From assembly GCA_017528425.1 (NCBI GenBank), contig JAFXOV010000038.1, positions 1 through 37,776 on the forward strand: a stretch of 37,776 nucleotides of DNA. The letters run 5' to 3'. Numbering within the stretch: position 1 is the stretch's first letter; every line of letters starts with the position of its first letter. Both the position numbers and the translations under genes were made by a program. Positions 1 through 37,776 of the stretch are shown here, piece by piece. The notes under the pieces are model-generated. The model saw nothing but the letters and a program-made list of their open reading frames with translations. It ran no database searches and was not told where the DNA came from. The stretch is from Elusimicrobiota bacterium. GTDB taxonomy: Bacteria > Elusimicrobiota > Endomicrobiia > Endomicrobiales > Endomicrobiaceae.

Positions 1-141
1 AACGGCGGTGCAACTTAAAAAATCCGCCTTTTATAAGTTAAAAAAGAAAGGTGGTATAAAAATGGGTTTATTCGGTGGCGGTACAAGAACAGTTGTACAA
101 TCAGCACCGCAACAAGCGGTAAAAGACGAAAAAAAAGATAT
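1..141. repeat. Terminal direct repeat, left copy (circular overlap)
   Basis: Bases 1-141 are identical to 37636-37776. The repeat begins in an intergenic leader and ends inside the gene that starts at 62, so it does not respect gene borders. This is what a circular or circularly permuted genome looks like after assembly. The length of 141 matches a commonly used maximum assembler k-mer, which favours an assembly overlap over a biological terminal repeat. Confidence 0.95.
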
Positions 142-241
142 TGCTAAAAAACAAAGATTAGTCGAAACCGCAGGCGGTAATAAAGGACAACAAATCGCTA
201 ATAATCAAGGTCAATCAATTAGACGTGTCTTTGGGGGCTAA
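62..241 (+). CDS. Small glycine/glutamine-rich protein before portal, putative virion component
   Basis: A 59-residue protein beginning MGLFGGGTRTVV with a polar, lysine- and glutamine-rich remainder and a C-terminal RRVFGG. The ATG at 62 is chosen because the ribosome site AGAAAGGTGG sits just upstream; an in-frame GTG at 8 has no such site. It lies between the terminase block and the gp13-like and portal genes, with no gap to the next gene (stop at 241, next ATG at 242). Very short glycine-rich proteins at this place are common in podoviruses, but I do not recognise a family. Its position suggests a minor head or core role; function unknown. Confidence 0.75.
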   Translation: MGLFGGGTRTVVQSAPQQAVKDEKKDIAKKQRLVETAGGNKGQQIANNQGQSIRRVFGG

Positions 242-706
242 ATGTACGCAGAACCTATAAGAAGTCTAATAGAAGTTCGGACGGTTCTCGATAATTTATG
301 CGATGATACCGTCTTGGAACTTCGTCACTATCTCGGTAAACATTGGAAAAGCAAAACATTTCAAATTATACGGGCAATTAAAAAAGAAAAATTTATCATC
401 AAGTTAAAAGAAAATGGTAAACCCGTCGGCTTATATGGTCTTGTTCCCGTCAATGAACATTCGGGCGGTATTTTCTTACTGACTTGTGATGATTTACATA
501 AAGGAAACATAATTACATTCCTTAAATCTGCAAGAAAACAAGTTGATTCTTGGCTTGATGAATACAAGTTGATTATGGATTCTTGGTATAAGAAAAACGA
601 AACAATTAAAAAATGGCTGATACTCTTACATTTTAAGCCGTCCGAATTTGAAGACGATAATTTTCAAGTTTGGTACAAAGGCGATATTAGTTATTTCAAG
701 GGGTAA
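242..706 (+). CDS. T7 gp13-like internal virion / GNAT-fold protein
   Basis: 154 residues. The central part has the pattern known from T7 gp13-like proteins (GNAT-like fold): a strand with G-K-P-V-G-L-Y-G-L-V-P (about residues 58-70), then GGIFLLTCDDL (about 77-87), a basic helix FLKSARKQVDSWL and an aromatic C-terminal strand (FQVWYKGD). In T7-like phages gp13 is needed to assemble the internal core and is absent or minor in mature particles. It sits directly before portal and a few kilobases from the gp14-16-like genes, which supports the call. No obvious catalytic residue is visible; an acetyltransferase activity cannot be claimed. Confidence 0.65.
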   Translation: MYAEPIRSLIEVRTVLDNLCDDTVLELRHYLGKHWKSKTFQIIRAIKKEKFIIKLKENGKPVGLYGLVPVNEHSGGIFLLTCDDLHKGNIITFLKSARKQVDSWLDEYKLIMDSWYKKNETIKKWLILLHFKPSEFEDDNFQVWYKGDISYFKG

Positions 707-709
707 AAA

Positions 710-2527
710 ATGGACGAACAAAAAGAATATAAACTCGTTAAGGATTATTTCAAAGAACTAAAAACCGAACGAAATAAATATATAACTCGTTGGCGTGATA
801 TTCAGAATTATGTATCTATCACAAATGAAATTAATTCGGAATTTGAAGACAACAAACAACCGTACGAACAAAAAGATATTTACATCAACGACCCTACGGG
901 ATTCACTTGCGTTAACCAAGCAGGCGATTACCTCGCAGGGATATTGTGGAACTCTGACGCTATTACGCTTGAACCGTCCGAATATATCAAGAAAAAAGCA
1001 AACGGGCAGGATTTATCAAAGTTTTACAAGAAGTCAACTAATACAACTCTTGAACAAATTAACGCTACTGACGCAGGGTTTATCTCTGTATTGCGTTCAC
1101 ATTCATACGACCAATTCTCTTTTGCAACTTCGGGAATAGGTACATTCAGAAGTAAAGAATTTGATAACGCACAATCCGAATGTTGTTTATCTTTTAAACC
1201 TTACGGCGTATGGAATACCGCAATAGACGAGGGAAGTAACAACCGAATAGACGTAGTTTTCTGCGTTTATAATTGGCGTCTTAATCAAGTTATTGAAGAA
1301 TTTTGTATGACCGACAATGAGTTCGACGAAGAAAAGTTCGCTAAACTTCCGCAGGAAATACAAAAAGCATACGAAGGTGATAGGTTCAACGATAAATTTA
1401 AAATCGTTTGCGGAATACTTCCGAATAAAACTTATTCACTCAATACAAGAGGAATTAACGGGGCAAAATATAAAGGTTATTGGTTCTTGGACGACGGCAA
1501 AAGTAATGTCTTCCATACCGACTATTTTAAAACTCTGCCGATTGCTATGTGTAGAGCAATTAAAGTTAATAACCAAGTTTACGGCGAATCTTCGGGTTCT
1601 CTCGCTATATCTGCAATAAAAATGCTTAACCATATTGCAGGCGATACAGTTGATAATATTGAAAAAACAACCGACGCACCTTTGGGCGTATTGTCGGGGG
1701 CATTAGTAGCAGGAAACGTAATCAACCGTTCAGCAGGCGAAATAACTACATTCAACGCACAAGCAACGCCGAACGGTCAAGTTCCGATATTCCCGATTTC
1801 ACAAGCAGGCGACATATCTGCCGTTGTAAACTTCTTGATTCCCGAACTTAAAAAGGATATTACAAATATTTTCAAAATCGACCAATTATTAGATTTTAAT
1901 AACCAAACACAAATGACCGCTACGGAATCTTCTTTCAGAATGTCTATTCGTGGAAAATCTATTAACGGTCTTTTAACTCAACAAAAAGTAGAATGTATAG
2001 AGCCGACAATGCACCGTGCAATTTCTATTATTGCCGATTGCGGTTTATACGGTTATGACCTCGCAGAACTTCCCGAAAGAACGGAAGAAGAAATAGCGTT
2101 CAAGCAAAAAGTTATTCAAGACGAAGACTATATCCCCGAAGTTGTTGCAGAGGCAATGCGTGATAATAAAATTTGGTACAAATTGAAGTTTAACGGCGAA
2201 CTTGAAAAATTGTCGAACGCAGAAATATACGAGGCAATAGGAAGGTTCTTGCAATATCTTAATGCAGTATTGCAGATAAAACCCGAACTCGTTCACGCAC
2301 TAAACGATTACGAATTTTTAGACCTTCTTAAATCCGTATCTAATCTTGTAAACGATAAATTAATCAAGACAAAAACCGAATATGACGACATCATAAAGAA
2401 ACTTGAACAAGCACAAGCAGAACAACAGGAAATGCAAGCACAACTCGCAAAAGCACAATATCTTAATGCTATGGGTAGTGCCGATAAAAATGCAAACGAG
2501 GCAAAACAAATCGCAACTATGGGGTAA
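710..2527 (+). CDS. Portal (head-to-tail connector) protein, podovirus type
   Basis: 605 residues, the usual size for the podoviral head-tail connector family. It forms the dodecameric ring through which DNA is packaged and ejected. The N-terminal region has the typical pattern: a charged helix with YFKELKTERNKYITRW, then YINDPTGFTCVNQAGDYLAGILW, where the family reads D-x-T/P-...-A-x-x-LA-G-x-x. The C-terminus (about 550-595) is a glutamine- and alanine-rich coiled coil (EQAQAEQQEMQAQLAKAQYL), as in other connectors. It starts 3 nt after the gp13-like gene and follows TerL on the circle, the standard order. Confidence 0.9.
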   Translation: MDEQKEYKLVKDYFKELKTERNKYITRWRDIQNYVSITNEINSEFEDNKQPYEQKDIYINDPTGFTCVNQAGDYLAGILWNSDAITLEPSEYIKKKANGQDLSKFYKKSTNTTLEQINATDAGFISVLRSHSYDQFSFATSGIGTFRSKEFDNAQSECCLSFKPYGVWNTAIDEGSNNRIDVVFCVYNWRLNQVIEEFCMTDNEFDEEKFAKLPQEIQKAYEGDRFNDKFKIVCGILPNKTYSLNTRGINGAKYKGYWFLDDGKSNVFHTDYFKTLPIAMCRAIKVNNQVYGESSGSLAISAIKMLNHIAGDTVDNIEKTTDAPLGVLSGALVAGNVINRSAGEITTFNAQATPNGQVPIFPISQAGDISAVVNFLIPELKKDITNIFKIDQLLDFNNQTQMTATESSFRMSIRGKSINGLLTQQKVECIEPTMHRAISIIADCGLYGYDLAELPERTEEEIAFKQKVIQDEDYIPEVVAEAMRDNKIWYKLKFNGELEKLSNAEIYEAIGRFLQYLNAVLQIKPELVHALNDYEFLDLLKSVSNLVNDKLIKTKTEYDDIIKKLEQAQAEQQEMQAQLAKAQYLNAMGSADKNANEAKQIATMG

Positions 2528-2530
2528 ATT

Positions 2531-2827
2531 ATGAATTTTGATTTTTTTAAAACGAAAACGGACGTAATTGAAGAACAAAGAAAAGAAGTTAAGAAATTAA
2601 AAGAAGAAGAATTTAAGAACTTGCAAATTGCTTGCAAAGAAGTTTTTAAAGGAAACGAAGGATTCTTAATATTGAAGTTCTTAAAAAATACTTGTCTATG
2701 GGATTCTCAAAATACAAACATAGACGACGGAATACTTAAATATCAAAAAGGACGACGTGATGTGTGGCTTATTCTTCGGCAATTATTACCGAAAGATATT
2801 TTAGCACAAGTCGAGATTTATAAATAA
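2531..2827 (+). CDS. Bbp19-like small virion-region protein
   Basis: 98 residues. The N-terminus is a charged helix (EEQRKEVKKLKEEEF) and the C-terminus carries YQKGRRDVWLILRQLL, which resembles the end of the Bordetella phage Bbp19 family, small proteins encoded beside the connector in BPP-1-like podoviruses. Its position between portal and scaffold is the same. The role in the family is not established. The similarity is by pattern only and would need a profile search. Confidence 0.55.
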   Translation: MNFDFFKTKTDVIEEQRKEVKKLKEEEFKNLQIACKEVFKGNEGFLILKFLKNTCLWDSQNTNIDDGILKYQKGRRDVWLILRQLLPKDILAQVEIYK

Positions 2828-2844
2828 GAAAGGAAAACGACAAA

Positions 2845-3633
2845 ATGACACTATCTTTTAATGAAGGCGGTGTACCGAGTGACGCAGGAAGTACGACATT
2901 CGACGCTACACAAACAGGACAGGAAACAGGACAGGAAAACAGTTTTTCAATACCCGATGAATACGCACAAAAAGAATGGGTAAAGAACTTTGAAGGACAA
3001 ACGGGCGACGATTTAAAAGCAAATATTTTTAAAACTCTTGACGAAAAATATTCTTCCGCCCCCGTGATTCCGCAATCAAACGAAGAATACGAATTGAACT
3101 CCGTTCTTGAAACAAACGAACTTGCACAATCTCTTTGTTTGGAAGAAGACGCACTAAACGCATTCGGAACAACTTTTAGGGATATAGGGATTACAAAAGA
3201 GCAAGGACAAAAATTATTAAATGCTTATATTAACTACGGCGTAAGCGAATTTCACAAATACACGGACGCAGACGAACTCGAAAACTCCGTCAATACAATG
3301 TTTAACGGAAACACTAAACAACGTAATACGGTTGAAGGTCTTATAAAAGAATGTCTATCGCCCGAAGAAAGAGAAATTATCGATAGAACCGTACCGAACG
3401 CAGTAGTAGAAATGTTCTACAAAGTCGCAAAAGGCGTTGTAGATAAATACGGATATAAAGAAGGTACACAAAATTCTAATAGCACTAATGCAAGTTATAT
3501 GCGTAAAACCGAAGAAGACAAAAACGCAGAATATAACAGGATAGTCGGAAAGTTAGAAGAATTAAGCAAACGACCTCATTCACCGCAGGAAAAAGCAGAT
3601 TTGCTAAAACAATTAACTTCGATTTATCAATAA
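2845..3633 (+). CDS. Capsid scaffolding protein (putative)
   Basis: 262 residues, acidic, mostly helical and low in aromatic residues, with a disordered Gly/Gln/Thr-rich N-terminus (about 1-30). It carries the motif GITKEQGQKLLNAY (about 115-128), as in podoviral scaffolds where a 'x-x-Q-A-Q-x-L-x-D-x-Y'-type helix is common. A basic, helical C-terminus (EEDKNAEYNRIVGKLEELSK) would be the coat-binding end. It lies between portal and major capsid protein, as scaffolds do. AAGAAAGGAAAACGACAAA precedes the ATG and supports the start. Confidence 0.75.
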   Translation: MTLSFNEGGVPSDAGSTTFDATQTGQETGQENSFSIPDEYAQKEWVKNFEGQTGDDLKANIFKTLDEKYSSAPVIPQSNEEYELNSVLETNELAQSLCLEEDALNAFGTTFRDIGITKEQGQKLLNAYINYGVSEFHKYTDADELENSVNTMFNGNTKQRNTVEGLIKECLSPEEREIIDRTVPNAVVEMFYKVAKGVVDKYGYKEGTQNSNSTNASYMRKTEEDKNAEYNRIVGKLEELSKRPHSPQEKADLLKQLTSIYQ

Positions 3634-3684
3634 GAGTTAATCAACTCAACGCAATAGTATTAGAAAATTATAGGAGTACCAAAA

Positions 3685-4392
3685 ATGACAATGTTAAATA
3701 TTTCAGTTGAAGGCGTTTACGAATCCGATACGGGTTCAGGACAAAAACAATATGAGGGTTTTTCTTATACCTTCAAAATATCTAAACCTATCGAAAACGG
3801 TATTAAAACACATATTTTAAGACGTTTTATTCCGTTCTGCATTATGAAGGACAAAAAGAAATCAAGTAAGATATTTTCTCGTGTTCATACATTCGTTATT
3901 ACTGATATTGAAAAAGTCGAAGACAACAAAGGAAGTATTATCGGAAAAGATATTAGAGAAATGGACGATTGGGAAATACAAGACTTGGCTTGTACTTTTG
4001 ACCTCTACGAAGTGCCGTTACCTTGCGTATGCTCAATAACCGAACTTCGTGATAAGGCAACTTTGGCGTATATGAAAAAGATTCTTAAAATCAAAATGGA
4101 TACGCCGAAAGATATTCAACAATTAAAATTCATTAAATTTAATTCCGACGGTTCTTTTAAACTCGATATAAAAGATAAAATTATCGCAAACGTACCGCCG
4201 AATTATTTTGAAAAAATCGAAGTTAAAGAAGACAAAAAAGACTTTTCATACTTCGTAGATAAAATATTCGGAAACAAAAACGCAACTAAAAACGAAAACG
4301 ACAACGACGACGAAGGTTCTGAATTATTTGACAATTTGAATGACTTATCTGACGGAAACGACTTTCCGTCCGAAAATGCTTTATTAAGTTAA
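3685..4392 (+). CDS. Unknown protein between scaffold and major capsid
   Basis: 235 residues, not recognised. The N-terminal two thirds look like a mixed beta domain with alternating hydrophobic residues (SVEGVYESDTG, FSYTFKISKPI). The last 35 residues are very acidic and asparagine-rich and probably disordered. It has its own ribosome site (ATAGGAGTACCAAAA) and lies immediately before the capsid gene. Position suggests a head-associated protein, such as a decoration or a second assembly factor, but nothing in the sequence proves it. Confidence 0.7.
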   Translation: MTMLNISVEGVYESDTGSGQKQYEGFSYTFKISKPIENGIKTHILRRFIPFCIMKDKKKSSKIFSRVHTFVITDIEKVEDNKGSIIGKDIREMDDWEIQDLACTFDLYEVPLPCVCSITELRDKATLAYMKKILKIKMDTPKDIQQLKFIKFNSDGSFKLDIKDKIIANVPPNYFEKIEVKEDKKDFSYFVDKIFGNKNATKNENDNDDEGSELFDNLNDLSDGNDFPSENALLS

Positions 4393-4437
4393 TCAAAAAT
4401 AGTGTAGCACAACAAGTAAAAAAGAAAGGAAGAAACT

Positions 4438-5364
4438 ATGACTTATGCTATGTCTGCTGGCTTTAGACAAGCCGAATTATTGGTATTTGAAAAGAACTTT
4501 ATTCGTGTTGCTCAACAAACGGATAGCAAATTACTTGCTACTCCTGCGATACATCACGTTGATATTAAAGGTATTTCAAATATGTCAACTATCGAAAGTA
4601 TTGAACTTACCGAAGTTACGAGTGCAGGCTCTAACCCCGATAAACAATACGCAGAAATGACCGCAAGAAACCGTAAATCAGTTCAAAGAAGATTTACTAA
4701 AACTTATTTGTTCGATGATTACGATAAATGCGTCAACTTAATTACTGACCCGACTTCTGATTTATTCAAGAACTTGGGCGAGGCAAAAAATAGAATGGCT
4801 GACCGTTGTATCGCTGATTCTGCGATTGCCCCTGTTGTTATTGGCGGACCGCAAGAGGCAGGAACAACTTATACCGCAGCACAAGACGGCGTAGTTACTA
4901 TTGCAGGAACAACCGCATTCAACTACTCAACTGTTATTTCGCCTGCTATTACACAATTTGAAAACAATTATATTGATTGTGCAAATGGTGTAACATTGGC
5001 AATATCAGCAAACGAAGAAGAATCTTTGAGAAATGACGACAAGTATATGAATGCTTTGTATTCTAATCAGAATACAGTTGACAAAGGCAAAATTACAAAT
5101 GCGTCGGGATTCAACGTAGTTACTTTCGCAGGTTCTAAAAACGGCGGAACAACTATTACAAATCCGATTCTTAAAGAAAATGAAGGAACTCGTACAAACT
5201 TGTTACTTGCCCCCGATTCAATCGCTTTTGCTCTTGAAATCGGCAGACTTGATTGTACTAAATCCGCTACGAAAGTTAATTCTTGGGAAGTTACTATCGA
5301 TATGTGGGTTAAAGCAGTTCGTAGAGAAGGTAAAAGAGTTATTATTCTTACTTCTACTATATAG
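4438..5364 (+). CDS. Major capsid protein (BPP-1 Bbp17-like, HK97 fold expected)
   Basis: 308 residues. The pattern fits the podoviral capsid family that includes BPP-1 Bbp17: an N-terminal stretch on the fate of bound partners (FEKNFIRVAQQTDSKL), then RRFTKTYLFDDYDKC (about 79-93), an insertion with Gly/Thr-rich strands, and a C-terminal end VTIDMWVKAVRREGKRVIIL resembling the P-domain close (WVKAVRREGKRV). Its ribosome site AAGAAAGGAAGAAACT is the strongest in the head block and a strong intrinsic terminator follows (5380-5414), as expected for the most highly expressed virion gene. Confidence 0.88.
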   Translation: MTYAMSAGFRQAELLVFEKNFIRVAQQTDSKLLATPAIHHVDIKGISNMSTIESIELTEVTSAGSNPDKQYAEMTARNRKSVQRRFTKTYLFDDYDKCVNLITDPTSDLFKNLGEAKNRMADRCIADSAIAPVVIGGPQEAGTTYTAAQDGVVTIAGTTAFNYSTVISPAITQFENNYIDCANGVTLAISANEEESLRNDDKYMNALYSNQNTVDKGKITNASGFNVVTFAGSKNGGTTITNPILKENEGTRTNLLLAPDSIAFALEIGRLDCTKSATKVNSWEVTIDMWVKAVRREGKRVIILTSTI

Positions 5365-5379
5365 TGTTTGTATGTATGC

Positions 5380-5414
5380 AAAAATAGGCAGACAATTCGC
5401 CTGCCTATTTTTTT
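5380..5414 (+). terminator. Rho-independent terminator after the capsid gene
   Basis: A perfect 12-bp stem (AAAAATAGGCAG, 5380-5391, with CTGCCTATTTTT, 5401-5412) encloses a 9-nt loop and runs into Ts. It would let capsid mRNA accumulate while some read-through feeds the tail genes. Confidence 0.9.
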
Positions 5415-5434
5415 AATCAAATAAAGGGGAAAAA

Positions 5435-6049
5435 ATGATTACATCTGAAATTGATATATGCAATCTCGCACTTGATTATTGTGCCGTCCGTAATATTCTT
5501 TCTTTTGAAGAAAAAACAAAAGAAAGTAAGATATGTAATAGGTGGTATGACTTGGTTCGTCGTTCTTTACTCACGAACCTTAATGCAAGTTTTTCTATTG
5601 CACGGGCAAGACTTGTCGAAGTGGCTGACTTTATCCCCGTTTTTGGATATAAAAAAGCATACAAATTGCCTCACGATTTATTGCAAGTGCTGAATGTCGG
5701 CGAACCTCTTAACGATACATTATATCAGATTGAACAAAATAAATACTTGTATTGCGACGAACATATCAAAGAAGTCAATATAAGATATATCGCAGACGTC
5801 AAAGAAGTTATTAAATTTGACGACGATTTTGTCGATTTACTCGCATTGAAATTAGCGGAAAAAATATGTATGCCGTTGACGGAAGACGCCGAAAAAACAA
5901 ATTGGATAAAAGGACTTGCACAACAAAAGTATATCGAGTGTTCCACTAAATACGGAAACGATAACCGAATTATTGTCGTTAATAGACCTCGTTACCGTAT
6001 GGCAAAAGTTAACGCAGAAATTGAACGGGCTAATTATAGATTGAGGTAA
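5435..6049 (+). CDS. Tail tubular protein A-like (T7 gp11-like) head-tail adaptor
   Basis: 204 residues, matching T7 gp11 in size. The N-terminus ICNLALDYCAVRNILSFEE followed by CNRWYDLVRRSLL is the usual opening of this family, with SFSIARARL a little later. The C-terminal half has LALKLAEKICMPLTEDAEK and a final basic RPRYRMAK. In T7 the homologue forms the ring below the portal. Next gene is the tail nozzle, as in T7. Ribosome site AAAGGGGAAAAA supports the ATG. Confidence 0.85.
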   Translation: MITSEIDICNLALDYCAVRNILSFEEKTKESKICNRWYDLVRRSLLTNLNASFSIARARLVEVADFIPVFGYKKAYKLPHDLLQVLNVGEPLNDTLYQIEQNKYLYCDEHIKEVNIRYIADVKEVIKFDDDFVDLLALKLAEKICMPLTEDAEKTNWIKGLAQQKYIECSTKYGNDNRIIVVNRPRYRMAKVNAEIERANYRLR

Positions 6050-6052
6050 ACA

Positions 6053-8707
6053 ATGAGAACGGGAATACCTAAAAATAATTTTTCTTCGGGTCAAATTGAC
6101 CGTGATACGAAAGGACGTTACGACCTTCCGTTATATCAATACGGACACGAATTATCAAGAAACTTTTTTCATACAATTAAAGGCGATTGTTATTATAGAA
6201 CGGGCTTTGAATTTCTTGACGAAATCGGGCTTTCTGCTTTGTATGAATTTAAGTTTAGTCAAGAACAAGCGTACTTGCTTGTCTTCCGTGTGCAATATAT
6301 AGAATTTTGGTCGTACAACGAAAACGGCGAACTTGTTAGAGTTCTCGACGGGAACGGAAACGAATATACTCTCGTACACCCTTACGGAACGGAAGTATTC
6401 AATTTGTGTATGACGCAGAATTGCGACGTTCTATATATTACGCATAGAAACGGCGAATTTCCCGAATATCAATTAAAAAGAACCGCAAGTAATCAATTTG
6501 AACTTAATAAAACAATTTACACAAATACGGGAACGGCAAGTCTTTCGAGCAACTCTGCTACGGAAAATCACGGATTCCCTTGTAGTTGTGCATTTTATGA
6601 AAACAGGCTTAATCGCTGTTCTTCTACAAAATTTCCGACATATCTTTACGGGTCAAAGGGTGGCGACTACAACAATATTACAGTAGGAACAGGAACGAAC
6701 GACGGCTATCAATTCGACTTGGCAGAGGCAAACTCAAAAGCATTGTGGCTTATGTCGGGCGTAAACTCTTTACTTGTAGGAACGGCAGAAGGTATTTTAA
6801 CCGTAAACGGCGGTAGTGTTACGACGGCAATATCACCCGAAGACATAACCGCTAAATTGTCGTGCCGTGACGGAGTGTCTAACGTACTTCCGATTCATAA
6901 AGACAACTTTGTATTTTTCGTTTCAAGCAATTATCGTCTTTTATATATGTTTGAATATGATGTACTTTTGGAACAATTTAAAAGTACAAATCTTTCAAAG
7001 GGTAATTATGAAATTACAAAAGGCGGTATATCTAAACTTGCTAACAAGTTCGATAGATTCGGCTTATTGTTTGCAGTATGCAACGGGCGTCTTCTTTCGA
7101 TATGTTTTTCTAATGATGAGGCGGTTAATGCTTGGTCTGAATTTATTACCGAAGGGCGATTCATAGATATTTGCACGGTAACACGACCCGACGGCAATTT
7201 TGATTTATTCGCTAATATCAAAAGAACCGTAAACGGTATTACACGTTATTACCTTGAACGCTTGACCGAAACTGTCGAGTTCTCACGTTTTGAAGATTTT
7301 GTATCAGAGATTCCCGAAGACGCTACGGAATTGACAATACAAGAAATGGAACAAGAAGACAAAGACGCTTTTAATAGAAAAGTTGCAGAAGAATTAAGAG
7401 ATTGTAACTATCTCGATTGCTCTATGAAATATTCGGGATTGCAAAATAAAAACATTTCGTACGATTCCGAAACAGGAGTAATGAGCCTTAATATTGAAGA
7501 ATACATAAGAAGTATTTATCAAGGCGAATTTACTAACCGTGAATTGTCTAACGGCTTTATAAAGATAACTTTTGCCGACGATATTGTCGGGGCAAACGGG
7601 GCAGAAACAAAATATATCGGCGTATATTCCGATTCCGTTGCGACTTCTGCCGATGAAGTGCCGATAGGTGCAAACTTATATAAAGTTATCAGCAAAGATA
7701 TTTACAACGATAAATATGTTAATACAACCGCTAATGCTATTACGGTTAACGGAACGAGATATAATTCAATTAATTTAAGCACATTATGTAAAGTCTTTGA
7801 CGGCAAAGAATCAGATACAAACAAACTGTATTATACGGGAAGTTTATCGAACAATAAACTTCTTTATTATCCATATACCGATTTTAACGGAAATACTTAT
7901 ATGTTGTATGTCGGTAAAATTACCGCTTTAAATACAAATAAAAAGACCGTTACAATTAATGCCGATAAAATTACGCCTTCCGAAAATTATTATATGGGCG
8001 AAGTTTTAGAATTTGATATTGACAATTCTGAAATCAATATCGGTTATTACGAAGACGCTTTCAAGTCTTCCGATATAGGAAAAAGAATTTGGTATAAATC
8101 AAAAACAGGCAGAGAATACGGAATATTCGATATAACAGGATTTATCGACAATTACCACGTTCAAGTAAATCAAGTTCTTGAACCTACAAGCGATAGTTGC
8201 GACGAATGGTATTTATCAGCGACTTACTTTACGGGGCTTGAACACTTGGAAGGCGAAACAGTTGCTGTCGTAGGTAATGGTGGTTATATCGGCGATTTTC
8301 TCGTACAAGACGGACAAATCGATATATCAAACGCACAAACAAACAAAGTAGGTTCGGCAATAATCGGGCTTAAATATAAAGGCGTTTTAAAAAGCGTCAA
8401 TCTCGGTTTAATGTTGCAAGAAACTCAAACTTATACAACCCCGAAAAGTATTTATAAAATGGGATTCGGTTTTAGTTTTTCGGCAGGCGTGAAAGTCGGC
8501 GATAGTCTTTACAAACTAAACGACGTTCAAGACTTTAACCCCGACGGATTGTTTGATACTCCGCCTTTGCCTATGGACGATTATCGAGAAGTTAATTTTT
8601 CAAGCAACTACGAACGGGACAAATATTACTATGTCGTTCAAGATAGTCCGTTGCCTTGTCATTTAACATCTATTATACCGTACGCAAAACAAGTTATTAA
8701 AACATAA
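6053..8707 (+). CDS. Tail tubular protein B-like (T7 gp12-like) tail nozzle
   Basis: 884 residues. The N-terminus NNFSSGQIDRDTKGRYDLPLY, with the conserved pairing of F-x-G-G/S-x-x-x-x and R-x-D-L-x-x-Y, then NFFHTIKGDCYYRTGFEFL, is typical of the nozzle and stabilisation protein family. Beta-propeller-like repeats follow (for example the region around residues 210-260 with ALWLMSGVNSLLVGTAEG). It starts 3 nt after the gp11-like gene. In T7 the hexameric nozzle closes the tail and carries the fibres with gp11. Confidence 0.85.
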   Translation: MRTGIPKNNFSSGQIDRDTKGRYDLPLYQYGHELSRNFFHTIKGDCYYRTGFEFLDEIGLSALYEFKFSQEQAYLLVFRVQYIEFWSYNENGELVRVLDGNGNEYTLVHPYGTEVFNLCMTQNCDVLYITHRNGEFPEYQLKRTASNQFELNKTIYTNTGTASLSSNSATENHGFPCSCAFYENRLNRCSSTKFPTYLYGSKGGDYNNITVGTGTNDGYQFDLAEANSKALWLMSGVNSLLVGTAEGILTVNGGSVTTAISPEDITAKLSCRDGVSNVLPIHKDNFVFFVSSNYRLLYMFEYDVLLEQFKSTNLSKGNYEITKGGISKLANKFDRFGLLFAVCNGRLLSICFSNDEAVNAWSEFITEGRFIDICTVTRPDGNFDLFANIKRTVNGITRYYLERLTETVEFSRFEDFVSEIPEDATELTIQEMEQEDKDAFNRKVAEELRDCNYLDCSMKYSGLQNKNISYDSETGVMSLNIEEYIRSIYQGEFTNRELSNGFIKITFADDIVGANGAETKYIGVYSDSVATSADEVPIGANLYKVISKDIYNDKYVNTTANAITVNGTRYNSINLSTLCKVFDGKESDTNKLYYTGSLSNNKLLYYPYTDFNGNTYMLYVGKITALNTNKKTVTINADKITPSENYYMGEVLEFDIDNSEINIGYYEDAFKSSDIGKRIWYKSKTGREYGIFDITGFIDNYHVQVNQVLEPTSDSCDEWYLSATYFTGLEHLEGETVAVVGNGGYIGDFLVQDGQIDISNAQTNKVGSAIIGLKYKGVLKSVNLGLMLQETQTYTTPKSIYKMGFGFSFSAGVKVGDSLYKLNDVQDFNPDGLFDTPPLPMDDYREVNFSSNYERDKYYYVVQDSPLPCHLTSIIPYAKQVIKT

Positions 8708-8716
8708 GGGGGTAAA

Positions 8717-9211
8717 ATGGGATTCTTCGCAATATTTCAAGCAATCGCACAAGGTTTAACTAATGCCTTTTCGACATATTCATATATTCAAGAAAATAAA
8801 GAACAGGCAAAAGAAATCGCACGTCAAGCACAAATAGAGGCGGACGAAAGAGCAAAGCAAGCAAAATACGCTATGCAAAAACAAAAAACGTCTTTCCTCA
8901 AAGGCGGTGTTTACTTCGATAGCGGAACGCCCGTAGAAGTATTGAACGAAACATACGAAACCGCACAACAAGACATTCAAGCGATTAATGACGATAGCGT
9001 CAAAGCACAAAAGAAATTACAAAGAGCAGGCAGAACCGCTTTATTTACATTCTTGATTAACCCCGTAGGAAATAACGGCGGTCAATACGCAAATGATATT
9101 TATTCTTATTTTAAAAACAAGAATACGAGTTCAAGCACTTCTACCGTAACGGGTAGTATTGCAGGTACAAAAATGTCGGGCGGACAAATTAATACAAAAA
9201 ATATAGTTTAA
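8717..9211 (+). CDS. Internal virion protein, T7 gp14-like
   Basis: 164 residues. A short hydrophobic N-terminal segment (MGFFAIFQAIAQGLTNAF) is followed by a long alanine- and glutamine-rich helix and then the family block FLKGGVYFDSGTPVEVLNET with KLQRAGRTALFTF. In T7, gp14 is the small core protein that inserts into the outer membrane to begin the ejection channel. It lies directly before gp15- and gp16-like genes. Ribosome site AAGGGGGTAAA is strong. Confidence 0.8.
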   Translation: MGFFAIFQAIAQGLTNAFSTYSYIQENKEQAKEIARQAQIEADERAKQAKYAMQKQKTSFLKGGVYFDSGTPVEVLNETYETAQQDIQAINDDSVKAQKKLQRAGRTALFTFLINPVGNNGGQYANDIYSYFKNKNTSSSTSTVTGSIAGTKMSGGQINTKNIV

Positions 9212-9228
9212 TATAAAGGAATTTTAAA

Positions 9229-11229
9229 ATGGCTCATATAGAAAGTCAAAGAAATAGACAATATATAGAATCGCAACTGACAGGACACGAAGTATCGCAG
9301 GGTATAAAGCAAGTCGGGAATGCTTTTTCTAATACGTTACAAACAGGATTGACAGTAGTTCAAAAAGCGAACGAATCAGATTTAGCAAGCAAGCAAATCG
9401 ATTTAGCGACGGAATGGTACAAAAAGAATAATGAAATTAATTTAAAATATCAGAATGACCCTACAAATCCGCAAAGAGAAACGGAATTGCAAGAGGCATA
9501 TACACTTTTGTCGGATAGATACAAAGTAAATCCGCTTGTTGAGAATCAATGGAGTGAGGCAAAAAGAAGTATTTACGATAAGACAAAAATGTATAATGCT
9601 CGGTGGCAGGAAAGTCAATTACAAACGAATGCACAATTAAACTTGAAAAACGGGTACGAACAACTTGTTAATCAAGTATCTATGCTTGGTATGAACGGGG
9701 CAGGAATAGAAGACATTAAATTAACTTATGCAAACGGCGTTGACGCATTACGCAAGGGGGCAAGTGCCGTCTTGGGCGATGTTGTCGCAGAAAACTTTTT
9801 AAAAGATTCAACGCACGATATGATGACTACTTACATATCCGCACTTGCTATCAATGACCCTCTAAAAGCACAAGCGTTGTTGAAAGACGAAGGCGTAAGA
9901 AATGACATCGGAAAAGCGGACACGCTTGAAAAATTAGACAATTATGTATCTACTGCATTATTGAACTATAACAAAAAAGTTGCCGTTTCTGAACTTGGCG
10001 ACAGTTTAAGGGCGATGAACTCCGAACAGGCAAACAGGATTTTAAGCGGTCAAGCAGATTTAAACGAAGTAATGAAATTCGGCGAATCACATAAAAACTT
10101 ACCGCAAGGTTCTATTAATGCTATTAACAGTATTTACGGAATCGGCGAAAAGAACGAAATTGTTTATAATACTAAAACAAAAAAATATGAAACACGAAAA
10201 AGCGGTAGCGGTTCGGGTTCTTCTTCTTCCGGAGATTTAATTTCTTTAAAGAAATTATCAAAAATGCAAAAAGAAGAACTCGCAAACGGGCTTGAACAAA
10301 GTTTAACGGAAATGTTTTTCTTCGATGAACCCGAAAGAGTTAACGCAAAAAAAGTAAATAAAAAAGGTCAAGGCGGTGCAATTCAAAGCGACGTATTGCA
10401 AAAAATGAATATGGTAGCACAAGCACAAGGGGCAATAGACACCGCTTGGAATGCAGGAATAATAACAAAAGCACAACGTCAAAATATGATGAATAAATAT
10501 ATTGAACCGCTTACAAATTATCTTGACGCTAATATGCAGGATTTAGACGAGAAAAAAGGCGTATGGGGTGCAAAGTTAGGATATGGCGAATTAAAAAAAC
10601 AATTTTCTACCGACGGCATTCCTGCTAATCATACAAATAAAATCCGTGAAAGAAATAGTATGTTATTGACCGCACAAGGACGATATTATACGGCTCTTGA
10701 TACAACGGCAAAGCAATTAGGTTTAAACAATATATATGAACTTGAAAACCTCAAAAAAGAAGACCAAGAACGTATATATAAAACCGCAAGTAATGAGGCG
10801 ATTAATTACGCTAAAAAGTACGGTTCTCACCCCGAAATATTTTTCAAGCAAGAATATCCGCAACTATACGCCGTTGGCGTCGAGGCATTCGGAATAAAAG
10901 ACGGGAACAAAATAGCAAAGCAAGTCGCACAAAAGATATACGGTGCGGAAGACCTTTCAAAAGTCGATGTAAATAAAGTTATGTCCGACGAAGTTCTTAA
11001 TACAAGAGCATACAAAAATCAAAGAGCAAAAGAACTCGTAAACTCCATTATTGCCGTTAATAAAACGAATCCCGAAGGACGTGTATTAATGGATATGGAA
11101 ATAGAAGAACGGGCAAAGGCTCTCGGCTTAACTATGAAACAATTAACAAATGACGCATATTCTAAACGTGTGTCGCCTCAAATGTATTTAATCTATTTAG
11201 AAAATTTGAAGAAGGAAAATAGACGATGA
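9229..11229 (+). CDS. Internal virion protein, T7 gp15-like
   Basis: 666 residues, mainly helical, starting MAHIESQRNRQYIESQL. The first 250 residues have the core-protein pattern (alanine/glutamine helices, LAINDPLKAQALLKDEGV). A Gly/Ser linker (SGSGSGSSSSG, about 324-335) separates N- and C-terminal parts. In T7 gp15 forms the periplasmic tube together with gp16. The stop overlaps the next start (ATGA at 11226-11229), which indicates translational coupling with the giant partner. Confidence 0.75.
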   Translation: MAHIESQRNRQYIESQLTGHEVSQGIKQVGNAFSNTLQTGLTVVQKANESDLASKQIDLATEWYKKNNEINLKYQNDPTNPQRETELQEAYTLLSDRYKVNPLVENQWSEAKRSIYDKTKMYNARWQESQLQTNAQLNLKNGYEQLVNQVSMLGMNGAGIEDIKLTYANGVDALRKGASAVLGDVVAENFLKDSTHDMMTTYISALAINDPLKAQALLKDEGVRNDIGKADTLEKLDNYVSTALLNYNKKVAVSELGDSLRAMNSEQANRILSGQADLNEVMKFGESHKNLPQGSINAINSIYGIGEKNEIVYNTKTKKYETRKSGSGSGSSSSGDLISLKKLSKMQKEELANGLEQSLTEMFFFDEPERVNAKKVNKKGQGGAIQSDVLQKMNMVAQAQGAIDTAWNAGIITKAQRQNMMNKYIEPLTNYLDANMQDLDEKKGVWGAKLGYGELKKQFSTDGIPANHTNKIRERNSMLLTAQGRYYTALDTTAKQLGLNNIYELENLKKEDQERIYKTASNEAINYAKKYGSHPEIFFKQEYPQLYAVGVEAFGIKDGNKIAKQVAQKIYGAEDLSKVDVNKVMSDEVLNTRAYKNQRAKELVNSIIAVNKTNPEGRVLMDMEIEERAKALGLTMKQLTNDAYSKRVSPQMYLIYLENLKKENRR

Positions 11230-14200
11230 AAAATATTTTTTCATATCAAGACCAAAACGCAGGATATAACGCACTTGGATTTAAAGACGAAAACGACGAG
11301 AATGTAAAGCAATTCAATACGAAATATCTAAATAAATATAACACAATGAAAAATGCTCAATATAATAGAGTATTCAACGATTTCGACGAATCGGAAGAAG
11401 AACTCAAAAATAAGGGCGAAATGAATTGCGTTGATATTTATAATAAACATAATGTAAGTGAATTAGTGCCTTATTACGCCTCTACAAAAGCGGGATTAGA
11501 TTCGGTAATGATACATAAGAATCTAAACAAAATGAGAAACGGCGAACTTCTGACAAACGACGAAGTTGAATCAACCCGTAAATATGTAAGCGATATGAGA
11601 GAATTACAGTTACGAGGCGTTACACTTGACGGCAGAATTGAAGAAACTTTATTCGGTTCTATACCGTTTTTAGTTGAGGCAGGAATAGGGTTCGGAACGG
11701 CTGAATATGGGGTCGGTCTTGCCTCTTTGGGTCATACAAGTTCAAAGTTTGCATTAAGGCAAATGGCGAGAGGTTATGCAAAAAATGAGATTAAAAAACA
11801 ATTAAAAAAAGGTGCAAACGAACTCGCTAAAAATAGAACAAAGCAAATTATTAAAGATTCTACGATAGGTAATTTAAAGTTTTCGGCGACTTACACAAGC
11901 CCCGAATGGATTAGAAAATCGGGCGAATTTATGTTGTCCGATGATGTTGCCGTGTCTGAAAGAGGGCAATACATTCTTAATATGTCGAACTCTAATCCTG
12001 CAAAAGCAACTATGTTAGCATTAGGCGATACAATGATAGAAAACTTGTCGGAAACTTCGGGCGAACTTTTCGGACTTGCAGGAAAAGCAATCGGGAAAAG
12101 CGGAACGGGGCAAGCGGTAAAAAGATGTATTGATAAAAACGTATTAAAAAAATTACCTTCGGGTTTTGCTGAAAAGTTTGAAAGTGCAGTTGAAAAAAGT
12201 CTTAATATGCCTTTCGTAACGGCTTTACATAAATACGGCTATCACGGAATTATTGAAGAAATGGGCGAAGAACGTGTAGGCGACTTCTTGCGTGTTGCTT
12301 GTAATATTGACGGCGAAGAAGGTTATAGCGTAGAACAATTTTTGAACGCTTTATTTCCTTCTGCTGACCAATTAGCAACAGAGGCAATCGCATTCGGTTT
12401 GACAGGCGGTGCAATAGCAGGCGGAATACACGTTACGAAAAAAGCGATAAACAAAAAGCAATATAAAAACTTCGCTAACGATATTAGAGAGGCAACAAAA
12501 AAAGAAGACGGTACATACGACTTCGAGAAAATGCGAGATTTAATCAGTTTGAAAAATCCCGATTTGACCGATGAACAATTTGAAAATATTAAAAAAGCGG
12601 TTACGGAAGGAATCAAAAAAGGCGAAGAATATACCGTCGATGATTTTCTTGTTGATACGGGAATAATCAGAACGCCATATAACAATAGCATTACTGACGA
12701 TAGAATCATAAATACGCTATCTAAATATATGACAAATCCCGAAGACATTGACACGGTTGTTAATTTTGCTGATAACCAAACAAAAGCGAAATTAATTAGT
12801 GCATTCGGCTCGCAAGAACTTTCCGAAGGTGCGGAAGAAATCAAAAAAGATTTTGAAGAAAAATTATTACAACGTGGAGTAAGTAAGCAAAATGCAGACT
12901 TGTCCGCACGGCTTTATAGTGCATTATTGCAAACGAGAGCCGATAGAACGGGTCGAGATATTGAAGACTTGTACGCTGAAACTAACTTGAAAATTAAAGA
13001 ATCTGACGAAGACGAATATTGGCAAAATGTCGCAGAACAATACGAACAATTTGCACAAGTGGATAATAGCGATATTAAAAATTTGTTAATGACGCATTCT
13101 GCTAAAATTGATATGATTGACAATATTATTATGTCGGGTTCTCTCGTAGCACCTTCTATGGCTATTACAAAGAAGGGTGAAAATGAGGCATTAAAAAATT
13201 TTGGTGATGTATTATTCGTAAGAAACCCGAAAAAAATTGATTTTCAAAATGACAATATTTTTGATAGGGATATTTATTCGCCTCGTATGCCTCGTCCAAG
13301 TTATGAATTAAAAAACGGGCGTATAGTTGACGCATACGAATATGATAATTTACAAAGAATGGACGACGAAAGATTTAAAAAGTCATTCGGAACTACAAAA
13401 GACAAATATTTTGAAGGGGCTAAAAAAGTTCTAAATCTTGGCTATACTCCGTCGGGTAATATTAAAACAAAAGCATATAACGCTAACACGTTATTAGAAT
13501 ATGTTAGCCGTAATAAATTATTAGGCGGTGAAGGTTTTGACTACGGTTTATCTTCTTTATTGGCGAAATTAAGTAAACAACAAACGTCAAAAGAGCAATT
13601 AAAAGAAACTGCAAAAAAAGAATTAGAATTAAGCAATAGTGAACTTGCAGATAAATATAAAGAAATTAGAGAAAAATACAACCATTTTGACGAAAAATTA
13701 AAAGATTATTATATAGGCGAAAATTATATCTTTACGGATATAGGCGATATATTTTATGCCGTTGCAAAAAATAATAAAAAGAAACTTTCTCAATATTTAG
13801 ATTTAGAGAAAATGCCAAAAACATTATTAAAAGAAATGAAAGATTTAATAAATGAGGCACTTTCTTTGCCTCGTTCTTACTTTGAATCTAAACCTATGAG
13901 AAAAGTTGATTTAGGCGAGTTCACATACGCAATAGCAAAAAAAGGAACTTTATCAGAAGAACAAAAAAGAGAATTAAGTTTATACGGATTAGAAGTCGTT
14001 GAATATGAAGGCGATAATGTAAATGAAGTCTTATCGAATTTAAACGATAAAAACGAAATATATTTCCAAGAGGAAGAACCCGAACAACAAAGCGTATTCG
14101 AGGGAAATAACAAGGCTCGTGGAGTACGCAAGATTAAGGGTTCATATATGCCTGCTGAAAAATTAATTGAGTTCTTTAAAGACGCTGACGAATCAACTAT

Positions 14201-17200
14201 CGTACACGAGTTCGCACATTGGTATTTAGATTCTTTAATCGAAGACGCTAAATATCACGAGGCGTCTGCCGACGATTTGGCGGAAGTTAGAAAGTTCGTT
14301 AAAAACAACGGTGAAAACTTTACCCGTGAACAACACGAAAAATTTGCCCGTGGATTTGAGGCATACATACGAAGTGGTCGTGCAAGGTCTAATCGTCTTA
14401 AAAAGATTTTTGAAGACTTCAAAAATGCTCTATTACAAATTTACGATACAATTACGCAGATTATCTATACCGAAGAAGGTGTAGAAAAACCGTTTACGGA
14501 AGAAGACTTACCGCAAATAAACGCACTCTTTGAACGTCTATTGACTACCGAAACCGAAAGAATCAGAGCAACGGTATTCGATAAAGTAAACGAAATTGAA
14601 GAACAAATAAATAAAATCAAGGAAAACGAGCAAAAAGAGTTCGACGAACTTGATACGATTTACAAAGATAATATCGAAATTTTAAACCGTAAATCCGACA
14701 AAAGAAGAAAAGTTGAAGAATATCTCGACTTGGCTATCCGTTCGGCTCGTCGTGAAACAAAAGAAGTTAAAGAGTGGAAGAAAAGATATAAAAATGCTAC
14801 GCTTGATATTCTATCCGCTATTTCGGGCAAACCTCGTAATTGGGTTGCAAATAGTAGGAATTGGGAAAAGTTAAGCGAATTAGTAGGAAATGCCGACGAT
14901 AAGATTACAACGTCGGGCGGTCTTCGTGCGGAATGGCAGGACTTCTACGCTGATACGGGCGTAAGTTATGATAACGACGAAATTGACGGCGATTACAAAT
15001 TAGGCGAACAAGCGTTACAAAAACTTATCGACGGTAATTTTAATCCGCCTCGTGCCGATGAGGCGTATTGGGCTGACGTTGAATATTTCGCAGGACAATT
15101 CGATTATTTGGCAAAGAAGGTTCGTTCTCTCAAAGGGGAAGAACAACAAGTCGCATACGAGGCATTAATAGAAGTGCTGTTCAACAAAGCACCCGAAATG
15201 CCCGAAGGCATTTATTCGGAATTTGTTAATAACTTTATGAAACTTTCGGAAGATGTTGAAGAAATCAAAAAAGAAGACTTCAACCGTAAACACTATCCGA
15301 ATATTCCTGTTGTTCAACAATTACAATTCTACGTTACAAATAAATTGAATGACCTTCGTATATATAATCCCAAAATGAGATATAAAACCCGTCTTGATAG
15401 GTCGCACGGGCTTTATAAATCTATTAAGAATGCAACGTCTGTCAACGATACAAAAAGAATCGTTAAGAAAATTAATGACTTTGTTATCGAAGACTTACGC
15501 AACGGTCAACGTGCAATCTTGAATAAAGAGATTCAAAAACAATTAAAAATCAATTCTAAACTTGTGAAAGTCGGAAGTATAAAAAGAGGAAAATTTGATT
15601 GGCGTACTAATACCGTTTTTGCGGAATTGTCGCAAATGAATAAACTTTCAAGAGAAGACGCACAAGCACAATATGACGAAGTAATGAAAATAAACGAAAT
15701 TGAGGCAGGCGAAGAACGTATCGATTGGAAAACGGGTACGGACGACTTATCGGAAACTTTTGATACTGATTTTCAAAATAATTTAAAACGTAAATTTTTG
15801 CAATACAAAAGTTCGCGCTTGAAAAATTTAGACGTTAGACATACTGAATCTTTATTAGAAGACATATTAAAATTGAAGTTTGAAGGACGCAGAGCAAAGG
15901 ACGAAGAAGACTTCAAAAAACGTACTGAACGATTAGATTATAGAAATAATCTAATACAAATTCTTGACGCTAACAAAGACAATAAAGCGGTTAAATTCTT
16001 CGCTAATTGGGTTGTTAAGTCGGGAACTCTTACAAATTGGGAAACTCTTTTAAATACCGTCTTTAATGCTGAAACTGCGGAAAAATATTCGTTACAACGT
16101 CTTGAATCACAAGTACAAGTTTTCGCAAGAAATAAGACGCTTGAACTCATTAACAAGGCAAATAAAATCTACGGATTCAATAATAACAAATGGGATAAGG
16201 CGTTAGACTATGACGGAATGCAGAAGTTTATAAAACTTATGCAGGACTACGAAAACGAAACATACGATTATTCGGAAGTTACTTGGAATAAAGAAACACG
16301 AGAGGCGGTAAAAACGGGCTTGAAACTTTCAAAGGCTCAAATTATGACGCTTTATATTTGGTGTCAAAATGACGATTTGTTCCAAAGGTTGAATAATCAA
16401 TACGGATTAGAGCAATTAAAAGATATGTTTTCACGCTTGACCGAATCAGATAAGGATATGTGTTTAGAGTTCATAAATGTTTGCGAAAGTATGTACGACG
16501 ATATGAACGAAGTTTATATCAATACATACGGCATATCATTACCGAAAGTCGAAAACTACTTCCCGTCGGTTACGGAACGTGTCGGTTCTGACTTGGATAT
16601 GTTCCACGATTTCGTTGTGAAATCTTCTAACCCGTCATTCATAAAGACGAGAAAAGTTTGCAATAAAATCCCGATGAAACCGAAATCACCGTTAGAAATA
16701 ATTTTACCGCATATTAACAAAAGTGCGAATTATATTTTAACGAGTGAAACTGTAAATTTCTACAATAAAATTTTTAAAGAAACTCCGTTAAACAAAAAGA
16801 TTGTAGATATTTACGGCAAAAAAGACGGCGAAAAAATTGTAAGAGCAATACAGAATCAACTGTCCGCCTCAACCTTTACAACGGTTGCAAGAGGGCTTAC
16901 GTTTGCTCACGAGTTCGCAGACAATCTCGCAACTAACTTCATATCATCAAGTATTGCAGGGTCGCCAAAAGTTATGTTTGCACAACTTTTGTCTTGTATT
17001 AACTATTCTGAAAAAATGCCCGTTCACGAATGGGCGAAGGGTTTTGCGAAGGCGATTGCAAATCCTAAAAAGACTTTTGAATATATGTTGTCTAATTGCG
17101 AATATCTGCAAGCACGTTTAGCAGGAAATACACAAAATGAAATGATGTCAACTCTTACAAGTGAAGTTGATAGGTTTAGAACAATAAAGAACTTTTGCTC

Positions 17201-18053
17201 ATTAACGACAAAATGGGGCGATATTACCGCTATTGTTTTCGGCGGTAAACCTTATGTCGATTATTTAATGTCGCAGGGAATGTCAAAAGAAGACGCATTC
17301 AACAAATTTGTTGATGATACATTGAGAGCACAACAAGCAGGGTTGAACTCGACGACTTCCGAATGGCAAAAAGCACAAACAAAAACGGCTATGGGTCGTG
17401 CGTTCTTTGCGTTCAATAATACGAACTTACAATATGAAAGAAAGTTTATTGATTCATTGAGCAAATTTGCGAAGGGCGATATTGATTCAAAAGATTTCGC
17501 AAAATCTTTAATCATATACAAAGTTCTTAACCCGATTATGTTTACGTCGATATTAGGCAACTTGTCTTTACTTGAACTTGTTAGAGCATTGACCGGGGGT
17601 GACGACGACCCCGAAAAAGCAATAAGAAAATTCGGGGGCGACATTCTTCTTGCTATTATGCTCGGAAGTTTAGGGGCGTATGGTATTGCAGGGCTTATCG
17701 CTATAAGTCTTATTAACTACGGTAAAGCGTATATAGACAAAAAGATATTCGGCGAAAAACCTTTCGTATTTAAAAGTTCCGTGCCGATTCTCGATGTTAT
17801 CGATGATGTCGGTTCAAAAGCATTAAAGAACGAATTTACTCTCGCAGATTCTATCGATGTTATTTGCGGTCTTGGCGACATTGGAACGGGATTACCTATG
17901 TCAAGATTTGAAAATGCCTTCGGCGGTGCTGAAAATATCGCACAAGGCGAATATGGAATCGGGGCAACTCGAATGCTCGGTTGGGGCGAATATAAAGCAA
18001 GCGAGGCGTGGACGGGTAAATCACCAAAAGAAAGAAAAAAGAATAAGAAATAA
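11226..18053 (+). CDS. Giant ejection protein (gp16-position), polyvalent-type with HEFAH zincin domain
   Basis: 2275 residues, well above T7 gp16 (about 1300). It occupies the gp16 position and is coupled to the gp15-like gene. Visible parts: hydrophobic glycine-rich stretch about 138-170; a possible large-polyvalent-protein domain around 640-720 (APSMAITKKG ... DRDIYSPRMPRPSYEL); a zinc-metallopeptidase motif HEFAH at 994-998 with a candidate third ligand E1045 in FARGFEAY; long charged coiled coil about 1100-1180; and a C-terminal region resembling the end of phage polyvalent proteins with a hydrophobic pair about 2136-2165. The LPD assignments are by pattern and uncertain. No lytic transglycosylase motif was recognised. 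Probably injected with the DNA; the protease could act on the envelope or on host proteins. Confidence 0.8.
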   Translation: MKNIFSYQDQNAGYNALGFKDENDENVKQFNTKYLNKYNTMKNAQYNRVFNDFDESEEELKNKGEMNCVDIYNKHNVSELVPYYASTKAGLDSVMIHKNLNKMRNGELLTNDEVESTRKYVSDMRELQLRGVTLDGRIEETLFGSIPFLVEAGIGFGTAEYGVGLASLGHTSSKFALRQMARGYAKNEIKKQLKKGANELAKNRTKQIIKDSTIGNLKFSATYTSPEWIRKSGEFMLSDDVAVSERGQYILNMSNSNPAKATMLALGDTMIENLSETSGELFGLAGKAIGKSGTGQAVKRCIDKNVLKKLPSGFAEKFESAVEKSLNMPFVTALHKYGYHGIIEEMGEERVGDFLRVACNIDGEEGYSVEQFLNALFPSADQLATEAIAFGLTGGAIAGGIHVTKKAINKKQYKNFANDIREATKKEDGTYDFEKMRDLISLKNPDLTDEQFENIKKAVTEGIKKGEEYTVDDFLVDTGIIRTPYNNSITDDRIINTLSKYMTNPEDIDTVVNFADNQTKAKLISAFGSQELSEGAEEIKKDFEEKLLQRGVSKQNADLSARLYSALLQTRADRTGRDIEDLYAETNLKIKESDEDEYWQNVAEQYEQFAQVDNSDIKNLLMTHSAKIDMIDNIIMSGSLVAPSMAITKKGENEALKNFGDVLFVRNPKKIDFQNDNIFDRDIYSPRMPRPSYELKNGRIVDAYEYDNLQRMDDERFKKSFGTTKDKYFEGAKKVLNLGYTPSGNIKTKAYNANTLLEYVSRNKLLGGEGFDYGLSSLLAKLSKQQTSKEQLKETAKKELELSNSELADKYKEIREKYNHFDEKLKDYYIGENYIFTDIGDIFYAVAKNNKKKLSQYLDLEKMPKTLLKEMKDLINEALSLPRSYFESKPMRKVDLGEFTYAIAKKGTLSEEQKRELSLYGLEVVEYEGDNVNEVLSNLNDKNEIYFQEEEPEQQSVFEGNNKARGVRKIKGSYMPAEKLIEFFKDADESTIVHEFAHWYLDSLIEDAKYHEASADDLAEVRKFVKNNGENFTREQHEKFARGFEAYIRSGRARSNRLKKIFEDFKNALLQIYDTITQIIYTEEGVEKPFTEEDLPQINALFERLLTTETERIRATVFDKVNEIEEQINKIKENEQKEFDELDTIYKDNIEILNRKSDKRRKVEEYLDLAIRSARRETKEVKEWKKRYKNATLDILSAISGKPRNWVANSRNWEKLSELVGNADDKITTSGGLRAEWQDFYADTGVSYDNDEIDGDYKLGEQALQKLIDGNFNPPRADEAYWADVEYFAGQFDYLAKKVRSLKGEEQQVAYEALIEVLFNKAPEMPEGIYSEFVNNFMKLSEDVEEIKKEDFNRKHYPNIPVVQQLQFYVTNKLNDLRIYNPKMRYKTRLDRSHGLYKSIKNATSVNDTKRIVKKINDFVIEDLRNGQRAILNKEIQKQLKINSKLVKVGSIKRGKFDWRTNTVFAELSQMNKLSREDAQAQYDEVMKINEIEAGEERIDWKTGTDDLSETFDTDFQNNLKRKFLQYKSSRLKNLDVRHTESLLEDILKLKFEGRRAKDEEDFKKRTERLDYRNNLIQILDANKDNKAVKFFANWVVKSGTLTNWETLLNTVFNAETAEKYSLQRLESQVQVFARNKTLELINKANKIYGFNNNKWDKALDYDGMQKFIKLMQDYENETYDYSEVTWNKETREAVKTGLKLSKAQIMTLYIWCQNDDLFQRLNNQYGLEQLKDMFSRLTESDKDMCLEFINVCESMYDDMNEVYINTYGISLPKVENYFPSVTERVGSDLDMFHDFVVKSSNPSFIKTRKVCNKIPMKPKSPLEIILPHINKSANYILTSETVNFYNKIFKETPLNKKIVDIYGKKDGEKIVRAIQNQLSASTFTTVARGLTFAHEFADNLATNFISSSIAGSPKVMFAQLLSCINYSEKMPVHEWAKGFAKAIANPKKTFEYMLSNCEYLQARLAGNTQNEMMSTLTSEVDRFRTIKNFCSLTTKWGDITAIVFGGKPYVDYLMSQGMSKEDAFNKFVDDTLRAQQAGLNSTTSEWQKAQTKTAMGRAFFAFNNTNLQYERKFIDSLSKFAKGDIDSKDFAKSLIIYKVLNPIMFTSILGNLSLLELVRALTGGDDDPEKAIRKFGGDILLAIMLGSLGAYGIAGLIAISLINYGKAYIDKKIFGEKPFVFKSSVPILDVIDDVGSKALKNEFTLADSIDVICGLGDIGTGLPMSRFENAFGGAENIAQGEYGIGATRMLGWGEYKASEAWTGKSPKERKKNKK

Positions 18054-18065
18054 AGGAGTTGAATT

Positions 18066-19775
18066 ATGGCAAACGAAGTTGATTTTAGACCGCTTAAATA
18101 TCTTTGCAACGGTACAACGAGAGATTTCCCGTTTGAGTGGAAAATACTTTCCGTCGATGAAGTTGTGGTAATTTTAGAAACAATCGCAACGGGCGAACAA
18201 ACAACCTTACAATTCCCGAACGATTATAGCGTTACCTTTGAATCTACGGGCGGTCAAGTTACTACAAAAACCGCTTACGCAAGCGAATATGATATTATTA
18301 TTTCTCGTCAAAGTTCTTTGTATCAGAAGAAAAGATATTCAACAAGTACGGGTTTTCAAGCAAGCGAAGTTGAAAAATCTTTCGACGAAGTATCAATGAA
18401 CTTACAAGAACAGGCGTACACTTTAGAACGTGCGATAAAAGTTCCCGTCGGTTCTTCCGTATTAAATTTGAACTTACCATTACCAAACGCAGGGAAGACG
18501 TTGAAATGGAATGAAGAAGAAACGGGGCTTGTGAACTCTACGATAGACGTTGACGAACTCGAAAGTTATGCGGAAAGATTGTACGAAAGTGCTGATAATA
18601 TCGATATAGTTGCCGACAATATTCTTGATGTAAACGACGTCGCTGATATTATGGACGATGTTACAACTGTTGCAGATATTGAAGGCGAAGTCGTTGACGT
18701 TGCAGGAATAAAAGACAATATCGTTGCAGTTGATAACAACAAAAATAATATTAATGCGGTAGTGTTGAACGAATCAAATATTAATAATGTCGCAGGGAAT
18801 AGAGAAAATATCAACAAAGTTGCAAATATCGACGACGAAGTTGTTGCGGTTGCGGAAATTGACGACGAAGTTATAACCGTTGCGGAAATCGACGACGAAG
18901 TTGTTGCGGTTGCACATAACGAAACAAATATCAATAATTGTTCTAATAATATGTCTTCGATACTTGACGCACCGAATCAAGCACAAACGGCAACGCAACA
19001 AGCAGGAATCGCAACGGATAAAGCGGAAGAAACCGCACTTGCACTTGCAGAGGCAAGACGTATGAAAGATTCTATCGCTTATTTTGAATATATAAAAGCA
19101 GGAAATCTCGACGACGTAAGAGATGTTTATTTAGTCGCAGGAAATCTCGATGATGTAAGAACTGATTACATAGTCGGCGGAACGCTTGACGATATTCGTA
19201 TAAGCCCCGACGAATTGCGTAATTTAAACAAATTACCGTTATTGAAGACGCAAGTTGAAAACAACGAAAATACGCTTAATAAAACAATTACAAGGGTTGC
19301 GAAGAACGAATCCGACATTAAGGATTTGCAGGATAAAGACGATTCTATCGATGTTATATTAGATACGATTAACGGCGATATTGAACAAATTAATACGGAT
19401 ATCGAAGGAATTGAATTAGATATTGACGAACTCGGCGACGGTTTGACAAGTGCCGAAGGACAAATCGGGAAGAATGAATCCGATATAGATGTATTACAAT
19501 TTAAAACCGATTTATTCAATATCATCAAGGGCGGTAGTTTGGACGACGTAAGGATAGTTTACAACGTCGCAGGGAATCTCGATACTTCGAGAACGGATTA
19601 TATCGTCGCAGGAAATCTCGATAGTATAAGCGTTTCAAAAGAGGATTTAAGAAATGCAACAATTATCCCGTTCTTGAAAAATCAAGTAGAAGAACTGACC
19701 GAAAAATTGAATTACGCATTGAACTACATAGCAAGTATTCAATCGGGAATCGTGGTCGGAAGTTTAGATAGATAA
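18066..19775 (+). CDS. Tail fibre, T7 gp17-type N-terminus, repetitive stalk
   Basis: 569 residues. Residues 1-150 match the T7 tail fibre N-terminal (tail-attachment) domain: FRPLKYLCNGTTRDFPFEW, the FPNDYSVTF strand, YDIIISRQSSLYQ, and the coil EVEKSFDEVSMNLQEQAYTLERAI. The rest is a stalk: Asn/Asp/Val-rich repeats (180-300), three 10-residue tandem repeats (256-285), an alanine coiled coil (about 300-335), and a duplicated LDDVR...Y module (345-385 and 489-530) around another coil. There is no obvious receptor-binding head of its own; the next gene probably supplies the tip. Ribosome site AAAGGAGTTGAATT. Confidence 0.85.
   Translation: MANEVDFRPLKYLCNGTTRDFPFEWKILSVDEVVVILETIATGEQTTLQFPNDYSVTFESTGGQVTTKTAYASEYDIIISRQSSLYQKKRYSTSTGFQASEVEKSFDEVSMNLQEQAYTLERAIKVPVGSSVLNLNLPLPNAGKTLKWNEEETGLVNSTIDVDELESYAERLYESADNIDIVADNILDVNDVADIMDDVTTVADIEGEVVDVAGIKDNIVAVDNNKNNINAVVLNESNINNVAGNRENINKVANIDDEVVAVAEIDDEVITVAEIDDEVVAVAHNETNINNCSNNMSSILDAPNQAQTATQQAGIATDKAEETALALAEARRMKDSIAYFEYIKAGNLDDVRDVYLVAGNLDDVRTDYIVGGTLDDIRISPDELRNLNKLPLLKTQVENNENTLNKTITRVAKNESDIKDLQDKDDSIDVILDTINGDIEQINTDIEGIELDIDELGDGLTSAEGQIGKNESDIDVLQFKTDLFNIIKGGSLDDVRIVYNVAGNLDTSRTDYIVAGNLDSISVSKEDLRNATIIPFLKNQVEELTEKLNYALNYIASIQSGIVVGSLDR
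18831..18920 (+). repeat. Three 30-bp tandem repeats in the fibre gene
   Basis: Three in-frame units at 18831, 18861 and 18891 each start GACGACGAAGTT and encode the decamer pattern D-D-E-V-x-x-V-A-E/H-x. They probably extend the stalk and could change length by slippage. Confidence 0.9.
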
Positions 19776-19806
19776 ATAATTTTAGAAATAAGAAAGGAGT
19801 AAAATT

Positions 19807-20883
19807 ATGACAAACAATGTTGAAGGTATGCAACAATTAGTAGATACCAAAGCAAAATTAACGTCTTACGGAACAGTATTAAAAGACGGTGAAATTATGC
19901 GTTTATCCGACGTTGACCGTGTTACTATCGGCGACGGCGTTACCGCAGGAAAAGACCGCCCCGTATTCTTGGATAGTGAACACGAGGCATACGTTAAAAT
20001 CCTTGACGGGATTTATGAAGGCGTAAACCTTGAACAAAAATTCGCTACGGAAATTGCAGGATATGCAAGCAAGTGGCATTGGCTACAAGCAAGAGCAAGG
20101 GCAAATAATTGGGAAGGAATACACAATTACGACAAAATCACATTACATATGAACGCAGGAACTATAACCGACGGTACAACAAGTTATAACATAACTGCGA
20201 AAGATTTAGTAATGAGAATCGCAGGTATTGACACATTCTACGGATATGGCGATACTGCAAGAGGACATCACGTTACTTTAATTTCTGATTTAACAATCGG
20301 AACTAATATACCGTGGAATCCTACAAACAATAATAACGGTACTGCCGACGAACATTGTTGTTGGTTAGCAAGTGCGGTTTATGCTATATTGAACGGCGTA
20401 AACAATGCGTCAACAAATACTTACGGAAGTACTAAACGTGGATTCGACGCAAGTGCAGGCGGTGTTTTACAATTACTTGACCCCGACGCAGTTGCTTGTA
20501 TGTTGAACCCAAGAGAATATCTGCCCGAAAGATATTCCGCTACTGCAAACTTAACAAGTTCGCCGTCTGCTCGTTGGGTAAATGGTGGTAAATTAAGATT
20601 ACCGAACGAAATAAATGTATATGGTTGCAATATTCATTCTGCCGATAAAGCGTCTGACGGTTGCGATAGAAATACAATGGGTCAATCCGTTCAGTTACCT
20701 ATATTTAGACATACTTGCGGTAATAGAGGATATAGAATTAAAAACCGTGTCGCCTGGTGGCTCGGTAGCCCTGCGTCGAGTTCTTCTTCGAGGGCGTGTC
20801 TTGTCGACACCGACGGGCGTGCCAATGCGGTTGATTGTACTGTTTCGTGGCGTTCCGTTCCGCTCTACTTCGATATTGGTTAA
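19807..20883 (+). CDS. DGR target: receptor-binding protein with C-type-lectin-like variable C-terminus
   Basis: 358 residues. An N-terminal segment (about 20-52: LTSYGTVLKDGEIMRLSDVD then IGDGVTAGKDRPVFL) resembles the small beta domain at the N-terminus of BPP-1 Mtd and hyaluronidase-type tail proteins. The C-terminal 180 residues look like a C-type-lectin/formylglycine-enzyme-type fold, ending in WWLGSP ... VPLYFDIG. The last 40 codons (R314 on) are VR, copied from TR at 21368-21488. The ten template asparagine positions are residues 316, 332, 334, 335, 336, 338, 340, 342, 346 and 349, now A, L, D, T, D, R, N, V, V, R. It follows the tail fibre and has a strong ribosome site (AGAAAGGAGTAAAATT), so it is likely the fibre tip that binds the host. 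Confidence 0.92.
   Translation: MTNNVEGMQQLVDTKAKLTSYGTVLKDGEIMRLSDVDRVTIGDGVTAGKDRPVFLDSEHEAYVKILDGIYEGVNLEQKFATEIAGYASKWHWLQARARANNWEGIHNYDKITLHMNAGTITDGTTSYNITAKDLVMRIAGIDTFYGYGDTARGHHVTLISDLTIGTNIPWNPTNNNNGTADEHCCWLASAVYAILNGVNNASTNTYGSTKRGFDASAGGVLQLLDPDAVACMLNPREYLPERYSATANLTSSPSARWVNGGKLRLPNEINVYGCNIHSADKASDGCDRNTMGQSVQLPIFRHTCGNRGYRIKNRVAWWLGSPASSSSSRACLVDTDGRANAVDCTVSWRSVPLYFDIG
20746..20866 (+). repeat. DGR variable repeat (VR)
   Basis: 121 bp, aligned without gaps to TR at +622. There are 15 differences, all where TR has A (7 to G, 5 to C, 3 to T); the 96 non-A positions are identical. A 45-bp constant block coding WWLGSPASSSSSRAC sits near the 5' end. Beyond 20866 the two copies diverge also at non-A positions (20867 A versus G), marking the 3' homology border where BPP-1-like elements have IMH versus IMH*. 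Confidence 0.97.
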
Positions 20884-20899
20884 TCTTGGAATCTTTACT

Positions 20900-20920
20900 C
20901 CTACCGCCTTGTGCGGTAGG
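20900..20920 (+). other. DNA hairpin/cruciform downstream of VR
   Basis: An 8-bp GC-rich perfect inverted repeat (CCTACCGC, 20900-20907, and GCGGTAGG, 20913-20920) with a 5-nt loop lies 33 bp after VR and 17 bp after the target's stop. In BPP-1 and related elements an 8-bp-stem hairpin just past VR is needed for efficient homing into the target. It is followed by GGTTTT, so it could also act as a weak transcription terminator. Confidence 0.75.
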
Positions 20921-20940
20921 GGTTTTCAAAAAGGTATAAT

Positions 20941-21351
20941 ATGACAAATGTTTTTGAAAGAAATCGAAAAGAAACAAAATTACAATTTTATATAAATGCT
21001 CTTGATTTACAAGTCGAAATAACAAAATATGTAATGCGTGAAAATGTCGTACCGAAAAAATGGCGATACGCAATAGGATATGACTTGATAAGAAAAACTG
21101 ATTGGCTCATTGATTTTATTACAATGGCAAATTCAATTTATCCGACAAATTGGCGAGAAATGTTTTTAAGAAAAATTCTACAAACGCTTGCGATTGCGTT
21201 GTGTTTTAGAATACAAAATAAATTAATCTTAATGGAAAAATGTATAGAAACTGTTAAGATTGAACAAATGGATAGAATTATAGAACTTGTAGTACACGAA
21301 ATGGAATTATTAAAAGCGTGGAAAAAGTCTAACAAAATTATTAAATTATAG
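20941..21351 (+). CDS. avd: Avd, accessory variability determinant of the DGR
   Basis: 136 residues, helical and basic at the C-terminus, with the four-helix-bundle look of Avd: KWRYAIGYDLIRKTDWLIDFI, then a helix with QTLAIALCFRIQNKLILMEK and a final MELLKAWKKSNKIIKL. In BPP-1 the Avd pentamer binds the reverse transcriptase and the DGR RNA and is essential for template-primed cDNA synthesis. Here it lies exactly between VR and TR, as avd does. The ribosome site AAAAAGGTATAAT is directly downstream of the VR hairpin. Confidence 0.85.
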   Translation: MTNVFERNRKETKLQFYINALDLQVEITKYVMRENVVPKKWRYAIGYDLIRKTDWLIDFITMANSIYPTNWREMFLRKILQTLAIALCFRIQNKLILMEKCIETVKIEQMDRIIELVVHEMELLKAWKKSNKIIKL

Positions 21352-21719
21352 GTTGATTGTTGTAAGTCGTGTCAACTGGTGGCTCGGTAGCCCTGCGTCG
21401 AGTTCTTCTTCGAGGGCGTGTAATGTCAACAACAACGGGAATGCCAATGCGAATGATTGTACTAATTCGTGGAATTCCGTTCCGCTCTGATTCAATTTGA
21501 AAAATAAGCGTGTCAAAGTAGCGTAAGCGAAATCGGTGCTTAAATTGAAGGAACAATCGACCTGACGGCTTTTAGCCGTGAATATGTGCCTTGATGTTCT
21601 TTCGGGCGATACGCCGTTAATCGTGCATAGCATACGAATTGTGTATTATAGTTTGTTTTATGCCCGATACTTCGTAGTCAAGGTAATACACATTTCAAAT
21701 TGACTATACAAGGCATATT
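21352..21719 (+). ncRNA. DGR template RNA: TR plus structured spacer
   Basis: A 368-nt gene-free stretch between avd and the RT holding TR (21368-21488) and about 230 nt of spacer. The spacer can fold: TTCAATTT (21491-21498) with AAATTGAA (21542-21549), supported inside by AAGC/GCTT; hairpin ACGGCT-TTT-AGCCGT (21565-21579); and two interleaved stems, TCGGGC (21602-21607) with GCCCGA (21662-21667), and TGTGTATTA (21640-21648) with TAATACACA (21684-21692), a possible pseudoknot. In BPP-1 the TR-containing RNA with its downstream spacer is the substrate for RT-Avd and provides the priming site. Boundaries are approximate. Confidence 0.75.
21368..21488 (+). repeat. DGR template repeat (TR)
   Basis: 121 bp that would read, in the VR frame, RVNWWLGSPASSSSSRAC then N-V-N-N-N-G-N-A-N-A-N-D-C-T-N-S-W-N-S-V-P-L and a TGA. 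It has 25 adenines; 20 of them are the first two bases of ten AAY codons. AAY codons can mutate only to NNY, which encode 15 amino acids and no stop, so the template is optimised for safe diversification. Confidence 0.97.
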
Positions 21720-22838
21720 ATGGGAAGAAGAACAAATAGATATTTAAGACGACAAGAAAAACGGAAAAAGAAAAAGCAAGAATTAATTAATAATAAATAT
21801 AATTATGAAACGGCAATACAATACAGTTCTTTATACAAATCTGCAAACTTGTCGGCAAAGGGCGTAAGGTGGAAGGCAAGCGTTCAAAAATATTTGTTAA
21901 ATATGTTTCCGAATATTGTTCGTGCGAAAAAATCTTTATCGGAAGGTAACGACAAACGGCGTGGATATGTTGAGTTCGATATATACGAACGTGGAAAACC
22001 TCGTCATATAAGAAGTGTATATTTTGAAGATAGGGTAAAAGAAAAATCAATAAGCAGGTTCGCTATTCTTCCGATTCTTTCACATAGTCTTATTTACGAT
22101 AACGGTGCAAGTCAAAAGGGTAAAGGTATGCACTTCGCACATAAAAGACTTGTAAAAATGTTAGCCGATTATTATAGAAAATACGGCAACGAAGGATATA
22201 TTTTATTAATAGATTTTAAAGGATATTTCGATAATATAAACCACGATAAATTAAAGCAATTTGTAAATATTAATTTTGAAGACGACAGGCTTGTAAAATA
22301 CCATAACGACTTTGTTGATTCGTTTGGCAATATCGGTCTTGGGTTAGGTTCGGAAATATCGCAAATAGACGCTATATATTATGCGAATAAAATAGACCAT
22401 TTTATAAAAGAAAAATTAGGCATTAAGGCGTACGGGCGATATATGGACGATAGTTATATCATAAATCCTTCAAAAGATGTCTTAAAATCGATTCTCGACG
22501 CTTTACGAATTAAGTTTAAGGAAGTAGGAATAATTTTGAATCCGAAGAAAACACATATAAGAAAATTGTCTAACGGGTTTACGTTTTTAAAAACACGGTT
22601 TTATATTACCGAAACGGGCGAAATAGTTAGAAAAGCAAGTCGGGAAAGTATAACACGACAACGAAGAAAATTGAAACGTCAAAAGAATTTGAATGATAAA
22701 AACTTATTATCTTATGACGGGATTTATAAAAGTTTTATTTCTTGGATTGGTTCTATGTTGCATAGAAACGCAAGAAGTTCGATACACAATATGTTGATAC
22801 TGTTTAATAAATTATTTGAGAAAGGAGTAAAATTATGA
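21720..22838 (+). CDS. DGR-type reverse transcriptase
   Basis: 372 residues, typical DGR RT length. It copies the TR RNA into adenine-mutagenised cDNA. Order: very basic N-terminus (RRTNRYLRRQEKRKKKK), RT motif with D165 in LIDFKGYFDNINHDKL, the DGR hallmark G-x-x-x-S-Q form LGSEISQ (209-215; group II intron RTs have QG...SP), the catalytic box YMDD at 241-244 followed by SYII, LNPKKTHI (motif D/E) and a C-terminal basic thumb (RESITRQRRKLKRQ). It begins after the TR spacer and its TGA overlaps the next ATG (22835-22838). No maturase or endonuclease domain is present, as expected for DGRs. Confidence 0.97.
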   Translation: MGRRTNRYLRRQEKRKKKKQELINNKYNYETAIQYSSLYKSANLSAKGVRWKASVQKYLLNMFPNIVRAKKSLSEGNDKRRGYVEFDIYERGKPRHIRSVYFEDRVKEKSISRFAILPILSHSLIYDNGASQKGKGMHFAHKRLVKMLADYYRKYGNEGYILLIDFKGYFDNINHDKLKQFVNINFEDDRLVKYHNDFVDSFGNIGLGLGSEISQIDAIYYANKIDHFIKEKLGIKAYGRYMDDSYIINPSKDVLKSILDALRIKFKEVGIILNPKKTHIRKLSNGFTFLKTRFYITETGEIVRKASRESITRQRRKLKRQKNLNDKNLLSYDGIYKSFISWIGSMLHRNARSSIHNMLILFNKLFEKGVKL

Positions 22839-23095
22839 CACCAGAAGAAACAATGCAACTAATCGAGCAAAAGCAAGGATTAGTAAACGGAAAAACAAAC
22901 GAATTAGAACAAGGCGACTATGTTGCAAGAAAAGAAATCGACGAACTTTACGGAATTATTAAAACAAAGTTCCCCGATGTTCTTACGCCTATTTATGATA
23001 AATACTTGGCGAACGAACAACTTGCACAAACATTAAGAAGTGAAATTCATCAATTAAAAGATGAAATTGAACAGTTAAAAAGAACACTTCAATAA
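22835..23095 (+). CDS. Small coiled-coil protein coupled to the RT
   Basis: 86 residues, unrecognised. The last third is a heptad coiled coil (LRSEIHQLKDEIEQLKRTL). ATGA overlap with the RT stop and a strong ribosome site AGAAAGGAGTAAAATT inside the RT 3' end show translational coupling. It could be a tail-fibre chaperone or trimeriser, or a DGR accessory; the sequence does not decide. Confidence 0.8.
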   Translation: MTPEETMQLIEQKQGLVNGKTNELEQGDYVARKEIDELYGIIKTKFPDVLTPIYDKYLANEQLAQTLRSEIHQLKDEIEQLKRTLQ

Positions 23096-23100
23096 TTTTA

Positions 23101-23125
23101 GGGTGGGGTTGGTCGGGTTTTCGGG
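23101..23125 (+). other. G-quadruplex-type motif
   Basis: Four guanine runs (23101-23103, 23105-23108, 23115-23117, 23123-23125) with loops of 1, 6 and 5 nt satisfy the canonical G3+N1-7 rule in an AT-rich genome. A small hairpin follows (CTATAC 23130-23135 with GTATAG 23143-23148). It lies in the untranslated gap after the DGR cassette. Confidence 0.6.
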
Positions 23126-23172
23126 AGTGCTATACATCGGTGGTATAGTTTGTTAATTAGAAAGGACAAAGA

Positions 23173-23451
23173 ATGAATATTCAACCGGTTCAAAGTTTAA
23201 ACTTTGGTATTTATCAAAATACAAAAACTACCGTTCGTGATTACGGTACGGTTATTTGTGATACGGGAATGTTTAAGGACAAGAAAATCGAAATATATTC
23301 GATGATAAATAAGAACGGAAAACTTGAACACAAATTGTATTACGTTTCGCAAATGTTGAAATGGTTGAAAAGTAAATTGGTTTATTATTCCGAAAATAAA
23401 AAGTGGAAAACTATTCGGAGTGAAAAGAAAGGAATAGAATTATGGACGTGA
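23173..23451 (+). CDS. Unknown small protein, possible host-lineage marker
   Basis: 92 residues starting MNIQPVQSLNFGIYQ, followed by a compact beta-rich, lysine- and tyrosine-rich body (KIEIYSMINKNGKLEHKLYY, WLKSKLVYYSENKKW). The N-terminal 'x-x-FG' opening resembles small proteins I associate with gut Gastranaerophilales genomes; this is recollection, not a search result. Ribosome site AGAAAGGACAAAGA. Lies between the DGR cassette and lysis genes. Confidence 0.75.
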   Translation: MNIQPVQSLNFGIYQNTKTTVRDYGTVICDTGMFKDKKIEIYSMINKNGKLEHKLYYVSQMLKWLKSKLVYYSENKKWKTIRSEKKGIELWT

Positions 23452-23756
23452 AAGGAAATAAGAAAATGGACTTAACATTATTATTAACAATTCTGCAAGC
23501 AACTCTACCGTTTATTAAAAAACTTATCGAATCGCAAGTCGTACCGTTCTTAAAAAGAAAAATGTACGAACGTGTTGATAGCAAGGTCGATAAACTGATT
23601 AAAGACCTTGCACAAAACGCAGGCAAAATCAAAGACGAAGAAAACGAAACTAAAAAGTTTGCGTTTATCGAAGGTACAAAATTAGGTCTTGAAACTTTTA
23701 GAGCAATAGCAGATAAAATCAACAAGGCTTGCGACGAAATCGAAAAAGCATTATGA
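23442..23756 (+). CDS. Lysis-region protein with amphipathic N-terminus, possibly holin-related
   Basis: 104 residues. It overlaps the previous gene by 10 nt; an alternative ATG at 23466 has an equally good ribosome site (GAAAGGAAATAAGAAA), so the first 8 residues are uncertain. The segment LTLLLTILQATLPFIKKLI is hydrophobic/amphipathic, followed by basic VVPFLKRKMYERVDSK and a helical tail. Gene order (this, a one-TM protein, endolysin) suggests a role in lysis, but it is not a clear match to a holin class. Confidence 0.65.
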   Translation: MDVKGNKKMDLTLLLTILQATLPFIKKLIESQVVPFLKRKMYERVDSKVDKLIKDLAQNAGKIKDEENETKKFAFIEGTKLGLETFRAIADKINKACDEIEKAL

Positions 23757-23770
23757 GGCGAAGGCAAAAA

Positions 23771-24004
23771 ATGGATAAAGAATATATGAAATACGCCCCG
23801 TGGATAGTTGTTGCGTTAGGATTCTTTTTTCAATATAACATCTTCGTTACGCCTGCTAAATTGGAACAAACACATAGGGAAATTCTTTCGGAAGTTTCGC
23901 TTGCGTATGTTACAAAATCAGAATACGGAAATATGAAAGAACAACTAAATAATATCAATATCAAAATTGATAAGATTTACGATAAGTTCTTTATGGGAAA
24001 GTAG
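23771..24004 (+). CDS. Single-TM protein with coiled coil, probable holin/spanin-like lysis factor
   Basis: 77 residues. One membrane segment near the N-terminus (YAPWIVVALGFFFQYNIFV, about 7-25), then a coiled coil (KSEYGNMKEQLNNINIKIDKIY). The start at 23771 has GAAGG upstream and avoids a run of arginines that an earlier in-frame start would add. It lies 7 nt before the endolysin. Known phage lysis modules carry such N-in membrane proteins as holin-like or accessory proteins; exact class undetermined. Confidence 0.7.
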   Translation: MDKEYMKYAPWIVVALGFFFQYNIFVTPAKLEQTHREILSEVSLAYVTKSEYGNMKEQLNNINIKIDKIYDKFFMGK

Positions 24005-24011
24005 GTAGAAA

Positions 24012-24443
24012 ATGGATATATCGCAAAATGGAATCGATTTAATAAAACGCTTTGAAGGTTGCAGACTTACGGCGTATAAATGCCCTGCGAATGTTTGGAC
24101 TATCGGCTACGGTCATACGGGGTCGGACGTTAAACAAGGTTTGACAATTACGCAGGAACAAGCGGAAAAATTGTTAAAATCTGATTTAGTCGTGCATTGT
24201 AATAATGTTTCTAAACTTGTTAAAGTGCCGTTGAATCAAAATCAATTCGACGCACTTGTATCGTTTGAATATAATCTCGGTTACGGGAATCTTTCGAGGT
24301 CAACTCTGCTTGCGTTGATTAATCAAAAGAAGTTCAAAGAGGCAAGCGAAGAATTTAAAAAATGGAAATACGCAGGCGGAAAAGTTCTCGCAGGACTTGT
24401 CAAGCGTAGAGAGGCAGAAAAAGAATTATTTATTAAGGTATAA
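24012..24443 (+). CDS. Endolysin, GH24 (T4/P22-type lysozyme)
   Basis: 143 residues. It cleaves the MurNAc-GlcNAc bond of peptidoglycan. The catalytic glutamate is E15 in KRFEGCRL; T30 in VWTIGYGHTG matches T4 T26. The position of T4 D20 is C24 (YKCPANVW), a variant seen in a subset of phage GH24 enzymes and thought compatible with activity. FDALVSFEYNLG is the usual helical-domain motif. No signal peptide or SAR segment is visible, so release should depend on a holin. Last gene of the rightward operon, ended by the terminator at 24491. Confidence 0.93.
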   Translation: MDISQNGIDLIKRFEGCRLTAYKCPANVWTIGYGHTGSDVKQGLTITQEQAEKLLKSDLVVHCNNVSKLVKVPLNQNQFDALVSFEYNLGYGNLSRSTLLALINQKKFKEASEEFKKWKYAGGKVLAGLVKRREAEKELFIKV

Positions 24444-24490
24444 TCTCGGGCGTTGCGTTTACCTTGTCCGTCGTTTTCGGATAAAAAAAT

Positions 24491-24521
24491 AGACCTATTA
24501 TTATTTTTAATAGGTCTTTTT
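24491..24521. terminator. Bidirectional rho-independent terminator
   Basis: Perfect 10-bp stem AGACCTATTA (24491-24500) / TAATAGGTCT (24508-24517), T-run on the right and A-run on the left. It can stop both the rightward late operon and the leftward operon that ends at 24528. Confidence 0.88.
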
Positions 24522-24527
24522 CTTGTG

Positions 24528-24674
24528 CTAATTTTTTCTTAAACTTTTGATAAACTCTCGGACTTTTTCTACTTCCCATATATAAAGCCGAAACGTATAT
24601 CTTTTTGCCTTTTCTTCTTCGGGCTTTGTCGTACCTATCGGTCGTCCTGCCCCTTCACGTTTACCGCCTCTCAT
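24528..24674 (-). CDS. Small basic protein with GGKREGAGRP motif
   Basis: 48 residues, read directly from the minus strand. It starts MRGGKREGAGRPIGTTKP, an AT-hook-like Gly/Arg/Pro opening common in very small phage and mobile-element proteins, then RYTFRLYIWEVEKVREFI. The ribosome site AAAGGTGTGAAT precedes the ATG. It ends 7 bp from the bidirectional terminator and is the last gene of a three-gene leftward operon. Possibly DNA-binding; function unknown. Confidence 0.7.
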   Translation of the reverse strand: MRGGKREGAGRPIGTTKPEEEKAKRYTFRLYIWEVEKVREFIKSLRKN

Positions 24675-24688
24675 ATTCACACCTTTAT

Positions 24689-24862
24689 TTATACTAATTC
24701 AATATTGTTTGTGACTAAATAGTCAATTTGGTCTAAAATTTCATTAACTACGCAATTATAAAGTAAACTATTTTTATATAATTTGGTCGCCATACTTTTT
24801 GATACCTTGCGTCTATTCATAATTTTTTCAATAATAGATTCTTCAATAAATCTTTTTTGCAT
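24689..24862 (-). CDS. Small unknown helical protein
   Basis: 57 residues, read from the minus strand (MQKRFIEESIIEKIMNRRKV at the start). Ribosome site GAAAGGACGGTATAT. Helical and charged with a hydrophobic C-terminal half (LYNCVVNEILDQIDYLV). No family recognised. Spacing of 14 nt to the next gene and to its upstream neighbour marks it as part of the same operon. Confidence 0.65.
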   Translation of the reverse strand: MQKRFIEESIIEKIMNRRKVSKSMATKLYKNSLLYNCVVNEILDQIDYLVTNNIELV

Positions 24863-24876
24863 ATATACCGTCCTTT

Positions 24877-25230
24877 CTATATTTGGTTAAATAAGTATTC
24901 GCCTGCTTGCATTATATCGTCTGCGAAAAACTGTCTTGCATAATCTCTGTAAGTATTAAAATTTGTTTTGATAAAGTTTATTAGTCTATTGCGTGTTTCT
25001 TCTTTGTAGAAATCGTCGCTTGACATATAACCTTTTGCAACTTCTTTTGTAATGCTCTTAACTGTATCGAAACCGTCGTCGTCGCCTGCGTAGTATGTTT
25101 CTCTTAAATAATAGTTATCATTGTTAAGATTCTGCCATACTTCAAAAATGTGCGAATAATAGCAATCGCCGAATGCTATGTTACCAATTTTCCTTGCGTT
25201 AAGTTCCAAGTATTTAACTGATAATTCCAT
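24877..25230 (-). CDS. Unknown protein, first gene of the leftward operon beside attP
   Basis: 117 residues, tyrosine- and aspartate-rich (FGDCYYSHIFEVW, YYAGDDDGFDTV, NTYRDYARQFF). No family recognised. Ribosome site GAAAGGCGGTCAAA and a near-consensus promoter at 25264-25292 suggest strong expression. A gene beside attP under its own promoter could act in the lysogen (moron-like), but this is inference. Confidence 0.75.
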   Translation of the reverse strand: MELSVKYLELNARKIGNIAFGDCYYSHIFEVWQNLNNDNYYLRETYYAGDDDGFDTVKSITKEVAKGYMSSDDFYKEETRNRLINFIKTNFNTYRDYARQFFADDIMQAGEYLFNQI

Positions 25231-25263
25231 TTTGACCGCCTTTCTATTTTGTGAACTACATAC

Positions 25264-25292
25264 AGTATAAACGATATTAGATTATTTGTCAA
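25264..25292 (-). promoter_or_regulatory. Sigma-70 promoter for the leftward 25230-24528 operon
   Basis: On the minus strand TTGACA (25292-25287), exactly 17 bp, then TATACT (25269-25264). Predicted start near 25257, leaving a leader of about 27 nt. Confidence 0.8.
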
Positions 25293-25356
25293 GACATAAA
25301 ATCAAACAAAAGATTTTTTGATATAATAAAGTTAGAAAAAGCAATATGTAAAATAT

Positions 25357-25407
25357 AAAAAAGTATAAGAAAGTATAGAAACTTTACAAAAGTTTTTATA
25401 CTTTTTT
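25357..25407. repeat. Interrupted inverted repeat in the attP region
   Basis: AAAAAAGTATA (25357-25367) faces TATACTTTTTT (25397-25407), with a second AAGTATA copy and AAACTTT...AAAGTTT between. Ts follow on the right. It may be a terminator-like hairpin or protein-binding repeats. Confidence 0.45.
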
Positions 25408-25418
25408 TATTAAAAATT

Positions 25419-25440
25419 GTGCTGAAATTGTGCTAAAAAT
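25419..25440 (+). repeat. Paired 11-mer repeat, left copy (candidate integrase arm site)
   Basis: GTGCTGAAATT followed directly by GTGCTAAAAAT. The same 22 bp, with one change, recurs at 25672-25693. Tyrosine integrases of temperate phages bind such repeated arm-type sites on either side of the attP core. Confidence 0.6.
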
Positions 25441-25463
25441 ATTTTTGATTCACAAAATAAAAA

Positions 25464-25492
25464 GTTTACAATATCGTATAAATATTGTAAAC
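25464..25492. other. Candidate attP core: 11-7-11 palindrome
   Basis: GTTTACAATAT (25464-25474), 7-nt centre CGTATAA, and ATATTGTAAAC (25482-25492). Tyrosine recombinase core sites have two inverted binding sites of about 11 bp around a 6-8 nt exchange region, which this fits exactly. It lies 204 bp upstream of the integrase and between the paired 11-mers. It lacks a T-run, so it is unlikely to be a terminator. Adjacent hairpin GTTGCC/GGCAAC at 25503-25526. Confidence 0.55.
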
Positions 25493-25606
25493 AAAAAGAA
25501 AAGTTGCCATTTTAGCAATCGGCAACATTAAATAAACACGAGGATATTAAGTTTTCGTTATCGGGTAAGTGTGGGGAAGTATATGTAATTATAATAACTT
25601 GAAATA

Positions 25607-25636
25607 TTGACTTTTGCCGTTTGAATGTTTTAATAT
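25607..25636 (+). promoter_or_regulatory. Weak candidate integrase promoter
   Basis: TTGACT (25607-25612), 18 bp, TAATAT (25631-25636). The -10 is poor, so this is tentative. The right paired 11-mer lies between it and the integrase start, allowing autoregulation. Confidence 0.3.
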
Positions 25637-25671
25637 GTTCTTATGTTTTCTTATAGTTTACATAAAAAAAT

Positions 25672-25693
25672 GTGCTAAAATTGTGCTAAAAAT
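25672..25693 (+). repeat. Paired 11-mer repeat, right copy (candidate integrase arm site)
   Basis: GTGCTAAAATT then GTGCTAAAAAT, ending 2 bp before the integrase ATG. It occupies the place where a ribosome site would be; no Shine-Dalgarno sequence is seen there. Integrase bound here could block its own expression. Confidence 0.6.
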
Positions 25694-25695
25694 CT

Positions 25696-26787
25696 ATGAC
25701 AAAAAATATTTATGAAATAAAAAACAAGTACGGCAAGGCATACAAAGTACAAATCCGACACAAAGGGTATAAACCCGTATATAAAACATTCAAAGATTCT
25801 GACCCGAAAAAAGCATTAAAAGAGGCGAAAATATGGGCGGACGATGTTGAACTTGCTATGCGGAAAGGTACATACAAAGAGTTCGCCGACAACGATTATA
25901 ATATCGAATTTATATCGGAACTCATAAACTATTACGACATCGAAGTCGCACGATTCAAATATGCTCACTATGAAAAATATAAAGTTATGTTTGAATGGTG
26001 GAAGAATCAAATAGGACATATACGAGTTAAAGAACTGACCGCCTCGCAACTTACGATATGCAAAAATATTCTCAAAAACGAAAAAATTAAAAAGAAGTCG
26101 GGCGAAGTTCTGCGAAGTCCTAACACGGTTAACAAATATTTAATGTGCCTTTCTGCCGTCTTAACATACGCCGTAAACGAATTAGAATTAATCGAAATTA
26201 ATCCGATGTCAAAAGTTGCTCTAATGGATAAACCGAACGGGCGTACTCGGTTCGGCTCAACCGAAGAAATGGACGCACTAAAAAACGAATGTAAAAACTA
26301 TTCCGATATGATTTATTTGTTTTATGCTCTTTTGTTTAAAACGGGTGGACGATTCAACGAAGTGCGTCATTTGCAAGTAAAAGACATAGACAAAGAGAAT
26401 AACCGTGTTTACTTTCTCGATACAAAAAATCATACGCACCGTAGCGTATATACGGGGGCGGACGTTATGAAACTATTGACCGACTATATGAAAAATCATA
26501 ACATCGAATCGGGGTATATTTTTAAATCAGATAGAAACGGTGTAGAACTTGCGTACATCAAGGGGGCTATGGAAGAATGTATCAAAAATGCAGGGTTGAA
26601 AAACTTTCACATTCACGATATACGACATACGTTCGCCTCAAAAATGGCGGAAGAAGGGGCAAGTTTATTAGAAATTGCAGAAGTTCTCGGACAAAAATCG
26701 CTTACGGTTGCCCGTCTTTATTCGCATTTAACTCGTAAACATACCGAACAATTAGTCGCCTCGGTAATGGATAAGTACGAATTTTAG
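25696..26787 (+). CDS. int: Tyrosine recombinase, phage integrase
   Basis: 363 residues. It joins attP to the host attB. N-terminal arm-binding region about 1-60 (YKVQIRHKGYKPVYKTF), core-binding SAM-like domain about 75-175, catalytic domain from about 190. Catalytic residues: R219 in TGGRFNEV, H307 and R310 in HIHDIRHTFAS, and nucleophile Y342 in ARLYSHLT. The usual second histidine of the LGH box is Q here (LGQKS), a known natural variant. No clear ribosome site; the start is the first ATG after the right repeat. Its stop overlaps the convergent gene by 4 bp. Confidence 0.95.
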   Translation: MTKNIYEIKNKYGKAYKVQIRHKGYKPVYKTFKDSDPKKALKEAKIWADDVELAMRKGTYKEFADNDYNIEFISELINYYDIEVARFKYAHYEKYKVMFEWWKNQIGHIRVKELTASQLTICKNILKNEKIKKKSGEVLRSPNTVNKYLMCLSAVLTYAVNELELIEINPMSKVALMDKPNGRTRFGSTEEMDALKNECKNYSDMIYLFYALLFKTGGRFNEVRHLQVKDIDKENNRVYFLDTKNHTHRSVYTGADVMKLLTDYMKNHNIESGYIFKSDRNGVELAYIKGAMEECIKNAGLKNFHIHDIRHTFASKMAEEGASLLEIAEVLGQKSLTVARLYSHLTRKHTEQLVASVMDKYEF

Positions 26788-27134
26788 TTACGGGCGAACT
26801 TCTCTCGGTTTTCCTGCCATTCAAAATATTTGTCTTCGTTGATAATGATTCTTTTTTGACCGTTTCCGCTATGTTCTACGCAATAATCAAAGCCCGTTTT
26901 TTTGTCGTAATAATACGCCCGTAATGCTCTGACCGTCGGGTAGTCGTGATATTTTTTCCACTCCGACAACGGAATCTTTCGGGAATGTTTTACTTGCTCA
27001 ACTTGCGGTAATAACATTTTTTCATAACTTAATATTTTTAAGATTCGCAATTTAAAATCTTTGCCGTACTTCTTTTCGCCTTCTTCTATTTCGGCGTTAA
27101 TAAGCGTTTCTATATCGGTTTTATCATAGTTCAT
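26784..27134 (-). CDS. Putative excisionase-like winged-helix DNA-binding protein
   Basis: 116 residues. The C-terminal half, from PLSEWKKYHDYPTVRALRAY to RIIINEDKYFEW, looks like the small winged HTH of excisionases and MerR-like proteins (helix, 'TVR' recognition helix, wing with a basic RII strand, terminal W). Last gene of the leftward early operon and directly convergent with integrase, a fitting place for Xis. No conserved residues beyond this pattern confirm it; it could also be a regulator. Confidence 0.5.
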   Translation of the reverse strand: MNYDKTDIETLINAEIEEGEKKYGKDFKLRILKILSYEKMLLPQVEQVKHSRKIPLSEWKKYHDYPTVRALRAYYYDKKTGFDYCVEHSGNGQKRIIINEDKYFEWQENREKFARN

Positions 27135-27559
27135 CGTGTTTCTACCTCGTCTATTTCGATTACGCCTGCTCTAATGAGTTCTATTAAAGAACTCATTTTC
27201 GAAGATGTATTAGTCTTGCGTTGCAAAGTGCTACAATGACTTCTTATCGTTGAAGGTGTAACGGATAATCGTTTCGCTATTTCCGAATCGGTTAAACATA
27301 ATAATCGGGCAATTTCTTTTTCACGTTTGCTAAACTTTTTAGTACAACAAATCTTTTGTATTTTTCGGAATTTTTTTAATTCTTTTTGTACGTCAAAGTT
27401 TGCCCCGAAATATTCTTGATAAAGTTCCCAAAACAAAGAAATCTTATCAAGGCAATTTTTACAAGAAGTATTGCCGATTTCTATTTCATCAAGAATATTA
27501 TTCATTCTTATATCGTTGATGAATGCTAAAGAAGTTAATAACAATTCCTGTCTATTCAT
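27131..27559 (-). CDS. LuxR-type HTH transcriptional regulator
   Basis: 142 residues. The C-terminal 60 match the LuxR/GerE DNA-binding domain: FSKREKEIARLLCLTDSEIA (a K-R-E-x-E-I/V start), KRLSVTPSTIRSHCSTLQRK (recognition helix), then SLIELIRAGVI. The N-terminus is helical with cysteines (C33, C36 in NTSCKNCL), not a receiver or autoinducer domain. Overlaps the downstream gene by 4 nt. Being far down the early operon, it is a candidate activator of late genes, since no other late regulator was found; that is inference. Confidence 0.75.
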   Translation of the reverse strand: MNRQELLLTSLAFINDIRMNNILDEIEIGNTSCKNCLDKISLFWELYQEYFGANFDVQKELKKFRKIQKICCTKKFSKREKEIARLLCLTDSEIAKRLSVTPSTIRSHCSTLQRKTNTSSKMSSLIELIRAGVIEIDEVETR

Positions 27560-27824
27560 TTTGTAAATACCTTTCTCTTGTACGTTGTATCTTTTGTTCC
27601 ATTAATAACTCGACTTCCGCAGAACAACCGAACATTAATTCTAATTGTTCAACCATAATCTTTACGTCTGCAATTTCTTCGGCGATATGATGTACGTTGC
27701 CCGTGCCTCGTTGATGTTTACAAATCTCTTTTATGAGTTCAGACATTTCCTCAATAGCGACGGTTTGTTGTTGTTCTGCCGAAAAGTGTTTGATAAGTTT
27801 TTTGTAAAATTCTTCTTTATTCAT
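27552..27824 (-). CDS. MazG-like nucleotide pyrophosphohydrolase
   Basis: 90 residues. All-alpha NTP-PPase pattern: EEMSELIKEICK (metal ligands E25, E26, E29 by position) and IAEEIADVKIMVEQLELMFG (E-E-x-x-D). It would hydrolyse (d)NTPs to monophosphates. Phage MazG-like enzymes are thought to adjust nucleotide pools or host alarmone signalling. It overlaps the next gene by 8 nt. A preceding mini-ORF ends across its ATG. Confidence 0.82.
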   Translation of the reverse strand: MNKEEFYKKLIKHFSAEQQQTVAIEEMSELIKEICKHQRGTGNVHHIAEEIADVKIMVEQLELMFGCSAEVELLMEQKIQRTRERYLQNE

Positions 27825-27901
27825 TTTTGCTCGCTTTCATACATTTTGTCTAATAGTCTTTTTCGCTTGTCTAATGTTTTCTTATAGAAGATACAACTTA
27901 T
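27821..27901 (-). CDS. Possible 26-codon ORF with ATA start
   Basis: Minus-strand frame ATA-AGT-TGT... encoding SCIFYKKTLDKRKRLLDK then MYESEQK, ending TGA across the MazG-like ATG. The sequence AGAAAGGAAAA sits at the right place for a ribosome site before ATA, and ATAA overlaps the upstream stop just as ATGA does elsewhere in this operon. No ATG, GTG or TTG is available in frame before codon 20. ATA starts are very rare, so this is tentative. Confidence 0.3.
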   Translation of the reverse strand: MSCIFYKKTLDKRKRLLDKMYESEQK

Positions 27902-28014
27902 TTTTCCTTTCTATTTTCAAACCAAAAACCTATTTTAAATACGATGAATAAAATTAATAAGTCTATCGACCAACCAACAATCCATCTACCATAATTCATC
28001 CACCAATCAGGCAC
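27898..28014 (-). CDS. Small single-TM protein (GTG start)
   Basis: 38 residues, read from the minus strand: PDWWMNYGRWIVGWSIDLL then ILFIVFKIGFWF and ENRKEK. GTG is chosen because GCGAGGAAAAAA directly precedes it; a later in-frame ATG has no spaced ribosome site. One membrane helix (about 12-31) with a basic C-terminal end. Overlaps the upstream gene by 8 nt. Function unknown. Confidence 0.6.
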   Translation of the reverse strand: MPDWWMNYGRWIVGWSIDLLILFIVFKIGFWFENRKEK

Positions 28015-28144
28015 TTTTTTCCTCGCTTTCTAATGCTTTATCTATCACTTTTTCAACTGTTTCGCCTGCGTGTGTTATCATTTTGACAACTGATTCGCTA
28101 TTCGACCATTTGTCGCCCGTATTGATTTCAATTTTAATAATCAT
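28007..28144 (-). CDS. Small acidic helical protein
   Basis: 45 residues: MIIKIEINTGDKWSNSESV, then VVKMITHAGETVEKVIDKAL and a Glu-rich end. Ribosome site GCGAGGAAGA before the ATG; 4-nt overlap with the upstream stop (ATGA). No family recognised. One of a chain of overlapping mini-genes. Confidence 0.65.
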   Translation of the reverse strand: MIIKIEINTGDKWSNSESVVKMITHAGETVEKVIDKALESEEKSA

Positions 28145-28299
28145 TCTTCCTCGCTTTCTTTTATGGCATTTTCAATGCCGTTATAAATAGTCTTAATGCT
28201 TATGCATTCGTTTCCGCTACATTCAAGCATTTTTAATCCGAGTTGTAGCCCCTTCAAAGAGCAGATTAAATCTTCGTATTTTTCTTTATATCTTTTCAT
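28141..28299 (-). CDS. Small unknown protein
   Basis: 52 residues: MKRYKEKYEDLICSLKGLQL and onwards, with three cysteines and an acidic end (KESEEE). An in-frame ATG at 28317 would add MRKRNV but has a poorer ribosome site; GAGGAAAAG lies upstream of 28299. It overlaps its upstream neighbour by 14 nt and the downstream gene by 4. Function unknown. Confidence 0.6.
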   Translation of the reverse strand: MKRYKEKYEDLICSLKGLQLGLKMLECSGNECISIKTIYNGIENAIKESEEE

Positions 28300-28435
28300 T
28301 ACGTTTCTTTTCCTCATATTCTCTACAATTTACTTCGTAGAATATGACGCAACGCTTGTCATTTCGACAAGTCTTGTTCATATTGCCGTTAGGGGTGTAA
28401 TGTTTGCAATCGTATATACTTTGAATCCTGTTCAT
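28286..28435 (-). CDS. Small cysteine-rich, possible zinc-binding protein
   Basis: 49 residues with four cysteines at 10, 23, 29 and 37 and H12, in the order YDCKHYTPNG, KTCRNDKRC, EVNCREYEEKK. A 'DCKHY...C...C...C' arrangement is common in small phage proteins thought to bind zinc. GGGGGCTGAT precedes the ATG and overlaps the stop of the upstream gene. Function unknown. Confidence 0.65.
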   Translation of the reverse strand: MNRIQSIYDCKHYTPNGNMNKTCRNDKRCVIFYEVNCREYEEKKRNEKI

Positions 28436-28436
28436 A

Positions 28437-28655
28437 TCAGCCCCCGAATGCCGTTTGAAAAGCGTTTACTTCGTATGCGAAACATAGAAAATTGAACGCT
28501 AAAATAAATATGCAAACTACGGATAGATAAACTTTTCCGACTATATCCATATCGTTGAAAAATTTGATAAGTATAAACAATATGAATAAAAACGATATGA
28601 AGGCGATAATGTGCATACAAATTGTTGCTAAAAATAATAATATGAAATATAACAT
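28437..28655 (-). CDS. Small membrane protein, two TM segments
   Basis: 72 residues, very hydrophobic: YFILLFLATICMHIIAFISF and LFILFILIKFF form an N-terminal hairpin or long span, and VYLSVVCIFILAFNFLCF another (about 42-59). Ribosome site GGAAGGACGGAAG. Within the early operon it might affect host membrane or superinfection, but nothing specific is visible. Confidence 0.7.
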   Translation of the reverse strand: MLYFILLFLATICMHIIAFISFLFILFILIKFFNDMDIVGKVYLSVVCIFILAFNFLCFAYEVNAFQTAFGG

Positions 28656-28667
28656 CTTCCGTCCTTC

Positions 28668-28886
28668 CTATTGTTTGTTTGTGAATAATGATACAAGGGC
28701 GTTAATCTCGTGATTGAGTTCGCCGAATTTTCTTCCCATTTCTCGCAATTTATTATCACGAGCATTTATAGAATCGGGGGTATTTTGGACGGGTCTATCT
28801 GCCTCGTCTTTGATTTTCATTTCTTGTCTGCCCGATTCTTTTGCTAATTCGACAATTTTTTCTACTACATCTTTTTCGCCTATCAT
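28668..28886 (-). CDS. Small charged helical protein
   Basis: 72 residues, highly charged, with two predicted helices (EKDVVEKIVELAKESGRQEM and REMGRKFGELNHEINALVSL) around a proline/asparagine linker. Likely coiled coil. No family recognised. Confidence 0.65.
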   Translation of the reverse strand: MIGEKDVVEKIVELAKESGRQEMKIKDEADRPVQNTPDSINARDNKLREMGRKFGELNHEINALVSLFTNKQ

Positions 28887-28889
28887 TTT

Positions 28890-29132
28890 TTACCTTCCTT
28901 TCTTTGCTACGGCTCGTTGTACTTCTTCGTCCGTGATATTGTACTTTTCATAAAAATTGTTTATACTGTGGGCGATATGTGAATACATTAAAGCGTCCGC
29001 ACTATCGTCGTGTTTTTTAGTTTTTTTAGAATTAGAGTTTTTATATTCTACAAAATCGTTAATTTCGTTTAATATGGAATTTGTTAATTGTATTGTTCCT
29101 GCTCTAAATATCTTTTCTACTCTTGTTGCCAT
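28890..29132 (-). CDS. Unknown small protein with DDSADALMYSH motif
   Basis: 80 residues. KHDDSADALMYSHIAH (about 40-55) resembles the D-x-x-D-A end of RNase H-fold nuclease domains such as terminases, but the rest of that fold is missing. Ends with YNITDEEVQRAVAKKGR. Ribosome site AAAGGACAAAAATATAA is somewhat far. The resemblance may be chance. Confidence 0.65.
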   Translation of the reverse strand: MATRVEKIFRAGTIQLTNSILNEINDFVEYKNSNSKKTKKHDDSADALMYSHIAHSINNFYEKYNITDEEVQRAVAKKGR

Positions 29133-29333
29133 TTATATTTTTGTCCTTTCCGATAATATTAAAAGCAAGTTTACTTCGTCTAATGCTTTCTTATATTCGA
29201 TATATTGTTTGAAGAAATATTTTTCTTTGTACGGTTCAACGCAATTATTAATCTTTTTGTCGTAATACGACATTTTGCATTTATACTTTTGTTTGAGGAT
29301 TATTAAATCGTTTTTTAGTATCTGAACAACCAT
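29133..29333 (-). CDS. Unknown small basic protein
   Basis: 66 residues, lysine- and tyrosine-rich helical protein (KNDLIILKQKYKCKMSYYDK, FFKQYIEYKKALDEVNLLL). Its stop is at the next start. Ribosome site AAAAAGGACTTGTAATA overlaps the upstream stop. No family recognised. Confidence 0.6.
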   Translation of the reverse strand: MVVQILKNDLIILKQKYKCKMSYYDKKINNCVEPYKEKYFFKQYIEYKKALDEVNLLLILSERTKI

Positions 29334-29335
29334 TA

Positions 29336-29809
29336 TTACAAGTCCTTTTTAATACTGTTTCTGATTTGTGTGCTTTTTAAATCTTCCATAAGTTCGCTTG
29401 TCGGATTCTCGATTATTGCCCCGGGGGTAGCATTAATTTCCGACATACCGACGTTACAAGTTTTTATAATTGTGATTTCGGCTTCGGAAACGTCTTCAAT
29501 TTTGATATTGCCCCACTTTTCGTAGAACTCGTCCTCCGACGGTGATTCGTACCATAAAAGATAAACGACAGTATGTTCGGGAAAACCTTTTAAAAACTTT
29601 TCAAGGTTGAAAGCGTCCGCTTTGCTCATAAGCGAGAATAGTCCTGCTGAAAAGTTTGAAAAACATATACCTTCATTCCAATTTTTGAACTGTTGAAATG
29701 CCTTGTTAAATTCTTCTTTTGAAAAAGAAACAACGTCGGTATAGTTCCTTAATTCGACATCGAAGTCGATAAAAGATTTTGTTTCGTCAATTTTAGTTAC
29801 TCTGCTCAT
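29336..29809 (-). CDS. Unknown 157-residue early protein
   Basis: Start taken at MSRVTKIDETKSF: GGAGTAGGGCA lies just upstream, while an in-frame ATG 15 nt earlier lies inside the upstream gene. Mixed alpha/beta, with PEHTVVYLLWYESPSEDEFY and EAEITIIKTCNVGMSEIN; it resembles no family I know. Early-operon position. Confidence 0.7.
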   Translation of the reverse strand: MSRVTKIDETKSFIDFDVELRNYTDVVSFSKEEFNKAFQQFKNWNEGICFSNFSAGLFSLMSKADAFNLEKFLKGFPEHTVVYLLWYESPSEDEFYEKWGNIKIEDVSEAEITIIKTCNVGMSEINATPGAIIENPTSELMEDLKSTQIRNSIKKDL

Positions 29810-29813
29810 TGCC

Positions 29814-30071
29814 CTACTCCGCATAATCCCGTAATTGTTCTAATAAAACTTTTTTGCCGTTCGGTTTTTCTAAAACGCACCCCGTAAACAAATAATCATA
29901 TTCGTATTTGTAGTCTAATTTCTTTGCGATTTCCGAACATTGTTTCTTTTGGTAACTGTAATCTATGGATATGACGACTACGAAAAATCCTATAATAATC
30001 AAAATGACTATTAATATTCCAAGTGCCGTGCTGAAAATATCGTCGTCGTAATTGTATGAAACTTTAAACAT
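29814..30071 (-). CDS. Small membrane-anchored protein
   Basis: 85 residues. One long N-terminal membrane span (TALGILIVILIIIGFFVVVI, about 15-34), then a soluble tail with CSEIAKKLDYKYEYDYLFTG and CVLEKPNGKKVLLEQL. The Y-x-Y...G-C-x-V tail is recurrent in small phage membrane proteins of unknown role. Ribosome site AGAAAGGAAGTAAAA, just after the attenuator-like hairpin. Confidence 0.75.
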   Translation of the reverse strand: MFKVSYNYDDDIFSTALGILIVILIIIGFFVVVISIDYSYQKKQCSEIAKKLDYKYEYDYLFTGCVLEKPNGKKVLLEQLRDYAE

Positions 30072-30090
30072 TTTTACTTCCTTTCTTTTA

Positions 30091-30119
30091 AAAGAAACGG
30101 GGCAGAGGTGTCGCCCCGT
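30091..30119 (-). terminator. Intrinsic terminator/attenuator inside the leftward operon
   Basis: A 7-bp GC-rich stem (ACGGGGC 30097-30103, GCCCCGT 30113-30119) is followed on the minus strand by TTTCTTTT. It sits between the Tad1/Acb2-like gene and the next gene, so it may divide early transcription into two levels. Confidence 0.6.
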
Positions 30120-30156
30120 AGGGTTTGTGTGTTTGACTTGGGGAGGAGGTCAAAAA

Positions 30157-30513
30157 CTATTTTATATTCGTACCTTCAACGCCTCGTCGTATGCGGTCTT
30201 GTGTGCGTTTGTTCAACCATAATAACGCCTCTTCGAGTTTAGTTATTGCGATTGCATTTTCTCTGCAAGAAAATTCGCCCGCTTGAAAACCTTGTAATCT
30301 ATCTATTACAACCGCTATCAAGTCTTCGTTATGACAACCGTTTACGCCGTTTTCTTTTATTGCCCCGTTCTGAAACTTTATCTTTGCAAAAATAGCGTCG
30401 CCCGTTCCTTTGGTTTGGCATACGTCGTATTCGTGGTTTGCGTTGCCTGCCCCCTTGCTATCGGTTGCATAAACTTCGGTGTATTTTGATGTTCCGATTT
30501 CAACTTTTCTCAT
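30157..30513 (-). CDS. Tad1/Acb2-type cyclic-nucleotide sponge, anti-Thoeris/anti-CBASS candidate
   Basis: 118 residues. N-terminal strands end in KIKFQNGAIKENGVNGCHNE, then a helical hairpin: DLIAVVIDRLQGFQAGEF, CRENAIAITKLEEALLWLN, KRTQDRIRRGVEGTNIK. This order (FQ-G-x-I/P-x-E-x-GVNG, then DRL-x-x-FQ-x-G-x-F-x-CREN, W-L-x-x-RT, RGVEGT) is the widespread phage family I know as carrying the Acb2/Tad1 hairpin domain. Family members bind host signal nucleotides (gcADPR for Thoeris, cyclic di/trinucleotides for CBASS). Length agrees better with Tad1 than with the shorter Acb2. Family assignment is from pattern memory; ligand is unknown. Confidence 0.72.
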   Translation of the reverse strand: MRKVEIGTSKYTEVYATDSKGAGNANHEYDVCQTKGTGDAIFAKIKFQNGAIKENGVNGCHNEDLIAVVIDRLQGFQAGEFSCRENAIAITKLEEALLWLNKRTQDRIRRGVEGTNIK

Positions 30514-30528
30514 TCTTTGTGTTCCTTT

Positions 30529-30693
30529 CTATTCTTTTAAAGTGCCGTACTCTCCGGCTGTCAATGGTTCACTTGTTCCATTCCGCAGACTGCTTTTATC
30601 GTTCATCAGTCGCTTACGGTTGTGTTCAGACCGCCTTGCTTGGTCGTTCTCTTTCGTTTGTTGCTTACGCCCTTTTTTCTTGTTTAGGCTCAA
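30529..30693 (-). CDS. Possible basic protein, TTG start
   Basis: 54 residues if started at TTG: SLNKKKGRKQQTKENDQAR, then RSEHNRKRLMNDKSSLRNGT and SEPLTAGEYGTLKE. The frame is open and fills the 215-bp gap between two genes; the stop overlaps the ribosome region of the next gene. No good ribosome site is seen and base composition is less AT-rich than its neighbours. Strongly basic, possibly nucleic-acid binding. Confidence 0.4.
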   Translation of the reverse strand: MSLNKKKGRKQQTKENDQARRSEHNRKRLMNDKSSLRNGTSEPLTAGEYGTLKE

Positions 30694-30728
30694 ATTAAAA
30701 AGAGTAAAACTATAATCCGCCTGCTTTT

Positions 30729-31010
30729 TTAAGAATCCGACTTGCTATCGTCTTCTTTGTTGTCTGCCCCTTTTGTGCAATCTTCTAACATTTTTGCCAT
30801 TAAACCGTCGTCGCTTACGGCTTTTTTTGTGCCTTCTGCAATAACTGTTTTAAGTTCCGATATCGGTATAACGTCAATTCCTCGCTTTTCATAATCGTTC
30901 ACGAGTTCTAAAATTTTACCGTGTGATTCAATCGCAGAATCTACAAACATAGTCATCATTAATGCCATAGGGCTTGTCATAGTCTTTTTTTGTTCGCTTG
31001 TTAAATCCAT
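30729..31010 (-). CDS. Unknown early protein with acidic tail
   Basis: 93 residues. Helical N-terminal part rich in methionine (TSPMALMMTMFVDSAIESHG), then VIPISELKTVIAEGTKKAV and a disordered acidic tail (DNKEDDSKSDS). No family recognised. Confidence 0.65.
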   Translation of the reverse strand: MDLTSEQKKTMTSPMALMMTMFVDSAIESHGKILELVNDYEKRGIDVIPISELKTVIAEGTKKAVSDDGLMAKMLEDCTKGADNKEDDSKSDS

Positions 31011-31024
31011 TGTGTTTTCCCTTT

Positions 31025-31693
31025 CTACTCTTTGTTCTCGTCGTTGTCCGCACCTTTTTTGGTGTCTTGATAAATTATGTTAAACGCCTCAATCGCTTTT
31101 TCGTGGTCGCAATCTTCTATATGAATATTGCCGACGTATTCGGCTCTTGATATTACAAGCAAGTTTGCAGGGTATTGCAATTCAAGTTCACAAGTTGAAT
31201 CGACCGAAGTGACAAAAGCGTATTTATTTTTCTTCGTCTTAACGATTAAATAATATACCGCCTTTTCTTTGGGGTCGGGGGTTTGTGGGTCTAATCGGTA
31301 AACGTCGCCGAGAGAAATTGTCATATCGCCTTTTTTGAATCCTGTCGGCTCTGCTTTTACTTGTTTGTCAAGCAAGTTGTCGAATAGTCCGCCTTGATAA
31401 TGATTAATTTGGTCGTTTAAATCTTTGAGTTCTTCTTTCTTCTTATTCAATAAAGTAGATTGCTTTGCGATAAAGTCTTGCGTTCCTTTAATTGAATCGA
31501 CTTCTTTGATATTTGATTTCAAAGTATTCCACGATTCCATATTGACATTCTCAATCATTTGACTTTTAAGGTCTTCTAATATGATTTCAAAAGTTGTTTC
31601 CGAACTTGCGTCAACGATTTTTTGTAGTCTTTCAATGTCTTCTTGAACTTCTTTTGCCTCGTCGATTAATTGTTGTTTAGTCTTCTTTTCCAT
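31025..31693 (-). CDS. Coiled-coil protein with C-terminal beta domain, unknown
   Basis: 222 residues. Residues 1-110 are two coiled coils (EAKEVQEDIERLQKIVDASS; STLLNKKKEELKDLNDQI). Residues 120-200 are beta-rich (GDMTISLGDVYRLD, AVYYLIVKTKKNKYAFV, NLLVISRAEYVGNIHIED), and the tail is acidic. Overlaps the zinc-ribbon gene by 17 nt. Ribosome site GAAAGGACGGCAACA. No function assigned. Confidence 0.7.
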   Translation of the reverse strand: MEKKTKQQLIDEAKEVQEDIERLQKIVDASSETTFEIILEDLKSQMIENVNMESWNTLKSNIKEVDSIKGTQDFIAKQSTLLNKKKEELKDLNDQINHYQGGLFDNLLDKQVKAEPTGFKKGDMTISLGDVYRLDPQTPDPKEKAVYYLIVKTKKNKYAFVTSVDSTCELELQYPANLLVISRAEYVGNIHIEDCDHEKAIEAFNIIYQDTKKGADNDENKE

Positions 31694-31931
31694 TGTTGCC
31701 GTCCTTTCTTAATAGTTCTATCGGTTTGAATATTTCTTCCGTTATTCCTGTTTCTAAAATTGTGTATTTATAACCTTTCCCCCAAGTTTTTAATAGTCCG
31801 TCTGCTCGCCAATGACATTTTCTGCAAGTGTATTTATTTTCCGACAACTCTCCGCAGTTTGAACAAATGTACATTTTGGAAGGGAATCGGTTATTAAATT
31901 CTCGTTGTGTGTTGAAGACTTCTTCTTGCAT
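31677..31931 (-). CDS. Small zinc-ribbon protein
   Basis: 84 residues with a CxxC...CxxC knuckle: CSNCGELSENKYTCRKCHW (about 23-41). Flanking sequence is basic and aromatic. Zinc ribbons of this size in phages are often nucleic-acid or transcription-factor-like, but no direct target can be named. GAGGACTT precedes the ATG. Confidence 0.75.
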   Translation of the reverse strand: MQEEVFNTQREFNNRFPSKMYICSNCGELSENKYTCRKCHWRADGLLKTWGKGYKYTILETGITEEIFKPIELLRKDGNNGKED

Positions 31932-31940
31932 AAGTCCTCG

Positions 31941-32279
31941 CTACGATATAGATTTATTATCATTTTCGGTATTGTCATTACTATCCTTTGTTTCTGCCTC
32001 GTCTGCCTTCTTCTTGATATACATAGACCATACGAGGAACACGCCGTCGTTATATCTGCCCTTCATTACAACTTCATCGCCGACGTTTATATTGTATTTG
32101 CCGTATGCTATACACATTCTGCCTTCGGGTTTTTCGTATGAAGAACAATAAAAAACACTTTTTAATGAATTGCCGACTTCTTGATTAACAAAATCAATTT
32201 TTACGATTTTTGATTCCGCTATGAATGCCTCGTCTGCATATTTAGATTTTTTACGTTTAAAACACTTCTTCTTGCTCAT
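31941..32279 (-). CDS. Unknown protein, possible OB-fold
   Basis: 112 residues. Very basic N-terminus (SKKKCFKRKKSKY), strands ESKIVKIDFVN, LKSVFYCSSY, MCIAYGKYNI, NVGDEVVMKGRYNDGVFLVW, then an acidic tail (DSNDNTENDNKS). A barrel of five strands with G-D-E-V-x-x-x-G and an acidic tail recalls single-strand DNA-binding proteins; the match is weak. It starts inside the replication gene (23-nt overlap), consistent with a linked role. Confidence 0.6.
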   Translation of the reverse strand: MSKKKCFKRKKSKYADEAFIAESKIVKIDFVNQEVGNSLKSVFYCSSYEKPEGRMCIAYGKYNINVGDEVVMKGRYNDGVFLVWSMYIKKKADEAETKDSNDNTENDNKSIS

Positions 32280-33168
32280 TCAAAAAATCCTTTATTTCTC
32301 TATCAATAATGTCGAATTTTTCGCACAACGGTTTTAATGACGGGTTTATAAATAACTTTCCGTCCGCATTATGCGGTATTCTTTTCGCTATAAAAGCGAT
32401 TGCGTCTGATTTGTTATAAATAGAATTGATTTGCGTCGTAAACTCTATCTCGTCTTTGCTCTGCTCTGCCTGTTTCTCTAACGCCTTCTTTTGTTCTTCC
32501 TCAATCTCTTTTGCGGTTTTCTTGTGTTTTAATTTTCCGAACTCGCCGTTATACAAGCGTAGTAAGTTGTTGCCCTTTAATAACCAATTTGCCGTCGGTA
32601 TGAACTTTGTGTCCGTTTCAAATTTTAAACCTTTCAACGTGTAAATAAGGTCGGGCAATTTTTCTCGCAAGTCTTCGATTTGCGAACTATACTTCTTTAA
32701 TGCCTCAATTTCTTCCGATGATAAAATAGGTTTTTTGCCGAATACGTCTTCATAATTTTTGTCGAAGTCGGATAACAACCATCGTGTTTGAACCGCAACT
32801 CTGCTATTTTCCGATTTTGCCTGTTGTTTGTTTAGATTACGCATTATTCTATCGGATATATAGCAATCGTCTTCGATATGGAATAAGTCGTAATCGTCTA
32901 AAATCTGCTTGACAAATTTTGTGTCGATTCTTAAATCGTCTGCAAGCACGTCTATATCATCAACAAGTAAATTGTTGCCGTGCATAAACTCAACGATTCG
33001 CCAAAAAATACCGTAAGCACCGACGGCGACGAAACTTTCGAGTTCTTCTTGCGACATTTCTTTCGACATCTTCCGAAAATCTCGAAACATTTTTAATATC
33101 TTTCCGTCTTGGCTCGCTGATTCATCGTGCGAAAAATACGGTTTTGTAATCTCTGAAACTTTTGCCAT
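32257..33168 (-). CDS. Putative replication initiator (DUF4373/Lin1244-Lin1753-like)
   Basis: 303 residues. N-terminal 110 resemble the phage replisome-organiser family: PYFSHDESASQDGKILKMF, GAYGIFWRIVEFMHGNNLLV, then a winged-helix part LFHIEDDCYISDRIMRNL. The middle has a coil rich in Glu/Lys. The family is thought to bind the origin and load helicase. No primase, helicase or polymerase is present, so host replication would be recruited. Origin repeats inside or near this gene were not clearly seen; the array at 34338-34475 is a candidate. Confidence 0.7.
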   Translation of the reverse strand: MAKVSEITKPYFSHDESASQDGKILKMFRDFRKMSKEMSQEELESFVAVGAYGIFWRIVEFMHGNNLLVDDIDVLADDLRIDTKFVKQILDDYDLFHIEDDCYISDRIMRNLNKQQAKSENSRVAVQTRWLLSDFDKNYEDVFGKKPILSSEEIEALKKYSSQIEDLREKLPDLIYTLKGLKFETDTKFIPTANWLLKGNNLLRLYNGEFGKLKHKKTAKEIEEEQKKALEKQAEQSKDEIEFTTQINSIYNKSDAIAFIAKRIPHNADGKLFINPSLKPLCEKFDIIDREIKDFLNEQEEVF

Positions 33169-33190
33169 TCTCTTGTCCTGTGGTTATTCT

Positions 33191-33526
33191 TTATTTTTTA
33201 AGGTTGTAGAACTCGTCGTACATTCCTCGATTTAGGTCAATAAAAAACATTGAATTAGCAACGGTATTAATTAAATGAATGTCGGGTATAAAACCTAAAT
33301 CTTTTATACATTGAGAAGTTGCCTTCGGAATGTAATAGTTATCCCATAACCTTTTTGACTTGTACTCTTTAATCTCTCTTACTCTATCTTCAATACAATT
33401 TGTTATGATTTGATTTTCGTATTGATTGAAAAATGGGATAAATTTGCGAACGAAAAATAATAAATTTCGTTTTACTTGCGTTGTTGCAAATGGTTTGTTA
33501 AAATCTTTTTTGTACTTTTTAGGCAT
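33191..33526 (-). CDS. Unknown early protein
   Basis: 111 residues, basic and aromatic (KRNLLFFVRKFIPFFNQYEN, KSKRLWDNYYIPKATSQCIK, FFIDLNRGMYDEFY). Overlaps the RHH gene stop by 8 nt. No family recognised; location before the replication gene suggests a replication or regulatory accessory. Confidence 0.65.
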   Translation of the reverse strand: MPKKYKKDFNKPFATTQVKRNLLFFVRKFIPFFNQYENQIITNCIEDRVREIKEYKSKRLWDNYYIPKATSQCIKDLGFIPDIHLINTVANSMFFIDLNRGMYDEFYNLKK

Positions 33527-33680
33527 TTTTTGTATCTCTCTCTATCTTTTCTCTTAATGCTTGTACTACATAATTACTGCGTGATGTTTCCTGTTGTTCT
33601 ACGATTTCGTCGGTCTTTGCCAATAAATCGAACGGAATGCCGATACTAACGGGTACGCAGGTTTTAGGTAATTTTGTCAT
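33519..33680 (-). CDS. Ribbon-helix-helix (CopG-type) regulator
   Basis: 53 residues from MTKLPKTCVPVSIGIP. The RHH pattern is clear: strand VPVSIGIP, helix FDLLAKTDEIVEQQ, turn ETSRSNY, helix VVQALREKIER. An upstream in-frame ATG at 33707 is rejected because AGAAAGGAAAAGCGGAA is placed for 33680. As the first gene of the leftward operon it probably acts as a Cro-like or autoregulatory repressor. Confidence 0.78.
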   Translation of the reverse strand: MTKLPKTCVPVSIGIPFDLLAKTDEIVEQQETSRSNYVVQALREKIERDTKNA

Positions 33681-33714
33681 TTCCGCTTTTCCTTTCTTTT
33701 TAAGCAATATAAAG

Positions 33715-33754
33715 TAACACGAAAATTAACGGCAATTTTTGTCGTTTCGTGTTA
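33715..33754. repeat. 10-bp inverted repeat, candidate operator
   Basis: TAACACGAAA (33715-33724) faces TTTCGTGTTA (33745-33754) over a 20-bp spacer. The right arm overlaps the extended -10 of the rightward promoter. It may be an operator for the RHH protein, or a hairpin in the leader of the leftward mRNA. Confidence 0.6.
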
Positions 33755-33758
33755 TAAT
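33750..33758 (+). promoter_or_regulatory. Extended -10 promoter toward the repressor
   Basis: TGTTATAAT: TATAAT at 33753-33758 with an upstream TG, no recognisable -35. It would give a leader of about 105 nt to the repressor gene. Confidence 0.5.
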
Positions 33759-33797
33759 GTTAATAATTAATTAATTAATAATTAATCTGATAAGACC

Positions 33798-33825
33798 ATT
33801 ATACATAAATTATGTTCATTGTCAA
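33798..33825 (-). promoter_or_regulatory. Main leftward early promoter
   Basis: Minus-strand TTGACA (33825-33820), 16-bp spacer, TATAAT (33803-33798): consensus at both boxes. It should drive the long leftward operon from the RHH gene to the integrase-side end. Two operators overlap it. Confidence 0.82.
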
Positions 33826-33837
33826 CATAATTAATGT
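33803..33837. promoter_or_regulatory. Two operator-like palindromes over the early promoter
   Basis: ACATAA-A-TTATGT (33803-33815, perfect arms) and ACATAATTAATGT (33825-33837, one arm imperfect) have centres 22 bp apart, two helical turns. One lies within the promoter spacer, the other over the -35. They are the likely sites of the Xre-family repressor. Confidence 0.6.
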
Positions 33838-33870
33838 TTATTTACAAAACTTCATACAAAAGGAGTATAT

Positions 33871-34236
33871 ATGTTCGGTGCAAAATTAAAAAAAATTAGG
33901 AATCATTTTTCGGCTACACAAGACAAAATGGCTGAATTTTTGGGAATCGGAACAAGGACATACACTTCTTATGAACGTAACGAAAATAATCCCCCATATT
34001 CTATGTTGGTTTCACTTTGCAAGAATCAAAATGTTAATCTAAATTGGCTTATTGCTGACGTCGGGAATATGTTTAATCCGCCCGAATATAACGATTCTTT
34101 CGAGGAAATATTTGAAAATATAGAAAACCATAGAAAGAATATTGAAAACGAAAAACAATCATCATATAATGCTACAAAAAACTTCCTGCGTGATGAAGTT
34201 CGGCAGATACTAAAAGACGAAGGCATTATAAAATAG
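33871..34236 (+). CDS. Xre/cI-like repressor
   Basis: 121 residues. HTH_3 domain at 1-60: FGAKLKKIRNHFSATQDKMA, EFLGIGTRTYTSYERNENNP, PYSMLVSLCKNQNVNLNWLI. The C-terminal 45 residues form a charged helix, probably for dimerisation; there is no LexA/cI peptidase domain, so induction would not be by simple self-cleavage. Ribosome site AAAAGGAGTATAT. Divergent from the early operon, as in temperate immunity regions. Confidence 0.88.
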   Translation: MFGAKLKKIRNHFSATQDKMAEFLGIGTRTYTSYERNENNPPYSMLVSLCKNQNVNLNWLIADVGNMFNPPEYNDSFEEIFENIENHRKNIENEKQSSYNATKNFLRDEVRQILKDEGIIK

Positions 34237-34247
34237 GAGTATTTTGA

Positions 34248-34337
34248 ATGAAGGCAATAATTTTAGGTCTTTTGATAGTTATAGGGATAAACTTTTTATT
34301 GAGTATTCCTGCGGTATTTTTAAAAAAGAAAAAATAG
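34248..34337 (+). CDS. 29-residue single-TM peptide in the immunity operon
   Basis: Sequence MKAIILGLLIVIGINFLLSI then PAVFLKKKK, preceded by AGGAGTATTTTGA, 11 nt after the repressor stop. One membrane helix with a C-terminal Lys cluster. Because it would be made in the lysogen together with the repressor, a superinfection-exclusion role is attractive but unproven. Confidence 0.6.
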   Translation: MKAIILGLLIVIGINFLLSIPAVFLKKKK

Positions 34338-34475
34338 TTATTCGGACGCATTACTAATAGTATTCGGACGTAATACGGACGTATAAATATTTTATACGAA
34401 CGTAATACGAACGTATTACAAGCGTATTACGAATAAAAAACTTGCGTAATACGAATAAAATTGTTTCGTAATACC
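34338..34475. repeat. Phased CGTAATACG repeat array (candidate origin/iterons)
   Basis: Decamers of type ATWCGRACGT start at 34340, 34362, 34373, 34394 and 34405, with a looser copy at 34416: spacings of 22, 11, 21, 11 and 11 bp, one or two helical turns. CGTAATACG or its complement recurs at 34369, 34401, 34411, 34423 and 34445. GTAATACG-AA-CGTATTAC (34402-34419) is a perfect palindrome. The stretch is non-coding. It may be where the initiator or a regulator binds cooperatively on one DNA face. Confidence 0.65.
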
Positions 34476-34513
34476 ATAAAATAAAATAAAAGAAAAGAAA
34501 ATAAAAGAAAAAT

Positions 34514-34539
34514 AAGAATTAATAAATTAATTCTTTTTT
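34514..34539 (+). terminator. Hairpin terminator 1 after the immunity operon
   Basis: AAGAATTAAT-AA-ATTAATTCTT, a 10-bp perfect but AT-rich stem (34514-34535) followed by Ts. Confidence 0.6.
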
Positions 34540-34547
34540 AATACGAG

Positions 34548-34577
34548 AGAAAGTTTTTAAAAAACTTTCTTTTTTTT
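34548..34577 (+). terminator. Rho-independent terminator 2 after the immunity operon
   Basis: An 11-bp perfect stem (AGAAAGTTTTT / AAAAACTTTCT, 34548-34570) with a 1-nt nominal loop (some inner pairs will open) and seven more Ts. Insulates the late operon from repressor transcription. Confidence 0.78.
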
Positions 34578-34784
34578 ATGGCGTGAATGCGGAAAAATAA
34601 AAGTTTTTGCAAGAAAAATAATAGAAGAACAATTAATTTTTTGTCAATATATTGTAAACAAATGTAAACACGAATTTTTTTAATAATAAATATTGTTTCG
34701 GGCAAATTTAAAAAATCTTAATTACTTAATTACTAATGATTTTTTGCGAAAAATAATTTATTCTCAAAAGTGAAATTTGAACAA
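34578..34784. other. AT-rich gene-free stretch
   Basis: No ORF with a ribosome site. Contains ATATTGTAAAC at 34649-34659, identical to one arm of the attP core palindrome, followed by a second GTAAAC. No convincing promoter boxes could be set. The late promoter is expected here or in the leader beyond it. Confidence 0.5.
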
Positions 34785-34890
34785 ACATACGAAGTAGCAC
34801 AATGCAGAGTGTTTGCTCTGTCGTGGGAACGGCGAAAAGTGTTGATGTTCGTTAAGTTTCAGGACGTACCACGAGAGAAGAAAGAGCAAA
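34785..34890 (+). promoter_or_regulatory. GC-richer, foldable leader of the late operon
   Basis: After AT-rich DNA this stretch is clearly richer in G and C and is non-coding. It can form CAGAG/CTCTG (34805-34820) and, one base later, an outer stem CGTGG/CCACG (34822-34826 and 34869-34873) enclosing GAAC/GTTC (34827-34850). Two neighbouring stem-loops at the start of a 27-kb operon could be an antitermination or stability element; this is inference. Confidence 0.35.
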
Positions 34891-34891
34891 A

Positions 34892-35281
34892 ATGTTTTTA
34901 CAAATCGGTAATAGAAACGTAAAACATTCTGAAATTTTATTTTTGTCTGACATCAAAGATTTTACGAATAGAAAAATATACAAGTTTTTCAACCCGATGA
35001 ATGACAAAGTTCATATAATTTTATGCGAAACGCACATTGAAACAAAAGAAGTATTTGAACAAAAACTATCAGGTATTAAAGCGTCAAAGGTTTTAGAACG
35101 GGAAAAATGCCGATTGCTCTATACTTCTTATGATATTACACGACAAACTTCTAAACCTTATGGTTGGGTTTATGGCGAAAATAAAGAAATTCACGATAAA
35201 AACGGAAATGTTATTCGTACCGAAGTAAGAAGATGTGATTTTCACGGGCAAAAAGAACTTATCGAAAGTATTGAAAAATAG
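34892..35281 (+). CDS. Unknown protein upstream of TerS
   Basis: 129 residues, first gene of the late operon (AGAAAGAGCAAAA before the ATG). Contains KIYKFFNPMNDKVHIILCET, a charged middle with KASKVLEREKCRLLYTSYDI and a basic end VRRCDFHGQKELIE. Not recognised. Could be a packaging accessory or a regulator of late genes. Confidence 0.7.
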   Translation: MFLQIGNRNVKHSEILFLSDIKDFTNRKIYKFFNPMNDKVHIILCETHIETKEVFEQKLSGIKASKVLEREKCRLLYTSYDITRQTSKPYGWVYGENKEIHDKNGNVIRTEVRRCDFHGQKELIESIEK

Positions 35282-35288
35282 GCGTGAT

Positions 35289-35699
35289 ATGGTTGATTTA
35301 CCTAAATTGACAACTAAACAACAACAATTCGTCCTACATTACACTATAAACGGCGGTAATGCAAGCGACGCATATCGTTCTGCCTATGATTGCTCTAAAA
35401 TGTCCGATAAAGCAATAAACGTAGAGGCGTGTAAATTATTAAAAAACCCTAATGTTACCCTATGGCTTAATCAAGCAGAACTCAATAAGCAAGAAGTTTT
35501 CGAGGACGAATTAAAATATTCGGTTAAAGATTGTTTCGATGAACTTTCTGACGTTCAAAAAAGAGCAAAAAAAGATAAAGGCAATTATTCGCAAGAAATA
35601 AAAGCAATAGAACTCAAAGGAAAATTAGCAGGACACTTCATAGACAAACATCAAGTTACGGGCGGTGGTCTTGCAGATGTTCTCGATAAGTTGCAGTAA
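35289..35699 (+). CDS. terS: Terminase small subunit
   Basis: 136 residues. N-terminal HTH of the Terminase_2 type: LTTKQQQFVLHYTINGGNAS, DAYRSAYDCSKMSDKAINVE, ACKLLKNPNVTLWL. C-terminus ends GGGLADVLDKLQ. It recognises the packaging site and recruits TerL. The ATG at 35289 is taken because it begins the conserved pattern and lies 7 nt past the preceding stop; an upstream in-frame ATG lies within the previous gene. Confidence 0.88.
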   Translation: MVDLPKLTTKQQQFVLHYTINGGNASDAYRSAYDCSKMSDKAINVEACKLLKNPNVTLWLNQAELNKQEVFEDELKYSVKDCFDELSDVQKRAKKDKGNYSQEIKAIELKGKLAGHFIDKHQVTGGGLADVLDKLQ

Positions 35700-35710
35700 T
35701 CGGAGTTATT

Positions 35711-37264
35711 ATGCAGGAACTCTCGATTAATAACATCGCAACACTTCAAAGATTAAAAGACGACTTGCCTTATCTCGCAAGTAATCTGCTTAAAATAAAA
35801 ACTAAAAACGAAGGTCTTGTCAATTTTAGAATGACAAACATTCAACTTGACGCACATAACCGAATCGAAAATCGGAAAAAAGAAGGTAAACCGTGTAAAG
35901 TTGTTTTCCTTAAATCTCGTCAAGTCGGTATGTCAACTTATACCGAATCAAGATTCTTTCAAAAAACTTTATTCAATAAAGCAAAAAACGCTTTTGTTCT
36001 CGCTGATAAATCAGATTCCGCAAGAAACATTTTCGCTATGACGAAAAGATATTATGACAACTTGCCCGAATCTATGCAAATTCCGTTAAAGTTCGATAGT
36101 ACCGAACAATTAGTATATGAAACCGATTCAAGTTTTAGAGTAGGTACGGCAGGAAGTAAATCCGTCGGACGTTCAATGACTATCAATTATTTTCACGGTT
36201 CGGAAGTTGCCTTCTGGTCTAACGCTAACGAAATCGTTTCGGGTATGTTGCAAACGATTCCCGATAATCCCGATTCTGAATTGATATTAGAATCAACCGC
36301 AAACGGAACGTCGGGCGACGGTGCATATTTTTACAATATGGTTCAAGCAGGATTAGAAAAAAACTCGGATTTTATGACGCTTTTCTATCCGTGGTTTGCA
36401 CAAAAAGAATATCGAAGACCGATTATAGAACCGATAAAATGGACGGACGAAGAATTAGAACTCAAAGCATTATATAATCTTGAAGACGAACAATTAATGT
36501 GGCGACGTGCTAAATTGATGTCCGACTTTAAAGGACGGGAATATCTTTTCAAGCAAGAATATCCGTCAAGCATTCAAGAGGCGTTTATTACAACTTCTAA
36601 CGCTTTAATACCTCTTAACTACATAGAACTTGCAAGAAAGAATGTTCTTTCGGGTGAAGGAATGCCGATAGTTATAGGCGTTGACCCTGCAAGAAGTTCC
36701 GATAGAACAATCATAACAATTCGTCAAGGACGTGTAGTACAAAAGATTTATCGTTACGACAAAATGGATAATGTCCGACTTGCAGGAATACTCGCACGAT
36801 TAATAGATATGATAAAACCTGCAAGAATATTCATCGACTACGGACACGGAACGGGCGTATATGACATTCTTAATTCACAAGGTTACGGGTCAATTATAGA
36901 ACTCGTACAATTCGGTTCTTCCGCATACGATAACAAAAAATATGCGAATAGACGTGCGGAAATGTTCGATAAAATGCGTTCTTGGTTTATGCAGGCAGGC
37001 GGTGTCTTTATCAAAGACCAAGAATATATCGAAGAATTTGTAAGAGATATTTCGATTATTCCCGATTTAAAAGTGTCGGATTCTACGGGGCGTTACTCAT
37101 TAGAGAAAAAAGAAAATATTGTCAAAGGTACGGAAATACATTCAACTGACTTTGCAGATTCTCTCGCACTTACCTTCGCAAGCCCTGTCGCTAACGTCAA
37201 AAAAGAATTTGGATTTAATCAAAATAATCAAAGAGTTATTAATAAAAATTGGCAAGAAAGGTAG
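35711..37264 (+). CDS. terL: Terminase large subunit (ATPase and nuclease)
   Basis: 517 residues. ATPase domain: Walker A-like SRQVGMST (69-76), Walker B-like strand with E165 in YFHGSEVAFW, motif III around LILESTANG. Nuclease (RNase H-like) domain with candidate metal ligands D325 (VIGVDPARSSDRT), D376 (IFIDYGHGTG) and D480/D483 (HSTDFADSLALTF). The motor pumps DNA through the portal and cuts it. Overlap-free but close spacing (11 nt) to TerS. Confidence 0.95.
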   Translation: MQELSINNIATLQRLKDDLPYLASNLLKIKTKNEGLVNFRMTNIQLDAHNRIENRKKEGKPCKVVFLKSRQVGMSTYTESRFFQKTLFNKAKNAFVLADKSDSARNIFAMTKRYYDNLPESMQIPLKFDSTEQLVYETDSSFRVGTAGSKSVGRSMTINYFHGSEVAFWSNANEIVSGMLQTIPDNPDSELILESTANGTSGDGAYFYNMVQAGLEKNSDFMTLFYPWFAQKEYRRPIIEPIKWTDEELELKALYNLEDEQLMWRRAKLMSDFKGREYLFKQEYPSSIQEAFITTSNALIPLNYIELARKNVLSGEGMPIVIGVDPARSSDRTIITIRQGRVVQKIYRYDKMDNVRLAGILARLIDMIKPARIFIDYGHGTGVYDILNSQGYGSIIELVQFGSSAYDNKKYANRRAEMFDKMRSWFMQAGGVFIKDQEYIEEFVRDISIIPDLKVSDSTGRYSLEKKENIVKGTEIHSTDFADSLALTFASPVANVKKEFGFNQNNQRVINKNWQER

Positions 37265-37271
37265 GCAAAAT

Positions 37272-37514
37272 ATGAAAATCTCTCATTGGTGGTTAGGTCT
37301 TCCGGGGATTCTTTACGATTTGTTCGACGGGGCAGGAAGTGGAAATAACAATAATACCGTTGTTACTCCTGCAAAAACCGAAGAAAATACAGAAGATAAA
37401 ACCGCAAAAGAAAAAGCAAATGTTTACAACTATTATACAAGTGATTCCGAAAACGGAAATACTTTGTTCCAATCGCAGAAAAAGACGAAACGAACGCTTT
37501 TCGGCGAGGGGTAA
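37272..37514 (+). CDS. Small protein after terminase, unknown
   Basis: 80 residues: amphipathic aromatic N-terminus MKISHWWLGLPGILYDLF, a Gly/Asn linker (GAGSGNNNN), a charged stretch and a final TKRTLFGEG. The ATG at 37272 has AAGAAAGGTAGGCAAAA upstream, overlapping the TerL stop. Its C-terminal LFGEG recalls the FGG ends of the next small protein. Possibly a minor virion or core protein; unknown. Confidence 0.7.
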   Translation: MKISHWWLGLPGILYDLFDGAGSGNNNNTVVTPAKTEENTEDKTAKEKANVYNYYTSDSENGNTLFQSQKKTKRTLFGEG

Positions 37515-37549
37515 AATAACATTCCTTATTGAATGGACATACTTGATAG

Positions 37550-37575
37550 ACGGGCTGAAAGTATAAACCGCCCGT
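37550..37575. other. Intergenic hairpin before the head genes
   Basis: ACGGGC (37550-37555) and GCCCGT (37570-37575) form a 6-bp stem with a 14-nt loop and no T-run. It is in the 180-bp gap between 37514 and the start at 62 of the circle. A processing or mRNA-stability role is possible. Confidence 0.4.
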
Positions 37576-37635
37576 TGCTCACTATCTCTCTCTTCTTAAA
37601 TCTCCTGTGGTAGCAGAAACACACAAGAAAAAGTT

Positions 37636-37776
37636 AACGGCGGTGCAACTTAAAAAATCCGCCTTTTATAAGTTAAAAAAGAAAGGTGGTATAAAAATGG
37701 GTTTATTCGGTGGCGGTACAAGAACAGTTGTACAATCAGCACCGCAACAAGCGGTAAAAGACGAAAAAAAAGATAT
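37636..37776. repeat. Terminal direct repeat, right copy; holds a partial second copy of the first gene
   Basis: Identical to 1-141. The ATG at 37697 is the same start as at 62, cut by the window end, and is not an additional gene. Confidence 0.95.

Follow-up and report, generated by a model that had tools for sequence, protein, structure and literature searches.

The 37,776-nt contig JAFXOV010000038.1, analyzed here over its whole length and referred to below as the window, almost certainly carries a complete BPP-1-type diversity-generating retroelement (DGR) that varies the tip with which a temperate podovirus binds its receptor. DGRs are retroelements that copy a template with errors and thereby vary the tip of a phage receptor-binding protein; they are on record in thousands of phages and microbes. 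The cassette is arranged in the order target gene with variable repeat (VR), hairpin, avd, template repeat (TR), structured spacer RNA, and reverse transcriptase (RT) (Table 1). A sequence-only reading of the same DNA had proposed a complete cassette in BPP-1 order. All of its parts were found and independently tested, the fold of the target aside, and the positions given there for the target, Avd, and RT ORFs are those of Table 1. The three ORFs are intact, with no stop and no lost motif. In the large and well-known group of DGRs, the window element is new but ordinary, and, DGRs being already so widely known, it changes little. It is useful as a clean and complete example of a DGR lineage which occurs commonly in viral metagenomes and has a spacer RNA unlike that of BPP-1.

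Table 1. Features of the DGR cassette and its flank (positions in the window).
Feature	Position	Strand	Basis or remarks
Target gene, 358 aa, Mtd-type receptor-binding protein with C-terminal VR	19807..20883	+	Relatives; position after fiber gene
VR (variable repeat)	20746..20866	+	121 nt; 15 differences from TR, each at a TR adenine
Adenine-free VR 3′ end, probable IMH equivalent	20853..20866	+	Same in TR (21475-21488); putative role, from BPP-1
Hairpin after VR, CCTACCGC CTTGT GCGGTAGG	20900..20920	+	Predicted stem; conserved in relatives
avd, accessory variability determinant, 136 aa	20941..21351	+	Family, fold, position
TR (template repeat)	21368..21488	+	25 adenines; 20/25 are positions 1-2 of AAY codons (target frame)
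Structured spacer RNA, Rfam RF03077 RT-2	21504..21736	+	Covariance model 77.1 bits, E 4.8e-16
DGR reverse transcriptase, 372 aa	21720..22838	+	RVT_1 5e-14; 8ub7 7e-15; BPP-1 brt 5e-18
Small coiled-coil ORF, 86 aa, possible accessory	22835..23095	+	Overlaps RT stop; homologues after RT in relatives

Repeat pair, target gene, and hairpin

The repeat pair carries the main evidence for mutagenic copying. In an ungapped comparison at an offset of 622, VR departs from TR at 15 of 121 sites, each of them opposite a TR adenine (seven A>G, five A>C, and three A>T changes), while the 96 non-adenine sites of TR are all identical in VR (96/96). For 15 randomly placed mismatches, the probability that all land on the 25 TR adenines is P = 6e-13. 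The same pair was returned by an independent repeat finder. The coordinates and counts of the earlier reading prove exact, and its claim of adenine-specific mutagenesis is borne out by all 15 differences. Moreover, the changes are in frame with the target: 15 of the 20 adenines in the first two positions of AAY codons are altered, compared to none of the five located elsewhere. This codon design is known for DGR templates, in which the A can mutate without creating a stop (PMC12875486). Further copies of VR were not found in the 2.08-Mb assembly.

The right-hand boundary of the repeats is exact, since the first base outside them (20867/21489) is a non-adenine mismatch with G on the TR side and A on the VR side. 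Both repeats end in a shared 14-nt adenine-free stretch, after which they diverge immediately (TGA in TR versus TAC in VR). In four relatives, TR likewise reads TGA, while VR reads TGC at this place. Thus, VR retains its own sequence past the shared end, as expected if the transfer stops there.

The protein that contains VR is 34-45% identical to its counterparts in four relatives. Mtd_N (PF18454), the N-terminal domain named for the BPP-1 tropism determinant, is recognized in four of the five family members, namely in all four relatives and not in the window protein. The gene directly upstream encodes a fiber protein, the N-terminus of which matches phage tail-fiber families as well as BPP-1 bbp9. 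The structure model of the target (pLDDT 43) is unusable for judging a C-type-lectin fold, and a match to DUF6273 stays below the cut-off.

The hairpin downstream of VR comprises a perfect stem of 8 bp, which extends to 11 bp in the predicted fold. In the window, its G+C content is high and GGTTTTC comes next, so that it might be read as the transcription terminator of the target gene alone, outside the retroelement. However, in 57 of 61 sequences, a stem of 7 or more perfect base pairs lies no further than 100 nt from VR, compared to 2.5% of shuffles, and the loop measures 5-6 nt in 55 of the 61, whereas a T-run follows in just four. The conservation of the stem in the face of so few T-runs argues that the hairpin is not merely a terminator. 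Additionally, full activity of BPP-1 needs a stem-loop at this place (PMC12875486). We therefore regard a function in termination alone as quite improbable and treat the hairpin as part of the DGR.

Reverse transcriptase, Avd, and spacer RNA

The RT matches phrog_1423 (7e-66), and its closest solved relative is 8ub7, the title of which names a DGR ribonucleoprotein reverse transcriptase. With BPP-1 brt, it shares 24% identity over 279 aa, and an hhalign comparison of the two yields an E of 5e-24. The motifs YMDD and LGLGSEISQ, the latter being the SQ variant of motif 4, are intact, and YMDD and GLGLGS..SQ are invariant across a ten-sequence RT alignment. The RT has therefore kept its catalytic residues, the loss of which would have spoken against the sequence-only reading. 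Generic RT models match the protein weakly, as they would if an unrelated RT (a retron, group II intron, or defense RT) happened to lie beside an ordinary duplication, the copies of which had diverged by mutation and selection. Yet the NCBIfam models for group II intron and defense RTs match far below their cut-offs. Together with the adenine-only differences (P = 6e-13), the presence of both Avd and a spacer RNA, and the existence of dozens of loci that are arranged likewise but have other repeats, this makes a chance neighborhood of duplication and RT exceedingly improbable and argues for a DGR. Homologues of the 86-aa ORF behind the RT lie immediately 3′ of RT in L002-L007, with a match also in L076; in L001 and L010, no homologue was found behind the RT, and a different gene takes this position.

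The 136-aa ORF is Avd by family, fold, and position. It is 68% identical to the proteins at the same position in L001 and L010, and five of the seven members of this Avd family match phrog_3206 (“Avd protein of DGR”); a Pfam family was not found for the ORF. Its predicted structure is a four-helix bundle (pLDDT 87), which resembles S23-type (S23-family) bundles and, weakly, the Avd of 8ub7. Neither Avd nor the target shows a significant sequence match to its BPP-1 counterpart. A protein of the same length and at the same position is annotated as Avd in Roseburia phage Shimadzu.

The spacer RNA matches RT-2 over the full model length, at a score of 77.1 bits versus a gathering score of 40. In 11 DGR spacers, aligned without a structure reference, 12 of the 16 consensus pairs display compensating changes on both sides. 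Folded alone, the window spacer is no more stable than its shuffles (z -1.1); the evidence for structure is thus comparative. RT-2 lies just upstream of RT in 26 of 26 loci that have RT-2 (the window, 10 relatives, and 15 of 15 closer relatives tested later), several of which are near-identical so that fewer are independent, and it lies downstream of TR wherever TR was identified. RT-2 was not matched in L004, L008, L012, L037, and L041, of which L004 starts 88 nt before RT and cannot contain the spacer, while the others have much more distant RTs.

For the BPP-1 spacer, the family recognized is RF03022 Phage_DGR (104.7 bits), which the Rfam covariance-model search did not report for the window. 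Two curated RNA families thus mark two DGR lineages, with RT-2 in that of the window and RF03022 in that of BPP-1. We tentatively suggest, at somewhat less than even confidence, that the spacer RNAs of phage DGRs may fall into two or more unrelated classes and that RT-2 may serve as spacer in a large phage DGR lineage separate from that of BPP-1; this lineage possibly also has its own hairpin-loop type and a small coiled-coil partner gene after RT. If the assignment of RT-2 is general, the Rfam model becomes a means of finding such DGRs along with their templates, and RT-2 becomes a second RNA class for studying how the RNA brings about the errors of the RT at adenines. Literature searches found no published link between RT-2 and DGRs. 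The Rfam entry for RT-2, as displayed, makes no mention of DGRs.

Activity in relatives and proposed mechanism

Related RTs occur at 295 viral loci in IMG/VR according to a profile scan, and the best 80 of these were kept. Among 78 further loci, a few of which duplicate one another, automatic detection yielded a TR/VR pair with A-only differences in 60, and in each of these TR lies 3′ of VR. As the detector permits adenine mismatches alone within a run, these counts describe the pattern and do not constitute a test of it. An unbiased test comes from contigs that are almost identical to each other. L091 and L092, which stem from different metagenomes, show 17 mismatches in 9,270 bp, all of them in VR at TR adenines; the TRs of the two are identical, and the VRs differ at these 17 adenine sites and nowhere else. 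In L131 and L144, an identical 83-nt stretch of TR is accompanied by VRs that differ at 15 adenine sites exclusively, against a background identity of about 91%. Since the VRs of both pairs differ solely at adenines, this DGR group is active in nature. In some other near-identical pairs of relatives, the VRs are identical.

The case for activity of the window DGR itself is strong but indirect. The sequence-only reading had called the element active-looking, which for this copy would mean past mutagenesis recorded in one sequence, activity itself being displayed by a relative alone. An element that was active formerly and is silent now, with a VR that selection has fixed and that is not being rewritten any more, would be compatible with the single sequence of the window phage, to which neither an exact TR pattern scan of viral contigs nor a nucleotide search of phage records added a near-identical phage. 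It would equally fit the identical VRs in some pairs of relatives and a survey that reports signs of recent activity in 50-75% of DGRs, not in all of them, with viral DGRs as the most active class (PMC8144416). However, every part of the window element is intact, and the pair L091/L092 documents recent adenine-only change in a relative. Moreover, the 96 non-adenine sites have stayed the same in TR and VR, whereas an element long silent would be expected to have drifted there. We therefore consider silence unlikely and favor an element that is probably still at work.

In BPP-1, the spacer recruits RT-Avd, cDNA synthesis starts from a priming site inside the spacer, errors arise at template adenines, and the cDNA replaces VR, aided by the IMH and a stem-loop (PMC12875486). 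The anatomy of the window supports each step of this mechanism by homology or analogy. A transcript would cover the end of avd, TR, and the spacer, the structured spacer would be bound by RT and Avd, and TR would then be converted to cDNA with errors at adenines, as suggested by the biochemistry of BPP-1. Subsequently, the mutated cDNA would replace VR in the target gene, presumably guided by the adenine-free 3′ end and the hairpin. As TR would remain unchanged, the cycle could be repeated.

Carrier phage and comparison with known systems

The window is a whole contig, the ends of which share an exact 141-bp repeat, and it is thus most likely a circular phage genome of 37,635 bp. The carrier of the DGR is probably a circular temperate podovirus of about 37.6 kb. 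Among BPP-1-like podoviruses, this phage is a distant member, and seven of its proteins have matches in BPP-1 that follow in the same circular order, namely the portal, two tail proteins, a giant internal protein, the fiber, RT, and the integrase; for the capsid, target, and Avd, a BPP-1 match was not found. The T7-like temperate setting proposed earlier is not new, as the prototype BPP-1 is itself such a phage, with its virion genes in this order, an integrase, and a repressor. A single-subunit RNA polymerase gene, the strict criterion for a T7-like phage, was not noticed in the ORF list of the window.

The window has no host flanks, and binning is the basis for assigning it to the bacterial bin. 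The GC content of the phage (36%) versus that of the bin (30-33%) is compatible with this assignment but no proof of it. A Gastranaerophilales host, an idea derived from L010, is not supported: the RpoB of the assembly matches that of the L010 genome at 55-61% (two main segments) versus 62-63% for a Clostridia MAG. The assembly contains no 16S gene, and a search for the attachment site via 25231-25700 returned weak AT-rich matches alone, which are uninterpretable.

The nearest phage by portal is L044 (75% identity), in which the giant protein and a related fiber N-terminus are kept. There, the fiber is followed by an unrelated 647-aa ORF, and the 35-kb record, possibly a fragment, yielded no RT. 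That L044 has an adhesin of a different, unrelated kind at this place and lacks a detected RT suggests that the DGR and its target are probably an exchangeable module.

Compared to the BPP-1 DGR (mtd, avd, TR, brt; NC_005357), the window shares the order of target, avd, TR, spacer, and RT, a homologous RT, and a hairpin after VR, and both phages have an integrase as well as a virion module in collinear order. The two DGRs differ in the spacer RNA (Phage_DGR in BPP-1, RT-2 in the window), in Avd and target, which cannot be aligned by sequence, and in the hairpin, the loop of which is GAAA in BPP-1 and CTTGT in the window, where it lies further from VR. Closer likeness is seen in L076, L077, L001, and L010 (IMG/VR contigs and a Gastranaerophilales MAG contig), with RT at 54-60%, Avd at 54-69%, and, where the contig reaches it, the target at 43-49% relative to the window; these loci display a window-like order and an RT-2 spacer, while their TR/VR sequences differ. 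The DGR of Roseburia phage Shimadzu (LR596903) has an RT at 50%, an Avd of the same length, and an RT-2 spacer of 145 bits. Unlike the window podovirus, its carrier has a contractile-type tail (baseplate J, P2-like genes), and this DGR is said to diversify two proteins (PMC11792537).

Natural variation at the repeats and the associated RNA

Two almost identical phage contigs recovered from different metagenomes (L091 and L092) provide a natural record of DGR activity: over 9,270 bp, their mismatches are confined to 17 sites of the VR that correspond to adenines in the TR. The spacer RNA of the window's DGR lineage is the Rfam RT-2 RNA (RF03077), which was matched at 21504-21736 of the window and in 25 related loci. 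In contrast, the spacer of the prototype DGR of Bordetella phage BPP-1 belongs to another Rfam family, Phage_DGR (RF03022).

The hairpin following the VR likewise departs from the prototype. While the BPP-1 loop is GAAA, the loops in the window (20900-20920) and in related loci tend to start with a pyrimidine and to end with GT or AT, as exemplified by CTTGT, TTTAT, and CTTTGT. Just past the 3′ end shared with the VR, the TR contains a TGA stop in the frame of the target gene (window 21487-21491; also in L001, L003, L005, and L006), and the VRs of these loci carry TAC or TGC at this position. The target would be truncated if TR-derived sequence extended to the TGA.

Other repeat arrangements were observed in MAG contigs. 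A Clostridia locus of the window's DGR group (L011) contains two VR copies, one of them ~7.8 kb downstream of the TR, and in a Bacilli contig (L012), an RT and a group II intron lie close to an A-only repeat pair that differs at 11 of 112 nt.

A small gene downstream of the RT

In several DGRs of the window's group, a gene of ~80 aa encoding a coiled coil lies directly 3′ of the RT. Because our scan of viral contigs revealed this gene only beside RTs of such DGRs, it may be an undescribed DGR accessory or merely a phage neighbor.

Coordinates of repeats and small genes
Locus	Feature	Positions
L091/L092	VR	3898-4020
L091/L092	TR	4626-4748
L011	VR/TR locus	6649-6749, 7634-7771, 15426-15563
L012	Repeat-pair locus	412-523, 737-848, 2230-2454
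Window	Small coiled-coil gene	22835-23095
L002	Small coiled-coil gene	2015-2260
L003	Small coiled-coil gene	5143-5376
L005	Small coiled-coil gene	7100-7342

Phage genome and probable module exchange

In the nearest phage by portal protein (L044; L056 1342-4460), an unrelated ORF of 647 aa occupies the place of the window's DGR target, a probable module swap, and no RT was detected in the 35-kb record of this phage. The window carries an exact terminal repeat of 141 bp (1-141 = 37636-37776), and the whole contig probably represents a circular genome, 37,635 bp in length. At 19089-19637, its fiber gene, which directly precedes the target gene, contains imperfect 39-nt repeats coding for a VAGNLDDVR-type motif. 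Genomes of 0.2-1.3 Mb, sizes reminiscent of Endomicrobiaceae (Elusimicrobiota), are numerous in the family of the window's assembly (G000).
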